Part shown: piece by piece, positions 1-64,000 of the stretch
Layout of the letters: each line of letters opens with the position of its first letter
How positions within the stretch are numbered: position 1 is the stretch's first letter
From: a virus
Direction: 5' to 3' (one strand)
Virus record (IMG/VR): IMGVR_UViG_3300010885_044017
Location: 87,914 to 151,913 of that record
Length of the DNA: 64,000 nt
Made by a program: the position numbers and the translations under genes
Notes under the pieces: generated by a model
What the model was told of the DNA's origin: nothing
The model's input: the letters and a program-made list of their open reading frames with translations, nothing else
Databases searched by the model: none

Positions 1-3000
1 GTGAATCCTATTTCGTTACCAACAAAGTTAGCGAAGTCGCCTTGCAATTCTGGGTCATTGAAATTGTTATATCTCAGTGACTTGCCGGCATTGTAACTAA
101 AGTTTGGTAGTAGTCCTGTTTGTATTTGATTCTTGTTGAGACGTTTCCATTGTGAAGGAGAAAATGTGTTGGTGGCTGTTAAATTTTGTGTGTTGGTATA
201 ATAAACATCTTTGTATGTAACCAAACTGCCCAACAAGTAATCAACTCCCGGTTGCCATACATCTACTGTGCTACTGTTGTAAACAAATCCTGGAGGATTT
301 AATGCACCAGTCCACGATCCAGTTTTTTGCCCTATCAATTTTAATCTGTACTGTCTGTTACCCAAACTAGGTACATAGATCACATCGTTGAACACCGTGA
401 CGTTGTCAAAAATTACTACATGTTCATATTCCACTATGTCCAACACAGCCAAAGCAATGGTACGGCCAGATACAGCAGTCAATGTAAACACATTATCTGT
501 TCTTGTCACTGTGAGTTCGTTGTACTTGATAAAATTAAATTCAGGGTCTAAGATTCTAGACTGCAATGGTGCATTTTCTATCTTATCAACCACTCCTGAC
601 GTGCTGTTCACAGTCAAGTGATTCAGCACAGGACTTAATATCATAACAGTGCCCACTGCCCAGCCCTGCTGGCTCCAGGCTAAAAATTCTTGAACACTGA
701 GTTTAAAATCTCTTTGTGTTTCTAAGTTGGGATCTTTATCAGCAAGAACAAATCCACTGCCAATTAAGTATCTTTCATAACTGATTAAGAAATCCACCAC
801 TTGTTGTTTATTGGTAAACTCAAATCCATAAGGCACTGTGATCTTGTATTTTTGATAATCTTGATACACTATGCCGGTGTCGTTCAACACTGTTACGGGA
901 TAAGCATTGTTATTGGCCAAACTGGGAATAATAGTAAAGTAAGGATTACTGGTGTCGTAACCACTCACCGTATAACCGTTTTCGCTTTTTTCTACTATAA
1001 CTGCACTGTAGGCAACTGTTTTAACTGGAGTTGATTTATACAATTCCAGTGTGTAGTTTTCTGCTGGTATTACCACACTGTTGGTGGTACTGGTGGGACT
1101 TGCTTGTTCCGCCAATACTTGTAAAAATGATTTATCACTGTATCCGGCCATTTTATAAGCCAATTGCACAGTGACCGAGTCCAAGTATCCAGAAATTTTG
1201 TCGACCGGTTCTATTCCCTGTCCACGTAAATATTCAGCTATCCAGTTTATGTAACCGGCCACTCGACGAATGCTGGTGCCAGAGCTTTGGCCATTAATAC
1301 GAATTGCCCCCGGAGTTATGCGTTGCAAACTGTCACTCAATACATATTGATCCAGCATGGTATCTTTGTAATATCTAGTGACATCCATCAAGGTACCAAA
1401 GAAATATCCTGGTCTTGCCAGTGCAATGGCTTCTTGCACAGCATAAGGATAATCGCTACTGCGACGCCAAGCTGTTTCTACTGGACCTTGTTGTCCCACT
1501 GCATAACTGCCATTGGCTTGGTTACTGTTGAAAGACTTTACTAAAAATTGTGCAGGATTGCGTAAATTGCCGTTTTCGTCTACAGGGATAATACTCAACA
1601 ATCCCGGACGTGCAAATCTTGCATCAGTATAACTGTCACCGTTGTTCCAAACATAGCCAACTTCTAAGTCGCCCCATAATACTAAATTTCCACCGGTGTA
1701 GGGTGCAACACCATAACGTGTTTCCCACCAAAGGGGTTGTTCGCTAAAGCCCAACATTTCCCACGGTGCTGTGTTAGGGGCTACAGTGTCGTAAAAATAT
1801 TGATAAATGGCACGCCAAGTTCCCGGCAAGGCTTCTCCGTTGACTGTGTCAAAGAATCTGCTGAAGTTCCAAGTGAATGGATCGTCTCCAACAAAATACG
1901 TATTACTGGTAAAGTCAACTCTATTGGCACCAACCCATTGCAAAAAGCTTCTGCTTAATAATCTTGTAAACTCTGCATTGGTGTAATCTGTTGTACGAAA
2001 TTTTCCCGGAACTGTGTCATAGATGTTGTTACTGACCACAGTGGCATCAATTTTGATATTGTTGTAAATACGCAATTCAAATTCCAACAGCAATTGATCT
2101 CTGAAATCGTTAAATGCTGGTGTTATACTGCCGTCATGTCCTTGTATTACATTGATAGGATCGACATAAGTTTCATCTAAATAAATTTTAGGAGTAAATT
2201 TAGGATACAATCCTAATTTAGTCGGAGTTTCAGGAATATAATTTCCGTCAGTGTCACTGTACTCGTTGATTGTAATTACATCGTCCACAGCCAATGAGAT
2301 TTTAAACGTAATACCGGCACGTGTGGTATCAAACACATAGTCTTGACCTTTGGTCAATTGCACATTGTTGACATATACCAGTACCGATTGATTGCTCAAC
2401 TCAGTATCAACAAAAATGTTTGTTATTTCGTAATCTATCTGTTCAGCATCAATCACTGTGTAAGTAATAGTATTTTTTAACGGACCATATGGAACCATGT
2501 CACTATAATACCACGGGAACGAGCTGTTCTTAACACTGTTAATAGTCAACAATATAGAGTCCAACATGCCTGGAATGTCGTTGGTGTCAATGGTTTTTAA
2601 TTTAACAGCCGATTCAAGTATTTTGTTTTTAATTCTGCCGTAATTGTGTCTGGCCAGTTCTAAGCCTTTTAAGAAATTAATTTCGGGATCAACTAAAAAT
2701 AATTCACTGTACAACACTGGGCTGGCGTTTTGTAAAATATTTCCGCCTTGAGCTTTGATGGGTCTATCTCTGAGATTATTAGCACCAAATGCTGAACCTG
2801 TGACTTGATTGCTGTTGGACACCAATGTTACCAAGTGGTTACGCAACTGTCCCAAAGTTAAACTAGAAAAATTAGTGTTTTCAGTGTTGAAGTTTAGGTT
2901 ATCCGGAACTTGATAATAACCCAAGGCACTGACTGTTTTGCTGTAAATCAAAATATCTATTTTATCGTCAATGGCCAAGGTGGAGTCTGTTATTTTTACA

Positions 3001-5525
3001 TACAGTTTAACACCGGCTGATACTGTTTGAAATTGTGCAGTGGTCAATTCGACAAAGTTTTTAAAAACTTTAAAATAAGGTATTGTGGTTCTAGCTTCAG
3101 GTCGTATGTCAATTTCAAAATAACGATTTACACCATCATACACTCCACTTATCAGCTGATACTGACGGCTGGGTTCAGTAACTTTGGCCCACGAATTTCT
3201 TGCGGCACTGGCAACAAGTCCAGAATTTTTTCTTAGTGTGCCCGCAGAATGAATATTTTCTGTTTGTGTGGCAGAGGCGGCTGTGTATGAAAATACATCT
3301 GTATCAAAATTGTTATTGAACTGTATATCACCAACTTGATTAAATGTTCTATAACTCAAAGGGAAACCTAAGATTTGGTCATCAACACCAGTGCCTGGTT
3401 GGTATGAAAAGATTTTTGTTCCTCCAACAACAGTTCCAAGATTATTAGTAGCAGTAGCAAAAGTAGATGCGGGATATATTGTAACGTCGCCCAGGCTGAT
3501 GCCATTGCCGTCGTATACATCAAACATGGGAGTTTGATTGACCCCAGTCTTTTGTTGCCCTGCAATCCAGTTGCTACCGTTGAACCAATATTCTGTGCCT
3601 TTGTTGGCTCCTTGTAACACAATTAAATTATTGTAAGTGCTGGTCTCACTGTCTTCTGCCAGACTTAAAGTAATAACAGGAGTTTGACTGATCTCCGAAA
3701 TGTTGATAACAAATATTTGATTTCTCACTGTGGGATCAAAATCATTGGCAAACACCACACGTTGCCCGTTTTGTAATGAGACCCCGTTTAATTGAAACGA
3801 CCCACTAAGCTCAACTGTGTTACGTGCATCTGTTGTAGTCAAGTCAAATATGTCTACTGGAGTTTTTGCCACACGTCCAAAATTATAAAGTTGCAAATCA
3901 GCTTCAAATTCAATAATGGGACGGTTGGCTCTGACGTTTTGGTCAAATACTGGTACTTCGTTGTTGTAAGAGGCTGCGGCTTTGATAACATCAATGTGGA
4001 ACCAACGATTACTACGTGTCCACGGATTTAAATCTTGACTGGCACGATTGATTGTAATGTAGTCCGGAGTGCCAATGCCGTTGGCAGCATATGGCTCCGG
4101 TGTTTGAAAATTTGTTGCTAATAATAATTGTATAGCAGTTCCTACACCCTCAACATAATATGCGTTGTTGGCATAAGTGGCAGGCACAGCACTGGCATCA
4201 AATTGAATTTTTAATCCGTTGGTGAATACAACACCGTTGGGGCTGGTATAATCTGCTTTACCCACAATGTCATCATCAACTTTTAATGTGTTGTCATCAA
4301 TTGCAACAAGATTAAATTGTCCCGCATATCCGGCACTGACACCATCTTGATAATAAATGGTAGACAACGGTGCTGTGATGTTTGGAATTTGTTTGTACGT
4401 AAGAAACTGTTGGTCTAAATAAAAACTATATTCTGCATAGTTTTGTCCACTGGCTACATAAATTTTTTGATTTTTTGTCACAGTGGTGATTGATATCAAA
4501 CTAATAACCGGGTCTTGGGCCAATGGATCAACAGCTTGAATTTGCCAAACATTCCTACGTGTGGCTTTGGGTACAGTGTTTCCGTCGACTGTCCAATAGG
4601 CATCATCAATATCACTGTTGGTAAAGATAAAAGTTTTACCCAATAACTGCGATTTTACTCCGTCAAGTCCGCCCAGGGCCGCCAATTGGCTAAGCGTGGC
4701 GCCTTGAATTTGATTGTAATGCAAATCAGTTGAAGTATCCACAGTGCCCGACCCAATATCATTATTGGGGTATTGCATGTAAATGTAATAATCTTGTGCT
4801 GTGGATTGCGGAACTCGAAATGTAATGGTGCCCACATCGGTGCCATTGTTTTCTATTCCCAAGATGTCTCTACTGCTTAAATTACTTTGATTGTTTTTTA
4901 ATCCCGATGTGCCTATAGTGCTTTGAATCCAAAAAGGATAACCAGGTTGATTTACTACAAACTGATAAGTACCGCCACGGGCTAACCGCACGGCTGGATT
5001 TTTTGCCAACCCTGATCCAGAAAAACGATAGGCTCCATTGCCGGCATCTCTTGTCACGGTGAAAGTTTGAGTTTGATCCACACCGGCACCAAACACTTCC
5101 ACTGTGGTTGGTCCGTCGGTTAACCAATAGTATTGATTAAAATTTACAAATTTGTCAAAATCAAATAAGCCATCAAAACTATAAGTTTCACTGGAAAACA
5201 ATCTACTGTGATCGTTGACAAAGCCGCCACTGTATCCAATTTGATTAATTAAATCAATATAACTGCTAAAAAATTCCACTGTGCCAGTTTTATTTTTAAC
5301 TACTACACTGGGCTCTAGTTGATAATTCTGCCTTAACGCACTGCTCTCAGGCTGGTAGTTATTGGAATTTTGATACGTTGGTGCAAATTTACGACCCACA
5401 TAAGCATTGACTTTTCTCAAGTCTGGCGGAGTAACCAATTGGTCCAGGGTAGCACCCAAGAACTTACGATTGGTGTCTGTCCTAAATACTTCAGGTAAAA
5501 AATTTGCAGTTTTTATTGATGCCAT
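1..5525 (-). CDS. Giant baseplate/tail structural protein, C-terminus cut by window edge
   Basis: The minus-strand frame opens with ATG at 5525 and stays open for 1841 codons to base 1 without a stop, so the protein is longer than this. It starts 13 bases after the gp6 stop, so it belongs to the baseplate operon. The position after gp6 is where T4-like phages carry large wedge proteins (gp7 in T4) or very large structural proteins; homology to gp7 is not shown. The sequence is rich in Asn, Thr and Tyr with repeated beta-type stretches. Residues about 155-255 look like a cupredoxin-type beta domain (a YPFWIQS strand, then NNGTDVGTITFRVP), but the usual copper-ligand end is replaced by YYIYMQYPNND. 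No enzyme motif is evident. I infer a baseplate-periphery or fibre-attachment role. Confidence is high that it is a gene and moderate on role. Confidence 0.8.
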   Translation of the reverse strand, partial: MASIKTANFLPEVFRTDTNRKFLGATLDQLVTPPDLRKVNAYVGRKFAPTYQNSNNYQPESSALRQNYQLEPSVVVKNKTGTVEFFSSYIDLINQIGYSGGFVNDHSRLFSSETYSFDGLFDFDKFVNFNQYYWLTDGPTTVEVFGAGVDQTQTFTVTRDAGNGAYRFSGSGLAKNPAVRLARGGTYQFVVNQPGYPFWIQSTIGTSGLKNNQSNLSSRDILGIENNGTDVGTITFRVPQSTAQDYYIYMQYPNNDIGSGTVDTSTDLHYNQIQGATLSQLAALGGLDGVKSQLLGKTFIFTNSDIDDAYWTVDGNTVPKATRRNVWQIQAVDPLAQDPVISLISITTVTKNQKIYVASGQNYAEYSFYLDQQFLTYKQIPNITAPLSTIYYQDGVSAGYAGQFNLVAIDDNTLKVDDDIVGKADYTSPNGVVFTNGLKIQFDASAVPATYANNAYYVEGVGTAIQLLLATNFQTPEPYAANGIGTPDYITINRASQDLNPWTRSNRWFHIDVIKAAASYNNEVPVFDQNVRANRPIIEFEADLQLYNFGRVAKTPVDIFDLTTTDARNTVELSGSFQLNGVSLQNGQRVVFANDFDPTVRNQIFVINISEISQTPVITLSLAEDSETSTYNNLIVLQGANKGTEYWFNGSNWIAGQQKTGVNQTPMFDVYDGNGISLGDVTIYPASTFATATNNLGTVVGGTKIFSYQPGTGVDDQILGFPLSYRTFNQVGDIQFNNNFDTDVFSYTAASATQTENIHSAGTLRKNSGLVASAARNSWAKVTEPSRQYQLISGVYDGVNRYFEIDIRPEARTTIPYFKVFKNFVELTTAQFQTVSAGVKLYVKITDSTLAIDDKIDILIYSKTVSALGYYQVPDNLNFNTENTNFSSLTLGQLRNHLVTLVSNSNQVTGSAFGANNLRDRPIKAQGGNILQNASPVLYSELFLVDPEINFLKGLELARHNYGRIKNKILESAVKLKTIDTNDIPGMLDSILLTINSVKNSSFPWYYSDMVPYGPLKNTITYTVIDAEQIDYEITNIFVDTELSNQSVLVYVNNVQLTKGQDYVFDTTRAGITFKISLAVDDVITINEYSDTDGNYIPETPTKLGLYPKFTPKIYLDETYVDPINVIQGHDGSITPAFNDFRDQLLLEFELRIYNNIKIDATVVSNNIYDTVPGKFRTTDYTNAEFTRLLSRSFLQWVGANRVDFTSNTYFVGDDPFTWNFSRFFDTVNGEALPGTWRAIYQYFYDTVAPNTAPWEMLGFSEQPLWWETRYGVAPYTGGNLVLWGDLEVGYVWNNGDSYTDARFARPGLLSIIPVDENGNLRNPAQFLVKSFNSNQANGSYAVGQQGPVETAWRRSSDYPYAVQEAIALARPGYFFGTLMDVTRYYKDTMLDQYVLSDSLQRITPGAIRINGQSSGTSIRRVAGYINWIAEYLRGQGIEPVDKISGYLDSVTVQLAYKMAGYSDKSFLQVLAEQASPTSTTNSVVIPAENYTLELYKSTPVKTVAYSAVIVEKSENGYTVSGYDTSNPYFTIIPSLANNNAYPVTVLNDTGIVYQDYQKYKITVPYGFEFTNKQQVVDFLISYERYLIGSGFVLADKDPNLETQRDFKLSVQEFLAWSQQGWAVGTVMILSPVLNHLTVNSTSGVVDKIENAPLQSRILDPEFNFIKYNELTVTRTDNVFTLTAVSGRTIALAVLDIVEYEHVVIFDNVTVFNDVIYVPSLGNRQYRLKLIGQKTGSWTGALNPPGFVYNSSTVDVWQPGVDYLLGSLVTYKDVYYTNTQNLTATNTFSPSQWKRLNKNQIQTGLLPNFSYNAGKSLRYNNFNDPELQGDFANFVGNEIGF

Positions 5526-5537
5526 TGCTGTTCCCGA

Positions 5538-8500
5538 TTATACGATTGTGTTTGACCCGGCCAAGGTCTGATTAATTTGTGCAGCAGTTATGGCACTGAT
5601 GATTTGTACATTGCTGGCTGTGGCACAACTTATGATAATTTCATCTGGATTGGAATTAATCTGCATGAGTCCACCAAACGCCACATCAGTGTTGGCTGGC
5701 ACAATAATAATACTGGCCACGTTTGGTGCCAGTGTGTTATGCAAATAAGTAGCTAGTTCACTGAAATAAAATGTCTCGCCAAAGTTCCAATTGGCTGTGT
5801 CAAAATAAGTGTTGATTGCAGCAATCACTCCACTGATTACATCATTATCGCTGATGGTTAAATTTGGATTTTTAACCACTTTAAATGTGGCTTGCAGTGC
5901 TGAGTCTGCCTTGGCGCCAAACACCGGCTTATATCTGCCAGGGTTATAAATGATTGTGTCACTGAGTGCTTTGTAATTTTCTAAGCTGGTGGCACCAGAA
6001 CCATAGGTTAATTTTAATTCTTCATTGGTTGGCAGTGCTGGTTCTGTCAAGGTATTGGTAGTATCTCTTACCCATGCTGTGTAATCGGTGGTATAGTCTG
6101 TGGTCAACAAATACAAGTCCATAATATTGTTGGGACTGGGATCTATACGGCGTGTGTTTGGGCTGTTGTGTCTATACTGGAAGTTTAACTTTTGTCTTCC
6201 AACTTCGGCTATGTAGCTGGTAGACTGTGCAAGTGTACGGTTTCCAGCAGCAGAAATTGACAGTACATAAAATTTATCTTCGCTGGTGGCATAAAATACT
6301 TGCCCATCAACATATAAATTTTGATTGGTTAATATAGCACTTTGAGTGGTATAGGTTGTCACTATCAAGCTGTTGTCAACCGGAGCGGCTGTTAAAAAGT
6401 TTCCAACGTTGGTGTTGGCATCAGTGACCTGTTGAAAAAATACATACTTACCTGTGGTTGCAGTGTTGGCAACATTGGTAAAAATATCTGGATCATCAGG
6501 AACACCGTCATTGTTGACAGCACTAAAAGTAACCAATACCTGTGTATAGTCAATTCTTCCATCCGCTGTGACAACATTGTTGTAAATGTACCATAATTGA
6601 TCTTGTCCCAATGCTGTGGTTAAACTGTCAGGTGCTGTGTTGTTTTTTAATATCGATACCTGATCAATCACAGTTGCTCCGGATTTGCTGTCAAATACTT
6701 TTACTTTTGGATCAAAGTAAAAACGTGTTTGTTCTAAACTTTCAAATACATATTTTAAATTACGATGGGCTAGATTGTAGTTGACACCGTTGTAGGCAAA
6801 GGATACTATCCAACTGCTGTCTAGTCCCCCACCCGTGGTATCACCTGTATTGGCCAAGCTGAATGCCGAGGTAGTGTTTAAATCGGCTGGTGCAATAATT
6901 TTCCAAGTTTGTGAGGGTACATCGTATCTGATTCCAAAGTTTTTATAACTCTTTATCAAATTAACCATGGTGCTAACAAATGCCAAGTTACTGAAATCAT
7001 TTTTAAACACAGGAATAATACTTTCAAGCACAGCACCTGTGGGTATGTTTTGTGTTATTTGTAATGTATTACTGTTGGCAACAGATGCCACTGCTACCCA
7101 AATATATTTTTTATCATTTTCATATACCGGAGTACCAGACACTATTACGTTTTGTGCATTGAAATAATTTCCTGTGCCGGCTGTGAATTTTAATAGTGTT
7201 CCGTTAGTGATATATTTAAAGTTGGTGTTGGTTACGTATCCAACCGTTTGAATTACAGTTCCGTTGGTCAAGTAACCAGTGCTGCTACCAGAATTGGCCG
7301 TGGCCTGTGTCCACGTGGTGGTCACAGCAGGTGTATATCTTGTGTAATTGGCATAATAGAAATGCTTAACTTCTGTACTGTTTAAAATAGGTATTACTGT
7401 GTTGTAAATTACATTGTTTATGTCGTTGGTTGATGCAAAGCCAAACGTTGAGCTGGGCACAGAATTTTGTTTATACAACCAACCATCTGTACCAAACATG
7501 TTGGTACTGGAATATTTTCCAGTGACATCCAGCACATCTAGATATCTACTGATACCGGAACTGGTTCTGTTCACTGCCTTGACTTTTAAAATGCTACTGA
7601 AGTTGGTGTACGGGAAAAGATTATAGTCTTCACCTGTGATCATTCTGTTCTGTGTATAGTACTGCTGTGGTGCTTTTACACGAATGTCGTCCACTAGTTC
7701 TCTTGTGGCAGCATTGGTCACTGTGTAGTATAAACTGGCACGTACAGTCAGCGTTTCTACTCTGTTGCTCTTACTGACATAGTTTAAAGCAATCACAATG
7801 TTTTGCATTTCGTCGGGAGTAATTTTATAATTTAATCCGTTGCTGACTCGATAAAATAATTGGAAATTTCCCTGCGGAATGTTGGCAAAACTACCGTCAC
7901 CAAATACTAAATCAATTTGATCATTGGCTCTGGTATTGATCTGATACAAGTTACGATTGGTGCTTTGATTGTAAATGATGTTGATGCCGGCCACAGCAGG
8001 AACACTGCTCCATATGGTATTGGGTACTCCAGCATTGTCAAGTTTATACAACCAAACATCTGTGTTGTTGATGTTGTCGTAGTTGACATTGACTATGCGA
8101 TTGGGTAAACTCTGTTGTAGGTTTAAAACTAAATTGTTCAGTGTACCTTGTTTAAAGTAAACAAAATACCCGGTGTTGTTGCTGGCATTGCCAAGATTGT
8201 CATTTTGATACAGGATATTGAATTTTCCACTGGGTGCCGGACTGGCTTCGTATACATAACTTTGTCCTGCTGATGTGGCACTCACTGCTTCAAACGGTGT
8301 ACTGGTGCCTTCTATTGTGGCATTGAAAGTGTAAGTGGGAATCACTCCGCCCAATAAATTAATGCTGTACTCACTGGTCATGATGCCATTGATGTCTTGT
8401 GTGTTGCCCGGAGTGCCGATGTTTTGATTGTTAATTAAAGCAGCATTAAATATGGCAGTGAATTGTTCTTGCCAATCTTCGTTGGTGGTGTCATTCCAAT

Positions 8501-8927
8501 TGATCAACAGGTTGGCTAGATCTAGGCCGTTGCTGTCTGTCACACTCTCGCTGGTGGTGATGCTGTCAATTTTCAAATAGCCCGCAGCAGGTACAGTACG
8601 TTTGGCATTGTAATTGATTAAACTGGCCAGTTTTAAAATACTGTCACGTCTTTGTGCAGTGTCAAAAAAACTTTCACGTGCATTTAAATCTGTTCTAAAT
8701 GCTAGACTCTGTCCTAAAAAAGCAATCAAGTCAATTAATGCTATGTACTCTGAGCTTTCTGTAAAATCATTAAAATCTTCTGGATAGTAGTTACGCAGAT
8801 AATCGATCATGCTTTTGCGTATGGTTTCAAAGTCATAGCTTTGAAAGTTGGCATTTTGAAAACTCTGGTACAGGGTAGTCCAGTCCTGGTTTACCAATAA
8901 ATTTGTTTGACGTGTAGTGATAGACAT
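5538..8927 (-). CDS. 6: Baseplate wedge subunit gp6
   Basis: This 1129-residue protein begins with the N-terminal pattern of gp6 from T4-like phages: residues about 30-110 include the acidic DFNDFTESSEYIALIDLIAF stretch, then a run ending in RRDSILKLASLINY. In T4, gp6 dimers form the inner ring of the baseplate that holds the wedges together. The C-terminal 200 residues resemble the baseplate_J/gp6 core (NPGRYKP, then a helical segment with YFDTANWNFGETFYFSELATY). T4 gp6 is about 660 residues, so roughly 450 extra residues lie in the middle, mostly beta-rich and Asn/Thr-rich. It follows gp25 on the same strand and has its own late promoter 22 bases upstream. Assignment is firm; the function of the insertion is unknown. 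Confidence 0.92.
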   Translation of the reverse strand: MSITTRQTNLLVNQDWTTLYQSFQNANFQSYDFETIRKSMIDYLRNYYPEDFNDFTESSEYIALIDLIAFLGQSLAFRTDLNARESFFDTAQRRDSILKLASLINYNAKRTVPAAGYLKIDSITTSESVTDSNGLDLANLLINWNDTTNEDWQEQFTAIFNAALINNQNIGTPGNTQDINGIMTSEYSINLLGGVIPTYTFNATIEGTSTPFEAVSATSAGQSYVYEASPAPSGKFNILYQNDNLGNASNNTGYFVYFKQGTLNNLVLNLQQSLPNRIVNVNYDNINNTDVWLYKLDNAGVPNTIWSSVPAVAGINIIYNQSTNRNLYQINTRANDQIDLVFGDGSFANIPQGNFQLFYRVSNGLNYKITPDEMQNIVIALNYVSKSNRVETLTVRASLYYTVTNAATRELVDDIRVKAPQQYYTQNRMITGEDYNLFPYTNFSSILKVKAVNRTSSGISRYLDVLDVTGKYSSTNMFGTDGWLYKQNSVPSSTFGFASTNDINNVIYNTVIPILNSTEVKHFYYANYTRYTPAVTTTWTQATANSGSSTGYLTNGTVIQTVGYVTNTNFKYITNGTLLKFTAGTGNYFNAQNVIVSGTPVYENDKKYIWVAVASVANSNTLQITQNIPTGAVLESIIPVFKNDFSNLAFVSTMVNLIKSYKNFGIRYDVPSQTWKIIAPADLNTTSAFSLANTGDTTGGGLDSSWIVSFAYNGVNYNLAHRNLKYVFESLEQTRFYFDPKVKVFDSKSGATVIDQVSILKNNTAPDSLTTALGQDQLWYIYNNVVTADGRIDYTQVLVTFSAVNNDGVPDDPDIFTNVANTATTGKYVFFQQVTDANTNVGNFLTAAPVDNSLIVTTYTTQSAILTNQNLYVDGQVFYATSEDKFYVLSISAAGNRTLAQSTSYIAEVGRQKLNFQYRHNSPNTRRIDPSPNNIMDLYLLTTDYTTDYTAWVRDTTNTLTEPALPTNEELKLTYGSGATSLENYKALSDTIIYNPGRYKPVFGAKADSALQATFKVVKNPNLTISDNDVISGVIAAINTYFDTANWNFGETFYFSELATYLHNTLAPNVASIIIVPANTDVAFGGLMQINSNPDEIIISCATASNVQIISAITAAQINQTLAGSNTIV

Positions 8928-8948
8928 GCGAAAATATCCCTTATAGAG

Positions 8949-8956
8949 TATTTATT
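8949..8956 (-). promoter_or_regulatory. Late promoter for gp6
   Basis: Read on the minus strand this is AATAAATA, one base from the T4 late consensus TATAAATA recognised by gp55. The predicted start of transcription is about 6 bases downstream, leaving a leader of about 16 bases before the gp6 ATG at 8927. Confidence 0.7.
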
Positions 8957-8983
8957 ACAATCAAAAACAGGGTATATTATTAG

Positions 8984-9361
8984 CTATCTTACTGTGAGTC
9001 GTTGTGTATTGGAATCAAATTGCAAGTTCAATGCTGTCAATTGATTGGTGGGAATATACAGTAGATCCACCATTATTTGTATACCGTTCTGGTATTCGTT
9101 GATGGTTATGTTTTGTAAATTGGTGCGTGGATCATATCCCACCACCGACTTGACATCATCGATGATGGCTTGACGCACAGTGGCAGTCATGGGTTCAAAC
9201 AACAGGCTCCAAACAATGGTGCCAAAGTCCGGTTGCATGACTTTTTCACCTTTTTTAATGTTGAAATGATTGATCAAGTCCTGTTTGATCAAGTCAATGT
9301 CAGTGACACGAAACTTTTTGTATCGGTTGACAGTGCTGAATCCTTTGTATAGTGTGGTCAT
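8984..9361 (-). CDS. 25: Baseplate wedge subunit gp25
   Basis: 125 residues with the GPW/gp25 family pattern: an N-terminal YKGFSTV segment, then DIDLIKQDLINHFNIKKGEKVMQP (split here by family numbering), the conserved PDFGTIVWSLLFEP segment at residues about 44-57, and a C-terminal LLYIPTNQ strand. In T4 it joins the wedge to the sheath initiation site and acts with gp6 and gp53. The length is close to T4 gp25 (132). It lies between gp5 and gp6. A late-promoter-like element sits only 8 bases upstream of the ATG, so its own transcript would be almost leaderless. Identity is secure. Confidence 0.95.
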   Translation of the reverse strand: MTTLYKGFSTVNRYKKFRVTDIDLIKQDLINHFNIKKGEKVMQPDFGTIVWSLLFEPMTATVRQAIIDDVKSVVGYDPRTNLQNITINEYQNGIQIMVDLLYIPTNQLTALNLQFDSNTQRLTVR

Positions 9362-9368
9362 AGTAATA

Positions 9369-9376
9369 TATTTATT
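9369..9376 (-). promoter_or_regulatory. Late promoter for gp25
   Basis: On the minus strand this is AATAAATA. Its last base is at 9369, so transcription should begin near 9363, two bases before the gp25 ATG at 9361. It lies between the gp5 stop (9383) and gp25. Confidence 0.55.
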
Positions 9377-9382
9377 CTAAAA

Positions 9383-12300
9383 TTACGCCGATCTCACATC
9401 AGAAATTATGTTAGCCGATACCGCTGCCACGATGGCCATGTGATTGACACTGCTTGCTATGTGGGTAACTCTTGGTGCTGGCGGAGGAGCTGGATAAGGG
9501 TTACCGTAACCAGCATCGCCATAATTACGAGGATTATAATAGTTCACTGCTCGTACTACATTTGATGGTAAATTGGCCAAACGCATGCCCACTGTGGGGA
9601 ACCCGTCAATACACACCATGAGGTCTATTTTCATACCTGTGGCAGCCATTTGGTTAACTATTTCAGCACCTTTACTAAATCCAATTAATATTACCTTCTT
9701 GGTTCCACGATTTTTTACAACATAAGCAGAGGCTCCGCCTATATCAGTACAACTAAACACTTCTGCGGCAGCACCTAGCCCAGTTAATTGTGCGGCCAGG
9801 GCTCGAACACCGGTCTTGTATGCTTCACCGGCTTTTTCTAGTCCAGTGATCAATACAACCAATTGGTCACCGGGACCACTGGCCTTGGGTTCTGTAGTGG
9901 CATCTGTGGCCTTGGTGTTGATTGTTTGTATATGTGGCCAATCGTTGGGGATAGTTTTTAAATTGTATTTGCCTAGACCCAATTCTGTGTCAAGTGCATA
10001 TACATCGTGTTGAATGTCCATTGCTTGACCAAGATTGTGTTGACTTGTGCCCGGGGGTGCAACCAAGTTTCCTTTTTTGCCTCCTGCAACCCAGGCATTA
10101 TAAAGTCCCGCTTGCTCTTCATTGGTGCGAAGTGTTGAATTAACCTGCATTTTTTTATCGTACTTTTCTTTATAGGCCTTGGCCAATTGCAGGGTGGCCG
10201 ATCGTAGTACGGGGGTGGATGCATCAAAGCGAGCTCGGGTACCAGTTCCGCTGGATCTAAACAGCATCACTGTGTCAGGATCAATGCTGAGGTCGATTGG
10301 GCCAGCAGCATTGCTGGTGCCGGTTATGGCTTGAGCACTTAATACATCAATTGCATATCTACCGTGATTAAAGTATTCTTCAGCAGTGCCGGCCTCCCCA
10401 GCAACTGTAGGTGGTGTTTTTACCTTGCCTGACTGGCGCCATTCGGCAGCCAATGCCGCACTGCGATACTTGTGTGCCACAAACAGCATACCGGCGGCCA
10501 TACAAATGTCATCTTCAGGTTTGATACCTTTGTTGGTGACCAGTGTTTTATAGTTGGCCAAAAATTCTTTATTTTGTAAATCATCTTGCAGTTGTTTGTT
10601 GGCAAAAAAATCTTTTTGACTGCGTATGCTGTCTTTACCGGTCCAACTTTCGTTTTTAGATAATGTTTGTGCACCGTATTGTTTGATAGCATCTGGTTTG
10701 ATATATCCAGCTTCGGCCAAAAGGTACGCATCCACTTGATACTTGCCAATTCTTGTGCCATCACCCGGGGTGGCCTTGGCTGTGGCATCGGAATTACTAG
10801 CAGAAGATCCAGCTGTTATTTCTGTTATTATTTTTTGCAATGCACCAGCCACATTTGGATAACTTGTTGGATGCAGTGGTGGTTTATCGCCGCTGGGGTA
10901 ATCGGTCAGTGCCACAGTTTTATCGCCGGTGATGCTGGCAACTTGCGTTACAGCAGCGCAGGCTATGCTGTCATAGGGTAAAATCCAAATGTATTTTTCT
11001 GCTCGCAATGCGGCTCTAATGGCCTTTAAGTTTTCAATCAACAGTGTTTTATTACCAACACCTTTGACAATATCATTGCTACCGCAAGAAATTACTGCCA
11101 CTTTGACTTTACCTACCCAATCATTTTCATACTGATAATCTTGATAAGTTCCCACACGTCCGGAGGCCGGTGCAGGAGGATTTTTGGCATTGGCCAATAT
11201 GGTTGTACTGTTGTCACCAACTCGGGCCATGACACTGGTTGAGGACAATTTTTTCTGTAGTGCTTGACCAGTTCCCCAAGCAATACTGTCGCCCATGACC
11301 AATATTGTACCTTTAGTGCCGACGTTAATAGCTGCACCTGCAGGTGTTGAAGTTTTCCCACCAGTGCTGGCATAGTCCCACTGGCTTTCAAAATAGCCTA
11401 ATTCGGCATGCATATTGGTGGCATAGGCCTGTGTCAACAAAGGAGCTGCGGAGCTGATGGCCCCTGGTGATTTATACAGTTCAGCTTTACCTAACCAATC
11501 TTTGGGACAGCTGGATGATACTGTGCGACCGTATGCGTTGTTGATGCCGACGTCGGTGTTGGCACTGGTGGTTTTAGATCCCGAAGCAATGGCATTTCCT
11601 GAACTGTCTGTGACTTTAATTCCTGAACTAGACTGTAGTGTGCCTGGATCCACAGCAGTACCAGCATTGGCCAAGCATTGTTTTACAGCGTTTAATTTGG
11701 TTTGCATAAATGTTTCAAAATCTTGTACATTTACGTAACCTTTTCCAGTTTTGTCAAAGTGGTTTTGACTATAGGCTTTGTTTTGAAATGCAGTGTAGGT
11801 TGCACCCGGAGGAGATCCATTTAATCCATACACTATATAAGTTAAATCTTGGCCAGTGGCCACTGGCCAATTGATACACGAATACACATCTACCATGCGA
11901 CCTTTGCTTTTCTTCCACGGCGCATTTAATTTAAAATATTTTTCAACTAGATCTAACTGCTGTACTCGGGACAGCCCAGTAAATGCTGGGATATCACTGG
12001 GATTGTAGCCCACTAGTTTTCTAGCGTCACCACCAAACTGTATCAACCCGTAAAATCCCAATCCGTTGGGCTCGGCTGGATCCATTGTACCACCGGTTTC
12101 TAAATACATAGCAGCCAATAACCATAGCCAATTGCTAATTCCTAAATTTGCAGCCACTTGTTTGGTTTTATCTAAAAATGCTGTATCGGTAGACCAAGGT
12201 GCCGAACCTTTGGCACCACCGTGTACTCTGCCCAAATCTAATTTATTACCATTGGGTTTGGGTAATATATAGTCACCAGGAGATGAAGTGGTTCTAGGTG

Positions 12301-13762
12301 GGCACACACTGGCAGGCAATATCTGTACGGGTGCTTCTGTAGGGGCACCAGGTGTGGAAGATTTAATCCAAGGTTGATGTGCTGGGAATATTGATACTAT
12401 GCTGGCAGCTTGATTAGCCACACTGTTCCACAGTCGTGTTTTAGTATCGTAAGTGGTATCAGGAAACTGTTGAGTTTGTAAACTTACTCCTGATCCAGCA
12501 TTGTTGGCCCCACCGGTGTCTATGGCTACAGAGCCGCCTTTGAGTTCTAATGCACCGCCCGATCCCACCGACACAGACCCACCGCCCAAGGTCAATGCAC
12601 CTCCGGCGCCAATGTTGATTTTAGATCCATGAACATTGGTGGAACTAGTAGCAGAAATGTTGATGTCGGCACTGACTGCATTGACATAGGTGGCACCTCG
12701 TAGGTTCAATGCACTGCCGGCTTCAATGTTGATGTTCTTGTCAGCACGTAGGTTTAAATCGCCTTGAGCACGAACACTGAAACTGCCACCGTTGTAGATG
12801 TTCATGTCACCATTTTTACTCAGCTCAATCCAACTACTGCCACTGGAGTTAATGATAAACATGATGCCTTCTGTATCATTCATTAGGATCTGATGTCCTG
12901 CAGATGAACGTATGCGTACCAACTGGTCTTTGCCGTTGACATCACCGTCGTCCACGACAAATGTATGTCCACCTTTTCTGGCCTTGACTTCGTAGTCAAG
13001 AATGTTGATTGACCCGTCGGCTAATTTTTTCTCGTAGGTGGGATCATCTGCGGGATCGTTGCCCAAGGCTCGGCCCGGGGTACTGATACCAAACACATGA
13101 CTGGGACTTTCTCTATGGCTGTTGGAACTTATGGCACCACGCACAGCATCTCTGTCCAGTCCTTGCTGAAACAGCACATTGGCTTGAAATTCGTGTATGG
13201 GTCTGGCATTGTTATAGGAATCTGCAGCAAAAGCATCGTCTCGATTTTCGTTGTATTCTGCCACTGGCAATACTTGACTGCCGTCTGTGACTAAACTGCT
13301 TTTTAAATCTGCACTGGCCAATTCTGTGTCGGTTTTTTTAGCACCTGCCAAGGCTGGTACCATGTAATGACTTATAGTGGGGTTGACGCAGGCAAACCAA
13401 TAACCGCGATCTGGATCACCATTGACAAATGTACACAGCACTTGATTGCCCACATCCGGTGGCACCATCCACATGCCGTAGGTGTGATTGGTTGTTTCAA
13501 ATTTATTATTAGCGGTTTGATCGCCTACAAATGTAGCACCAAAAAACGGGCTTGCATAATTTACTGTTTGCCACGCGGATTCCACACCTTGATCTCCTAG
13601 ACCAAATTCTGGAATCCATACACGTAATCTGCCCAATCTGCGAGGATCTTTATTATCTTTCACCACTCCCATAAATGTGGCCGTGTCAAATTTGATGCCC
13701 GAGTCACCGTCTCGCTTGGCCCACTTGGGTATTTTGGTTCCTGCTACTTTATCTATTGGCAT
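9383..13762 (-). CDS. 5: Baseplate hub spike gp5 fused to several hydrolase domains
   Basis: 1459 residues; T4 gp5 has 575. Residues about 26-130 are the gp5 OB domain (DPRRLGRLRVWIPEFG). Residues about 255-425 are the needle-like repeat region. Then, unlike T4, come: a lytic-transglycosylase-like helical domain at about 520-700 (LETGG with Glu555); an SGNH-hydrolase-like domain at about 815-985 (GDS with Ser826, GSND with Asn896, Asp959 and His964); a helical segment at about 1003-1145 starting GKYQVDAYLL, possibly muramidase-like; an M15/VanY peptidase domain at about 1175-1280 (Arg1212, SxHxxGxAxD at 1240-1249, WPH at 1275-1277); and an alpha/beta-hydrolase-like domain at about 1298-1459 (GFSKG with Ser1363, Asp1386, His1441). 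The hub spike is driven through the cell envelope, so these domains plausibly cut glycan, peptide and ester bonds. The domains are read from motifs only; the gp5 core is firm. Confidence 0.9.
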   Translation of the reverse strand: MPIDKVAGTKIPKWAKRDGDSGIKFDTATFMGVVKDNKDPRRLGRLRVWIPEFGLGDQGVESAWQTVNYASPFFGATFVGDQTANNKFETTNHTYGMWMVPPDVGNQVLCTFVNGDPDRGYWFACVNPTISHYMVPALAGAKKTDTELASADLKSSLVTDGSQVLPVAEYNENRDDAFAADSYNNARPIHEFQANVLFQQGLDRDAVRGAISSNSHRESPSHVFGISTPGRALGNDPADDPTYEKKLADGSINILDYEVKARKGGHTFVVDDGDVNGKDQLVRIRSSAGHQILMNDTEGIMFIINSSGSSWIELSKNGDMNIYNGGSFSVRAQGDLNLRADKNINIEAGSALNLRGATYVNAVSADINISATSSTNVHGSKINIGAGGALTLGGGSVSVGSGGALELKGGSVAIDTGGANNAGSGVSLQTQQFPDTTYDTKTRLWNSVANQAASIVSIFPAHQPWIKSSTPGAPTEAPVQILPASVCPPRTTSSPGDYILPKPNGNKLDLGRVHGGAKGSAPWSTDTAFLDKTKQVAANLGISNWLWLLAAMYLETGGTMDPAEPNGLGFYGLIQFGGDARKLVGYNPSDIPAFTGLSRVQQLDLVEKYFKLNAPWKKSKGRMVDVYSCINWPVATGQDLTYIVYGLNGSPPGATYTAFQNKAYSQNHFDKTGKGYVNVQDFETFMQTKLNAVKQCLANAGTAVDPGTLQSSSGIKVTDSSGNAIASGSKTTSANTDVGINNAYGRTVSSSCPKDWLGKAELYKSPGAISSAAPLLTQAYATNMHAELGYFESQWDYASTGGKTSTPAGAAINVGTKGTILVMGDSIAWGTGQALQKKLSSTSVMARVGDNSTTILANAKNPPAPASGRVGTYQDYQYENDWVGKVKVAVISCGSNDIVKGVGNKTLLIENLKAIRAALRAEKYIWILPYDSIACAAVTQVASITGDKTVALTDYPSGDKPPLHPTSYPNVAGALQKIITEITAGSSASNSDATAKATPGDGTRIGKYQVDAYLLAEAGYIKPDAIKQYGAQTLSKNESWTGKDSIRSQKDFFANKQLQDDLQNKEFLANYKTLVTNKGIKPEDDICMAAGMLFVAHKYRSAALAAEWRQSGKVKTPPTVAGEAGTAEEYFNHGRYAIDVLSAQAITGTSNAAGPIDLSIDPDTVMLFRSSGTGTRARFDASTPVLRSATLQLAKAYKEKYDKKMQVNSTLRTNEEQAGLYNAWVAGGKKGNLVAPPGTSQHNLGQAMDIQHDVYALDTELGLGKYNLKTIPNDWPHIQTINTKATDATTEPKASGPGDQLVVLITGLEKAGEAYKTGVRALAAQLTGLGAAAEVFSCTDIGGASAYVVKNRGTKKVILIGFSKGAEIVNQMAATGMKIDLMVCIDGFPTVGMRLANLPSNVVRAVNYYNPRNYGDAGYGNPYPAPPPAPRVTHIASSVNHMAIVAAVSANIISDVRSA

Positions 13763-13782
13763 ATTTTATATTTAAGTTGATG

Positions 13783-16764
13783 TTATATGGAGTAACCAAT
13801 TATTGATTCACCTGTGGCTAGAGAGTTATCGCCAATGGCCACTGTGACAGCAGTGTCCACTACTGTCTGTAAATCAAATGTTCCAAGATCCGATTCAGGC
13901 AATTCTCTCAACACTGTGGTAGCAACTGGAGGTGTTTTGAACTTTTCTTTGGTTTTGATCCTTGTTTTCTCTTCTACTCTTGCAGTACTTAAATTAACAT
14001 TGTTGGTTTTTTGTTTTGCATTTTTGCTTTGTTCTGGTGCTTTGATTGTTTTATCTCGCTCAACATTGTCAGTGCTTTTTTTACCATCGCCGGGTTGATT
14101 TATTTGTCTTACAGTTTCTAAAGTTTGCATAAATTTACCACTACGAAACTCACTGGAAACTTTTAAAACTCGATACAGCCCACTGAAGCTGCTGGTACTA
14201 TCACCTTTATAATACGCCAATCCGCCGGTGGCTTCATTGATGTCGGCGGGGGTTTTAAATGTCACTCGACAATATATTGCCCCGCGATCCATTACCAAAC
14301 TGCTTGCTTCTCCGTCGACAAATTGTTGGTTGGGTTTATAATCTGTTGTAAGTGCTGTATATAATATATCATCCTGTTTAATAAAATCTGGATCGCCTAT
14401 GATGTTTAATTTTAAATTTAACATGTCACCGCCCATTTGACTGTAAAGACTATCTCTAAAACTGGTATTTTTTTGTGCTTCGGCGCTGCCTAAATTACCA
14501 CCGCTGGAATTGGAAACATTAAGAGGCATGGGTATTTGTTCCGGGTTGGTTGGGTTCCCATATCCGGTTTTGATTGAAATTTCTGACGAGTCGCTGGCTG
14601 TGTTTGCATCATTGTTGTTGAGAGCTTTACTCGTTGCTGCCTTGGCATTCTTGTCCACTTGTATTGCAGTAAAAAATAAAGCATTAAAATCTATGTCAAA
14701 AGAAATAACATCTTGATTTTTTCCAGTATAAAAATATTGATAATCTTTAACTGCATTTGGTAATTGAGATTTTGCCGCACGATCGTCGCTGGTGTTGTAG
14801 TAAATATATTCGCTGATGATAAAGGTGATTTTTTTACCCCAGGCCTGTCGCTGGTTGTCAAACTTTGTCAGTTCAATGTGAGGAACTACTTTAAACCAAT
14901 TTATATTTTTATTTCCAACAGCCTTACTAAGATCCTTGGCACTGGTTGGAATAGACATATCTTTATTTTGATCACCATCACGTTTCAATTGATTTGTGAT
15001 GTACTCGCTATTGGTTATAACCTGTTCTACTATTGATTGAATTGAAGTTCCGGCATTGACTGTAAATGTTTGTCTGGTTTCTTGGCCAGATTGAACTGCT
15101 GCGGGCCCATTGGGATTGTCATTCTTCAACTGCACTGCTATAGCAGAAGGATCATCATTCATTGGCTTTTTATTTTCATTGAGTTTTTTAGGCGGAACCA
15201 ACAGGGCATTTTTTATTTTATCGCTGGTAATTTTAAAAAAGATTTCATCCGGTACAGTGATATTTTTTTCTTTATTGATTATCAATGCTTGATACCAGGC
15301 ATTGTACGCAGCAGCCAGACCTTGATCTGTTTTAATTACAAAATTTAGATTACTGGCAGACCCTGCAGGAGTTGAGGTTTTGTCTTTGACTACTGGTGTA
15401 GTTGCCTGTTTAGTCTTTAAAGTGGGATCCGAGTCTTTTACTAACTCAGTTCCATCATCGTAATTGGTTATTTTAATAGAGGCTATCGCTTCTTTTCTCT
15501 CGTCATCTTTTTTCACTTCGGTTTGAATAGAATTGGCAAAAGATTTAATTGTTGCAGCGTTTGCCCCTTGTTCATTGAGATACTCGCCCACTGTGCCGGC
15601 TGTGACTTCCACTGTGGTTTTGAGTGATTGTGTGTTGGAAAAGTTGGCCTGATGATTGAATGGTACCGCAGTGATTTGATATTCTGTGCCTTTGACTGTG
15701 GCCCGCATTTTCATGTTAATTAATTTAATGGGGATTTTTTTATTTAATTCTGCAATTTTTTTCTCTTGAGCCCCGGCATCGTTGTAACCAAAAAAATCAA
15801 TTTCTAATAGATAAGGAACTTGCAAGTAGTTTTCTATTTGTAGAGTTTTTTCGCTGAGATCCAGCAATCTATTGATCAATGTCATACCGTAGGGCTCGAT
15901 GATGGTGAAAGATATTTCAATGGCGTTGCCAGATCTGCTGGTGGCATTGAGTCCAATCACTGTGCCTAACTTTAACTCTTCAAAATAAAAGTCATCAGTA
16001 AAAAACTCACTTCTGGTGGCATGATGTCTACTGGCAGAACTGATCAATGTGTGATTAATTTTAAACTGTTTTGGATTGTTGTTTAATTGTTTATAGTCGG
16101 CTTGAGTGAGTGCATGTAGACTCAACCCATAGGTATAATTGTTGTATTGATGTAGCCGATTTTCTGTTGTTTTATAAGTTATCTCAGCGGTATCTTCGGC
16201 AGTGGAAGTATTTTTTTTGTTTGATTGATCTGCTTTGGTCAATGGGCCACCGGCTTGATTACCTGTACTGGTGGGCGATTTCAATGTGGCCTGTTGTGCA
16301 GGATTGGGTTTATAAGGTACTGCGGCGCCTTCACTGCCCCAGGCATTGGGGTTGTAAGGATCAATGTTGTTTGTTTCTTCTTTGGTTAATTTGGTGGTAC
16401 CCGTGGGCACTGTGGTTCCAGTTTGGTCGCTGTCTGTGACCACTGCGTCTGTGGCAGTGTTGGAACCGGGATCGGCAGTCTTGGAATCCAGATAAGCAGC
16501 AGTGGTGTTCAAGAGTTTGATTGTGGCGGTGTTTTTTAGTCGCAACTCGGCAAGAAGTTCGGTATCCCCATTTGCTTTGGCATCGGCGATGCGAGATTCA
16601 AATTGAGTTTGCTTGTTACTCAGTGATTTAAATATCTCTGTTAAATTAGACCTGTTTTGAGCAATGGCTTGGGCATCTCCATTGGCAATAGCGGCACTCA
16701 GTTGTGCAGCATAGTCATTGGCAAGGTTTTCTAAGGTGTCAAGTACAGGGTAGCCGGTGGCCAT
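13783..16764 (-). CDS. Baseplate hub protein (gp27 position)
   Basis: 993 residues. Residues about 10-90 are Ala-rich and helical, about 90-200 form a Thr/Pro/Asn-rich linker, and from about 205 a hub-like domain begins (FYFEELKLGTVIGL, then EPYGMTLINRLLDLS). Near residues 830-890 the pattern FSGLYRVLKVSSEF followed by a Gln/Thr/Leu strand is common in hub proteins of myoviruses. T4 gp27 (391 residues) forms the hub with gp5; this gene stands immediately before gp5, as gp27 partners often do, and has no other candidate for that role in the window. I infer that it is the gp27 functional counterpart with extra domains, but I cannot show homology. It overlaps nothing; its stop is 20 bases before the gp5 start. 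Confidence 0.7.
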   Translation of the reverse strand: MATGYPVLDTLENLANDYAAQLSAAIANGDAQAIAQNRSNLTEIFKSLSNKQTQFESRIADAKANGDTELLAELRLKNTATIKLLNTTAAYLDSKTADPGSNTATDAVVTDSDQTGTTVPTGTTKLTKEETNNIDPYNPNAWGSEGAAVPYKPNPAQQATLKSPTSTGNQAGGPLTKADQSNKKNTSTAEDTAEITYKTTENRLHQYNNYTYGLSLHALTQADYKQLNNNPKQFKINHTLISSASRHHATRSEFFTDDFYFEELKLGTVIGLNATSRSGNAIEISFTIIEPYGMTLINRLLDLSEKTLQIENYLQVPYLLEIDFFGYNDAGAQEKKIAELNKKIPIKLINMKMRATVKGTEYQITAVPFNHQANFSNTQSLKTTVEVTAGTVGEYLNEQGANAATIKSFANSIQTEVKKDDERKEAIASIKITNYDDGTELVKDSDPTLKTKQATTPVVKDKTSTPAGSASNLNFVIKTDQGLAAAYNAWYQALIINKEKNITVPDEIFFKITSDKIKNALLVPPKKLNENKKPMNDDPSAIAVQLKNDNPNGPAAVQSGQETRQTFTVNAGTSIQSIVEQVITNSEYITNQLKRDGDQNKDMSIPTSAKDLSKAVGNKNINWFKVVPHIELTKFDNQRQAWGKKITFIISEYIYYNTSDDRAAKSQLPNAVKDYQYFYTGKNQDVISFDIDFNALFFTAIQVDKNAKAATSKALNNNDANTASDSSEISIKTGYGNPTNPEQIPMPLNVSNSSGGNLGSAEAQKNTSFRDSLYSQMGGDMLNLKLNIIGDPDFIKQDDILYTALTTDYKPNQQFVDGEASSLVMDRGAIYCRVTFKTPADINEATGGLAYYKGDSTSSFSGLYRVLKVSSEFRSGKFMQTLETVRQINQPGDGKKSTDNVERDKTIKAPEQSKNAKQKTNNVNLSTARVEEKTRIKTKEKFKTPPVATTVLRELPESDLGTFDLQTVVDTAVTVAIGDNSLATGESIIGYSI

Positions 16765-16767
16765 GAG

Positions 16768-17073
16768 TTAAATTCCCAAATCTGCGGTCAATTGAGACTT
16801 GGTGGGGATCTGTATCACCGCCCCGGAACGAAAATCCAACAAGGGATCTTCAATCACATTGGGGTTACGAGCAGCAAACACCCACCATAAAGCACTGTCA
16901 CCATACAAGTCAAATGCCAACAGGTCGGGACGAAATTGATAAATTGCGTCTATAGTATAAACTACATCGTCATCCTGTGCAGTGATGGGTCGTGCAGTTA
17001 ATACATCAAGAAACTGACCAAAACTTGCAGTGCCAAAGTACGGGCTGGATCTACTGTAGGTAACTTGAGCCAT
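16768..17073 (-). CDS. 53: Baseplate wedge protein, gp53-like
   Basis: 101 residues. The central pattern RPDLLAFDLYGDSALWWVFAAR is split by family into YGD..LWW, followed by NPNVIEDPLLDF and a C-terminal IPTKSQL; this matches the LysM-like core of gp53-type wedge proteins, which in T4 help lock wedges to the hub. It is shorter than T4 gp53 (196), retaining mainly the core. Its start overlaps the stop of the upstream gene by one base (position 17073), showing translational coupling. An alternative is a tail protein X/LysM type component; both would sit in the baseplate. Confidence 0.7.
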   Translation of the reverse strand: MAQVTYSRSSPYFGTASFGQFLDVLTARPITAQDDDVVYTIDAIYQFRPDLLAFDLYGDSALWWVFAARNPNVIEDPLLDFRSGAVIQIPTKSQLTADLGI

Positions 17074-17981
17074 TATAAGAATCCTCCATTGCCAGATAAT
17101 AGTTGTCCTTTTGCAAATTTGCCCAGTGTAAAGTTTTTGTAAATGTTGGCTCTGCTGTATACCGGTTGCACTGTTACAGATAATTGACTGGCTGTGGGCA
17201 GTCTTACCAATCGATTGGCGGCAGATTTAGTACCGGTGGACACTGTGGCCGAAGATCCTACAGGAATTTCTATATAATCTACTGAATCCGGCAGGGTGTG
17301 TGTGAAGTTTGTTATTACACAACTCACATGCGGAAAATAAAAGTCCCCGTAGCCATCTAAAAATACTATGGGCGGTGGGTTTCCAGCATTTGTATCATTA
17401 CCAAAAAACATTTTGGTACAGGTTCTAAAAAAGTATATGGCTGCCAGCAGATATTGTCCTTCGTCTAGGTTTTGCACAGTGAAGTCTCCACTGATGGTGA
17501 TTGCACCCACATCCGAGCCTTCATAAAAATAATTTTTATAATTGCTGTGTGTCAGAGCTTGTTCTTGATATCTGGCATTGTGTGCCACAGTGATTGCAGG
17601 TGTGTACGGAAAAATTACCCCTGTTTCAGCAGTTCTTGTCAAGGGAGATAACAATGATGTATCAGCATCGTCCATCAACGGTGTCCACCCGGTTCCGGCT
17701 AGACTTATACGCACTCGCCAATCCACTGGTTGTGGTTGACCTTGGCTCAGGGTGTTTACCTTGGGCATTGTGGTAACACGATTGGTTTGGGCACCTCCGG
17801 AAAATAACCCAGCAGCTCGTTTTCTTATACTGCTCATGTCTAGAAAACTGGAAGCTGATCCCTTGTCTTTGACAGAATCGGTACTGGGACTGGAGCTCAA
17901 AGAGCCGTCATTGCCCACAGCCAGCGTGGAGCCATCGTCAAATGTTTGCATACTGGAACCGTCATCGTATTGTATTGGCAT
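17073..17981 (-). CDS. Baseplate tail-tube cap/initiator, gp48/gp54-like
   Basis: 302 residues. An N-terminal low-complexity Asp/Gly/Ser region (1-70) precedes a beta-rich domain (about 75-290) with VDWRVRISLAG, GVIFPYTP, THSNYKNYFYEGS and the FFRTCTKMFFG segment. This is the pattern of the proteins that cap the baseplate and start tail-tube growth in T4-like phages (gp48 and gp54, themselves tube-like folds). I cannot choose between gp48 and gp54 from sequence alone. It is the first gene of the minus-strand baseplate operon and has a perfect TATAAATA late promoter 30 bases upstream. Confidence 0.75.
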   Translation of the reverse strand: MPIQYDDGSSMQTFDDGSTLAVGNDGSLSSSPSTDSVKDKGSASSFLDMSSIRKRAAGLFSGGAQTNRVTTMPKVNTLSQGQPQPVDWRVRISLAGTGWTPLMDDADTSLLSPLTRTAETGVIFPYTPAITVAHNARYQEQALTHSNYKNYFYEGSDVGAITISGDFTVQNLDEGQYLLAAIYFFRTCTKMFFGNDTNAGNPPPIVFLDGYGDFYFPHVSCVITNFTHTLPDSVDYIEIPVGSSATVSTGTKSAANRLVRLPTASQLSVTVQPVYSRANIYKNFTLGKFAKGQLLSGNGGFL

Positions 17982-18010
17982 ATTTGTTCTGTGATAATTA
18001 AGTTATACAG

Positions 18011-18018
18011 TATTTATA
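18011..18018 (-). promoter_or_regulatory. Late promoter for the baseplate operon
   Basis: A perfect TATAAATA on the minus strand, the T4 late consensus. Predicted transcription start is near 18005, leaving a leader of about 24 bases before the ATG at 17981. It probably drives the whole 17981-to-1 block together with the internal gp25 and gp6 promoters. Confidence 0.8.
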
Positions 18019-18050
18019 AACAAAATAAACTGCTATTATTATAAAAGTGG

Positions 18051-18080
18051 TTGACCCAAGGTGTAAATATATGTTAGTAT
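18051..18080 (+). promoter_or_regulatory. Sigma70-like promoter for gp55 operon
   Basis: TTGACC at 18051-18056 and TAGTAT at 18075-18080 with an 18-base spacer. It lies back to back with the late promoter of the baseplate operon and precedes gp55 by about 20 bases, as expected if the late sigma factor is made before late genes. Alternative -10 positions are possible in the AT-rich stretch. Confidence 0.6.
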
Positions 18081-18102
18081 ACACTTACAACGAGGAAATA
18101 AA

Positions 18103-18978
18103 TTGCGCCAAAATTACTTAAATAACAAAGATATACTCAAAGAAATCCACAAAAGCAAAACTACTTATTGCAGTTACAGCGACCCCGGTTATGTCAACTA
18201 TGACATGATACTGCCCACAGTGGACAAAATTAACAAGAAAAATACACTGGAAGGCCGTAGGTTACGTGCAGAACGCTTGGGCAAATTGGCACACGAAACT
18301 GCTGTGGCTGAAACCGGTGTCAAGAGAAAATTGGATGAATTTCAAGTCAAGTTACGTGATGTTGCCGACAGTGATGTAGTATTCAGAATCATGACATGGG
18401 ATCACATTCCTGTAGATGATGTCAAAACTCGAAAAGCCCGCATGAGTGCCTTGGACATTGATGACTCAGAAGATCCACTTATTACAGAATACGACGAATT
18501 AGATACCACACACAACAAATATGTCAAGGTAAACTTTCCCCCATTTCAGCACTGGCGAATCAATGAGTCAGGCGCGGCAGAATGTGTGGGCAAAAGTCAC
18601 TGGAGTGGAGCTGTTGACACAGGCCGATTCAATAGAGATCACGGAAAAATGACAGCAAAATTGGCACACATGTTTGTTAAACTGTGCGAACGTTATGCCA
18701 CTCGTAGCAACTGGCGTGGCTACACCTACAATGACGAGATGCGTAGCCAAGCACTGCTACAACTGAGTCAAATTGGCCTGCAATTTGACGAATCAAAAAG
18801 TCAAAACCCGTTTGCCTACTACACTGCTGCAATTACCAATAGTTTTACCCGTGTGCTCAATATCGAAAAGCGAAATCAAAATCTTCGTGATGACATACTG
18901 GAAATGAACGGCTTAACACCCAGTTATACTCGACAGGGCGACTGGGGTTCAGGTGTGGGCCACGGGTCAGACGAATGA
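18103..18978 (+). CDS. 55: RNA polymerase sigma factor for late transcription gp55
   Basis: gp55 directs the host RNA polymerase to TATAAATA late promoters, which occur throughout this window. Residues about 170-270 carry the highly conserved family block (NRDHGKMTAKLAHMF, RYATRSNWRGYTYNDEMR, LSQIGLQFDESK, NPFAYYTAAITNSFTRVLN, EKRNQNLRDDILEMNG). The start is TTG at 18103, preceded by GAGGA at 18092-18096; no ATG fits. At 291 residues it is longer than T4 gp55 (185), with an extra segment at about 50-140 in the N-terminal half. It heads an operon in which each following gene overlaps or nearly touches the previous one. Assignment is secure. Confidence 0.97.
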   Translation: MRQNYLNNKDILKEIHKSKTTYCSYSDPGYVNYDMILPTVDKINKKNTLEGRRLRAERLGKLAHETAVAETGVKRKLDEFQVKLRDVADSDVVFRIMTWDHIPVDDVKTRKARMSALDIDDSEDPLITEYDELDTTHNKYVKVNFPPFQHWRINESGAAECVGKSHWSGAVDTGRFNRDHGKMTAKLAHMFVKLCERYATRSNWRGYTYNDEMRSQALLQLSQIGLQFDESKSQNPFAYYTAAITNSFTRVLNIEKRNQNLRDDILEMNGLTPSYTRQGDWGSGVGHGSDE

Positions 18979-19727
18979 TAGTTTATTCAAATTCTTGCAG
19001 TTTTGGTAGCATTCAAGAGCATGTTATTTACCCTGAATTGGTATCAACTGAACTTAAAGGAAAATTATTAAACGAGGGAATTCCAGGTTCGTGTAACCGA
19101 CGTATTATACGTAGTTCTATTAGATCGCTAATTGATATTAGAAAACACCACATTGGGCCTGTACTAGCATTGATTGGATTAACATTTATCAGTAGAACCG
19201 AACTATGGCAACCACATTTGCCATCCAATGGCAACGACGGAGATTTTCACCCAATCACAAGTTTATCTATAAAGAAACTCGATTGGTCTACCGGGCTAGT
19301 TAATACTAAACACAATGTATACGAATATGCCGATTCTGAAGTAAAAAATTACTATAAACAGTGGCTTCTACACTTTAGTAAAGAAGCAGAAGTTACTAAT
19401 TTACTGACCGATATAATTATGTTTGAGTCTTTTGCTAAATCCAATGGCATTGACTGTTTAATTTTTTGTAACTGTCAAAAATTTCCATCATTACCTGAGG
19501 TGTCGACCTCGGCTCCTTTTTTAAATAGTTTAGTAGAATTTTCATATACAAAAAATTCCATTATTGATTTATGGAATTTTAGTTTTGCAGATTTTGCTTT
19601 GGACAACGGGTATCAGCCTAAGGACTATTTAAAATATGGAGCGAATGGGCATCCAGGAAAAGTTGCCCATGAAAAATTTGGGTTTCATCTACTAGAAATA
19701 TACAAGACAAATATTACTAAAGAGTAA
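18975..19727 (+). CDS. SGNH-hydrolase-like protein
   Basis: 250 residues, starting in an ATGA overlap with the gp55 stop. The N-terminus YSNSCSFG with Ser7 and Ser9 resembles the block I serine of SGNH hydrolases, NEGIPGSCNRR the block II glycine, and GHPGKVAHEKFG near residues 226-237 the C-terminal histidine block. Similar proteins occur in marine phages and may act on polysaccharide or lipid esters, or modify phage-made sugars. Base composition is more AT-rich than the flanking gp55 and gp47, suggesting separate acquisition. The precise substrate cannot be read from the sequence. Confidence 0.6.
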   Translation: MIVYSNSCSFGSIQEHVIYPELVSTELKGKLLNEGIPGSCNRRIIRSSIRSLIDIRKHHIGPVLALIGLTFISRTELWQPHLPSNGNDGDFHPITSLSIKKLDWSTGLVNTKHNVYEYADSEVKNYYKQWLLHFSKEAEVTNLLTDIIMFESFAKSNGIDCLIFCNCQKFPSLPEVSTSAPFLNSLVEFSYTKNSIIDLWNFSFADFALDNGYQPKDYLKYGANGHPGKVAHEKFGFHLLEIYKTNITKE

Positions 19728-19735
19728 ATCAGTGG

Positions 19736-19765
19736 TTGCAAATGTATGGATAAATTTGCTACACT
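19736..19765 (+). promoter_or_regulatory. Possible sigma70-like promoter before gp47
   Basis: TTGCAA at 19736-19741 and TACACT at 19760-19765, spacer 18. Transcription would begin at about 19772, the gp47 ATG, which also lacks a Shine-Dalgarno sequence. This agrees with the leaderless arrangement seen elsewhere in the window, but both hexamers are imperfect. Confidence 0.4.
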
Positions 19766-19771
19766 ATGTAA

Positions 19772-20791
19772 ATGACCAACTTATTTAAAAAAGCAGCAGT
19801 TTTCACAGACATACATTTTGGCTTGAAAAGCAACAGCACCTTGCACAACGAGGATTGTTTGGCATTTGTCAAATGGGCCACTGCTCGGGCCCGGGCAGAA
19901 GGCTGTGAAACTTGTATTTTTACCGGTGACTGGCACAACAATCGTGCGTCGATCAATATTCTCACACTGGGCTACAGCCTACGTGCTTTGGAGCATTTGA
20001 ATGAAAACTTTTCGCAAACATTCTTTATTCCCGGCAATCACGATTTATATTATCGTGACAAGCGTGATGTACAAAGTGTGGAGTGGGCCCGACACCTGGC
20101 CAACATCCATATTTGTAACGATTGGACTACTATGGGCGATGTTACTATTGCTCCGTGGCTGGTGGGCGACGACCATAAACGATTAAAGAAGCTGTCCGGC
20201 AAGTACATGTTTGGGCATTTTGAACTGCCGGGCTACTTGATGAATGCCATGGTGGCCATGCCGGATCACGGTGAAGTCGATCCTCGAACGGATTTGACCG
20301 GATTTGAACATGTTTATTCTGGACACTTTCATAAAAGACAAACTAGAGGCAATGTCACTTACTTGGGCAACTGTTTCCCGCACAACTATGCTGATGCCGG
20401 TGACGATGATAGAGGCCTAATGATACTGGAGTGGGATCATGAACCGGTGTATCATGCATGGCCCGATCAGCCCAGATATCGTGTGTTTCAACTCAGTGAT
20501 GTACTCAAGCACACCGAGTCCATGTTGGAACCCAATATGCATGTTAGAGTTAACCTAGACATTGATATTAGTTACGAAGAAGCCACTTTTATCAAAGAAA
20601 CTTTTATAGATACGTATAAGTTACGAGAGATTACACTTATACCGGCCAAAGTGACAGAGTTGTCTGATTACGAAATAGCTGGCAATATTAATTTTGAAAG
20701 TGTGGATCAAATTGTGTTTGGACAGTTGAGCAACATCGAAAGCGAACAATTCAATAAAAATCTGTTATTAGATATCTATAGGAATTTATAA
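19772..20791 (+). CDS. 47: Recombination endonuclease subunit gp47 (Mre11/SbcD-like)
   Basis: 339 residues, the same length as T4 gp47. The metallophosphoesterase motifs are all present: FTDIHFG (Asp13, His15), FTGDWHNNR, PGNHD, a central GHFEL, and the final SGHFHK. With gp46 it forms the Mre11/Rad50-type nuclease that resects DNA ends for recombination-dependent replication and helps degrade host DNA. Unlike T4, gp46 does not follow directly: two radical SAM genes lie in between. Its stop codon overlaps the next ATG (TAATG). Identity is secure. Confidence 0.96.
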   Translation: MTNLFKKAAVFTDIHFGLKSNSTLHNEDCLAFVKWATARARAEGCETCIFTGDWHNNRASINILTLGYSLRALEHLNENFSQTFFIPGNHDLYYRDKRDVQSVEWARHLANIHICNDWTTMGDVTIAPWLVGDDHKRLKKLSGKYMFGHFELPGYLMNAMVAMPDHGEVDPRTDLTGFEHVYSGHFHKRQTRGNVTYLGNCFPHNYADAGDDDRGLMILEWDHEPVYHAWPDQPRYRVFQLSDVLKHTESMLEPNMHVRVNLDIDISYEEATFIKETFIDTYKLREITLIPAKVTELSDYEIAGNINFESVDQIVFGQLSNIESEQFNKNLLLDIYRNL

Positions 20792-21915
20792 TGTCTGACT
20801 CTTTTTGTGTTAATCCTTGGATTAGTATGCACTATTTCATGGGCAAACAAATTAATCCTTGCTGTTTGTTTGCAGGCGGGATAAAAACAAACAACATCAA
20901 TGAATATGCCAATAGTACACAATTGGCCAACATAAAACAAAATTTACTCGACAATAAAAAAATTAACGAATGTGCTACCTGTTGGAATCAAGAAAGTCAA
21001 GGCGGTGTCAGCAAACGCCAACAAGATAATAAAACTTACAAGAAAATATTTGATTATCAATTTAAAAATCAACTAACAGAACCCAATACCAATTTTGTTG
21101 AATACTATGTTAGGTTGGGAAATCATTGCAATATACGATGCACTACCTGTAACGATACACTAAGTACTGGCTGGATAAGTGAAAAGAAAAAATTCAATTT
21201 GCCGTCGGGTCCTGTGCTGAATATTACATCTGCAGATCCAATTTGGCAACACCTCAAAGACCATGCAAAGAATATAGCCAGCATAGAATTCATCGGGGGC
21301 GAACCGTTTATGATGAACATCGACGAACAACGCGATTTATTTGATTATTTTGTAAAGTCCGGCGATGCTAGACATATTAAATTAAAATACAATACAAACG
21401 GCACACGTATGCCTGCAGAACAAATAGAATTCTGGAGCAAATTTGGTGAGATTGAGTTAAATGTTAGTATGGACGGAGTAGAGAATCAATTTGAATATTT
21501 AAGATTTCCGGCAGTATGGTCTGAATTTGATGCAAATTTAACCAAGTACAAAGAATTGGCCACGATATTACCTAATTTAAAATTAACGGTGATGCACACA
21601 TTGAGTATATTTAATATTGGGTATGTGCAAAAAACTATAGATTATTGTAAAGAAAAAGAAATTGCAATATTTTTTAATATGTTACATGCTCCAACTTATT
21701 TTAATCTTTATAATTTTACAGCCGATGTGTCTGAATGGATACAAAATCAAATCAATGAGGTTGATGATACAACTATTAAAAATATACATGACCGTTTATC
21801 AAAGGAACCAGGTTTCTCCAATTCAAAGTTTTTGAGTAAATGCCAAGAACTTGACCGTCGTAGAGGATTAAGTATAGCAGAAACATTTCCAGAATTGTAC
21901 CAATGTTTAACTTAG
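20791..21915 (+). CDS. Radical SAM protein with auxiliary Cys clusters (twitch/SPASM type)
   Basis: 374 residues, ATG overlapping the gp47 stop. The radical SAM cluster motif is CNIRCTTC (Cys113, Cys117, Cys120), which would bind a 4Fe-4S cluster and cleave S-adenosylmethionine to a 5'-deoxyadenosyl radical. IEFIGGEPFM supplies the GGE SAM-binding motif and NVSMDGVENQFEYLR the typical beta-strand. Unusually, extra cysteines lie before the core (NPCC near residue 28, and ECATCW near 67-70), suggesting an auxiliary cluster placed N-terminally. The substrate is unknown; peptide, sugar or tRNA are all possible. It is the most diverged of the four radical SAM proteins in this operon. Confidence 0.85.
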   Translation: MSDSFCVNPWISMHYFMGKQINPCCLFAGGIKTNNINEYANSTQLANIKQNLLDNKKINECATCWNQESQGGVSKRQQDNKTYKKIFDYQFKNQLTEPNTNFVEYYVRLGNHCNIRCTTCNDTLSTGWISEKKKFNLPSGPVLNITSADPIWQHLKDHAKNIASIEFIGGEPFMMNIDEQRDLFDYFVKSGDARHIKLKYNTNGTRMPAEQIEFWSKFGEIELNVSMDGVENQFEYLRFPAVWSEFDANLTKYKELATILPNLKLTVMHTLSIFNIGYVQKTIDYCKEKEIAIFFNMLHAPTYFNLYNFTADVSEWIQNQINEVDDTTIKNIHDRLSKEPGFSNSKFLSKCQELDRRRGLSIAETFPELYQCLT

Positions 21916-22868
21916 ATCAAATCACTACGTTAGATATTGAAACTATTAATAATTGCAACGCTCTTTGTCCTTTATGTCTGCGAGGAGAAGGAATGACCAC
22001 GAATGATCGATTGGATTGGACTCAAGTAATCAAACAAATACCCGATACTGTCTGGCAACAGGTTAAAAAAATTAATTTTAATGGCACAACAGGTGACAAT
22101 CTAATGCATCCAGAAATTGCAGATATTTTGGCATGGGCCATTAACAATACCAATGCACAGGTTATTTTACATACCAATGGTAGTTTAAGAAACACCACCT
22201 GGTGGGGCAATTTAGGAAAAGTATTTGGTACCAAGCATCGTGTGGTATTTGGTATAGACGGGTTAGAGGATACTCACAATGTGTATCGAGTAAACACAGA
22301 TTGGCAAAAAATTATAGATAATGCAAAGGCTTTTATCGACGTAGGCGGCTGTGCTGTTTGGCAATTTATTATATTTGACCACAATCGGCATCAAATTGAT
22401 GAGTGCAGGGCATTAAGTGAAAAATTAGGGTTCCGCAAGTTTTTACCTATACTTCAAGATCGATTTGATGCTACTGGGACTCAAGGCCAAATACAACGTG
22501 CAAATATCGTCGCAGTACCTGTTGATACTATCATAAAGCCAACTAGCAATAATTTCAATAAAAAGAAGTTTACACAAGTAAAAGTTGATTGTCTGAGTCA
22601 AAAAACAGGATGGGTCAGCATATATGCAGATGGTACCATATGGCCTTGCTGTTGGTTAATGGGGTGGCACTTGGCTAAACATCAAAAAACTCAATATGCA
22701 ATTATCAACTATCATTTTAAGAAAATATTAAATATTGACTTTGCACAAATTAGTCTTTATAATAAGACGCTAGAAGAAATTATTGGCAGTGATTTGTGGC
22801 AAAAAAGATTTCCAGATAGTTTTAACAACAACCCAAACTTGGTGTGTGTACAACAATGTTCAAAATAA
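21903..22868 (+). CDS. Radical SAM protein, paralogue 2
   Basis: 321 residues, starting 13 bases inside the preceding gene. Core motif CNALCPLC (Cys18, Cys22, Cys25). FNGTTGDNLMHPEI replaces the usual GGE region, FGIDGLEDTHNVYR is shared with paralogues 3 and 4, and a C-terminal auxiliary cluster is suggested by WPCCWLMGW and the terminal CVQQC. These are features of SPASM/twitch radical SAM enzymes, which often modify peptides. No precursor peptide is evident beside it. It overlaps the start of gp46 by 13 bases. Confidence 0.85.
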   Translation: MFNLDQITTLDIETINNCNALCPLCLRGEGMTTNDRLDWTQVIKQIPDTVWQQVKKINFNGTTGDNLMHPEIADILAWAINNTNAQVILHTNGSLRNTTWWGNLGKVFGTKHRVVFGIDGLEDTHNVYRVNTDWQKIIDNAKAFIDVGGCAVWQFIIFDHNRHQIDECRALSEKLGFRKFLPILQDRFDATGTQGQIQRANIVAVPVDTIIKPTSNNFNKKKFTQVKVDCLSQKTGWVSIYADGTIWPCCWLMGWHLAKHQKTQYAIINYHFKKILNIDFAQISLYNKTLEEIIGSDLWQKRFPDSFNNNPNLVCVQQCSK

Positions 22869-24625
22869 AAGATTTAACTGTAAAAAATTTCATGAGCGTG
22901 GGCAACAGCACCCAGGCTGTAAACTTTGACCGTCAAGACTTGACCTTGGTGCTGGGTGAAAACTTGGACTTGGGTGGAGACGATTCTGGTGCTAGAAACG
23001 GCACCGGTAAGACCACCATCATCAATGCTCTCAGTTATGCCTTGTATGGCAATGCACTAACCAATATCCGTAAAGAAAACTTGATCAATAAAACCAATCA
23101 AAAAAACATGATGGTGACTGTGGATTTTGAAAAGGATGGAGAAACTTATAGAATTGAACGTGGCAGAAAACCCAATGTCATGCGTTTCTTTGTGGGAGAT
23201 ACAGAACGAGAAATCACCGATGATGCTCAAGGTGATTCAAGAGAAACACAAGCAGAAATAGAACGCATGTTGGGCATGAGCCACGACATGTTCAAACACA
23301 TTGTAGCACTCAACACCTATACCGAACCATTTCTTGCCCTGCGTGCCAACGATCAAAGATCTATCATCGAACAGTTGCTGGGCATTACATTACTAAGTGA
23401 AAAAGCTGATCGACTAAAAGAACAGAACAAAGCCACTCGAGATTCAATTACGCAAGAAGAATATCGTATCAAGGCCGTGGGCGATGCCAATGTGCGTGTA
23501 CAAGAACAAATTGAAAACTTAAAGCGTAGACAAACCTTATGGAAGACTCGACATGACGCAGACATTGCCAACCTGGAGACGGCGCTCGATCAGTTACTCG
23601 AGCTTGATATCGATCAAGAGATTGGGGCACACCGGGCACTTACGGCGTATCTTCAAAAGAAGAAAGACATCAGTGACGTACAGTCCTATCTTCGACGTTC
23701 TGCACAGGATCAAGTACGTGAAACTAAAGCTATTGAAAAACTCCAGCAAGAGATCGCATCGCTGCATGACCATCAGTGTCACACCTGTGGGCAGGAGTTC
23801 CACGACGAGCGGCATGTACAGGTCTTGGAGGCTAAACAACAGGATTTAACTGTGGCTGAAGAAAATTTGATCACTGCTGTCAACGATGTGGCGGCATTTA
23901 CCGAAGCTGTGACTACATTGGGCGAACTGGGCTCGGCACCTGCTACGTTTTATGATCAAGAACAAGATGCTGTGCAACACAGAGCCAGCGTGGCCAGTTT
24001 GCAACAACAGTTAGCCGTGAAAAGCGAGGAAGACGATCCTTATCGTGATCAAATTGCAGAAATGCAAAGTCAAGGCATTGAGGAAATTAGTTATGATGCT
24101 ATCAACACCCTGACCAATGTGCGAGAACATCAAGAGTTTCTGTTAAAGTTATTGACTAATAAAGATTCGTTTATTCGCAAACGTATCATTGATCAAAATC
24201 TAAGTTACTTAAATGCTAGACTGGGACAATATCTAGACCGTATTGGTTTACCGCACACTGTGAAATTCCTTAACGACCTAACTGTAAGCATCACTGAACT
24301 GGGAAGAGATCTAGACTTTGACAACTTGAGCCGTGGCGAGCGTAATCGTTTAATACTTTCCTTGAGCTGGAGTTTCCGCGATGTGTGGGAAAGTTTATAT
24401 CAACCCATCAACTTGTTGTTTATAGACGAGTTGATTGATTCCGGGCTTGACTCATCGGGAGTTGAAAACAGCTTGGCTATTCTTAAAAAAATGTCCAGGG
24501 AAGGTAATAAATCAATTTGGCTGGTAAGTCACAAGGATGAACTGGTTGGTAGGGTCAACAACACTCTTAAAGTAGTTAAAGAACACGGCTATACCACTTA
24601 CAACACGGATGTAGAAATTGTATAA
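22856..24625 (+). CDS. 46: Recombination endonuclease subunit gp46 (Rad50/SbcC-like)
   Basis: Starting at the ATG at 22856 gives 589 residues (T4: 560); an earlier ATG at 22844 would add four residues but lies deeper in the upstream gene. Walker A is GARNGTGKTT at residues 45-54, followed by long coiled coils flanking a zinc hook CHTCG (Cys308, Cys311), an ABC signature LSRGERNRL near 490, and Walker B LLFIDELIDSGLD near 521. This is the ATPase partner of gp47 in DNA end resection. It is embedded among radical SAM genes on both sides, with overlapping starts and stops, so it is co-translated with them. Confidence 0.95.
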   Translation: MFKIKDLTVKNFMSVGNSTQAVNFDRQDLTLVLGENLDLGGDDSGARNGTGKTTIINALSYALYGNALTNIRKENLINKTNQKNMMVTVDFEKDGETYRIERGRKPNVMRFFVGDTEREITDDAQGDSRETQAEIERMLGMSHDMFKHIVALNTYTEPFLALRANDQRSIIEQLLGITLLSEKADRLKEQNKATRDSITQEEYRIKAVGDANVRVQEQIENLKRRQTLWKTRHDADIANLETALDQLLELDIDQEIGAHRALTAYLQKKKDISDVQSYLRRSAQDQVRETKAIEKLQQEIASLHDHQCHTCGQEFHDERHVQVLEAKQQDLTVAEENLITAVNDVAAFTEAVTTLGELGSAPATFYDQEQDAVQHRASVASLQQQLAVKSEEDDPYRDQIAEMQSQGIEEISYDAINTLTNVREHQEFLLKLLTNKDSFIRKRIIDQNLSYLNARLGQYLDRIGLPHTVKFLNDLTVSITELGRDLDFDNLSRGERNRLILSLSWSFRDVWESLYQPINLLFIDELIDSGLDSSGVENSLAILKKMSREGNKSIWLVSHKDELVGRVNNTLKVVKEHGYTTYNTDVEIV

Positions 24626-25454
24626 GGTCTTGCACATCGAACCCACTGATGTTTGTCACGCCACTTGCGCCTTGTGTGCTAGAGAAACCGATTCAAATTT
24701 TGATAAAAATAAAAAACATCATTTGTCTGTGGATCGAATCAAAGATAAATTTGACACTGAATTTATAAAAAATCTAGACAAAATGTTCATGTGTGGCAAC
24801 TACGGCGACCCAGCTGCTGGAAAACATACTTTAGAAATATACGATTACTTTAGATCCGTTAATACTGAAATTACACTAGGCATGAATACCAATGGTGGCA
24901 TTCGCGAATCTTGGTGGTGGACTCAAATTGGATCAATATTCAATCAACCGCGGGACTATGTTGTATTCAGCATCGACGGACTAGAAGACACCAATCGTAT
25001 ATATAGAAAAGGTGTAAGTTGGAATGTTATTATGGCCAATGCTCAAGCATTTATTGTTGCAGGTGGCTCAGCACATTGGGACATGTTGGTGTATCGGCAT
25101 AACGAACATCAAGTTGATGCTTGTGAACAACTGGCACGTGACATGGGATTCAAATGGTTTAGAGCCAAAGTGAGTCGACGTCCGCTGGCCAATGGATTAG
25201 AGTATCCCATCAAATGGCAATCACCTTTAGAAAAAACTGGTACTGTAGAGTGTTTTGCGTTAAACGAACAAAGTATATACATAGATGCTCAAGGTCGTGT
25301 TAGCCCGTGTTGTTGGCTAGGTTCTAGACAACAGGATTTTGATTTTAAAGGGGTTGCCACTGCATCAAATCCTGTATGCCGTGCAACATGTAGCACCCAT
25401 AGTAAAAAAACTACATTTACTGCACAATGGCAACGTGAGGTTGAACTATGCTAG
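24618..25454 (+). CDS. Radical SAM protein, paralogue 3
   Basis: 278 residues from a TTG start at 24618 that overlaps the gp46 stop; no ATG is available before the cluster motif. Core motif CHATCALC (Cys13, Cys17, Cys20), then MCGNYGDPAAG in the SAM-binding position, FSIDGLEDTNRIYR, and a C-terminal SPCCWLG plus CRATC likely to bind an auxiliary cluster. It is clearly related to paralogues 2 and 4 along its whole length (for example MNTNGGIRESWWW against HTNGSLRNTTWW). It overlaps the next start by 7 bases. The substrate is unknown. Confidence 0.85.
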   Translation: MYKVLHIEPTDVCHATCALCARETDSNFDKNKKHHLSVDRIKDKFDTEFIKNLDKMFMCGNYGDPAAGKHTLEIYDYFRSVNTEITLGMNTNGGIRESWWWTQIGSIFNQPRDYVVFSIDGLEDTNRIYRKGVSWNVIMANAQAFIVAGGSAHWDMLVYRHNEHQVDACEQLARDMGFKWFRAKVSRRPLANGLEYPIKWQSPLEKTGTVECFALNEQSIYIDAQGRVSPCCWLGSRQQDFDFKGVATASNPVCRATCSTHSKKTTFTAQWQREVELC

Positions 25455-26452
25455 CCACCTGGCATTTTCATATCGAAATATCTAGTAAATGTACACTACG
25501 TTGTCCTAGATGTGCTAGACAAGAAGTTCCCGACACACTGGTCAATACTGAACTGGATTTAGAATTCTTTAAACGTAACTTTACAGCAGAATTTATTATA
25601 AACAATGTAGAAAAGATCACCTTCTGCGGCGACGACGGAGATCCTGTATATGCACATGACTTGATTTCTGTAATACATTATGTTAAAAGTGTCAAACCGG
25701 TGGAGTTTGTCATCATTACAAACGGTAGCTATAAGCGAGCAGAATGGTGGGCAGAGCTGGGTGCTATGCTAACAGAAAAAGACACTGTACACTTTAGTAT
25801 AGATGGATGGGACAATGCCAGTAATAATTTATATCGTGTAAACAGCGATTTCAACAGCATTACCCAGGGCATAACAGCATTGAGAACCGCTAGCCAATGT
25901 CGCTTGATATGGGCCGCTATAGCATTTAAGTTTAACCAAGAATATCTAGGACAAATGAAAAACTATGCTGCTGCATTGGGGATGGATGCGTTTCAATTGA
26001 CCAAAAGTACCAAATTTGGCAGTGTATATCCCAGTTACGGTGCTAACGATCCGTTAGAACCCAGTGATAAATTTGTCAGCAACACACTTAGATTTGAACG
26101 AGAGCAAATCGATTTTACCAATCGAGCACCTGTCACGCACCCAATTAATTTTGAATTATATACTCAGAATCAAGATAGAACACCGGTGGTACCTTTGTGC
26201 GAAATAGGTAATAAAGGATTATACATAGATGCTCGCGGTAGATTATTTCCGTGCTGTTGGGTAGCTAATAGGTATAACCACAATCAAGAATGGCAAACAT
26301 TAGCAGAACAGTTCGATTTACACCACCGTACATTAACAGAGGCTTTATCCAGCAGTTTTTGGAGAGAAGAATTTCAAACATTCAAGTGGCAAGAATGCCA
26401 AACAAAATGTTCCGCAAGGGTCGTAAATCAAGATTATGCGACACAGTGGTGA
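25448..26452 (+). CDS. Radical SAM protein, paralogue 4
   Basis: 334 residues. Core motif CTLRCPRC (Cys15, Cys19, Cys22), then FCGDDGDPVYAHD, ITNGSYKRAEWW and FSIDGWDNASNNLYR, matching paralogues 2 and 3, and a C-terminal FPCCWVANRY with CQTKC that suggests a SPASM/twitch cluster. It is the last radical SAM gene of the operon and is followed after 19 bases by a GIY-YIG nuclease gene. Function is inferred only at family level. Confidence 0.85.
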   Translation: MLATWHFHIEISSKCTLRCPRCARQEVPDTLVNTELDLEFFKRNFTAEFIINNVEKITFCGDDGDPVYAHDLISVIHYVKSVKPVEFVIITNGSYKRAEWWAELGAMLTEKDTVHFSIDGWDNASNNLYRVNSDFNSITQGITALRTASQCRLIWAAIAFKFNQEYLGQMKNYAAALGMDAFQLTKSTKFGSVYPSYGANDPLEPSDKFVSNTLRFEREQIDFTNRAPVTHPINFELYTQNQDRTPVVPLCEIGNKGLYIDARGRLFPCCWVANRYNHNQEWQTLAEQFDLHHRTLTEALSSSFWREEFQTFKWQECQTKCSARVVNQDYATQW

Positions 26453-26471
26453 TCGATGATAACTACTATGC

Positions 26472-26924
26472 ATGACATGGCTATTCAAAAACTCTCTTGT
26501 AGAAACCTTACCCGAAGACTGTGTTGGATTTGTATATCTTATAACAAATTTAACTACAGGCAGGAGATATATTGGCAAAAAATTAGCCAAGTTTGCAAAA
26601 ACAACTTACAAGACAGTGAAATTAAAAAACGGCACCAAGCGAAAGAAAAAGATTAGAAGTAAGATCGATAGTGACTGGCAATCATATTACGGATCAAACG
26701 CAGAACTAAATGCAGACGTGGAGAAATTAGGCGTTGACAATTTTTCAAGAGAAATACTATACTACTGCAACAGTAAAGCTGAATGCAGTTACATAGAAGC
26801 AAGAGAACAATTCAGACACCAAGTCTTGGAATCAGACAATTACTACAATGGCCAAATAGCCTGTAGAATCCATGGCTCTCATATTAAAAATAAAATAGAC
26901 ACCCGGTCGACAGTAACAAACTAG
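26472..26924 (+). CDS. GIY-YIG endonuclease (homing type)
   Basis: 150 residues. FVYLITNLTTGRRYIGKK at residues 20-37 is the GIY-YIG motif pair; a conserved-looking Glu lies in SYIEAREQ near 115. Lys/Arg-rich residues about 43-62 may contact DNA. Such free-standing nucleases spread through T4-like genomes by cutting phages that lack them and being copied in during repair. It sits at the edge of the radical SAM cassette and immediately before the structured RNA region, both typical of mobile insertions. No downstream C-terminal DNA-binding domain is obvious. Confidence 0.8.
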   Translation: MTWLFKNSLVETLPEDCVGFVYLITNLTTGRRYIGKKLAKFAKTTYKTVKLKNGTKRKKKIRSKIDSDWQSYYGSNAELNADVEKLGVDNFSREILYYCNSKAECSYIEAREQFRHQVLESDNYYNGQIACRIHGSHIKNKIDTRSTVTN

Positions 26925-27310
26925 CACAGGTTAAACTCGTGTGCCTATGACAACCGGATAATAACGGGGACGGAAGACTCTTGCTGTCAAGAGCACTCAA
27001 TCAGTATCCTTGACAGGACCATGATCGGATATGCCTATAACCGGTTTGATTGTTTGAAAAGTAGTAGGAACAGGCTAAAAGAGTGGGTAATGCCCACACG
27101 TGGTTAAATGTGTTAGCGTATGTTTAACCGCCGCCGTTGTATAAAGACAGAACGAGCAGGTACCGGACAACCGCCTGTGTGTACGCAAGTACGTAGTTCT
27201 AACGCTAAGTGACTGGTTCAACTCGGATGAAGCAGATCATTTTTGCCCTTGAGCGGGCAAAGTGTGACCAAAGAATCTGGATGAAACGGGAAGCAAACTG
27301 CTTTCGTTAA
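26925..27310 (+). ncRNA. Candidate structured non-coding RNA
   Basis: The 465-base gap holds no gene but many pairings. CTCTTG/CAAGAG (26978-26993) forms a hairpin with a four-base loop, and CTGTCAAG can instead pair with CTTGACAG near 27009-27016. AACCGG (about 26952) matches CCGGTT (about 27041). GTGGG/CCCAC pairs at 27083-27097. GGTTAAA/TTTAACC pairs at 27102-27128, and its loop TTAGCGT matches ACGCTAA at 27202-27208, a seven-pair pseudoknot. GTAC-GCAA-GTAC at 27181-27192 has a GNRA loop. TTTGCCC/GGGCAAA at 27242-27261 lies inside CAGAT/ATCTG. AAGCA/TGCTT lies at 27291-27304. It does not match tRNA, tmRNA or RNase P RNA, and no group I core was found. Strand is inferred from the GNRA loop. 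Confidence 0.55.
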
Positions 27311-27348
27311 TAATAAAAAAAAAGATTTCTGAACGAAGTGAAAGAAAT

Positions 27349-27367
27349 AGATTAGCTCTGCTAATCT
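27349..27367 (-). terminator. Terminator-like hairpin after the gp26 operon
   Basis: A perfect 8-base stem AGATTAGC/GCTAATCT with a 3-base loop. Read on the minus strand it is followed by a U-rich tract (ATTTCTTT) and lies just past the stop at 27390, so it probably ends the gp26 transcript before it opposes the RNA candidate. Confidence 0.5.
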
Positions 27368-27389
27368 CAAAAGGATAGGCTCGAAGAAA

Positions 27390-27617
27390 TCAAAAGAATG
27401 GCATACCCGATTTGTTTGTGACTTCCATGTTTTCTTTTATCAGTTTGGCTATCAACTGTCGTTCTTCTGTACTCAGTTCCATGGCTTCGCTGTAAGTGAG
27501 ACCGCCACGCATGTACCAACAAAAACTAAACAACTCGGCTTTCAAGGCTTTTGACTCCTGCTCCATTTGATCCAACCACTTGAAAACTTCTTCAGTGGTT
27601 AGAGTCAAAAGCCTCAT
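27390..27617 (-). CDS. Small baseplate-hub assembly protein (gp51 position)
   Basis: 75 residues, starting in an ATGA-type overlap with the gp26 stop (27614-27617). Mostly helical: LTTEEVFKWLDQMEQESKAL, then a Trp/Tyr segment and ELSTEERQLIAKLIKENME. In T4-like phages of aquatic bacteria a small gene of this type follows gp26 and is placed at the gp51 position; T4 gp51 (249 residues) helps assemble the baseplate hub. The match to gp51 rests on position and general pattern, so the name is tentative. Confidence 0.6.
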   Translation of the reverse strand: MRLLTLTTEEVFKWLDQMEQESKALKAELFSFCWYMRGGLTYSEAMELSTEERQLIAKLIKENMEVTNKSGMPFF

Positions 27618-28456
27618 TCGAAAAAATTTGATTGATTGAATGTTAGAGTATTTTCAAATTCTTTTTGACAACTGTTGCACACAATCTTCAAAGGTTGTAC
27701 TTTGAATGTATCCACTAGCGACTGTATGTGGTCCTTGATTTGATTGTAAACCTGTCGGCTGCATTGATCTAAAAACTCAGTGATTTGAGCACGATCTTTA
27801 ACTACAACTCCAGTTTCGGTTTCTATGCTGTTGATGCTTACAACAACTGAGTCTATGTTCATTTGTCGCAACTTTTCAAAGCTGGCGTTGAATTGGGCTG
27901 TTTTTTCTTCCTGTGACAAAGACTCGTTAAGTATCACTGAATCCACCAATCTCTGCTCTTCGTAGGTTATGAGTCCTGCTTGATTTATATCTTGATAGGT
28001 TTGTGGGCGGAAATGAAATTGCAATCCATCAATAGTAACCGGAGACGAATAGTCTGCTGTTTCCAGTCCATCCAGCACGCCTGTCAAATCCACTGTGTAT
28101 TCATCCTGTACCCGGCAGTGAGCACAGGTGCAGTTGATGTCCATGCCCTTGCCGTAGCTGGCCAAACGTATGGCAATAAAAACGGGATCCAAATCCACTG
28201 CTGGCATGGTCCACGGATCGCGAATGTTTGGGCAGCAACTTTTAATAACATTGATTATTCCCTCCCCGTTCATTAGTGCATCTGGAGTTTTCATTGTTAA
28301 CTCGTCACGCACAGTCATAGGATACACGGGAATTTCCCCGGTCACCGGTAGGTCTATAGTGTTGTCGGGGTAAAAACGTCCGCGACTGGGTAGTTTTAAA
28401 TAAATTGCTGGTTGTCTAAAATGTCCGGATAAGGGATTGTTAGCGGGGTTTGCCAT
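27614..28456 (-). CDS. 26: Baseplate hub assembly protein gp26
   Basis: 280 residues (T4: 208). The N-terminal IYLKLPSRGRFYP and GEIPVYPMTVRDELTMKTPDAL segments are characteristic of gp26 and its relatives, as is CCPNIRDPW. Cysteine pairs CTCAHC (near 113-118) and CNSCQ (near 262-266) may bind one zinc. The family acts in hub/tail assembly. It shares a divergent promoter region with the tape-measure gene on the other strand, and a small assembly gene overlaps its stop. Confidence 0.85.
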   Translation of the reverse strand: MANPANNPLSGHFRQPAIYLKLPSRGRFYPDNTIDLPVTGEIPVYPMTVRDELTMKTPDALMNGEGIINVIKSCCPNIRDPWTMPAVDLDPVFIAIRLASYGKGMDINCTCAHCRVQDEYTVDLTGVLDGLETADYSSPVTIDGLQFHFRPQTYQDINQAGLITYEEQRLVDSVILNESLSQEEKTAQFNASFEKLRQMNIDSVVVSINSIETETGVVVKDRAQITEFLDQCSRQVYNQIKDHIQSLVDTFKVQPLKIVCNSCQKEFENTLTFNQSNFFE

Positions 28457-28470
28457 GGTTGATTGAACTC

Positions 28471-28498
28471 CATAAATAAATGTATAAATCTATTTATC
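28471..28498. promoter_or_regulatory. Divergent late promoters for gp26 and tape measure
   Basis: Plus-strand elements CATAAATA (28471-28478) and TATAAATC (28483-28490) face the tape-measure gene at 28509; minus-strand GATAAATA (28498-28491) faces gp26 at 28456. All are one base from the late consensus. Confidence 0.65.
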
Positions 28499-28508
28499 GT
28501 AAAAAACT

Positions 28509-30767
28509 ATGGCAGATGTAAAAATTAACATACCCGGTATCGGCGAAGTAGTGGCTTCTAATGCTGCTTCAGAGGAAACCATGCTTAAAATTCTTGCGGT
28601 GATGGACAAAACCACCAAGAAACAGCAGGATCCATCTCAAGGCATCTTTAAAAACATGGTAAAAGATTACCAAAGTCAAAAGAAGGCTGCCGATGAATAT
28701 GAAAAATCCCTAGAAGGACTTACCAAAGAACAGAAAAAAGCACTGGCCTCTGAACGTGAAGTGGCTTTGTCGCAACTGAAGTTTGAACGGGCGTTACTGG
28801 GTGGCGTACAAGCAGTCAGTGCCATAACCGGAACCATAGGCAGCTTGGGCAAAAGTGTTCTCAGCCTTGGAGTACAAATGGCCACCTCTTATGATGAGAT
28901 GGCCAAAAACCCTATAGGAGCCGCTGCTGGACAGGTAAACACCTTTATTGACATGGCCAACACTGCTGTAAAAGGTGTTGCGGATGCCAGTGCAGGGGTA
29001 GCACATGCATTTGGTGGTATCCCAATCGTTGGACCTATAATTTCTGGGCTAGGTGATGCCGCTGCCGCTGCCACTAAAGGCCTAGCAGATCTAGCCGCCG
29101 CAGTGCTACACACAGCCAATGATGTAATGGCCAAAGAGTTTCAAAAGTCTGCCACAGCACTGGACGTGTATACCAAGCAAGGTGCTAGTTTTGCCAACGG
29201 TATGGTGGAAATGCGTACAATAGCAAACGATGCTGGTTTGAGTTTAACATTGTTGCAAGATGCTGCAAAAAATTCTAGACAAGAACTGAGAGAATCGGGA
29301 TTGAGCCAAGGCGATGCAGTAAAAGTTTTGGCCAAAGGCATGTTGTCTGCAAAGGACACTATAGGAAAGAGTGGTGCTAGTTTACGCAACGAGATGTTGG
29401 CCTTGGGTTATAATTATCAAGAGCAGGGCGAAATTATGGCTCAGTACATGGCACAACAACGCAGTGCTGGCGAAAATTTGAAGAATATTGCTCCTGCAGA
29501 ACTTGCCCGCGGTGCTAGAGAATATGCACAAAATTTAAAAATTATCAGCGACATCACTGGTGAAGATGCTAAAAAATTAATGGAAAAAGCTAAGGCACAA
29601 GCCATGGAAGCTGATTTAATGGCCGAAGCTTATGCCAAGGGTGGTCCCGAAGCTGTAAAAAAATTACAAGCACAATTGGCTACAATGCCGGAAGCTATGA
29701 AAAAGGGCTATATGGAGTTTGTTAGTACCGGCGGAACTGCTATTGCCGATGCAGCAACCAACGTGGCCATTACACAAAATCCTAAAATTATGGAACAGTA
29801 TCGCCAGCAGTACGAAACGCTGGGTGATGCAAACAAAAAACAACAAGATGCACTAATCGAGTCCGGAAAACTAACTGAGCAGACAGGAAAGTATGCTAGA
29901 GAACATTTAGAAGATACAAGAACACTTGCTATGGCCGGAAGGCTCAGTGGCGATGGTCAATTGCAAGCTGTGAGCACACTTAACAATTCATTAATAATGG
30001 CAGGTGCCAAACTTGAAGAAGGTACAACGCAAGCATCTAAGGATGCATCGGATGCACAGGCCAAATTGGCTGCAAGTGCCAACAGTCTTGAATCAAATTT
30101 TGCAAGTATAACAAAAACAATGCAGGACAATGCAGTACGAATGGAAGAACTGGCTGGAGAGCATTTAGAAGAGTACGGAGAAGTATTAAAAAGAACAGCA
30201 GACGCAACTGCAGAAGCATTTGACAAAGCCATTAAATTTATCAACAGTGGGTTTGATGTGGCAAGTCTTACAGCAAAACCCGGCGATGCAGAAAACAAAG
30301 CACGAATGTCCGAGGCTAAAAACAACTACGATAAAGAATTCGCAGGTGCCGGTTTTTTTCAAAAATTCTTTCAAATAGGAATGACCGAAAGCCAACGCAA
30401 AGCCAATGCAAATCTCAACGACGCCGGTACAGCAAATATGCAACACAACGATACAGACTACTTCAGCAGTATTCCGCATCTTGATGGTGGTGGTGTAGTA
30501 TCGGGTCCATCAAGTGGCTATTTGGCCATGTTGCACGGCACTGAGAAAGTTGAAAAACTGGGATCAAAGGAAGATTTAGCCGAAGCCGACACTTTGAAGG
30601 GCACACTAAAAGGCCTGCTAGCGGGAGCATACGGAGATGCATCAAGATCAAGTATGGATAGATTAGTTGACTTGGTCGAGCGCCAGCTTGAACAACAGCA
30701 AGAAATGATAATGCAGTTGCGTGACCACAAAGACATAGCACAAAAACAGCTTTATGCTAGTTACTAG
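28509..30767 (+). CDS. 29: Tail length tape-measure protein (gp29-like)
   Basis: 752 residues (T4 gp29: 590). Largely helical and Ala/Lys/Glu-rich, with a hydrophobic stretch at about 95-215 that could be membrane-seeking, long helices from about 225 to 600, and a C-terminal LDGGGVVSGPSSGYLAMLHGTEKV segment (about 657-680) that is typical of tape measures. The protein sets tail length while the tube grows on the baseplate. It starts at a late promoter shared divergently with gp26, and is followed by the portal gene. The stop lies in a 29-base tandem duplication. Confidence 0.85.
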   Translation: MADVKINIPGIGEVVASNAASEETMLKILAVMDKTTKKQQDPSQGIFKNMVKDYQSQKKAADEYEKSLEGLTKEQKKALASEREVALSQLKFERALLGGVQAVSAITGTIGSLGKSVLSLGVQMATSYDEMAKNPIGAAAGQVNTFIDMANTAVKGVADASAGVAHAFGGIPIVGPIISGLGDAAAAATKGLADLAAAVLHTANDVMAKEFQKSATALDVYTKQGASFANGMVEMRTIANDAGLSLTLLQDAAKNSRQELRESGLSQGDAVKVLAKGMLSAKDTIGKSGASLRNEMLALGYNYQEQGEIMAQYMAQQRSAGENLKNIAPAELARGAREYAQNLKIISDITGEDAKKLMEKAKAQAMEADLMAEAYAKGGPEAVKKLQAQLATMPEAMKKGYMEFVSTGGTAIADAATNVAITQNPKIMEQYRQQYETLGDANKKQQDALIESGKLTEQTGKYAREHLEDTRTLAMAGRLSGDGQLQAVSTLNNSLIMAGAKLEEGTTQASKDASDAQAKLAASANSLESNFASITKTMQDNAVRMEELAGEHLEEYGEVLKRTADATAEAFDKAIKFINSGFDVASLTAKPGDAENKARMSEAKNNYDKEFAGAGFFQKFFQIGMTESQRKANANLNDAGTANMQHNDTDYFSSIPHLDGGGVVSGPSSGYLAMLHGTEKVEKLGSKEDLAEADTLKGTLKGLLAGAYGDASRSSMDRLVDLVERQLEQQQEMIMQLRDHKDIAQKQLYASY

Positions 30768-30793
30768 CACAAAAACTTCTTTATGCTAGTACA
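30736..30793 (+). repeat. 29-base tandem duplication spanning the tape-measure stop
   Basis: Units 30736-30764 and 30765-30793 both begin TAGCACAAAAAC and contain CTTTATGCTAGT, differing at a few positions. The first unit is coding; the stop codon TAG is the first codon of the second unit, so the copy may have created the present terminus. Confidence 0.8.
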
Positions 30794-30799
30794 TAATAC

Positions 30800-30807
30800 G
30801 CTAAATA
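30800..30807 (+). promoter_or_regulatory. Late promoter for portal gene
   Basis: GCTAAATA, 22 bases before the gp20 ATG. The same CTAAATA variant occurs before 37945 and 61913, so it is a recurrent form of the late element in this phage. A GAGGA Shine-Dalgarno lies at 30814-30818. Confidence 0.6.
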
Positions 30808-30828
30808 CAGCATAGAGGACAATTCACA

Positions 30829-32552
30829 ATGGCATGGCGAAAATATTTTAAGACCAGTAACATACCTGGAGCTACAAGCCCTATAGGCAGTGGCACTTCC
30901 GCAATGGCTGCTCCCGGACACACCAAGTTTGGCAGTAACTTACCCGAAGTTTATATTGGACACCCAAACCGTATTGAGCGTTATAATCAGTACGAGCAAA
31001 TGGACATGGACTCGGAAGTCAATGCAGCCTTAGACATCTTGGCCGAGTTCTGCACACAAAAAAACGACGAAAACCTCACAGCATTTGACATACACTTTCA
31101 CGAAAAGCCCACAGACAACGAAGTTAAAATCATCAAAGAACAACTGCAACAGTGGGTCAATCTCAACGAATTAAACAAACGTATCTTTAAAATTGTACGC
31201 AATACCATCAAGTACGGTGATCAAGTGTTTATACGTGACCCCGAGACATTTAAATTGTTTTGGACAGAAATGTCAAAAGTCACCAAAGTGATTGTGAACG
31301 AGAGCGAGGGCAAAAAACCCGAGCAGTATGTGGTCAAAGACATCAACCCCAACTTTCGAAATCTCACTGTGACAGCAGTGACAACATCAGACACATTTAC
31401 CAATCACCCACAGGTGGGCGGAGCCAGTGGTGCTTATGTACAACCAAGAACACCTTATTCGGGTGGTTCAAGATTCAGCCATGCACAGAACGAAGCAGTG
31501 GTGGATGCAGAACACATAGTACATCTAAGTTTGACCGAGGGCTTGGATGTGTTTTGGCCGTTTGGTAATAGTGTGCTGGAAAACATTTTCAAAGTGTTCA
31601 AACAAAAAGAATTACTGGAAGATAGTATCATTATCTATCGTGTGCAACGTGCTCGGAACGTAGAATGTTTAAAATTGACGTGGGCAACATGCCCACACAC
31701 ATGGCCATGGCTTTTATTGAACGTGTTAAAAACGAGATAAGCCAGCGTAGAATCCCCACACAGAGTGCCAGTGGTCAAAACATGATGGATGCTACGTATA
31801 ACCCTCTCAGCACAAATGAGGATTTCTTCTTCCCACAAACAGCAGATGGGCGTGGCTCCAGTGTAGAAATACTGCCGGGTGGACAGAACCTAGGTGAAAT
31901 CACAGACCTACGCTTCTTTACCAATAAATTATTCCGCGGCCTACGTATTCCTTCAAGCTATTTGCCACACCCCACAGGAGATGACAACGGCGGCAGCAGT
32001 TTCAGCGACGGCAAAACTGGAGTGGCCCTGATTCAGGAATGGAGATTCAACCAGTACTGTATGCGACTGCAGGCCATGATTGTGGATAGACTAGACAAAG
32101 AATTTAAAATGTTCATGAAGTGGCGTGGCATCAATATCGACGGACAACTGTTTGATTTGATGTTTAACGAGCCACAAAACTTTGCACAGTATCGTCAAGC
32201 CGACATTGACAGTGCTAAAATTGCCACATTTACACAGTTGGAACAGATCCCCTATCTCAGCAAACGTTTCTTAATGAAGCGTTATCTAGGCTTGACCGAA
32301 ATGGAAATGAGCGAAAACGAAATCATGTGGCGAGAGGAAAAAGGCGAAGCCGAAGCTCCTGCAGCAGGACAAAGTTCAATGCGAGCCGCAGGCATCAGTG
32401 CCGGTGGCATTGCCAGTGACTTGGAAAATCTAGCACCGCCGCCCGAAGGCGGTGAAGCACCCGCACCCGGAGCCGAAGCTGGCGCCGCACCCGGAGCGGG
32501 TACTCCCACAGGTGGACCCGGACTAGCAGCATCTGCACCCGGCGTTGCTTAA
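30829..32552 (+). CDS. 20: Portal vertex protein gp20, interrupted by a one-base frameshift
   Basis: gp20 forms the dodecameric portal through which DNA is packaged and to which the neck binds. Two frames cover it: 30829-31740 has the N-terminal part (YNQYEQMDMDSEVNAALDIL, GLDVFWPFGNSVLE, DSIIIYRVQRA) and the other frame, open from before 31665 to 32552, has the rest (FKIDVGNMPTHMA, SYLPHPTGDDNGGSS, MFMKWRGI). Restoring one C at about 31654 (gct cgg to gct ccg g) joins them as RAPERRMFKIDVG, which is the family sequence. No slippery heptamer is present, so a sequencing error or a genuine mutation is likelier than programmed shifting. The Ala/Gly/Pro-rich C-terminal 60 residues are a low-complexity tail. 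Identity is secure. Confidence 0.9.
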
Positions 32553-32560
32553 GACTTTTT

Positions 32561-32568
32561 GGTAAATA
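32561..32568 (+). promoter_or_regulatory. Late promoter before small head gene
   Basis: GGTAAATA ending at 32568; the predicted start of transcription is 32574, two bases before the ATG at 32576. Confidence 0.5.
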
Positions 32569-32575
32569 CTTTACT

Positions 32576-32800
32576 ATGTTCCTAAATGAAATGTACGATG
32601 ATGCTGTTCCCGGCAGAGAAATTGAAAAAGACGACCGCAGTGTCCAGCATCTCAATGATCTTAGAAAAACAAGATTGACACTAAATCACTTGAATCGTCT
32701 AAGAATGGCGTCGGATGTTCGCAAAGTAGAGTTTGAAGAAAAGATGAAACAAACCAAAGTTCAGTATGCTGCCGCACCCGCTGAAGGCGGAATGATGTAG
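32576..32800 (+). CDS. Small helical protein between gp20 and prohead genes
   Basis: 74 residues, highly charged, with VQHLNDLRKTRLTLNHLNRLRM followed by KVEFEEKMKQTKVQY. A small gene occurs at this place in many T4-like phages (gp67/gp68 in T4 lie near here), so a prohead-core role is possible, but I do not recognise a specific family. The sequence suggests two helices. A late-type promoter sits directly at its start with little or no leader. Confidence 0.65.
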   Translation: MFLNEMYDDAVPGREIEKDDRSVQHLNDLRKTRLTLNHLNRLRMASDVRKVEFEEKMKQTKVQYAAAPAEGGMM

Positions 32801-32920
32801 TGTTTTTATAGCAGTTTATAAAAATACCTCAAAAAACACCTGTTTAACCCCCGATATTATCAAAATCATTAAATATATTATATAGCTTAATAAAACACGG
32901 CTAATTTAAAGGAGAATTAC

Positions 32921-33913
32921 ATGAACCGATACGAACAGTTGATAGAACACATTATCAACGATGACGAAGCAGCAGCTAAAGCATTATTCCATAAAATTGT
33001 AGTTGAGAAATCACGCGACATTTATGAGAGTTTAATGGACGAAGAAATGGGCGGATCACCTGCTCAAGGATTTGTACAAGACATGCATCAACAAGATGAT
33101 GCAGCTCAAGAACATGGACTTGGCGAAGACGACGAAGAAATGGGCGAAATTGAATTAGACGGCGGCGACGATGAGTTCGATGACGCAGAAGACGAAACAT
33201 TTGGCGAGCCAGGCGAACACGACGACCACACAGAAATTGTCAGTAAAATTGATGATCTCGAAGCACAATTGGCAGAACTCAAAGACATGTTAGGTGGCAA
33301 CGATGACATGGGCGACATGGATGACATGGACCACGAAGAGCCAGAGATGGATAGTGACTTTGACAAAGAAGAGCCAGAGATGGATCATGATGCAGAAGAG
33401 TCCGACATGAGCAAGAAACCATTTGAATCACGCACACGTAAATTAAGTGATGTAGAAATCATGAAAGAATACGTTAACAAGATTGGCGAAATCTACAATC
33501 CCAACATGACCAGTGAAAAAGGTTCAGTAGTTGGCAAAGGTACAGCCACTGATGGTGATTCTAAGCCCACAATCAACAACAAAGGTGTAGTGCGTAACAA
33601 GGATCTAGGCAAGTTTGATGGTGAAACAACCGACAACATTGCACGTGGTGGATCAGAAAACGCTGCCGACGGCAAGCCAATTCCCAAGCCAAAGAATGCA
33701 TACACCAAAGGCGAAACAACACAGCCTTTAGCTTCCAAAGACGGTGGCTACAAAAATCAACAGGGTGGTAACAAGCCCTGGAACCAAAAAGCTCCAGCAG
33801 AAGGTCACGGAGCTGAGAAAAAAGGCACTGAGTCAGGCAAACAAGCCGGCGCAAAAGAGACCATGGGCGGTTCAATCAACCCAAAATCTGAAATTGGAGG
33901 CCGAGTACGTTAA
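32921..33913 (+). CDS. Acidic prohead core-type protein
   Basis: 330 residues. Residues 1-40 (MNRYEQLIEHIINDDEAAAK) are helical; about 60-165 are extremely acidic, with repeats such as EEPEMD and runs of Asp/Glu/Met; about 165-200 contain DVEIMKEYVNKIGEIYNPNM; the C-terminal 130 residues are Gly/Lys/Asn-rich and probably unstructured. It lies between gp20 and the gp21 protease, where T4 has the acidic core protein gp67, and several Leu/Ile-x-Glu sites could be cut by gp21. A Shine-Dalgarno AGGAG lies 8 bases before the ATG. Head-core function is inferred from position and composition. Confidence 0.7.
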   Translation: MNRYEQLIEHIINDDEAAAKALFHKIVVEKSRDIYESLMDEEMGGSPAQGFVQDMHQQDDAAQEHGLGEDDEEMGEIELDGGDDEFDDAEDETFGEPGEHDDHTEIVSKIDDLEAQLAELKDMLGGNDDMGDMDDMDHEEPEMDSDFDKEEPEMDHDAEESDMSKKPFESRTRKLSDVEIMKEYVNKIGEIYNPNMTSEKGSVVGKGTATDGDSKPTINNKGVVRNKDLGKFDGETTDNIARGGSENAADGKPIPKPKNAYTKGETTQPLASKDGGYKNQQGGNKPWNQKAPAEGHGAEKKGTESGKQAGAKETMGGSINPKSEIGGRVR

Positions 33914-33937
33914 TTCGTACTTGAACCGGGCGACAGT

Positions 33938-34582
33938 ATGTCTAAAATTTTAAAAGAACATTTGACTTTTGACAATGCCGAAATCAAGGTGTTGTCGGAG
34001 TCCGATGGTCCAGACGGAAATGGAAAAAAACATTTCTATATGGAAGGGATATTCATTCAAGGTGGTGTCAAAAACGCCAACCAACGTGTTTATCCTGTAC
34101 ACGAAATTGAACGTGCTGTTTCTGCCATCAACGATCAAATCAAAGGTGGCTATAGTGTTTTGGGCGAAGTAGATCACCCAGAAGACTTAAAAATTGGTCT
34201 AGACCGTGTGAGCCATATGATCACTAAAATGTGGATGGACGGCGCCACAGGTTATGGAAAATTAAAAGTATTACCTACCCCAATGGGACAAATAGTAGAA
34301 GCTATGTTGACAAGCGGCGTCAAACTGGGAGTCAGCAGCAGAGGATCGGGTCAGGTAAATGAAGGAAGTGGACACGTTAGCGATTTTGAAATCGTTACTG
34401 TAGACATAGTAGCACAACCCAGTGCACCAAACGCATATCCCAAAGCAATCTATGAGGGCTTGATGAATATGAAGGGCGGTCAACAAGTATTTGAGATGGC
34501 ACGTGATGCCAGCACTGATCAAAGAGTACAGAAGTACCTAAAAGAGGCAGTGGTAGGCCTTATTAAAGATTTAAAATTATAG
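33938..34582 (+). CDS. 21: Prohead core scaffold and protease gp21
   Basis: 214 residues (T4: 212). The serine protease motifs are clear: GEVDHPED with His80, and KLGVSSRGSG with Ser133 or Ser134, followed by DFEIVTVDIVAQPSAPNA. It cleaves scaffold and capsid proteins after Leu/Ile-x-Glu during head maturation. It is preceded by the acidic core protein and followed after 10 bases by scaffold gp22. Assignment is secure. Confidence 0.95.
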   Translation: MSKILKEHLTFDNAEIKVLSESDGPDGNGKKHFYMEGIFIQGGVKNANQRVYPVHEIERAVSAINDQIKGGYSVLGEVDHPEDLKIGLDRVSHMITKMWMDGATGYGKLKVLPTPMGQIVEAMLTSGVKLGVSSRGSGQVNEGSGHVSDFEIVTVDIVAQPSAPNAYPKAIYEGLMNMKGGQQVFEMARDASTDQRVQKYLKEAVVGLIKDLKL

Positions 34583-34592
34583 GAGATATCCA

Positions 34593-35696
34593 ATGTTAGA
34601 TGCTATCAAAACATTATTGGACAGCGGAATTATCAATGAATCTACACAGCAGGCCATCAACGAAGCTTGGGAAACTAAACTGGTTGAAGCACGTGAGCAG
34701 GTACGTGCAGAACTGCGTGAAGAATTTGCTGGTCGTTACGAACACGATAAAGGTGTTATGGTTGAAGCTCTAGACAAAATGGTTACTGAATCCCTAACTG
34801 CAGAACTCACAGAGTTCCAAGCAGAAAAACAAGCTCTAGCTGAAGACCGTGCAAAGTTTAACTCACGCATGGTGGAATCAGCAGGCAAATTTGATAACTT
34901 CATGGTTACTAAACTTGCTGAAGAAATTCAAGAACTACGTGCAGATCGCAAAACATACGAGAACAGCATTGCTCAACTCGAATCATTTGTAATCAAAGCA
35001 CTGGCCGAAGAAATTCAAGAGTTTGAACAAGACAAACGTGCCTTAGTTGAAACCAAAGTTGCATTGGTAGCCGGAGCTAAAGAAAAATTAGCCGAGTTAC
35101 AAAAGACTTTTGTACAACGCAGTGCAGAACTTGTTAAAGAATCAGTTACTGAAAAACTAGAGACAGAAATGACTCAACTCAAAGAAGACATCCAACTTGC
35201 TCGCGAGAACATGTTTGGTCGTCGATTATTCGAAGCTTTTGCTAGTGAATTTGCTGTTACTCATTTGAATGAGAACAAAGAAATTGCTCGATTACAAGCT
35301 ACAATCAAACAGCAGAAACAAGCTGTTGCTGAAGCTCGTCATGTAGCTGAAGAAAAGTCAGTGTTGGTTGAATCAAAAGAACGTGAAATTAAAATTATTC
35401 GGGAATCAGCAGAACGCAAAGAAACATTTGCAAAATTGTTGAAACCGTTAAACAAAGAGAAAGCCTCAGTAATGAGTGAACTACTCGAATCAGTGCAGAC
35501 CGATAAGTTACAGTCGGCATTTGATAAGTATCTACCAGCTGTACTTAACAACAGTTCTGTTAAGCCAGTTGCTGAAAAGCAAACTGTTTTAACTGAGAGT
35601 CGTCAAGTAGTAACTGGTGATAAAACTGCTAAAAACGTGGAAAACTATGTTGGAACCAACGTGGTTGAGTTAAAGCGTTTGGCAGGGCTAAAGTGA
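34593..35696 (+). CDS. 22: Prohead core scaffolding protein gp22
   Basis: 367 residues, almost entirely helical and Glu/Lys/Ala-rich, with heptad-like patterns from about 25 to 280 (coiled coil), consistent with the scaffold core around which the capsid assembles. The conserved segment ELQKTFVQRSAELV (about 168-182) and the FGRRLFEAFASEFAVTHLNE region (about 208-228) match gp22 of T4-like phages. It lies in the canonical 21-22-23 order. A Shine-Dalgarno AGGAG lies at 34581-34585. T4 gp22 has 269 residues. Confidence 0.92.
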   Translation: MLDAIKTLLDSGIINESTQQAINEAWETKLVEAREQVRAELREEFAGRYEHDKGVMVEALDKMVTESLTAELTEFQAEKQALAEDRAKFNSRMVESAGKFDNFMVTKLAEEIQELRADRKTYENSIAQLESFVIKALAEEIQEFEQDKRALVETKVALVAGAKEKLAELQKTFVQRSAELVKESVTEKLETEMTQLKEDIQLARENMFGRRLFEAFASEFAVTHLNENKEIARLQATIKQQKQAVAEARHVAEEKSVLVESKEREIKIIRESAERKETFAKLLKPLNKEKASVMSELLESVQTDKLQSAFDKYLPAVLNNSSVKPVAEKQTVLTESRQVVTGDKTAKNVENYVGTNVVELKRLAGLK

Positions 35697-35722
35697 CTTA
35701 ACCCTAAATAGGAGAAAAAGAA

Positions 35723-36895
35723 ATGACACAAGCATTATTAGAAAGCCGTTGGGGCGAAACCAAAGACGCTCTGCTTGAAGGCTTAAACGGAAGTAAAAGA
35801 ACTACAATGGGTGTAATTTTGGAAAACACTCGCAAAAACTTGATGGAAACTGCAACAGCAGGTGCAACAGGCTCCAGTAACGTGGCTACACTTAATCGTG
35901 TGATTCTGCCAGTTATTCGTCGTGTTATGCCTACAGTTATTGCAAACGAAATCGTTGGTGTTCAGCCAATGACAGGTCCAGTAGCACAGATCCATACCTT
36001 ACGTGTGCGTTACGCTGACGGTGTAACAGCCACAGGTGGTGCAACAGGTACTGTGGCTGGTGACGAAGCATTATCACCATTCAAGATTGCAACTGCATAT
36101 TCAGGCGCAACTGATGGTTTCGCAAGAACCACATCAGCACTGGAAGGTGTAGCAGGTAACAGAATCAACGTTCAAATCTTGAAACAGGTAGTAGAAGCCA
36201 AGACACGTAAGTTGTCAGCTCGTTGGACATTTGAAGCGGCTCAAGACGCACAAAGCATGCATGGTTTAGATGTAGAAGCAGAAATCATGGCAGCATTGGC
36301 ACAAGAAATCACTGTGGAAATCGATCAAGAAATCCTCGGTAGTTTACGTAGCTTGGGTGCAGTTGATTATGCATATGATCAGTCCAGCGTTTCAGGTACA
36401 GCAACATTTGTTGGTGATGAGCATGCTGCTTTGGCAGTGTTGGTCAATCGTAGTGCAAACTTGATTGCTCAACGTACACGTCGTGGCGCTGGTAACTGGG
36501 CAGTTGTAAGTCCGGCTGCTTTGACAGTGTTGCAAAGTGCTACAACAAGTGCATTTGCTAGAACAACAGAAGGTACATTTGAAGCTCCTACAAACACCAA
36601 GTTTGTTGGTACATTGAATGGCGCAATGCGTATCTATGTAGACAGTTATGCAAACGATTCAACAGCAGTATTGGTTGGATATAAGGGTTCAAGCGAAGCT
36701 GATGCAGCTGCGTTCTATTGCCCATATATTCCTTTGATGAGTTCAGGCGTTGTTTTAGATCCAGCTACTTTTGAACCAGTAGTTGGCTTTATGACAAGAT
36801 ATGGCTACGTCGAGCTCACGAATACTTCGAGTTCTTTAGGTAATGCTGGTGATTACCTTTCAGAAATATCGATTTCGAACCTTAGTTTTCAATAA
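35723..36895 (+). CDS. 23: Major capsid protein gp23
   Basis: 390 residues, shorter than T4 (521) and most relatives. Family hallmarks are RVILPVIRRVMPTVIANEIVGVQPMTGP (read in parts), HTLRVRYADGV, KTRKLSARWTFEAAQDA and EITVEIDQEILGSLR. A likely gp21 cleavage site is LME at 40-42, before TATAGATG, which would free the first 42 residues, compared with 65 in T4. It forms the hexamers of the head. It follows gp22 with a strong AGGAG site and ends at a strong terminator, consistent with very high late expression. The short length suggests loss or reduction of an insertion domain. Confidence 0.96.
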   Translation: MTQALLESRWGETKDALLEGLNGSKRTTMGVILENTRKNLMETATAGATGSSNVATLNRVILPVIRRVMPTVIANEIVGVQPMTGPVAQIHTLRVRYADGVTATGGATGTVAGDEALSPFKIATAYSGATDGFARTTSALEGVAGNRINVQILKQVVEAKTRKLSARWTFEAAQDAQSMHGLDVEAEIMAALAQEITVEIDQEILGSLRSLGAVDYAYDQSSVSGTATFVGDEHAALAVLVNRSANLIAQRTRRGAGNWAVVSPAALTVLQSATTSAFARTTEGTFEAPTNTKFVGTLNGAMRIYVDSYANDSTAVLVGYKGSSEADAAAFYCPYIPLMSSGVVLDPATFEPVVGFMTRYGYVELTNTSSSLGNAGDYLSEISISNLSFQ

Positions 36896-36920
36896 ATCGA
36901 AACTGTATTTGTATCAAACA

Positions 36921-36946
36921 AAAACCTGCCCAGTGCAGGTTTTTTG
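36921..36946 (+). terminator. Rho-independent terminator after gp23
   Basis: Stem AACCTGC/GCAGGTT (36923-36929 and 36935-36941) with a five-base loop, followed by TTTTT. It separates the capsid gene from the structural genes that follow. Confidence 0.9.
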
Positions 36947-36956
36947 TTGACAACGG

Positions 36957-36964
36957 CATAAATA
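36957..36964 (+). promoter_or_regulatory. Late promoter for first virion gene after gp23
   Basis: CATAAATA just after the gp23 terminator; transcription should begin near 36970, giving an 80-base structured leader before 37053. Confidence 0.65.
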
Positions 36965-36974
36965 TTCATGTTCA

Positions 36975-37041
36975 CTCGCTGAGAGAGACTCTCGGAGCAC
37001 CACTTCGGGCGGCCTAGAACGCTAACGCCCTGAAGGGCAAA
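36975..37041 (+). promoter_or_regulatory. Structured 5' leader
   Basis: GAGAG/CTCTC forms one hairpin, and CTTCGGGCG (37003-37011) pairs with CGCCCTGAAG (37026-37035) with a single bulged T. Alternatively GCCC-TGAA-GGGC folds locally. An AAAGGAG Shine-Dalgarno follows directly at about 37039-37045. Unusually long for this phage; may stabilise the message or control translation. Confidence 0.45.
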
Positions 37042-37052
37042 GGAGAAACAAA

Positions 37053-37817
37053 ATGGCAAAATTAAAAATTTCAACAACAACTTCGGTATCATCAGTAAAC
37101 TATCCACAAGCTCAAACGGATAGATTTGTCACACCAACCCAGGTCAACGGTAATCGCATCGGCGGCGTGGGTGGTGTCACCAGTCAGGTCGGCTTACAGA
37201 TCAAGCCCACAGTGTTTGTCACTGGCGGCAGTGCCTTACCCGGCAGTATTACATCACAAAAAGGGGCTCACAAGTTTCGTGTGAGTGATGGCACTAGAAC
37301 AGGTGTATGCAAGTTGGTAAACAGTACAACACTAGCGGCAGGTCAAATGAACTTATGGGCAAACATCTGTGTTATTCCCAGTGCAAACATAGCAGCAGCC
37401 AACATTGCCGGCAATGCCACACAAACTTGGGTGTCATGGACCACAGGTACAACCATTGGTCCAGTGGCAACGCCACGTGTGGGCGACTATATTCTTGGAT
37501 TCACCAGTGCCAACATTGGCGTATACGGTGCACAAGTTACTGCTGTAGTTTCCACTACCAACGTGGCTGTGGCTGTTACTGGTAATGTTTCCTCTTCTAC
37601 TTTTGTGCTGGCCAACACCATGACATTAGTAAGTAGAATTGACAACAAGTATATACATGACTTCACCACTAATGGTACCCGTGACAGCACAGACGGTACA
37701 GTGACCTATTACACCAACGGTTTCAATCCAACTAGATTCCGTTATGTGTTGGGTGGAAATGCTGTGTCGGCATCAGCCACAATAACATCGGGATTTGCCA
37801 GAGTAATCAGCGGTTAA
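37053..37817 (+). CDS. Virion structural protein, unknown
   Basis: 254 residues, Thr/Val/Gly/Asn-rich and beta-predicted, with no membrane segment or enzyme motif. KGAHKFRVSDGTRTGVCKL in the N-terminal half resembles segments of structural proteins of marine T4-like phages, and the C-terminal DGTVTYYTNGFNPTRFRYVL may close a beta domain. It has its own late promoter, a structured leader and a terminator on each side, so it is expressed as a single-gene unit between capsid and fibre genes, as would suit an abundant head decoration or tail protein. The function is inferred from context only. Confidence 0.65.
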   Translation: MAKLKISTTTSVSSVNYPQAQTDRFVTPTQVNGNRIGGVGGVTSQVGLQIKPTVFVTGGSALPGSITSQKGAHKFRVSDGTRTGVCKLVNSTTLAAGQMNLWANICVIPSANIAAANIAGNATQTWVSWTTGTTIGPVATPRVGDYILGFTSANIGVYGAQVTAVVSTTNVAVAVTGNVSSSTFVLANTMTLVSRIDNKYIHDFTTNGTRDSTDGTVTYYTNGFNPTRFRYVLGGNAVSASATITSGFARVISG

Positions 37818-37860
37818 TAACTATAATCAGCTGACGTCGATCAGCATGAATCAGTTCAAA

Positions 37861-37894
37861 ACAGCCTGTCACAACACAGGTTGTTTTTTTTTTT
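37861..37894 (+). terminator. Rho-independent terminator
   Basis: Nine-base stem ACAGCCTGT/ACAGGTTGT with a six-base loop and a run of about 12 T. It isolates the 37053 gene from the fibre cluster. Confidence 0.9.
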
Positions 37895-37916
37895 GAAATT
37901 GTATATTAGATATTTG

Positions 37917-37923
37917 CTAAATA
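37917..37923 (+). promoter_or_regulatory. Late promoter for the fibre cluster
   Basis: CTAAATA, 21 bases before the ATG at 37945; same variant as before the portal gene. Confidence 0.55.
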
Positions 37924-37944
37924 CTCTATAACAGGACTGTAAAG

Positions 37945-38463
37945 ATGGCAACTTTTAAAAGAATCTCAGGTGACTATACAATTCAAAGTGCAGGTGCCAG
38001 TGACAATGTCTACGTCAACACCAACACACTCACTGTGAATGGTAACTTGATAGTGACCGGTAACTCTACCAGTATCAACACCACCAACACCTCAATTTGG
38101 GACAACATCATCACATTGAATGCCAATTTGTCGTCCAACACAGCACCCACCTTGAACGCAGGTATAGAAGTCAATCGTGGCTCCAGTGCCAATGTGGCCC
38201 TGCGTTGGAACGAAACAGTGCGAAATTGGCAAGTGACCACAGACGGCAGCACCTATGCCAATATTTCCACTGGGCTTGCTGGCTTAACTGCCAACTTAAA
38301 CATAACCGGATATAGAATATACGACACTGTATCAAACGTGCAATTTTATGCCAACACCCCTTCAGCGGGTGGCTCGGGCGTATATGCTACAAACAACAAT
38401 TATGTAAATCAAGAGTTGATTACAAAACAACGCAGTATTGCGTACAGTATTATTTTTGGATAG
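37945..38463 (+). CDS. Fibre-associated structural protein
   Basis: 172 residues. The pattern NLIVTGNSTSINTTNTSIWDN, then LNANLSSNTAPTLNAGIEVNRGSSANVALRWNE (read in parts) is the repeated module at the N-terminus of many fibres and fibre adaptors from aquatic phages, where a fold is defined on a 'time base' of beta strands. The final 30 residues (YVNQELITKQRSIAYSIIFG) are short and hydrophobic. First gene of a run of six closely packed genes up to 49090; probably part of the fibre or its attachment. The same module recurs in 40867-43689. Confidence 0.65.
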   Translation: MATFKRISGDYTIQSAGASDNVYVNTNTLTVNGNLIVTGNSTSINTTNTSIWDNIITLNANLSSNTAPTLNAGIEVNRGSSANVALRWNETVRNWQVTTDGSTYANISTGLAGLTANLNITGYRIYDTVSNVQFYANTPSAGGSGVYATNNNYVNQELITKQRSIAYSIIFG

Positions 38464-38472
38464 GATAAAAAA

Positions 38473-38781
38473 ATGGCAATACAAAACACCGCATTAACAA
38501 CCACTGCTGCCAGCATTTACACCAGTGCCGGCAACACAGCAATCACCACCATACACCTGTGCAACTACACTGGCTCGTCGGTACAGGCCAATGTGTATGT
38601 GGTACCCTCGGGCGGGGTGGCCAACGGTACCACAGTGATCTATGGCAATGTCACCATATCAGCCTACAACACCTTGATCATTTATCAAGAAAAGTTCATA
38701 TTGGCCAACGGTGATTTCATTGCTGCCAATGCATCAGCCACTACCAGTGTAACTGCCACAGTAAGTTCAATAGGAATCTAA
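38473..38781 (+). CDS. Small beta-rich structural protein
   Basis: 102 residues, Thr/Ala/Val/Asn-rich: TTIHLCNYTGSSVQANVYVVPSG then ISAYNTLIIYQEKFILANGD. Similar small proteins lie beside fibre genes in T4-like phages and form part of the virion. There are no membrane segments and no motif that gives a role. It is nine bases after the preceding stop and three before the next ATG, so it is co-translated with its neighbours. Confidence 0.6.
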   Translation: MAIQNTALTTTAASIYTSAGNTAITTIHLCNYTGSSVQANVYVVPSGGVANGTTVIYGNVTISAYNTLIIYQEKFILANGDFIAANASATTSVTATVSSIGI

Positions 38782-38784
38782 CAC

Positions 38785-39216
38785 ATGGCACGATTTTTAA
38801 AAAACCCGGACCTAACACCCGGCAGCCAAGCTGCTAGATTGCCCATGGTGCCCAGCAGTAGCTATGGTGACGCACCTGTGGACGGTATCATTAGATTCAA
38901 CGTGGCCACAAATAGAATTGAATTTTATTACAACGGTGCTTGGAATCAAGTGGCCAAAATTGGTACCTTGACTCCTACAGTGGACGACCTAGTGGGCGAT
39001 GGTTCAACCACAGTGTTCACCATGAGTCAAAGCGAAAGTGATGCAAAAAACATAGTTGTCACCATTGGCGGGGTTTATCAATTGCCAGGAACTGCTTACA
39101 CGGTGGCGGGAACTGCCATAACATTCACATCAGCGCCACCGGCACCCAGCTTGCCCACAAGTCCCAACAGAATTAATATAATTCACAATCTCAACAGCAC
39201 CAACGTGCCAGCCTAG
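38785..39216 (+). CDS. Fibre-associated structural protein with shared C-terminal module
   Basis: 143 residues. The segment GIIRFNVATNRIEFYYNGAWNQV (about 37-59) is a motif seen in many phage fibres, and residues about 62-125 (VDDLVGDGSTTVFTMSQ, then VVTIGGVYQLPGTAYTV) match a module found near the C-terminus of the fibre genes at 39225 and 43691. A fibre tip, collar or adaptor role is likely. It lies three bases after the previous stop. Confidence 0.65.
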   Translation: MARFLKNPDLTPGSQAARLPMVPSSSYGDAPVDGIIRFNVATNRIEFYYNGAWNQVAKIGTLTPTVDDLVGDGSTTVFTMSQSESDAKNIVVTIGGVYQLPGTAYTVAGTAITFTSAPPAPSLPTSPNRINIIHNLNSTNVPA

Positions 39217-39224
39217 GACTCAAC

Positions 39225-40829
39225 ATGGCCATTGGACGTATATCAGGACCAATGCTGTACAACAACTTGGATCGCCAAGGAGTTGATTTATCCATTGATG
39301 CTAATCTTGTGTATTTTGATGTCAACAATCGTTGGGTGGGCATCAACACCACCGCACCGGGCTATGCACTAGACAGCACAGGCAATGCTAGAATTGCCAA
39401 TATCTTTGTACTAGGCAACACCATCTCCAGCAACAGTGGTGGTTTAAGCATGGGATCGGCCACCACCTTTACCAACACCACTGACTCCTCCGGTCCCACA
39501 ACAGGTGCAGTGACAGTGGCAGGTGGCATGGGCATTGTTCGGGATCTACGTGTGGGCGGTACTATACATGCCAACACCATAGTATCGGACAACTTTCAAG
39601 TACTCAGCATTGGTGAGTCATTGGTTTATTTGTCACCGTCCTCAACCACCCCCTACAACTACGATATTGGGCTTTACAGTGCTTTTACTGGTGGATCCAG
39701 CAACAACTATCAACACACCGGTGTAGTGAGAAACGATGCAGACAACTATTGGTATTTTTTCAGTAATGCTGCTGAACCCACAGGCGCCACAGTGGACTTG
39801 GCCAATGCCAATGTTGTCATGGATACCATTCGTGCAGGTGGCATAACGCTAAGTAATGCCACTGTAAGCTCTAGTTCCTCAACAGGTGCTGTGGTTGTCA
39901 CCGGTGGTGTGGGTGTTGGTGGTAATGTCACAGTGAGTGGCAATGTAGTTGCACCAAACTTTTTATTTGCCAATGGTGTTAATATTTTTACTGCTATTGC
40001 CGCCGGCAGTTACGGAAACGCCAATGTAGCCACATACTTGCCCAATTATACAGGCAACATCGCCAGCGGTAATACCACAGTCACCGGCAACTTTTATGGA
40101 AATATTTTAACTGATCAAATTTCTCCACGTACTGGAAATATTGTAACATTTAATTCATCCGCTGCAATTAAATTACCCGTGGGCGACACTGCAACTAGAC
40201 CCACAGGTGCATCGGGATATTTAAGATTCAACACAGCCCTGGGCACAGTGGAATACCACAATGGCACTGCTTGGGTTCCTTTGACCAATACCATTACAGA
40301 TCAACAAATTACGCCCGACGGTGTTGCTCAAACATTTACATTGACACAGTCAACCACTGCAGCTGGTATTCTTGTCAGTATCAACGGTACCATGCAACAA
40401 CCAGATATAGCCTACACAGTGTCGGGCACCAGCTTGACATTTACGGAAGTACCACTAACAACAGATATTGTAAACGTTAGATATATTGCCACAGTGAGCA
40501 CTGTGGTCAGCACAGATTCTACTCTGGTTGATTCTGCCAATGTAGCATTGGGCACCGTATTAAAAATTATTGATAGTTTTGACACCACTGCTTATAGAAG
40601 TGCCAAATACACAATTTCCAGCAGTAACTCCTCGGACGCACAATTTTCAGAGTTGATGTTGATACAAAATGCCGGATCTGTTGCAATCAGCAACGTGGCC
40701 AATGTTAGAGTTGGCGTCAGTGCAGTGACATACACAGCAAACGTAAGCGGTACCACTGTTAATTTGTTGGCACAAGCCACCACAGCGTCAAATCAGCTGA
40801 GAATTCAACGCACATATTTCGTAATTTAA
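39225..40829 (+). CDS. Tail fibre-type protein
   Basis: 534 residues. N-terminal MLYNNLDRQGVDLSIDANLVYFDVNNRWVGINT (read in parts) is the typical start of fibre proteins of aquatic T4-like phages. The middle is Val/Gly/Asn/Thr-rich with TGAVTVAGGMGI and TGAVVVTGGVGVGGNVTVSGN repeats that suggest a trimeric beta-helix. From about residue 357 comes a two-part C-terminal module, TDQQITPDG...VSGTSLTFTE and AYRSAKYTISSSNS...LRIQRTYFVI, shared with 43691-49090. Late-expressed with the genes before it. Confidence 0.75.
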   Translation: MAIGRISGPMLYNNLDRQGVDLSIDANLVYFDVNNRWVGINTTAPGYALDSTGNARIANIFVLGNTISSNSGGLSMGSATTFTNTTDSSGPTTGAVTVAGGMGIVRDLRVGGTIHANTIVSDNFQVLSIGESLVYLSPSSTTPYNYDIGLYSAFTGGSSNNYQHTGVVRNDADNYWYFFSNAAEPTGATVDLANANVVMDTIRAGGITLSNATVSSSSSTGAVVVTGGVGVGGNVTVSGNVVAPNFLFANGVNIFTAIAAGSYGNANVATYLPNYTGNIASGNTTVTGNFYGNILTDQISPRTGNIVTFNSSAAIKLPVGDTATRPTGASGYLRFNTALGTVEYHNGTAWVPLTNTITDQQITPDGVAQTFTLTQSTTAAGILVSINGTMQQPDIAYTVSGTSLTFTEVPLTTDIVNVRYIATVSTVVSTDSTLVDSANVALGTVLKIIDSFDTTAYRSAKYTISSSNSSDAQFSELMLIQNAGSVAISNVANVRVGVSAVTYTANVSGTTVNLLAQATTASNQLRIQRTYFVI

Positions 40830-40836
40830 CTTTGAG

Positions 40837-40844
40837 CATAAATA
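40837..40844 (+). promoter_or_regulatory. Late promoter for fibre gene
   Basis: CATAAATA, followed by an AAAAAGGA Shine-Dalgarno, 23 bases before the ATG at 40867. Confidence 0.6.
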
Positions 40845-40866
40845 CTTGATATAAAAAGGAATCGGT

Positions 40867-43689
40867 ATGGCAGTTACTAGAATCAAGAATAATCAGATCA
40901 CTGATGCAACCATTACGTTTGCCAAGATTGCTGCCGGTACACTGACTGGTTCCTTATTTAATGCCAATCTTACATTAAATAGCAATGTTTCTATTATTGG
41001 TAACTTTTCTGTTTCTGGTACTCCCACCACAATCAACAGTGTTAATACCTATGTCAATGACCCGGTTGTGGTGTTTAACAACGGTTACGCAGGTAGCTTG
41101 GTCGGTTACGACATTGGTTTATTAGTCAATCGTAACCTAAGCTCATTGGCTCCGTATGGTTCAGTAAATGCATTCTGGGGTTGGGTAGAAAATGATGCTG
41201 CTTTTGAAGCCATTGCTACAACAGACACTGGTACTGGTATCACCAGTATTAATAATTCAGGTTTTGCCAACTTAAAAGTTGGTAATATATTTTCTCAAAG
41301 TGGAACTATCACTGCCAGTACAGTGACAGCTGCCACCATTGGTAATTCGGGCACAACACTGTCGGGCACATTAAGTGCCGCAGGTGTATCGGGCACAGTG
41401 GCCACAGCCAACGTGTCACAGTATGACTCAGTGACTCCGTTCACTACCACAGCTAACTTTTTCCCGCAATTCAGTAATATTTCAACCGCGGGCAACACTG
41501 TGGGTGGTGTTGCTACTAACCTGGTGTTTAACCCCGGCTCTGGTAATTTATTTGCAGGTTCATTTGTTGGGTCTGGAATTTATTTAACCGGCGTTGCAGC
41601 AGCCAGTGCCGGTAACACAGCGTTCTACGCTTGCACAGCACCCTACACCACAAGTCAAGTATTTTATCCCATGTTCAGTAACTTGGTGTCTGCTGGAAAT
41701 ACCACACATGGTGTTGCAACCAACTTGTCATTCAATCCCGGCACTGCCAATTTGACCATTGGTAATATTGCACTCACTGGTAATGCCATTAGTAGTTTAA
41801 GCGGTACTGTTTTAGGACTGGGTGCCATTGGCAACGTGAGCGTAACAGGTGGCACAAGTGGCTATACAGTGATTACCAACGGTGCTGGTGTGTTGAGTTT
41901 CAACCCAGGCAATGCATTGGTGTTGGGATCTAACAGTTCTGGGCAACTGGTAAGCAACGCAATAACATTAACAAGTACAACCAACGTGACAGATGCAATC
42001 GCACAATTAAATCAAATTTTAGGCAAGTTAACTCCAGCCGCACCTCCCAACTTCCCGGGCAACGTAGCAACATCTGTTGGCGCGGCCAGCACATTCAGTA
42101 TCACAACAGGTACCACATCGGCCATCATGACCGGTGATGCGGCACGTGGTACTGGATGGACACAGCAAAATAATATTTCTGGTAACACTTATCAGTTGGC
42201 CGGCGGAACAACATTTTCGGCGGTGCGTGCCAATACCATTGCAACATCAACGCTGGCAGCAATCAAATCGGGTCAAGGTAACGTAAGATCTTGGTACGGT
42301 GGCAACATCATAACAGGATTTGTAAACTTAACTGGTGCATTGGGCACAGTGACCAATGGTAATTTGTCAATTGTCAACGATACAGACTACAACAACATCA
42401 AGAGCACAGTGTCTGCTGGATTCTGGTACAGTGCCAACGTTTCTATATCGGCTACAGCAGGTATGTTGCCGGGCTGGAACAGTATTTTAATTGAAGACCT
42501 TGGCGGATACACAAATGGCAATACCAACTCACTGCTGTGGTACAACGATATTAGTTCCACTGCTGCTGGAACACCAACATTCTCCAACACCAGTGCAGTA
42601 TTGACCACCAACGTGGTGGCGTACTCTAGCTCAATTCCGCACTTTACATCGGGTGCAGTATTTAGATTAAAAGGCAACGTAAACAACTTATCCGGAGACA
42701 CATATCCAACAGGTAACGTAAACTTAACCAGTGCCACTGCTGCCGCAGGTGGCTTCCAAGCTCCTACTGCTGTACCTTACACAGCAGCCGTGGCCAGTGC
42801 CGGTTATTGGTCTGGTACTGTACCGTTACCAAGATATTTGTGTAATACCACATACGGCTCTGGAACCAGTGCTTACTATGAAACAAACTCAAGTATAGTG
42901 ACTACAGGCTTTGGTTCTAGTACCTCAGGTCCAACATTAACTGTAACCAACGGCTATAACGCATCTCTCGCTACAGCACACCAAGCGTCAGGTGCTCCAA
43001 CCATATTATGGAAAAACGGTACCGGTACTGCCATTGATGAAACTACTATTCCTGTTAACTCAGTAGGTACGGGATCGGGTAACGGTTTCCGTGTTGCTAG
43101 TCAAGGCAGTTCTAACAACCCGGTGTATGTAGCAGGTAACGTTAGCTCACCAATTTGGAACAGCCAAACAACAACACTACAGACCTACGATGCAGTTGTC
43201 GTTGGATCGGGCTCACAAGGTATTATTGCGTGGAGTCAAACTAACTTCTCTACTGGTTACTTGCCAGTGGGCCCAAATTTAAGTGGACAAGCCACAACAC
43301 AATATTTCACGATGAAGTTTATTCGTACAGCGGTGTCTAAGTTTAACATCAAGTATTCGGGCACTATTGCTGGTTTATGGGTAGCATTACCTGGTGGCTC
43401 ACCAAATGGTACAGACACCTATGCATCACCCACTAACGGTTGGTTAGATGTAAGTGTTACTTATGCAGGGGGAATTCCCGGCACCGGCACCGGCGGCAAC
43501 GGAATATCAAATGGTTGTGCAGTCGGTGGAAATGCAGTACTTAACTCGTTACAAACCAACAAGAGCGTGACAGCAACATTTGGTACGTTGAGTTCAACAA
43601 ACTCAACAAACAATGAAATTTGGGTGAGAGTTGCTTTAACAAGTGGACAATCACTAACAGCATTAACTATGGAAACGGCGACAAACTAA
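40867..43689 (+). CDS. Tail fibre protein with two copies of the fibre repeat
   Basis: 940 residues. Residues about 40-100 hold the NDPVVVFNNGYAG...YDIGLLVNRN module and an AFWGWVENDAAFE segment shared by fibres of aquatic phages. Two copies of the 65-residue repeat (YDSVTPFTTTANFFPQFSN; YACTAPYTTSQVFYPMFSN) lie at about 41421-41780. The remaining 600 residues are beta-rich, non-repeated and include unusual Gly/Ser/Asn stretches, probably the distal shaft and a globular end. Followed by the giant repeat fibre after one base. Confidence 0.8.
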   Translation: MAVTRIKNNQITDATITFAKIAAGTLTGSLFNANLTLNSNVSIIGNFSVSGTPTTINSVNTYVNDPVVVFNNGYAGSLVGYDIGLLVNRNLSSLAPYGSVNAFWGWVENDAAFEAIATTDTGTGITSINNSGFANLKVGNIFSQSGTITASTVTAATIGNSGTTLSGTLSAAGVSGTVATANVSQYDSVTPFTTTANFFPQFSNISTAGNTVGGVATNLVFNPGSGNLFAGSFVGSGIYLTGVAAASAGNTAFYACTAPYTTSQVFYPMFSNLVSAGNTTHGVATNLSFNPGTANLTIGNIALTGNAISSLSGTVLGLGAIGNVSVTGGTSGYTVITNGAGVLSFNPGNALVLGSNSSGQLVSNAITLTSTTNVTDAIAQLNQILGKLTPAAPPNFPGNVATSVGAASTFSITTGTTSAIMTGDAARGTGWTQQNNISGNTYQLAGGTTFSAVRANTIATSTLAAIKSGQGNVRSWYGGNIITGFVNLTGALGTVTNGNLSIVNDTDYNNIKSTVSAGFWYSANVSISATAGMLPGWNSILIEDLGGYTNGNTNSLLWYNDISSTAAGTPTFSNTSAVLTTNVVAYSSSIPHFTSGAVFRLKGNVNNLSGDTYPTGNVNLTSATAAAGGFQAPTAVPYTAAVASAGYWSGTVPLPRYLCNTTYGSGTSAYYETNSSIVTTGFGSSTSGPTLTVTNGYNASLATAHQASGAPTILWKNGTGTAIDETTIPVNSVGTGSGNGFRVASQGSSNNPVYVAGNVSSPIWNSQTTTLQTYDAVVVGSGSQGIIAWSQTNFSTGYLPVGPNLSGQATTQYFTMKFIRTAVSKFNIKYSGTIAGLWVALPGGSPNGTDTYASPTNGWLDVSVTYAGGIPGTGTGGNGISNGCAVGGNAVLNSLQTNKSVTATFGTLSSTNSTNNEIWVRVALTSGQSLTALTMETATN

Positions 43690-43690
43690 T

Positions 43691-46600
43691 ATGGCTATCT
43701 CAGACGCACAAAAAGTAGACTATCTATTTAAGAAAATAGGTTTTGGTATATCCAAGACTGACATATCTACCAACAAGAGTCCTGCTAATGAATCGATCAG
43801 TAGCCCGTTGTTGATACGCGGCGATAACATTTGGGACCAAAGTGATTCCATTGCCAACGGTGCGGTTGCCTTACCTACCAGCAACGTAGTGGTCAACGGC
43901 ACCACAGTGGTTGCAGTATATCGCGACAGTTTGAGCAGTGCAGTACAAACCACAAACGACGGTACAGCTGCAGTGAACCGTACTTGGAAAACAGGATTAA
44001 CCAACTGGATCGGCCCAGAATTTGGTACTGGTTATCAGCTTAAAGTATATACTGGCACGGTATTGACATCTGCAAATGCCAGCACAGGTACCTCACTATC
44101 ACCCGATGGTTCGGGAAACAACGACGGATGGTTTTTTGACTACCAGTCGGGTGTGCTAAACTTTGCAGATACCAACGTACCAACCACAATAAGTACACAA
44201 GTTTGGGTAGTAGGTGCACGTTATACAGGCCCAACCGGTATTAGTACACTGCCCAACTTGGTGGTAACTGGTAATTTAACCAGTACCAACGGTAATATTG
44301 TATTGACCAACGGCAACGTGTATGCTCAAAACTACTACGGTACTTTCCAAGGCACAATCGGTGCTGGCACAAGTATTGCCGTGGCCAACGTGGCCAACTA
44401 CGATGTAATTACTCCAGTCAGCACCAGCCCAAATACATTTTATCCAAAATTAAGTAATATTGTTGTTGCAGGTAACAGCGTGGCCGGCGTTGCAACCAAC
44501 TTATCATTTGTGCCCAGCACAGGTACACTGACTGCAACTGCATTTTCAGGCTCTGGTAGTGCATTAACCAGTTTAACTGCTACCAACGTCGCAGGTACGG
44601 TGGCCACAGCCAACGTTTCACTATACGACTCAGTGACTGCATACACTACTAATCAAACATTTTACCCACAATTTAGTAACCTCTCTACTACAGGCAACAG
44701 TGTAACTGGTGTAGCAACCAACTTATCATTTAACCCATCAACCGGTGCATTAACAGCAACCAGCTTTAGTGGAACACTATCAGCCGTCAACGTGGCAGGC
44801 ACAGTGGCCACAGCCAATGCCACCGTTTACACAGGAATAACCAACACAGCCACTGGCACCTATTATCCGGTATTAAGTGCTCAAAACACCACAGGTAATG
44901 CACAAGCAGCTGCATCTAGCAGTTTAAGTTACAACGCCGCAACTGGTACATTGACAGCAACTTCATTCGCAGGTTATGGCGGTGCCTTAACTGGTACCAT
45001 GACAACTGCCAACGTTGGGTTGTACGAACAAATTACCAACTTAACTAACAATCAAACTTATTACTTGCCATTTGCCAACGTAGTAACAGGTAACAGCACC
45101 TTGGGTGCAGTGACCAGCGTCAACGTTAACCCCAGCACAGGACAAGTCAACTCCGTATCCGCCAATGTAACAACATTAAATGTTGGTAGTACCAGCATAC
45201 TAGCAGGACAAGTACAAATACCCAATTCAACGGTGTCGACCAATTTTGGATCTGGTGCACTGGTTGTATCTGGCGGTTTAGGTGTTGCCGGTGCTGCATT
45301 CTTCAACAGCAACGTCAGCATTGCTGGTAACTTGACAGTAACCGGTAACAGTGTAAGTATTGGTGCCAGTACATTGAGTATTACTGACCCAATCATCAAC
45401 TTAAACACACCACAAGACCTAACCCCACTGACAGTTCCGACCACTAGTGATGTTGGTTTAAAATTCCACTATTATGACACAGCAGACTCGGCAGCTTTTG
45501 CAGGTAGAACTGTGGTTGACGGATACTTTACATATTGGACCAAAGGTACAGACACTGCCAACGTGTTCACAGGAACACAACTTGGTACATTCAAAGGTGG
45601 TGCAACAATTCTAGCCAATGCTAGAGTAGTGGGTGGCGGTTTATCGGCCAACACCGGCTCAATGCAGGTATGGGGTGATGCCAGTATCACTGGTAATTTG
45701 TATGTAGGAAACGGTTTACAAAATACACCAATTGGTACACTGGGTTCTAGTACAGGAAACTTTACTACAGTTACAGCTCAAACTGTTAACGCTGCCACAA
45801 TTGGTAACTCGGGTGCATCAATTGTAGGCACCATAAGTGCCACTGGTGTCGCAGGTACAGTGGCCACAGCCAACGCTGCTATCTACACCGGTATAACCAA
45901 CACTGCCACTGGTACTTATTATCCAGTACTCAGTGCTCAAAACACCACAGGCAACGCACAGGCGGCTGCATCAAGCTCATTATCATACAACGCTGCGACA
46001 GGTGCATTGACAGCAACTTCATTCGCAGGTTACGGTGGTGCCTTAACCGGTACTATGACAACTGCCAACGTGGCTTTATATGAACAAATTACCAACTTAA
46101 CCAATAACCAGACTTACTATTTGCCATTTGCTAACTTAGTGACAGGCAACAGTACATTGGGTGCGGTAACAGCAGTCAACGTTAATCCGTCAACAGGTAA
46201 CGTTTCAGCCACTGCTTTTATTGGGTCAGGTCAATATTTAACTAATATTTCAATTGGCTCATTGTCGGGCACTTATCCAACTGCCAACGTTGCAATATAC
46301 GAACAAGTTACAGCATACACAACTAATCAAACATTTTATCCAGTGTTCAGTAACATCAGCACCACAGGTAATACTGTTGCCGGGGTCAACTCAAGTTTAA
46401 GTTACAATCCCAGCACTGGTGCACTGACAGCAACCAGCTTCAGTGGTACCTTATCGGCAACCAATGTGAGTGGTACTACTGCAACTGCCAATGTGAGTTT
46501 ATACGACTCGGTAACAGCATACACAACTAACCAAACATTTTATCCGCAGTTCAGTAATATTTCAACCACAGGTAACAGTATAACTGGTGTTAGCTCAAGT

Positions 46601-49090
46601 TTAAGTTATAACCCCAGCACAGGAACATTAACTGCAACCAACTTTAACGGTACAGTTCAAGGTACAGTAGCAACTGCCAATGCCGCAATTTACACAGGTA
46701 TAACCAACACAGCCTCTGGTACTTACTATCCGGTACTCAGTGCTCAAAACACCACAGGTAATGCACAAACAGCTGCATCAAGTAGTTTAAGTTATAACGC
46801 CGCAACAGGTGCATTGACAGCAACCAGCTTTAGTGGAACACTATCGGCTGTCAATGTCGCGGGTACAGTGGCCACTGCCAACGTGAGTTTATACGAATCG
46901 GTAACAGCTTATACCACAAACCAAACATTTTACCCTGTGTTTTCAAATACCAGCTCGTCGGGCAATACTGTTGCTGGTGTTGCAACTAACTTATCGTTTA
47001 ATCCGTCCTCTGGTACATTGAGTGCAACAGTATTAAATGGTACTGTAACTGCACTAAATGTAAGTGGTACAGTGGCAACAGCCAACGTGGCTCTGTATGC
47101 CAGTGCAACCCCATACACAACTAATCAAACATTTTATCCTGTATTCAGCAATACTGTCACAGCCGGTAATACCACTGTTGGTGTTAACTCTGGATTGAGC
47201 TACAATCCTGCAACAGGTACATTGACTGCAACTAACTTTGCAGGTGCAATATCGGGCACAATTGGCACAGCCAATGTGAGTTTATACGAATCGGTAACAG
47301 CATTAACAACAAATCAAACATTTTATCCGCAGTTCAGTAATATTTCAACCACAGGTAACACTATCTCTGGTGTAGCAACCAACTTGACATTTAATCCCGG
47401 CACAGGAGTGTTGACTGCCACTACATTCTCGGGTGCTGGTTCATTCTCGACTGTCAGCACATCAGGTGTGGCAAGTTTGAACGCCAACGTGGTAATTAAC
47501 AATGGCAGTAACACTAACGACAATACATCGGGTGGTTTAGTAATCAAAGGCACAGCTGGTGCAGCCATAGGTGGAAACATCAACGTTGGTTCGGCCATGT
47601 TCATTGGTTCTGGAGCACAGGCAACAGTATTAAATAGCCCAATTGCTATTAAACGCGGTACTCCTGGTGCTGCTCCCGGATTCCAATATTTGCAAGATGC
47701 GTTGATTAGTGCTACTAACTATGGATCCAGTGACTTTATTGCCTACGGAAATAACTATACCGGAGTTGCCAATGACCATGGATTTGTGGACCTGGGCTTT
47801 ACAGGTGATGCATTTACCGATCCGTATTATTCGATTACCAAGAGCAACGACGGCTATGTATTTGCATCGGGTGCCAACGCCACAGTGGGCGGAAACTTGG
47901 TATTGGCCACAGACTACAGTGGTAACTACAATGACGTAGTAGTGGGTGTGGGCAGTTTCTATGCCAACAGTGAAGTTGCAAGATTCCACGGCAACGCCAG
48001 CAATTCGGGTACATTTGTTGTAAAATTACCAACCAATGCCAGCCCCGCAGCCAACACAGGTGCTTTCCAAGTTTGGGGCGGTGCAAGTTTTGGCAGTAAC
48101 GTATATGTTGGTGGTGCTGTTACAATCAACGGTGGTCAAACTGCCGGCAATGAACTTTTTGTTCGCGGTAAAACAGATACCACATTGATTTGGGCAAGAC
48201 CCAATGCAACTTACGATCAAGTATTGATTGGTGGCTCGGCCACAGCAGCTATCCCATCATCGGGTGCAAAATTACAAATTAACAGCACAGACTCGATATT
48301 ATTGCCAAGTGGATCCAATGCTCAACGTCCCGGCAGTGCTGGATTTACAGACGTAACAGGTATGTTCCGTTACAGCACTACATCTGGTGCAGTTGAATGG
48401 TATACTGGTTCTGCATGGCAATCTGCAAGTAGCTCATTTACAGTTGTTACTGACCAGCAGTTCAACGGAGACGGAGTAACTACTGCATTTACATTAAGTG
48501 CTGAGGTTACTACCAATGCCACTATTGTTAGTATCAACGGTGTGTTACAAATACCAACGCTGGCCTATGCAGTGTCGGGCACAACATTGACATTTACAGA
48601 AGCACCTGCCAATTTGGATGTGATTGATGTACGCAGCTTAACTACAACGCAAACAGTAACTGGTATTGCCAGCACCAATGGCTATATGCAAGTTGCTGCA
48701 GACAACAACGGTGTTTATATATACACTGGAGTCAGCTCAACAGCAGCCACTACAGTTTGGAACACCGGTGGTGCACGGGTCAGTAACATTGCCAACGTAT
48801 CTGTTGCATCGGCTGCTACTCCGACAACCATTGACACCATTAACAACACCTTGTACCGCAGTGCCAAATATGTAGTACAAGTCACCAATGGTGCAAACTA
48901 TCAAGTACAAGAAGCATTGGTAATTTCAAATGGTACTGTGGCAACTATTACAACTTACGGCGCTATTAATACCGGCGGTAACTTGGGTGTGTTGAGTGCT
49001 ACACAAAGCGGTGCTAACACGTTGGTACAGTTTACAGCAGTGAACGCAACAAATTCAGTGAGAATTCAGAAAGATTATTTAAATATTTAA
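43691..49090 (+). CDS. Giant repeat-containing tail fibre protein
   Basis: 1799 residues, the largest complete gene here. Residues about 1-190 form an N-terminal region (KVDYLFKKIGFGISKTDIS). Residues about 237-1250 contain 12 copies of a repeat of about 60-75 residues with the core NQTFYPxFSNxxTTGN, followed by LSFNPSTGxLTATSFSG and GTVATAN, with one interruption (about 500-720) carrying an INLNTPQDLTPLT type module. Beyond about 1310 there is a region that reads like a globular domain, then a C-terminal two-part module shared with 39225-40829. Such proteins form long trimeric fibres; the repeats set the length. Role in host attachment is inferred. Confidence 0.85.
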   Translation: MAISDAQKVDYLFKKIGFGISKTDISTNKSPANESISSPLLIRGDNIWDQSDSIANGAVALPTSNVVVNGTTVVAVYRDSLSSAVQTTNDGTAAVNRTWKTGLTNWIGPEFGTGYQLKVYTGTVLTSANASTGTSLSPDGSGNNDGWFFDYQSGVLNFADTNVPTTISTQVWVVGARYTGPTGISTLPNLVVTGNLTSTNGNIVLTNGNVYAQNYYGTFQGTIGAGTSIAVANVANYDVITPVSTSPNTFYPKLSNIVVAGNSVAGVATNLSFVPSTGTLTATAFSGSGSALTSLTATNVAGTVATANVSLYDSVTAYTTNQTFYPQFSNLSTTGNSVTGVATNLSFNPSTGALTATSFSGTLSAVNVAGTVATANATVYTGITNTATGTYYPVLSAQNTTGNAQAAASSSLSYNAATGTLTATSFAGYGGALTGTMTTANVGLYEQITNLTNNQTYYLPFANVVTGNSTLGAVTSVNVNPSTGQVNSVSANVTTLNVGSTSILAGQVQIPNSTVSTNFGSGALVVSGGLGVAGAAFFNSNVSIAGNLTVTGNSVSIGASTLSITDPIINLNTPQDLTPLTVPTTSDVGLKFHYYDTADSAAFAGRTVVDGYFTYWTKGTDTANVFTGTQLGTFKGGATILANARVVGGGLSANTGSMQVWGDASITGNLYVGNGLQNTPIGTLGSSTGNFTTVTAQTVNAATIGNSGASIVGTISATGVAGTVATANAAIYTGITNTATGTYYPVLSAQNTTGNAQAAASSSLSYNAATGALTATSFAGYGGALTGTMTTANVALYEQITNLTNNQTYYLPFANLVTGNSTLGAVTAVNVNPSTGNVSATAFIGSGQYLTNISIGSLSGTYPTANVAIYEQVTAYTTNQTFYPVFSNISTTGNTVAGVNSSLSYNPSTGALTATSFSGTLSATNVSGTTATANVSLYDSVTAYTTNQTFYPQFSNISTTGNSITGVSSSLSYNPSTGTLTATNFNGTVQGTVATANAAIYTGITNTASGTYYPVLSAQNTTGNAQTAASSSLSYNAATGALTATSFSGTLSAVNVAGTVATANVSLYESVTAYTTNQTFYPVFSNTSSSGNTVAGVATNLSFNPSSGTLSATVLNGTVTALNVSGTVATANVALYASATPYTTNQTFYPVFSNTVTAGNTTVGVNSGLSYNPATGTLTATNFAGAISGTIGTANVSLYESVTALTTNQTFYPQFSNISTTGNTISGVATNLTFNPGTGVLTATTFSGAGSFSTVSTSGVASLNANVVINNGSNTNDNTSGGLVIKGTAGAAIGGNINVGSAMFIGSGAQATVLNSPIAIKRGTPGAAPGFQYLQDALISATNYGSSDFIAYGNNYTGVANDHGFVDLGFTGDAFTDPYYSITKSNDGYVFASGANATVGGNLVLATDYSGNYNDVVVGVGSFYANSEVARFHGNASNSGTFVVKLPTNASPAANTGAFQVWGGASFGSNVYVGGAVTINGGQTAGNELFVRGKTDTTLIWARPNATYDQVLIGGSATAAIPSSGAKLQINSTDSILLPSGSNAQRPGSAGFTDVTGMFRYSTTSGAVEWYTGSAWQSASSSFTVVTDQQFNGDGVTTAFTLSAEVTTNATIVSINGVLQIPTLAYAVSGTTLTFTEAPANLDVIDVRSLTTTQTVTGIASTNGYMQVAADNNGVYIYTGVSSTAATTVWNTGGARVSNIANVSVASAATPTTIDTINNTLYRSAKYVVQVTNGANYQVQEALVISNGTVATITTYGAINTGGNLGVLSATQSGANTLVQFTAVNATNSVRIQKDYLNI
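44399..47445 (+). repeat. Twelve-copy coding repeat in the giant fibre
   Basis: Twelve imperfect copies encoding NQTFYPxFSN/TGTYYPVLSAQN-type units. Three sub-types alternate (YDS/YES-VTAYTTNQTFYP; YTGITNTATGTYYP; YEQITNLTNNQTYYLP), and long stretches are nearly identical in DNA, for example around 44890-45060 and 45900-46090. Copies also occur in the two other fibre genes. Confidence 0.85.
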
Positions 49091-49135
49091 CAGTAACATC
49101 CTTATCGGGGAATATGGAACCGGGGAAAGAATAAA

Positions 49136-49960
49136 ATGGCAAACAGTAATTTCGTAGTACAAAATGGCCTCACAGTGGGCTCAACAACAATTTTTGCAGG
49201 CAACGGTGATATTTCCACAACAGGTAATATTTCTGTGTCGGGTGCCGGCTCATTTGGCGGCTTAAGTACAAATCAGATTTATCAAAGTTCAGCCAACGTA
49301 ACAGTCAGTGGTAGCTTTGTCAACGTGGCCATTGCTTCAACCAACGTGGCCAGCTTTAGTTCCGCTGGACTAACAATGTTAAGCAACTTTGTACCAAGTG
49401 CAAACGTGGCATATAATTCTGGTAGCACCTCTACTTACTGGAGCAACTTTTATGCCGCAACTGGCAACTTCAACACCATCAACATTGGTGCACAGGGTAT
49501 TGTACCCAATGCCAATTTAACTGCCAATTTGGGATCTCCTTCTGCTTGGTTTAACACATTTTTTGGAGTATCAACACAGGCCAAATATGCTGACTTGGCA
49601 GAAAACTATCGAGCCGACAGCAACTATCAACCGGGTACAGTGTTGATGTTTGGTGGAGATCAAGAAGTCACCGTGGCAGAACCTGAAACAACAGCAGTGG
49701 CAGGCATTGTTTCTACCAACCCAGCACATTTAATGAATGGTGCATTGTCGGGTCCAAATGTATCAGCAGTGGCATTGATAGGGCGTGTTCCTTGCAATGT
49801 AATTGGACCTGTTAAAAAAGGTGATTTAATGATATCTGCAGGATTTGGTTTTGCTCGATCCAGCTCGAATCCAGTGGTTGGTCAAGTGATTGGAAAAGCA
49901 CTGCAAGATTATCCCGGTGCATCCAAGGCAGTTATAGAAATAGTAGTTGGCAGAGTTTAA
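49136..49960 (+). CDS. Fibre protein with conserved C-terminal domain
   Basis: 274 residues. The N-terminal part is a fibre-type beta region (NGLTVGSTTIFAGNGDISTTGNI). The C-terminal part, from about 150, reads KYADLAENYRADSNYQPGTV, then a run ending in GRVPCNVIGPVKKGDLM and VGQVIGKALQDYPG, a domain common at the end of fibres in many phages; it may be an intramolecular folding or cleavage domain, which I cannot confirm. It follows a leader of 45 bases with a GGGGAAAG element and precedes the next late promoter. Confidence 0.75.
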   Translation: MANSNFVVQNGLTVGSTTIFAGNGDISTTGNISVSGAGSFGGLSTNQIYQSSANVTVSGSFVNVAIASTNVASFSSAGLTMLSNFVPSANVAYNSGSTSTYWSNFYAATGNFNTINIGAQGIVPNANLTANLGSPSAWFNTFFGVSTQAKYADLAENYRADSNYQPGTVLMFGGDQEVTVAEPETTAVAGIVSTNPAHLMNGALSGPNVSAVALIGRVPCNVIGPVKKGDLMISAGFGFARSSSNPVVGQVIGKALQDYPGASKAVIEIVVGRV

Positions 49961-49985
49961 TACCGTTACAGCAATCTTGTTTTGT

Positions 49986-49993
49986 AATAAATA
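49986..49993 (+). promoter_or_regulatory. Late promoter for fibre gene
   Basis: AATAAATA, about 22 bases before the ATG at 50015. Confidence 0.6.
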
Positions 49994-50014
49994 CAAGATA
50001 ACTCGGACAACACA

Positions 50015-53000
50015 ATGCCTTTGACCAGACCCAAAATTTGGGACCTTGATACCAATGTAGAATATTTTATGGACCCAATCACGGTGCTCCATCAAGGATC
50101 TACACAAGCCAACGTAGATGTAGGATTTTTATTTAACCGAGCCAACGGTTTGGTATCCAACGTGGCTGTGTATTGGAGCGAAAGTGCCAATACTTTTGTT
50201 ACAGCATTTACCAATAATTCAGGAGTAACCAACAGTAACATTGTGGCCACAGGCTACGCCAACTTGACCATTGGTTCTCTCTTGTCTATCAATGGTAACA
50301 TTTACCTAAACGGCACTGCCGGCATACCGGGGCAGTATATTAGTTCCACTGCCAGCGGTACTGCTTGGGCCAGCAGTTCATTCAACGGCGGTGTAATTTC
50401 TAATACATTGTTTCCCAGTGGTAATTTAACATTAAATTTAGGCACTACCAGTGCATTTTGGGCCAATACCTACACTGGTAATGTAATACTATCAAACAAT
50501 ATACTTTGGGCCAACGGTACAGTATTCAGCTCGGGCACAGGCAGCGGCAGTGTTGGCTATTCTCCCAGTGCCAACGTGGCAATATATGCCAACGTGACCC
50601 CTTATACAACTAATCAAACATTTTATCCTGTATTTTCCAACATCACCACAGCCGGTAATAGTGTGCATGGGGTAAGCTCAAGTTTAAGTTATAACCCCAG
50701 CACCGGTGCATTGACAGCAACCAGCTTTAGTGGTACATTAAGTGCCGTCAATGTTGCGGGCACTACTGCAACTGCCAATGCCGTAATTTACACAGGTATA
50801 ACCAACACTGCATCAGGTACTTATTATCCAGTATTGAGTAGTCAAAATACCACAGGTAATACACAGGCCGCAGTCAACAGTTCACTAAGTTACAATGCCG
50901 CAACAGGTAACGTTTCAGCCACAGCATTTGTTGGATCCGGCCAGTATTTGACCGGCATTACTGTTGCTGGTACAGTAGCAACTGCCAACGTAGCACTATA
51001 TGAACAAGTACAAAATTACACCACTGGCACATTTTATCCAACTTTTAGTAATACAAGTATTACAGCAGGTAATACAGTAATTGGTGTCAATTCAAGTTTA
51101 TCATACAACGCCACGACCGGTACGCTGAGTGCCACAAATTTGTCCGGTACACTGCAAACAGCTGCACAAACAAATATTACAAGTGTTGGTACACTGACTT
51201 CGTTGGCAGTTGGTGCAGTTACCAGTTCCGGTACCATCATTGCCTCAACAGTAAATGCAGCCACAATTGGTAACTCGGGTGCTAGTTTAGTTGGTACATT
51301 GGGTGCTGTCAACGTGGCAGGTACAGTGGCTACTGCCAACGTTGCATTGTATGCCAGTGCAACTCCTTACACTACAACTGCTAACTTTTATCCTGTATTC
51401 AGCAATACTGTCACAGCCGGTAACACCACGTCGGGTGTTGCAACCAACATGGTATTCAATCCCGGTACTGGTAATCTTTATGTTAATAACATTGTTGGAT
51501 CCGGTCAATACTTGACCAGTGTCACTGCTACGGTTTCTGGTACTGTGGCCACAGCCAATGTGGCATTGTACGAATCGGTAACAGCTTATACCACAAACCA
51601 AACATTTTATCCTGTATTTTCCAACATCAGCACCACAGGAAATACCACATCCGGTGTTTCCGCCAACTTGTCATTCAATCCCGCAACCGGTAACTTAATT
51701 GCAAATATAGTAACCACTACTGGTAATTTAATAATTGGTGGTAATACTATTCATAATAGTAAAACATATTTTAACTTCTCTGGCGACGAACAAATAATCA
51801 GTCAAGACACCAGTGTCATGCGTACCGGTTCTTGGAGTGTAACTGCTTCGGGGTCGTTGTATACATTAGCCGGTGAACCCTTAATGTGGTACTGGATTCA
51901 CAACTGTGCAATTGATCCAGCAACAGGAAACTTTTTGGCTCGTGATGATTATGGTCCTGTAACTGTTTGGGCATTGACAGAAAGCATGTTGATAAAAACT
52001 TGGATTAGTCCCCCGGATCAAATACTTTCCGTTCCTAGTTCGTGGACATTGACCGGAAACCAAGACACCAACAACGGTTTATTTACAACTGGGGGCATGA
52101 GTGGAAATTCGCTGAAGTTGACGCAAGTGACAACTCCTGCAGCCGCCGTGGGTACAGGCTCTACCACAGGTGGTTCATTGGCCGCAGGTAATTATTATGT
52201 TCGTGTTGTGGGTATTGACGTTAACGGGCAAGCCACTTTGCCCAGTCCAGAAAGCACAGTGGTTACAACCACTGGTTCTTCCGGCTCTATTAACTATGTT
52301 ATACCAGCAACAATAGGTGTCAACAACTATCGAATATATGTAACTCAAACCTCGGGTACATATAATTCGGGATACTTTACATTCAATCCTGACTATCTCA
52401 CAAACTATTTTACATTAACTACCTTAACTGGAACAACAGCCGGCACATTGCCCTCCATCAACAACACCGGTGGAGTCAACATTACCGGTAACTTAACTGT
52501 GCTAAACACCGGCGGTACCAGCAATTCTATCTCTGGCAACATTGGTATTAACACCACCCTACCAGACACTGAACTTACTATTTTGGGAATCCCACAAACT
52601 GTGGTTTATCCTGTCACAGGTGTTAACCAAACTTTGGGCACAGACTTACACATCGTCGGTGCAGATGGTGCTACCCCAACTCGTATCACACAAGACACAT
52701 TTGGCACTGGTTCGTATATAGCATTCACTGGCAGAGCTGCTCGGGGCACAGCTGCCTCACCAGCTCAGTCCCTGTCAGGTGATACCTTAACTCAACTCAC
52801 TGCTAGAGGATTCAGCAGTGGTTCTCTAGGATTTGGTACTGCGTCAACTGGTCGAGTTGACATAGTGGCCGCAGAAAACTTCACAGACACCAGTCGTGCC
52901 ACCAACGTGGTAATTTTTACCACAGCAGTGGGCGCCATTAATCCCACAGCAACAGCCACATTCAGCAGTGCCACAGGATTGGCAGTCACTGGCAACACTG

Positions 53001-53092
53001 CCATCAGTGGTAATTTAACAACCAATGGTGGACTACTGGTGCCGGTGTTGGGCTTGTCAATAGTTTCTGCTCAAGGTTGGAACTTGGCTTAA
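50015..53092 (+). CDS. Tail fibre protein with five fibre repeats and an Fn3/Ig-like domain
   Basis: 1025 residues. The N-terminus MPLTRPKIWDLDTNVEYFMDPITVLHQG resembles the fibre-start module seen in 40867. Five copies of the 65-residue repeat lie at about 50585-51715. At about residues 705-810 a beta domain (LAAGNYYVRVVGIDVNGQATLPSP...NNYRIYVTQTSG) has the strand pattern of fibronectin III/Ig-like domains and matches one inside 53127-53894. The C-terminal part (FTGRAARGTAASP, then FTDTSRATNVVIFT) is seen in fibres of other aquatic phages. It probably forms another tail or side fibre. Confidence 0.8.
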   Translation: MPLTRPKIWDLDTNVEYFMDPITVLHQGSTQANVDVGFLFNRANGLVSNVAVYWSESANTFVTAFTNNSGVTNSNIVATGYANLTIGSLLSINGNIYLNGTAGIPGQYISSTASGTAWASSSFNGGVISNTLFPSGNLTLNLGTTSAFWANTYTGNVILSNNILWANGTVFSSGTGSGSVGYSPSANVAIYANVTPYTTNQTFYPVFSNITTAGNSVHGVSSSLSYNPSTGALTATSFSGTLSAVNVAGTTATANAVIYTGITNTASGTYYPVLSSQNTTGNTQAAVNSSLSYNAATGNVSATAFVGSGQYLTGITVAGTVATANVALYEQVQNYTTGTFYPTFSNTSITAGNTVIGVNSSLSYNATTGTLSATNLSGTLQTAAQTNITSVGTLTSLAVGAVTSSGTIIASTVNAATIGNSGASLVGTLGAVNVAGTVATANVALYASATPYTTTANFYPVFSNTVTAGNTTSGVATNMVFNPGTGNLYVNNIVGSGQYLTSVTATVSGTVATANVALYESVTAYTTNQTFYPVFSNISTTGNTTSGVSANLSFNPATGNLIANIVTTTGNLIIGGNTIHNSKTYFNFSGDEQIISQDTSVMRTGSWSVTASGSLYTLAGEPLMWYWIHNCAIDPATGNFLARDDYGPVTVWALTESMLIKTWISPPDQILSVPSSWTLTGNQDTNNGLFTTGGMSGNSLKLTQVTTPAAAVGTGSTTGGSLAAGNYYVRVVGIDVNGQATLPSPESTVVTTTGSSGSINYVIPATIGVNNYRIYVTQTSGTYNSGYFTFNPDYLTNYFTLTTLTGTTAGTLPSINNTGGVNITGNLTVLNTGGTSNSISGNIGINTTLPDTELTILGIPQTVVYPVTGVNQTLGTDLHIVGADGATPTRITQDTFGTGSYIAFTGRAARGTAASPAQSLSGDTLTQLTARGFSSGSLGFGTASTGRVDIVAAENFTDTSRATNVVIFTTAVGAINPTATATFSSATGLAVTGNTAISGNLTTNGGLLVPVLGLSIVSAQGWNLA
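50585..51715 (+). repeat. Five-copy coding repeat in fibre gene
   Basis: Five copies of the NQTFYPVFSN unit, near identical at the DNA level in places to copies at 44399-47445, for example around 50690-50760 and 51560-51610. A block at 51180-51330 (GTIIASTVNAATIGNSGASLVG) also matches 45770-45840. Confidence 0.8.
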
Positions 53093-53095
53093 ATA
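53088..53095 (+). promoter_or_regulatory. Possible late promoter
   Basis: CTTAAATA, 32 bases before the ATG at 53127 with an AAAGGA Shine-Dalgarno between. Less close to consensus than the others. Confidence 0.4.
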
Positions 53096-53126
53096 CACAA
53101 TACAGAATTTATAAAGGAATAGAAAA

Positions 53127-53894
53127 ATGGCAAATAATGCCCCAATTTTTTCAAGATTAGGCGATATACAAGGTGGTGAATTATTAATTACACAGGGCTC
53201 AATCACAGCCGGCGACTACACAGGTGTGGGTATTTACAACGTGGTGGCATTTACTGCTGATTCAGCCAACGGTGGATTTGTGCAACGCTTGAGATTCAAG
53301 CCAAACGGTAACAATACTGCTGCTTCAGTGGCACGTATTTTCATCAACAACGGAGCAATTAACCAAGCCACAACACTGAGTACACCCTCAGCACCCTCGG
53401 GCAGTGCCAGTGGTACAGGTGGTACACTGCTACCAGGGTCTTACTATGCATTGATACAAGCAGTGGATCAATACGGTGCATACACAGCAGCCAGTCCACA
53501 AAGTACCGCAGTCACCACAACTGGTAATACCAGTTCCATCACTTGGTCGTGGACTCCGGTTGCGTCGGCAGCATATTATGTGTTATGGGCCGGCACAACC
53601 AGTTTGGGTCAACAACCATTCTTTCAAACTGCTGGTAACGTGGCGTTTTTAACCCAAACAGTGGCCTACGCCGCAGGTAACATTGGTACTCCCAAAGGCT
53701 CTAACTCGGATAACTTTTTATACGGTGAACTGGCTTTGCCGATTACATCGGGTACAGTGTCGGGTACTACACCCAATGCTGACATAGATTATCCCATGAA
53801 CGTGGCATTACCTCCTGGCTATAAAGTACTGGTGGGTCTCAGTGCCAACGTATCGGCTGGTTGGTATGTCACCAGTATTGGTGGAAAATATTAA
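53127..53894 (+). CDS. Virion structural protein with inserted Fn3/Ig-like domain
   Basis: 255 residues. Residues about 1-75 (GVGIYNVVAFTADSANGGFVQRLRFKPNG) and about 195-255 (NADIDYPMNVALPPGYKVLVGLSANV, WYVTSIGGKY) look like two halves of one beta-sandwich domain found in phage virions; the middle (about 90-180) is an Fn3/Ig-like domain (LPGSYYALIQAVDQYG...ASAAYYVLWAGTT) similar to one in 50015-53092. Its stop overlaps the next ATG (TAATG), tying it to the adhesin-like gene. Probably a fibre-end or tail-surface protein. Confidence 0.7.
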   Translation: MANNAPIFSRLGDIQGGELLITQGSITAGDYTGVGIYNVVAFTADSANGGFVQRLRFKPNGNNTAASVARIFINNGAINQATTLSTPSAPSGSASGTGGTLLPGSYYALIQAVDQYGAYTAASPQSTAVTTTGNTSSITWSWTPVASAAYYVLWAGTTSLGQQPFFQTAGNVAFLTQTVAYAAGNIGTPKGSNSDNFLYGELALPITSGTVSGTTPNADIDYPMNVALPPGYKVLVGLSANVSAGWYVTSIGGKY

Positions 53895-54874
53895 TGTTAG
53901 ATTTCAGCCATTTAACTGCCAACCCACGTGTGGACGTGCAGACGTTTTACGCCAATTCGGCCACTGCTGGTGTAACATGGGCCACTTGGGTCAAACCACG
54001 TGGCATAAACTTTGTACAATTCGTTGTATTGGGTGGTGGTGCCGGAGGTGGATCAGGAGTTGGTAACGGTGCCGCTTCAACTGCTGCCGGGGGCGGCGGT
54101 GGAGGTAGTTCAGCTCAGTGCAGTATAATATTTCCCGCATGGGCACTGCCTGATGTTCTTTACATAAGCGTGGGTTACGGTGGTGCAGGTGGCGCAGCTG
54201 TTGCTGCCACACCCGGTCTTGTTGGTACAGCAGGCATAGCCAGTTATGTAAGCCTAGCCCCTAATACTACGGTTAACAACCTATTAGCACAAGCCAACGG
54301 TGGCGGTGCTGGTACAGCAGCCGCAGGTGCAACAGCCGGTGGTGCAGGTGCCGCTGGGACAGTAACAGCAATTGGTTCAGCCGCATTGGCTGGATTGGGT
54401 ACATTGGGTTATACAGGTGTAGCAACCAACATCAGTCTAGTGGGACAAGTGGGCATTGCTGGGGGTACCACAGGTCTTGGAGCCGCATTGACATTACCAG
54501 TGACAGGATTAATAGTAACCGGTGGCACAGGTGGCGCAGGTGTTGGAGCAGCTGCCTCAATAGGCTCATCGGGAGGTAACATAACTGGTGCTGGTGCTTT
54601 TCCCACCGTCATTGGTGGGATTGGTGCCGCCTCATCAACAACTTCAGGCACATCCGGCGCCAATGGATTTCAGCCCATACCCAAACTGTTTTATTTCTAC
54701 GGCGGTACCGGTGGTGGTTCTTCGGGCGCTGCAACAGGTACCACCAACGGCGGGCCTGGCGGAGCGGGTGCTTATGGTTGCGGTGGCGGTGGTGGGGGTG
54801 GTGCATTTACCGGTGGTACGTCGGGTGCCGGTGGTCGTGGCGGTGATGGCATTGTTATAGCCACCAGTTGGTAA
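53894..54874 (+). CDS. Glycine-rich adhesin-like fibre tip protein
   Basis: 326 residues from the ATG at 53894, which overlaps the previous stop as TAATG; a further in-frame ATG at 53861 lies inside the upstream gene and is less likely. After a short N-terminal domain (about 1-40) come repeated glycine runs (GGGAGGGSG, AGGGGGGSS, GGAGAAGTV, TGGTGGAGVG, a C-terminal stretch of seven Gly), separated by variable Ala/Thr/Ser segments. This is the layout of gp38-type receptor-binding adhesins in T-even phages, in which poly-Gly helices support variable loops. It ends the fibre block. Homology is not shown; the resemblance is architectural. Low complexity makes composition unlike its neighbours. 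Confidence 0.75.
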   Translation: MLDFSHLTANPRVDVQTFYANSATAGVTWATWVKPRGINFVQFVVLGGGAGGGSGVGNGAASTAAGGGGGGSSAQCSIIFPAWALPDVLYISVGYGGAGGAAVAATPGLVGTAGIASYVSLAPNTTVNNLLAQANGGGAGTAAAGATAGGAGAAGTVTAIGSAALAGLGTLGYTGVATNISLVGQVGIAGGTTGLGAALTLPVTGLIVTGGTGGAGVGAAASIGSSGGNITGAGAFPTVIGGIGAASSTTSGTSGANGFQPIPKLFYFYGGTGGGSSGAATGTTNGGPGGAGAYGCGGGGGGGAFTGGTSGAGGRGGDGIVIATSW

Positions 54875-54879
54875 AATAC

Positions 54880-54887
54880 CATAAATA
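54880..54887 (+). promoter_or_regulatory. Late promoter, leaderless type
   Basis: CATAAATA with its last base at 54887; the predicted start of transcription is 54893, one base before the ATG at 54894. Confidence 0.6.
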
Positions 54888-54893
54888 CTTGAT

Positions 54894-55664
54894 ATGATCA
54901 AAATAAAAAAATTATACCGAGACACACACTTGATGGATGATGTTGTGACACATTATACCTATGAAAATAGCCAATGGGATTCCACCATTGAACAGGTAAA
55001 AAACAATGTAGTCAACAATCAAATCAGCAACACTGCTGTGGTGTTGGGCAACGGCCCCAGTAGACTACAGTTAAATCCCAACTTATTTAATTTATTAATG
55101 AATCACCGTGGTGGCCTGTTGGCCGCAGGGCGAGTTCAGACCTACGGATGCAATGCCATAATACGTGATTTTACTCCTGATTTTTTGGTAGCCACTGGCA
55201 GTGAGATTGTAAACGAAATTGCCGGAGATGATTGGCACGATCAAAATCAATACTATCAACAAACTATTGTTTACAGCACAGCCGATGCAGTATTAGAATT
55301 TCCTGGTAAGTTTTATTTAATACCGCAAAATCCTGGATGGAACGCTGGATCCGTTGCTGCTTATTTGGCCTGCTTTGATGCACACAAAAAGATTTACTTG
55401 ATGGGATTTGATTGTTACAACGCACCCGAGGCCACCATACACGAAAACATTTATGCCAATACACCGGGATATCCTCGTGATGGAGAACCAGTGACTGATG
55501 CATATTTTACCATGAGCTTGCTACACGTGATGCAGACCTATAATGATGTAGAATTCATTAGAGTAATGCCCACTGAGTCATGGTATTGTCCTGATGCGTG
55601 GCAGTATCAAACTAATTTTAGACAAATCAATTTTAGACAATTTACTCTTGAAGTAGATTTATAA
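54894..55664 (+). CDS. DUF115/MptE-like glycosyltransferase-fold protein
   Basis: 256 residues. VVLGNGPSR near residues 49-57, TYGCNAIIRDFTPDFLVATG near 83-102, and NAGSVAAYLACF with KKIYLMGFD near 150-180 are the three motif areas of DUF115/motility-associated-factor type proteins, related to sialyltransferase-like folds. Members transfer nonulosonic sugars to flagellin in bacteria; phage copies are of unknown role and may glycosylate a virion or host surface component. It lies directly after the adhesin-like gene, with its own late promoter and practically no leader. The nearest functional family is inferred, not proven. Confidence 0.65.
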   Translation: MIKIKKLYRDTHLMDDVVTHYTYENSQWDSTIEQVKNNVVNNQISNTAVVLGNGPSRLQLNPNLFNLLMNHRGGLLAAGRVQTYGCNAIIRDFTPDFLVATGSEIVNEIAGDDWHDQNQYYQQTIVYSTADAVLEFPGKFYLIPQNPGWNAGSVAAYLACFDAHKKIYLMGFDCYNAPEATIHENIYANTPGYPRDGEPVTDAYFTMSLLHVMQTYNDVEFIRVMPTESWYCPDAWQYQTNFRQINFRQFTLEVDL

Positions 55665-56096
55665 TCAAACAACTTTTTCTAAAGTTTTAATCTTTTCAAT
55701 TACACTTGAAAACTTGAATGTACGCCATACTCCCGGATGTAAGGGTTTGGGATGATCCCGCAACTCCACCCAACAAAATCCACGATGCTCGTGATTTAAC
55801 ACCGGCACAAACTCTTCGTCCACTGTGATCATGTAGGTGTGATACTCAAAGTTTTTACTGTCGCTGGTGAACTTTTCAATTGGGATCAGTCTGGCGTCTT
55901 GGAATATTCCGCCCAGTTCTTCGGCGATTTCTCTAGCAAGTCCTTCAACCACAGTTTCACCTGCTTCAATTTTTCCGCCCACCAAGCCCCAAGAGCCGGC
56001 ATGTCGCCGCCCGTTGCGTAACAAAAAAAGATATCTGTGAGTGGTTCGGCAGTACACCAATGCACCAGCGCCTGTTTGTTGAGAATTGTTTACCAT
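55665..56096 (-). CDS. NUDIX hydrolase
   Basis: 143 residues with a complete Nudix box, GGKIEAGETVVEGLAREIAEELGG (read as G-x5-E-x7-REUxEExGU), at about residues 40-63, preceded by LFLLRNGRRHAGSWGLVG. The family hydrolyses nucleoside diphosphate derivatives, for example oxidised dNTPs, ADP-ribose or capped RNA; the substrate is not readable. Its stop is one base from the stop of the convergent upstream gene. A sigma70-like promoter (TAGACT-17-TATAAT) ends seven bases before the ATG, so the message would be leaderless. Different timing from the late genes around it is likely. Confidence 0.88.
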   Translation of the reverse strand: MVNNSQQTGAGALVYCRTTHRYLFLLRNGRRHAGSWGLVGGKIEAGETVVEGLAREIAEELGGIFQDARLIPIEKFTSDSKNFEYHTYMITVDEEFVPVLNHEHRGFCWVELRDHPKPLHPGVWRTFKFSSVIEKIKTLEKVV

Positions 56097-56102
56097 AATT
56101 TA

Positions 56103-56131
56103 ATTATACACTACTACAGTTGCAAAGTCTA
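56103..56131 (-). promoter_or_regulatory. Sigma70-like promoter for NUDIX gene
   Basis: On the minus strand TAGACT, a 17-base spacer and TATAAT. Predicted start of transcription is about 56096, the first base of the ATG. The -35 part overlaps the end of gp15. Confidence 0.55.
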
Positions 56132-57502
56132 TACTGCCAAACTCCATTCTCCGGCTGGGTAAACACCGTCGTAGCTCTTGCTCCAGGCACTGTGGTACCA
56201 TTTGTACTGTATACCAGTGGTCAAGTTGGTCACATACTGTAGATCAACAGAAGCAACACTGGCAAACACCACTGCCCAATGGCTACCATTGTATTGCACA
56301 ATGTCTCCGGCATTGGCCACAAGATCTTGACCATCGGCACCACGCCAGGCCACAGCACCAGCAGGATTGGCATAACTACCAATTTCTTCTGTTAGTAAAT
56401 ATCTAGTTCCTGTGGCAGGATTGGTTAAAAAAGTGCCAACATTGACCGATTGCGGATTGATAATGGCATTCACAGGACTCAACGTGTTGACAGGCAATGT
56501 TGCAGGATAGGGTGAATAAATTAACACACCGGGATCTGTGGGGTTCACAGCCACAGTGCCGACAATTTCACTACCATTGGGTTGCATTAATCTTATTTCG
56601 CTACTGCCGGATACAAAATTACCGTAGGCAGCCAACAACCAGCTCCATTGATTCTTTGGAATATTGACAATGTTGAGGAAATCGTTTTCCTCCACCACCT
56701 GTGATGACCGTAGCAACGACAGTGTAGCACCAGTATTTGTGGTGTTTAGCACAACTCCATACTGGCCAAATGACACCAGCTGTTGTGGACCCAAGGCACC
56801 CAAGGAGTCAAGGTCTGAGTAGTTGTTGAGTACAGTTTGTATCACGCCCATGCGTTTGACTTTGGCACTGGTGGATATCCATATGGGCAATTCAAACTTC
56901 ATTGTGGCAACGTCTATGGCTTCTTCAGCACCCGCGGGCACAGTTCTACTGGTCCATGTGCTGTCAGTGAGCAGTGCGTAACTCAAACTGCCCCAATCAA
57001 CATAGTTGTCGGTGCTTTGAATTTCCATTGCTGGATTAAACAACTGAGTCAACTGTTCGATCAACTGTAATTTTTGTTCGGTATTACTGGTCCAAATATC
57101 CAGCTTTACTCCTAACTTATAAGGTGCCGGCATCACACGTTCAACAGTGTAATTTTGTCCTTGTGTGGTTCCGTAGGTTCCGGTAACTGGATCAAATGTT
57201 CTTTGTCTAATTTGCATACTTTGAACCAAACTGGGATCTTGCAGTCTGGTTTGATCATAGTTCAGTGCATCTATATACACAGCCATGGCCGGCACAGTAC
57301 CCAAGCCATTTTCACTGTTGTTGCGTAAAATTTGTGCAGCCTGACGACTTTGATCTCCATAAATCACAGGCACACGTTGATAAGTTATGTTGCCACTGCT
57401 GTCTCGACCAAACTCAACATAAAAGCCTGACACCATGCGTATGAATTGACTTACGAAAGATCGTATCTGTCCAGAATAGAAGAAATTTGAAGGTGCGGTC
57501 AT
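56129..57502 (-). CDS. 15: Tail sheath stabiliser and completion protein gp15
   Basis: 457 residues (T4: 272). The N-terminus FYSGQIRSFVSQFIRMVSGF, the VPVIYGDQSRQAAQIL segment and the central PAPYKLGVKLDIWTSNTEQKLQLIEQL (read in parts) match gp15 of T4-like phages, which caps the sheath and joins the tail to the head. The C-terminal half from about 260 is beta-rich (WSWLLAAYGNF, then a Pro/Asn/Gly-rich segment) and absent from T4 gp15. Its ATG overlaps the gp14 stop by four bases, and the gene order gp14-gp15 is canonical. Confidence 0.9.
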   Translation of the reverse strand: MTAPSNFFYSGQIRSFVSQFIRMVSGFYVEFGRDSSGNITYQRVPVIYGDQSRQAAQILRNNSENGLGTVPAMAVYIDALNYDQTRLQDPSLVQSMQIRQRTFDPVTGTYGTTQGQNYTVERVMPAPYKLGVKLDIWTSNTEQKLQLIEQLTQLFNPAMEIQSTDNYVDWGSLSYALLTDSTWTSRTVPAGAEEAIDVATMKFELPIWISTSAKVKRMGVIQTVLNNYSDLDSLGALGPQQLVSFGQYGVVLNTTNTGATLSLLRSSQVVEENDFLNIVNIPKNQWSWLLAAYGNFVSGSSEIRLMQPNGSEIVGTVAVNPTDPGVLIYSPYPATLPVNTLSPVNAIINPQSVNVGTFLTNPATGTRYLLTEEIGSYANPAGAVAWRGADGQDLVANAGDIVQYNGSHWAVVFASVASVDLQYVTNLTTGIQYKWYHSAWSKSYDGVYPAGEWSLAV

Positions 57503-58875
57503 GAATTGTCAGCTTTCGGTGTAAGTGCAGAACTAAGGCTTTGCTTTGATGGCACAGTGACATTGCCCACTGTGGTAAATGTATCGGTGTTGTTGACAAA
57601 TGTGCCAATCAATGTGTGATTGTCTGCACCTTGACTCAGGTTGGTGCGTACTACATCATTGAACATGCTCCAACGATTGCCAACAAATCTAAACACACGA
57701 TTTGGCAAATAGTCTGTGCGTAAAAAGAAATCTCCCACCTGTGGGTGTGTTGGGAATGAAGTGCCAGCACTCATGGCCAAACCATTGGGTGCAACACTGT
57801 CACCCACAACATAACCTGGCAATGCAGCCAATGGAGAGATAGGAACCTCGTCTGCTGTGCTTATTCGTCCTGCCCCATCAGCTGTTTCTTGTGTTTGATC
57901 ACCCGAGCTGACATCAACGTTGAACAATGTGCCATCCTGGTTTCGTGGGAAGTTGTAAAAACTACTGGTGTCGTAGCCCGACCGTGGAACATTTTGTACA
58001 GCCTCAGCGACCACAGCATCGTTGATGGCAATGGTACCATTGTAAGCACTCATGATTTGACCGATGGGAGTAACGCCATCACTGGCAACAAGATTGTTGA
58101 TAATGTCCTTGTATTCTTGACTGTCCACCAAGGGATTAATTTTAACACGCCAAAGATGTGGCCACCAGGTTGGACTGAACCCTTCGCTGGAGAAACTGGC
58201 ATCGCCCACTACATAAAATCTTTTGAGTGCTGCCGGAACATCCTGAGTGAGTGAGTCGTAATCGGTCAAGTGTTGCAGTTCTAAAACATCACCCGCCATG
58301 ATCTTACGCCCAATCATGTCAACCATGTCACGCAGATGAAATGTCATAAAAATAGTACCAGTTTGTAAAAACAAACCAAATTGGGTTAAATCAAAGTCTT
58401 GATCTTGTCTTTGATAAATGCCACGCATGGTGTATACTGAAGTGTCGTATTTTCTATCTCTATTTTCTACCCACAACAAGTCTTGAATGTTTAACTCACT
58501 TTGATTGGTATAACTGGGTTGTGCAGAACTAATGCTGATTCCAATGGCAGTACCGGATGGAACAGCACCAAGCGTACTGGCACTTAATGTTATGGTTGTG
58601 GCTGTTTTGGCTGCCACAGTGGTGTTGGCAGGAATATTGGTGCCGGTTACTGTGTTGCCTAGATCAATAGTGGCAGTGCTGGATAAGGTCAATACTGTGC
58701 CGGCCGCTGCCTGATCCGCCGACGTGGTCAGTTGTGTGCCTTGAGGGTTGGTTCCCAGGTATTTGTGCAACAATATACCAGTGCCACCCAAGGTAAACAT
58801 TTCAGACATTCTACGGTCCATGAATTTAAAATCATTTGAATGTCTACCGTCTTGCCATAAACTTATTCTGCCCAA
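57499..58875 (-). CDS. 14: Neck protein gp14
   Basis: 458 residues (T4: 256), beginning from a TTG at 58875 preceded by GGAG six bases upstream; no ATG is available. The N-terminus GRISLWQDGRHSNDFKFMDRR and GGTGILLHKYLG, then NIQDLLWVENRDRKYD, RGIYQRQDQDFDLTQFGLF and TWWPHLWRVK, are gp14 signatures. Residues about 46-117 form an inserted beta domain (TVLTLSSTATIDLG, then a Thr/Ala-rich part) that interrupts the core. gp14 with gp13 forms the neck ring that connects head and tail. A late promoter lies 25-32 bases upstream. Confidence 0.93.
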   Translation of the reverse strand: MGRISLWQDGRHSNDFKFMDRRMSEMFTLGGTGILLHKYLGTNPQGTQLTTSADQAAAGTVLTLSSTATIDLGNTVTGTNIPANTTVAAKTATTITLSASTLGAVPSGTAIGISISSAQPSYTNQSELNIQDLLWVENRDRKYDTSVYTMRGIYQRQDQDFDLTQFGLFLQTGTIFMTFHLRDMVDMIGRKIMAGDVLELQHLTDYDSLTQDVPAALKRFYVVGDASFSSEGFSPTWWPHLWRVKINPLVDSQEYKDIINNLVASDGVTPIGQIMSAYNGTIAINDAVVAEAVQNVPRSGYDTSSFYNFPRNQDGTLFNVDVSSGDQTQETADGAGRISTADEVPISPLAALPGYVVGDSVAPNGLAMSAGTSFPTHPQVGDFFLRTDYLPNRVFRFVGNRWSMFNDVVRTNLSQGADNHTLIGTFVNNTDTFTTVGNVTVPSKQSLSSALTPKADNS

Positions 58876-58899
58876 AATACTTCTCCGATAATTATCTAG

Positions 58900-58907
58900 T
58901 ATTTATG
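58900..58907 (-). promoter_or_regulatory. Late promoter for gp14-gp15
   Basis: CATAAATA on the minus strand; predicted start of transcription near 58894, giving a leader of about 19 bases to the TTG start at 58875. It lies back to back with a plus-strand sigma70-like promoter. Confidence 0.65.
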
Positions 58908-58910
58908 GAT

Positions 58911-58939
58911 TTGACTGCTAAGTAAATTTAACGTATAAT
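58911..58939 (+). promoter_or_regulatory. Sigma70-like promoter, leaderless
   Basis: TTGACT-17-TATAAT, almost the perfect consensus. Transcription should begin at about 58946, which is the A of the ATG. Confidence 0.8.
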
Positions 58940-58945
58940 AACATT

Positions 58946-59203
58946 ATGGATTTAAACACTAAAAAACGCTTGGATGATACATTTTTTCAAATAATCCGTT
59001 TACCAATGGATGCAGAAAAGATACGCGATCTTAAAAAAATATGGAAAAACTGTAGCGAAACATGGGCAGACATGAGCAGAGAAGAAGTAAATTGTCGCAG
59101 ATTGGGCCGGAAAACCCCACATTATTTAGAACTAGAACTGCAAGTGGCAGAAGGCTTAGACCTGCTGGAACAGTACCTGACCTTTGCCACACTGTTGAGT
59201 TGA
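58946..59203 (+). CDS. Small conserved-type protein, unknown
   Basis: 85 residues, mainly helical and charged (MDLNTKKRLDDTFFQIIRL, then DAEKIRDLKKIWKNCSETWADMS, and a C-terminal LELELQVAEGLDLLEQYLTFA). No motif gives a function. Near-consensus sigma70 promoters precede both it and the next gene, so expression is probably early, unlike the neck genes on either side. It has no Shine-Dalgarno sequence, and the predicted transcript begins on its ATG. Confidence 0.65.
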   Translation: MDLNTKKRLDDTFFQIIRLPMDAEKIRDLKKIWKNCSETWADMSREEVNCRRLGRKTPHYLELELQVAEGLDLLEQYLTFATLLS

Positions 59204-59228
59204 CCGATAATGCCCGACGTGCTATAAT
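59200..59228 (+). promoter_or_regulatory. Sigma70-like promoter
   Basis: TTGACC-17-TATAAT, near consensus, overlapping the stop of the preceding gene. Start of transcription near 59235 gives a 20-base leader with an AAGGA Shine-Dalgarno before 59256. Confidence 0.8.
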
Positions 59229-59255
59229 ATGTAATATTGACATTCAAGGAACGCA

Positions 59256-60425
59256 ATGAAACTAAACGGTAAAACAGTACGGGCCAAGGTTAGAGCCACT
59301 CGTAATCCATTGTTCGGTGACGAAAAGTATGTGGGTGGTGAACCGGTGTGGGACACAGAACGTGCTGAAAAAATGTCCGATGCGGACTTTGATCATTTTT
59401 TACGCAAGAGTTTTTACTATTACAATTATTTTTACACTCAAAAAGACACTAAAAAATATGTGGTTGAGTGGCTTAAACAGCAAGAAAACTTTTTAAAAGA
59501 AGATATACGTGCATTTGAACGTAGTTCAGACCGTGCAACCTCCATGACAGTACACAGTTTGATCATGGCACATCGCCAAGGCATGCCCTTGCTTGAACGT
59601 CATCTTAAATTCATCGGTGAGCAAATTGAACGTGCTGTCAAGGGTGCAGATGCTGAGGTGGTGGAGGTGCCAGCGGCTGAGGCTCCACGAGCCACAGTGC
59701 CTACTATTCAAGATCGTTTGAACGAAAAAACAGCAGACACCATTGGCGAATTGGAAGGTCACTATGATGAGTTTCTCAAGAATCCCCGGTATCAATTCAA
59801 GCCCTATGATTTTTTGGTGGCCAATAATGTGCCACAAAGCCAGTTAACCAAGTATGAACTCTTGTTTCAGACTAGATTTGACGAACTTAAAACAGCATTT
59901 ACCAAAACTGATGAGCAGTTATCCGAAGGATACAGCCACTACAAAATTGGAGACTACAAGCGAATCATGTCTTTTATTGATCAAATCTTAAACGACATCA
60001 TACAGTATCGCGGAGTCAAGCGAGCCACTAAGAAAGTCCGAGCACCCAAGAGTATACCCAAAGAAAAAACAGTGGCCAAATTGAAGTATGCTAGGGAAGA
60101 CAAAGTACTGCGTTTGGTCAGTGTTCCGGCCACCGACATTGTTGGGGCCCAGACTCTGTGGTGTTACGATACAAAAACACGCAAGATAATTGTGTACTAT
60201 GCCGACAGTTTAACTGGACCACTAACAGTCAAAGGCACCAGCATTGCTGGATTTGATGTTGCTAGATCCGTAACAAAAACTTTAAGAAAGCCCGAAGAGC
60301 AACTAAAAGAATTTGCTAGAGCCTCCAAAGTTGAATTGCGTAAGTTTGTAGACGGGATCAAAACAACAGAAGCAAAAGCCAACGGTCGCATAAACCCCAA
60401 TCAAATCCTGCTTAAAACAATATAA
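59256..60425 (+). CDS. Conserved-type phage protein, unknown
   Basis: 389 residues. Helical, with an N-terminal DFDHFLRKSFYYYNYFYTQKD, an Ala/Glu/Val linker near 130-145, a central TADTIGELEGHYDEFLKN, a basic stretch RGVKRATKKVRAPKSIPKEK near 245-264, and a C-terminal beta part (TLWCYDTKTRKIIVYY, then DSLTGPLTVKGTSIAGFD). Similar proteins accompany T4-like phages of aquatic bacteria without known function. The strong sigma70 promoter suggests early expression, and the basic stretch suggests nucleic-acid binding, but nothing here decides it. Confidence 0.75.
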   Translation: MKLNGKTVRAKVRATRNPLFGDEKYVGGEPVWDTERAEKMSDADFDHFLRKSFYYYNYFYTQKDTKKYVVEWLKQQENFLKEDIRAFERSSDRATSMTVHSLIMAHRQGMPLLERHLKFIGEQIERAVKGADAEVVEVPAAEAPRATVPTIQDRLNEKTADTIGELEGHYDEFLKNPRYQFKPYDFLVANNVPQSQLTKYELLFQTRFDELKTAFTKTDEQLSEGYSHYKIGDYKRIMSFIDQILNDIIQYRGVKRATKKVRAPKSIPKEKTVAKLKYAREDKVLRLVSVPATDIVGAQTLWCYDTKTRKIIVYYADSLTGPLTVKGTSIAGFDVARSVTKTLRKPEEQLKEFARASKVELRKFVDGIKTTEAKANGRINPNQILLKTI

Positions 60426-60441
60426 ACAATTTCTTTTTGTT

Positions 60442-60449
60442 TATAAATA
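60442..60449 (+). promoter_or_regulatory. Late promoter for gp13
   Basis: A perfect TATAAATA; the start of transcription near 60455 leaves about 16 bases before the gp13 ATG at 60471. A second TATAAT at 60452-60457 could also serve as a -10 element. Confidence 0.8.
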
Positions 60450-60470
60450 CTGTATAATCGGACCATTCCA

Positions 60471-61403
60471 ATGACACAGTATAGTACCCCGCAGACCACC
60501 CCAGAGATAACTGCCAACATAACTGCTTTTGGCAGTTTACCCACCAAGAGTCTTTTCGATGCCAACACTGGCACAGGGTCTGGCAGTATACAGTTTGACC
60601 CCAACACCTTGCCCACCGGCAATGCTCAACGTGCGGCCATTACCGACTACATTCGTGTTAGATTGGGTGACGGATTGATAGATGTAGAATTGGAAAAAGG
60701 CCACTACGAAATGGCCATCAATCAAGCCTTGCTTAAATATCGCCAACGTGCTGCCAATTCCACTGAAGAAAGTTTTGCTTTTTTAGATCTATTACCAGAA
60801 ACACAGGAATATATACTGCCCCGAGAAGTACAGGTGGTCAAAGCCGCTTATCGTCGTGGTATTGGGTCAGTTACAGGCACAACTGCCAGTCAATTTGAAC
60901 CATTTGCATCGGGATATTTAAACACGTATATGTTGCAGGCTGGACGTGTGGGCGGATTAACCAACTATGAGCTGTTTGTGGACTATCAAAAATTAGCCAT
61001 GAAGATGTTTGGTGGATTGTTGAATTATACATTCAATCCCACTACTAAAAAATTAACCATCATTCGTAAAATGCCCTACGGTTACGGTGGCAGTACCGGT
61101 GGGTCACAGGGTCAAAATCCTTTTGAAAGTGTGTTGTTGCACATATACAATACCAAGCCGGACCAAATGATACTAAACGACACCTACAGTTTTCCTTGGA
61201 TACAAGAATATGCCTACAGCTTTGCCAAACGTATTCTGGGACAGGCCTACAGTAAATTTTCGCAGATTGCAGGGCCACAAGGCGGCGCCAGTTTAAACGG
61301 TGCTGCAATGGTACAAGAAGCTCAGGCTGAAATGGAACGACTGGAATATGAAATTGTCAACTATGTTGACAATGGCATGCCCTTGACTTGGGTTATTGGC
61401 TAA
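60471..61403 (+). CDS. 13: Neck protein gp13 (head completion)
   Basis: 310 residues (T4: 309). The family pattern is clear: DYIRVRLGDGLIDVELEKGHYEMAINQAL (read in parts), YILPREVQVVKAAYRRGIGS, SGYLNTYMLQAGR, YNTKPDQMILND and the C-terminal AGPQGGASLNGAAMVQEA. It makes the head-proximal neck with gp14. The N-terminal 45 residues, rich in Thr, Asn and Gly, extend ahead of the core. Distinct from T4, gp13 is read on the opposite strand from gp14 and gp15, about 1.6 kb away. Confidence 0.94.
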   Translation: MTQYSTPQTTPEITANITAFGSLPTKSLFDANTGTGSGSIQFDPNTLPTGNAQRAAITDYIRVRLGDGLIDVELEKGHYEMAINQALLKYRQRAANSTEESFAFLDLLPETQEYILPREVQVVKAAYRRGIGSVTGTTASQFEPFASGYLNTYMLQAGRVGGLTNYELFVDYQKLAMKMFGGLLNYTFNPTTKKLTIIRKMPYGYGGSTGGSQGQNPFESVLLHIYNTKPDQMILNDTYSFPWIQEYAYSFAKRILGQAYSKFSQIAGPQGGASLNGAAMVQEAQAEMERLEYEIVNYVDNGMPLTWVIG

Positions 61404-61406
61404 TCA

Positions 61407-61892
61407 ATGCGTATCACTGAAATAACAACAGAATCTGTCGTAAATGAATTGGGCAATAGGCCCTATCCGTTTAAAATAGATCCCAATGGCTGGAAAGAAT
61501 ATAAAAGTGTCACCAGTCGAGATGGTAAAATCAACGTGGTTTTTGAGTGGAGGCCCGGCTCCGACAATGGCGCCATTGATGTCTCGTTTGAAGTCAACGG
61601 CACACAAGCCATTACCGGCGGTGGTGACGCTTTTAGAATCTTCAGCACAGTGGCACAGATAATACAGAAACGACTGCCCCCCATGATACGGCAACTTGAA
61701 CCCGGTGACGTCTGGTTTCACGCACATGATGAAGCCAGTCGTGTGAGTTTGTATGACAAATATGCAGTGAGATTTTTTAACCAACTGCTTGGCCCTGATT
61801 GGCAATTCAAGAGAAGTGTCAACCCCAAAAACCGAGACGTCATGTACCGATGGGAACGCAAATACAATGGTAACGACATTGATTTTGATTGA
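61407..61892 (+). CDS. Hypothetical protein, phage-conserved type
   Basis: 161 residues, starting three bases after the gp13 stop. It opens with RITEITTESVVNE, a start seen in many small proteins of such phages; the middle, NVVFEWRPGSDNGAIDVSFEVNG, is beta-type; the C-terminal DEASRVSLYDKYAVRFFNQLLG followed by RWERKYNG is helical. The function is unknown. Co-transcription with gp13 makes a virion or assembly role possible. No signal peptide or membrane segment is present. Confidence 0.65.
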   Translation: MRITEITTESVVNELGNRPYPFKIDPNGWKEYKSVTSRDGKINVVFEWRPGSDNGAIDVSFEVNGTQAITGGGDAFRIFSTVAQIIQKRLPPMIRQLEPGDVWFHAHDEASRVSLYDKYAVRFFNQLLGPDWQFKRSVNPKNRDVMYRWERKYNGNDIDFD

Positions 61893-61900
61893 TTTTTTTG

Positions 61901-61907
61901 CTAAATA
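61901..61907 (+). promoter_or_regulatory. Late promoter, leaderless type
   Basis: CTAAATA with the last base at 61907; six bases further is 61913, the A of the ATG of the next gene. Confidence 0.6.
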
Positions 61908-61912
61908 CTCAT

Positions 61913-62314
61913 ATGAAAATTAACGAAATTCTATTAGAAGATGCCGCTGGTGGTCCACCTAAAACACACGGCACATTTACCGATTTAGACGCTGACCAAG
62001 ATGCATCCTTACCGGGTGTTTGGGTACAACGACAGTTACGCAATACAGATCCCTACATGCAATACCGCTATGGACTGGCACTGGCAGCTGCTCGTGCCGA
62101 TGCAGCGGGCCATGTGGCATTTTCACAAGAAAGTCCTTGGGCAGAGAACTTGACCATTGTTGGATATACTCCGGAAGATGCAGAAGTAATTAGAATGGCA
62201 GACAAACTAATGGGCGTTCACGCCACACGCATTGCCGACGATGCCAGTAGAGAAGCAAAGGGAGTGAACACACAAAGCCCAATGCGACCACGTGGATCAA
62301 TCACCAAAAAATAA
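61913..62314 (+). CDS. Hypothetical protein, phage-conserved type
   Basis: 133 residues from ATG at 61913; an in-frame ATG at 61889 would start inside the late promoter and the previous gene, so the later one is preferred. It begins KINEILLEDAAGG, close to the start of the preceding protein, and continues YMQYRYGLALAAARADAAG, SPWAENLTIVGYTPEDAEVIRMADK and a Lys/Arg-rich tail. The VGYTPEDAEVIRMADK part is a pattern seen in small proteins of aquatic myoviruses of unknown role. No Shine-Dalgarno is present, consistent with a leaderless start. Confidence 0.65.
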   Translation: MKINEILLEDAAGGPPKTHGTFTDLDADQDASLPGVWVQRQLRNTDPYMQYRYGLALAAARADAAGHVAFSQESPWAENLTIVGYTPEDAEVIRMADKLMGVHATRIADDASREAKGVNTQSPMRPRGSITKK

Positions 62315-62315
62315 C

Positions 62316-62367
62316 TTGACTCGGCGTAACAAATATGTAATAATGCTCTTATATAGGAGCATTTTTT
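62316..62367 (+). promoter_or_regulatory. Sigma70-like promoter overlapped by an RBS-sequestering, terminator-like hairpin
   Basis: TTGACT (62316-62321), 16-base spacer, TAATAA (62338-62343), predicted start near 62350. A nine-base hairpin AATGCTCTT/AGGAGCATT (62342-62350 with 62355-62363) with an ATAT loop is followed by TTTT. The Shine-Dalgarno AGGAG is in its 3' arm. A transcript from this promoter would lack the 5' arm and be free to translate, whereas read-through from upstream would fold it. Confidence 0.65.
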
Positions 62368-63051
62368 ATGACTAAAAAATTAATTGGTGTTGTGGGATTA
62401 ATCTCAAGTGGCAAAGATACCATTGCTGATTATCTTTGTAATTTTCAAGGGTTTCGTCGAGAATCATTTGCCAACAGTTTGAAAGACGCTGTGAGCATGG
62501 TGTTTGGTTGGGATCGTACCATGTTGGAAGGGCGAACCAAACAAGCTCGCGAATGGCGCGAACAAGTAGATCCATGGTGGGCCGAACGTTTAAACATGCC
62601 CAATTTAACACCACGCTGGGTGTTGCAATACTGGGGTACAGAAGTTTGTCGTAGGGGTTTCAACGATGACATCTGGATTGCCAGCTTGGAAAACAAACTT
62701 CGTACAAGTCAAGATGACATTGTCATCAGCGATTGCAGATTCCCCAACGAAATTGCAACAATTAAATCTGCCGGTGGAACAGTGGTTCGTGTACGTCGCG
62801 GCGACGATCCTGTTTGGTATAGTATTGCTCAACGTGCCAACCAGGGTGACTCAATCGCACAGAGACAGTTGGCAGAGTTTAATGTACACATCAGTGAAAC
62901 TGCTTGGATTGGCACAGGTTTTGATCACACAATTGACAACAATGGAACCATTGACGAATTATATCAACAAATCAAAAATCTGGTACAAGTGGACTCTGGC
63001 GCCAAGGCAAGCGACTCCGCTGAACTTCCTGAGTACAATTCAAACATATAG
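62368..63051 (+). CDS. 1: Deoxynucleoside monophosphate kinase gp1
   Basis: 227 residues (T4 gp1: 241). The P-loop GLISSGKDT lies at residues 10-18, followed by FRRESFANSLKDAVSMVFGWDR, RWVLQYWGTEVCRRGF and the DDIVISDCRFPNEI segment typical of this dNMP kinase family. It phosphorylates dNMPs (and modified ones in T4) for phage DNA synthesis. It is preceded by a sigma70-like promoter combined with a hairpin, indicating early expression. Its 3' end overlaps by 80 bases, antisense, with the zinc-cluster gene on the minus strand. Confidence 0.93.
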   Translation: MTKKLIGVVGLISSGKDTIADYLCNFQGFRRESFANSLKDAVSMVFGWDRTMLEGRTKQAREWREQVDPWWAERLNMPNLTPRWVLQYWGTEVCRRGFNDDIWIASLENKLRTSQDDIVISDCRFPNEIATIKSAGGTVVRVRRGDDPVWYSIAQRANQGDSIAQRQLAEFNVHISETAWIGTGFDHTIDNNGTIDELYQQIKNLVQVDSGAKASDSAELPEYNSNI

Positions 63052-63322
63052 TCTTCAAGTTTAGCCAGTTGTTGTTTTTTAAGTTACCGTCAACATAAAA
63101 CACACCCAGTTGCTCTGGGTGTCGTGCTTTAAATCCACATTTCTCACATCGTTCTTTTTTACTGTATCCTGCTCGGTGCCATGCCGGCGGCTCCGGTTTG
63201 TATTTAATTCCTTTTCTCAAACAGGTATCACAGAATTTTCTGTAGTAGATTTTATTGTTCCGGTGAAAATTAACAGCCACTGGGCGTTGATTACAATGCG
63301 GGCACGTTTTACGGGGTAACAT
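62972..63322 (-). CDS. Zinc-cluster protein, HNH-like
   Basis: 116 residues from the ATG at 63322. This start is chosen because a perfect TATAAATA late promoter (63335-63328 on the minus strand) ends exactly six bases before it; an earlier ATG at 63370 would lie upstream of the promoter. Four Cys pairs (CPHC, CDTC, CEKC, CLNC) suggest two zinc sites. Between the last two pairs, FYVDGNLKNNNWLNLKTIC resembles the degenerate core of HNH-type proteins, though the usual first catalytic His is absent (YVDGN where VDHID-like sequence is expected). It may be a nuclease relative or a DNA-binding protein. The stop lies 80 bases inside the opposing dNMP kinase gene. Confidence 0.7.
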   Translation of the reverse strand: MLPRKTCPHCNQRPVAVNFHRNNKIYYRKFCDTCLRKGIKYKPEPPAWHRAGYSKKERCEKCGFKARHPEQLGVFYVDGNLKNNNWLNLKTICLNCTQEVQRSRLPWRQSPLVPDF

Positions 63323-63327
63323 GTAGT

Positions 63328-63335
63328 TATTTATA
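63328..63335 (-). promoter_or_regulatory. Late promoter, leaderless type
   Basis: Perfect TATAAATA on the minus strand; six bases beyond its last base is 63322, the first base of the ATG. Confidence 0.7.
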
Positions 63336-63386
63336 CCCTTGCCCTTTATTAAAGGGCAGTCAAACCGCATGAAAAATTACTTAATC

Positions 63387-63394
63387 GGTAAATA
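63387..63394 (+). promoter_or_regulatory. Late promoter for gp18
   Basis: GGTAAATA, 31 bases before the sheath ATG at 63425, followed by an AAAGGA Shine-Dalgarno at 63410-63415. Confidence 0.6.
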
Positions 63395-63424
63395 TCTATA
63401 ACAGTACTTTAAAGGAACATTACC

Positions 63425-64000
63425 ATGGCACTAGTATCCCCCGGCGTTAGCTTAACAGTAACAGATCAAAGTCAATATGTATCATCAGCAATTGGCACAG
63501 TACCTCTTATTGTTTTAGCAACAGCACAAAACAAAACAATCAATGGCTCATTGGCCACAGGAACAACAGCGGCCAATGCAGGCATGTTACAGATATTTAC
63601 CAGTCAGCGTGATTTAGCCACAGCACTCGGCGCACCGGTATTTAAACAAACAGCCGCCGGCACACCTGTACACGGTGGCGAATTAAACGAATACGGCTTG
63701 ATGGCTGCTTACTCGGCCTTGGGACTGGGCAATCAGCTGTACGCAATTCGTGCCGATATTGATTTAAATGAATTAGAAGGCACCAGTGTTCGCCCAACCG
63801 GCACAGTGTCCACTGGCACACAATGGTTAGATTTGGCTGACACTACCTGGGGATTATACCAGTGGAGTGCAGATACACAGTCATTTACCAACTATGTACC
63901 CACAGTGATCACTTCAAATGCCAGTTTAACAACCAGTAGCCCCACAGTGGGAACATATGGTAATATTACATTGACCGATGAATCTACTCCACTCGGCAGT
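63425..64000 (+). CDS. 18: Tail sheath protein gp18, C-terminus cut by window edge
   Basis: 192 residues are visible before the window ends. The N-terminus ALVSPGVSLTVTDQSQYVSS, then AIGTVPLIVLATAQNK and GELNEYGLMAAYSALGLGNQLYAIRAD (read in parts), is typical of gp18, whose contraction drives the tube into the cell. The remaining, mainly C-terminal, part including the conserved handshake region lies outside. Late promoter and Shine-Dalgarno are in place. Position after the neck genes and dNMP kinase differs from T4 but the identity is clear. Confidence 0.92.
   Translation, partial: MALVSPGVSLTVTDQSQYVSSAIGTVPLIVLATAQNKTINGSLATGTTAANAGMLQIFTSQRDLATALGAPVFKQTAAGTPVHGGELNEYGLMAAYSALGLGNQLYAIRADIDLNELEGTSVRPTGTVSTGTQWLDLADTTWGLYQWSADTQSFTNYVPTVITSNASLTTSSPTVGTYGNITLTDESTPLGS

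Follow-up and report, generated by a model that had tools for sequence, protein, structure and literature searches.

The dNMP kinase (deoxynucleoside monophosphate kinase) gene of an uncultured phage is preceded by a promoter that overlaps a hairpin over the translation start. This arrangement very probably silences the translation of messages that read through from upstream, while the message from the gene's own promoter is translated; the kinase would then probably be made early and stay off on late messages. The gene was analyzed in a 64-kb stretch of DNA (here called the window) that forms the end of a virus record of 151,913 bases. The kinase (62368 to 63051, + strand) matched phrog_139 (E 9e-52) and Pfam PF21448 DNMK (4.9e-13). 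The upstream structural run begins with a gp13-like neck or head-tail adaptor gene (60471 to 61403, +; phrog_211, E 6e-29). Two small open reading frames (ORFs) occupy the neck-to-kinase interval at 61407 to 62314 (61407 to 61892 and 61913 to 62314, both +), for which phrog and Pfam family searches gave no match, and the tail sheath gene is the downstream neighbor of the kinase. An HNH endonuclease gene (phrog_2255; 62972 to 63370, −) overlaps the kinase 3′ end on the opposite strand, ahead of the tail sheath gene. The order neck-kinase-sheath is also found in cultured large phages, e.g., CBB, GAP32, 121Q, and PA5oct, and the neck gene is the immediate upstream neighbor of the kinase in 119 of 177 promoter-bearing relatives. 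A blastn search for close DNA relatives among cultured phages found none. Judged from its sequence, the kinase gene is located within a structural gene run yet carries its own host-type (sigma70-like) promoter. The promoter class of this uncultured phage was read from the sigma70 consensus.

The promoter scan identified a −35 hexamer TTGACT (62316 to 62321, +) and, 17 nt further on, an extended −10 TG-T-AATAAT (62336 to 62344, +; hexamer at 62339 to 62344), giving 10 of 12 matches with a TG ahead of the −10. The last three bases of the −10 form the beginning of the 5′ (anti-Shine-Dalgarno [anti-SD]) arm AATGCTCTT (62342 to 62350, +). This arm is followed by the loop ATAT (62351 to 62354, +) and the 3′ arm AGGAGCATT (62355 to 62363, +), which holds the SD sequence AGGAG (62355 to 62359), 8 nt upstream of the ATG at 62368. 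Behind the stem, TTTT (62364 to 62367, +; six T in the run altogether) could act as a weak terminator tail. A preliminary description of the locus had reported a perfect nine-base hairpin; the 9-bp stem (62342 to 62363) was confirmed, although it consists of 8 Watson-Crick pairs and one G-U pair (62349 with 62356). The same description had placed the transcription start at about 62350, after most of the 5′ arm. The usual position, the 7th base after the −10, corresponds to 62351, which is the first base of the loop, and therefore the whole 5′ arm lies upstream of the predicted start and stops directly ahead of it. Compared with a sister phage (L435), the kinase gene of the window shows 77% nucleotide and 79% protein identity over its coding sequence, whereas promoter and hairpin agree in 52 of 53 bases, with an unchanged 5′ arm. 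Rfam covariance models gave no match at E ≤ 1 between 61800 and 62600. The local fold of the window sequence alone was unremarkable (z = −1.3), and the case was therefore built on relatives.

Relatives were gathered as 80 loci by the kinase protein and as 160 further rows with two other kinases, and a DNA pattern scan, restricted to the 3′ arm plus start codon, contributed a further 86 stretches. The collection comprised 224 distinct kinase 5′ regions in total, in which some loci stem from the pattern scan and loci are partly related to one another. The kinase leaders caught by the pattern scan have a matching 5′ arm. A promoter was called in 182 regions, and the removal of 3 false calls inside an overlapping upstream gene left 179. 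Hexamers of the sigma70 type, spaced by 16 to 18 nt, were found at a conserved place: among 105 clustered relatives, 93% had a promoter with at least 9 of 12 matches in this position, compared to 1.2% of shuffles, with a spacing of 17 in 81 clusters and of 18 in 23. An ATG-anchored hairpin of −4 kcal/mol or lower was observed in 89% of about 180 distinct promoter-bearing kinases, compared to 17% of shuffles that were constrained to keep both hexamers and the SD; by this measure, about 15 promoter-bearing relatives lacked a good hairpin. Among the 36 regions called promoterless, two had a hairpin (L292 and L338), in both cases the AATGCTCC hairpin together with a near-miss promoter, and three more (L079, L103, and L111) were leaderless genes with a promoter just under the cutoff. 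The number of kinases truly devoid of a promoter is thus about 31, none of which had an ATG-anchored hairpin. Most promoterless kinases overlap a different upstream gene by ATGA and are therefore coupled to that gene. Upstream and leader segments paired more strongly with their own partners than with leaders swapped between clusters (−9.4 versus −6.4 kcal/mol; z = −14; 108 clusters). By these sequence comparisons, the kinase hairpin is no accident, its pairing going far beyond chance across 99 to 108 promoter clusters. The pattern did not extend to other sigma70-like promoters on the same contigs, where SD-bearing genes behind a promoter of this kind had hairpins no more commonly than shuffles (12.5% versus 9%; n = 32).

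The preliminary description had proposed conservation of both arms in relatives as a check; the pairing is conserved, with arm sequences that differ between relatives. The relatives contained 76 different 5′ arm sequences, falling into classes such as AATGCTC/GGAGCATT (the class of the window), AATGCCC/GGGCATT, AGCTC/GAGCT, and AATGTCC/GGACATT. In the class AGAGC/GCTCT, the SD is placed in the loop, and pairing of the SD itself is only partial in this SD-in-loop class (e.g., L060). The 5′ arm of the class CCCCTGTAA/TTACAGGGG starts beside the −35, with the −10 lying within an inner hairpin, and in one class the pairing partner of ATTATG, which includes the start codon, is the −10 TATAAT itself. 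In a leaderless group (L079, L100 to L103, L109, L111, L114, and L121), about six bases separate the −10 from the ATG and there is no SD; the 3′ arm of most members abuts or contains the AUG, e.g., TGATTTAGTTTA/TAAACTAAATCA in L101. Loops ranged from about 4 to more than 20 bases and arm placement varied between the −35 and the start region, while the 3′ arm was always tied to the SD or AUG. The tree of hairpin classes was noisy and was used only to conclude that the arm type changed many times. In three class alignments, 99%, 97%, and 100% of the cells were paired, with 13, 13, and 6 double changes, respectively; in alignment A3, the inner helix alone was counted, since gaps shift the arms of the outer helix there. 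The covariation score of the class alignments was reached by 0 of 500 shuffles.

A repeat that overlaps the −10 and start region occupies the usual place of an operator, and one could read it as a DNA site at which a repressor controls the kinase promoter. A common protein site would be expected to keep its sequence and spacing, in contrast to the 76 arms, variable loops, and variable arm positions observed here, and it would not account for a 3′ arm that is always tied to the SD or AUG. The strand bias of mispairs also speaks for RNA. With stems located by Watson-Crick pairing alone and a tolerance of two odd pairs at most, 33 G-U pairs but only 1 A-C pair were counted on the mRNA strand, where an A-C pair would correspond to G-U on the opposite strand. 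Part of this excess follows from the G-rich SD; nevertheless, it argues for pairing within the sense RNA and against a protein-binding palindrome. We regard an operator as extremely improbable.

The preliminary description had also noted a resemblance to a terminator, and the main role of the hairpin might be that of an intrinsic terminator, stopping the upstream structural transcript immediately ahead of the kinase start codon. Indeed, the stem is followed by TTTT, the hairpin was listed by a terminator scan, and relatives with the AATGC/AGC arm type, including those found by protein alone, keep at least six T at this place. Furthermore, in the cultured phages listed as CBB (L346), Hallingskeid (L348), GAP32 (L350), XbC2 (L352), and BF (L353), a strong terminator-like hairpin and U-run directly precede the kinase, and no obvious promoter follows the hairpin. 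The resemblance holds at best for the U-run subclass; however, a U-run is missing from most other promoter-bearing relatives, whose stems extend up to or into the AUG. Terminator anatomy is absent from the −35-arm and SD-in-loop classes, which keep the SD or AUG pairing, and the stem of the window contains only 3 G-C pairs among its 9. A G+C-rich stem plus U-run kept in relatives was thus not what we found, the U-run being confined to one arm subclass. Since it is missing in most other relatives, termination is not the shared function. We consider a chiefly terminating hairpin unlikely; terminator action may be at most secondary, within the U-run subclass that includes the window. In the Sinorhizobium phage Phosso (PV764938; L345:2920-3000), a predicted 17-bp hairpin with one bulge hides the SD of the dNMP kinase and has a weak promoter-like sequence in its 5′ half. 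Terminator-like or SD-hiding hairpins in cultured phages suggest that the need to separate the kinase from the neck transcript is wider than this clade.

Read-through RNA and the promoter's own RNA differed clearly in folding predictions. Of 164 hairpins, 127 had a 5′ arm that ended before the predicted +1, and in 152 at least 75% of the arm preceded it. Opening the region from SD to AUG required on average 9.85 kcal/mol in read-through RNA compared to 2.55 kcal/mol in the own RNA, a difference seen in 98 of 99 clusters, whereas 30 other promoters on the same contigs, used as a control, showed costs of 4.89 and 3.27 kcal/mol, respectively (P = 2e-12). For the window, the corresponding values were 10.35 and 2.99 kcal/mol. 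The SD of the window was unpaired with a probability of 0.07 in read-through RNA, which agrees with the earlier claim that the hairpin buries AGGAG, and of 0.57 in the own RNA, where accessibility was retained for every start from 62347 to 62354. Because the starts are predicted ones, a start at or before about 62342 would bring the arm into the kinase's own transcript, in which the hairpin could serve as a 5′ stability or thermosensor element. This is very improbable: the 5′ arm of most relatives includes bases of the −10 or −35, which are absent from the promoter's own transcript, and the predicted start of leaderless relatives falls on the AUG.

We propose instead that the promoter DNA at the same time encodes an anti-SD or anti-start arm. 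RNA from the kinase promoter would start at about 62351, a position that we infer from the −10, and would lack the 5′ arm and be translated. RNA from upstream, mainly from the late promoters of the neck gene, would carry the arm, so that the hairpin would hide AGGAG or, in some relatives, the AUG from ribosomes, with a repression whose size we likewise infer. Production of kinase protein would depend solely on its own promoter and probably be early, with no renewed synthesis from the abundant late structural messages. The preliminary description had contrasted an own transcript without the arm with a read-through transcript that buries the SD. This contrast fits the observed geometry, which is conserved independently in more than 100 relatives, including those with different arms, arm positions, and leaderless starts.

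The source of the read-through was assessed from promoter motifs. A T4-like late-promoter motif TATAAATACT (60442 to 60451, +) is located before the neck gene and is the presumed source of late read-through, and a second late-type motif TAAATACT (61902 to 61909, +) precedes the ORF at 61913 to 62314. The 8-mers ATAAATAC and TAAATACT are enriched 27- and 20-fold before genes in this genome, typically 22 to 29 bases upstream of large structural genes, and this late-type motif resembles the T4 late promoter TATAAATA. Across the window, the T4-like motif TATAAATACTnnATA precedes structural genes at 8955 and 18018 (−) and at 37918, 40838, 49987, 54881, 60442, and 61902 (+). Of 106 relatives, 95 have the late motif ahead of the neck gene and 1 has it ahead of the kinase. 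Late transcription is therefore expected to continue into the kinase gene. A search of the virus record for a sigma70 region-2 protein (Pfam Sigma70_r2) found none. The earlier suggestion of late read-through from gp13 and its followers is thus supported, if indirectly, by the motifs at 60442 and 61902 and by their recurrence before the neck gene. At 59200, a sigma70-like promoter that drives the gene upstream of the neck gene also points toward the kinase, and the same kind of promoter precedes the pre-neck gene in many relatives, so that read-through need not be only late and some of it could be early. It is therefore conceivable, although we doubt it, that the silencing is real but serves to insulate kinase dosage from all transcripts arriving from upstream, whether early or late, rather than as an early-to-late switch. 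The late-type motifs directly before the neck gene and the ORF at 61913 make late read-through the main candidate, and we retain the silencing of late messages as the preferred reading.

Promoter-embedded hairpins that hide a ribosome-binding site are known from the T4 genes e, soc, 49, and I-TevI, from segB, and from Aeh1 mobE (PMC3014915, PMC2988022). In these cases, RNA initiated upstream hides the SD and/or AUG, and a promoter in the 5′ arm gives a short transcript that escapes (PMC3014915, PMC2988022); the gene e structure lowers synthesis about 100-fold (PMC3014915). The inner promoter of the T4-type cases is a phage late promoter: “they are all late genes,” present on early or middle transcripts (PMC2988022). 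The kinase resembles the gene e type in that folding and covariation place its SD and/or AUG in a paired state in upstream-initiated RNA and in that its predicted start follows the 5′ arm, in the proportions given above. It differs in its inner promoter, which is of the host type TTGAC-17-TATAAT and not the late promoter TATAAATA, in its role in nucleotide metabolism, and in read-through that comes from structural genes with late-type promoters. Given the shared mode of action but different inner promoter, we treat the kinase as a variant and do not count it as a member. The preliminary description had invoked gene e logic with the opposite timing; the hairpin design is shared and the promoter is of the host type, whereas the reversal itself is only probable. 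In the T4 e order, an early or middle transcript is silenced and the product is late, and the motifs at the kinase locus point the other way. The timing is thus probably reversed relative to T4 gene e.

The IS10 transposase is reportedly protected from outside transcription (Davis, Simons and Kleckner, 1985). IS10 read-through RNA has an extra upstream arm that pairs over the gene start and is missing from the own transcript, as predicted for the kinase; however, IS10 is a transposon end guarding against neighbors at random insertion sites, while the kinase has a fixed place in the phage gene order. In galE and lacZ fused to upstream operons, translation is lowered by pairing between the start region and promoter/operator sequence included in the longer RNA. 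These effects were seen in fusions of host operons, unlike the natural phage locus, and we know of no comparable covariation record for galE or lacZ. Our literature search, which was short on subscription papers, found no report of such a promoter-hairpin arrangement for a dNMP kinase. We lean, with some caution, toward a switch of reversed gene e type spread over a broad phage clade, in which an early metabolic gene in a late cluster is kept off on late messages by a promoter-encoded anti-start arm. In this broader reading, the solution was re-invented with many arms and in many places, pairing the −35 region with the SD, the −10 with the AUG, or a leaderless spacer arm over the AUG.

One and the same DNA stretch would thereby be the promoter of a gene and a translational off-switch for any transcript arriving from elsewhere, a rule for which the comparative evidence is unusually strong. 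If true, it represents the mirror case of the late genes of T4 on early messages and offers a sequence-level way to spot genes that the messages of their neighbors must not express. It also warns that a phage gene in a late operon need not be expressed late.

Related sequences were observed at other genes. An unrelated 239-kb contig (L340) carries the same AATGCTCC...GGAGCATTTTTTATG module before a NUDIX hydrolase gene that follows a virion structural gene, with the AATGCTCCTATATAGGAGCATTTTTTATG module located at L340:6846-6874. The NUDIX gene of the window (55665 to 56096, −) was considered as a second example and rejected, since its relatives (L355 to L434) are mostly overlapped by an upstream virion gene and have no promoter; in the window phage and in L355 and L356, a promoter is located directly before the gene. 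Two apparently leaderless genes of the window, the ORF at 58946 to 59203 (58911 to 58948, +) and the NUDIX gene at 56096 to 55665 (56131 to 56094, −), each have the sequence TATAAT-N3-ATTATGG, whose −10 ends six bases upstream of the ATG and has the potential to pair with it.
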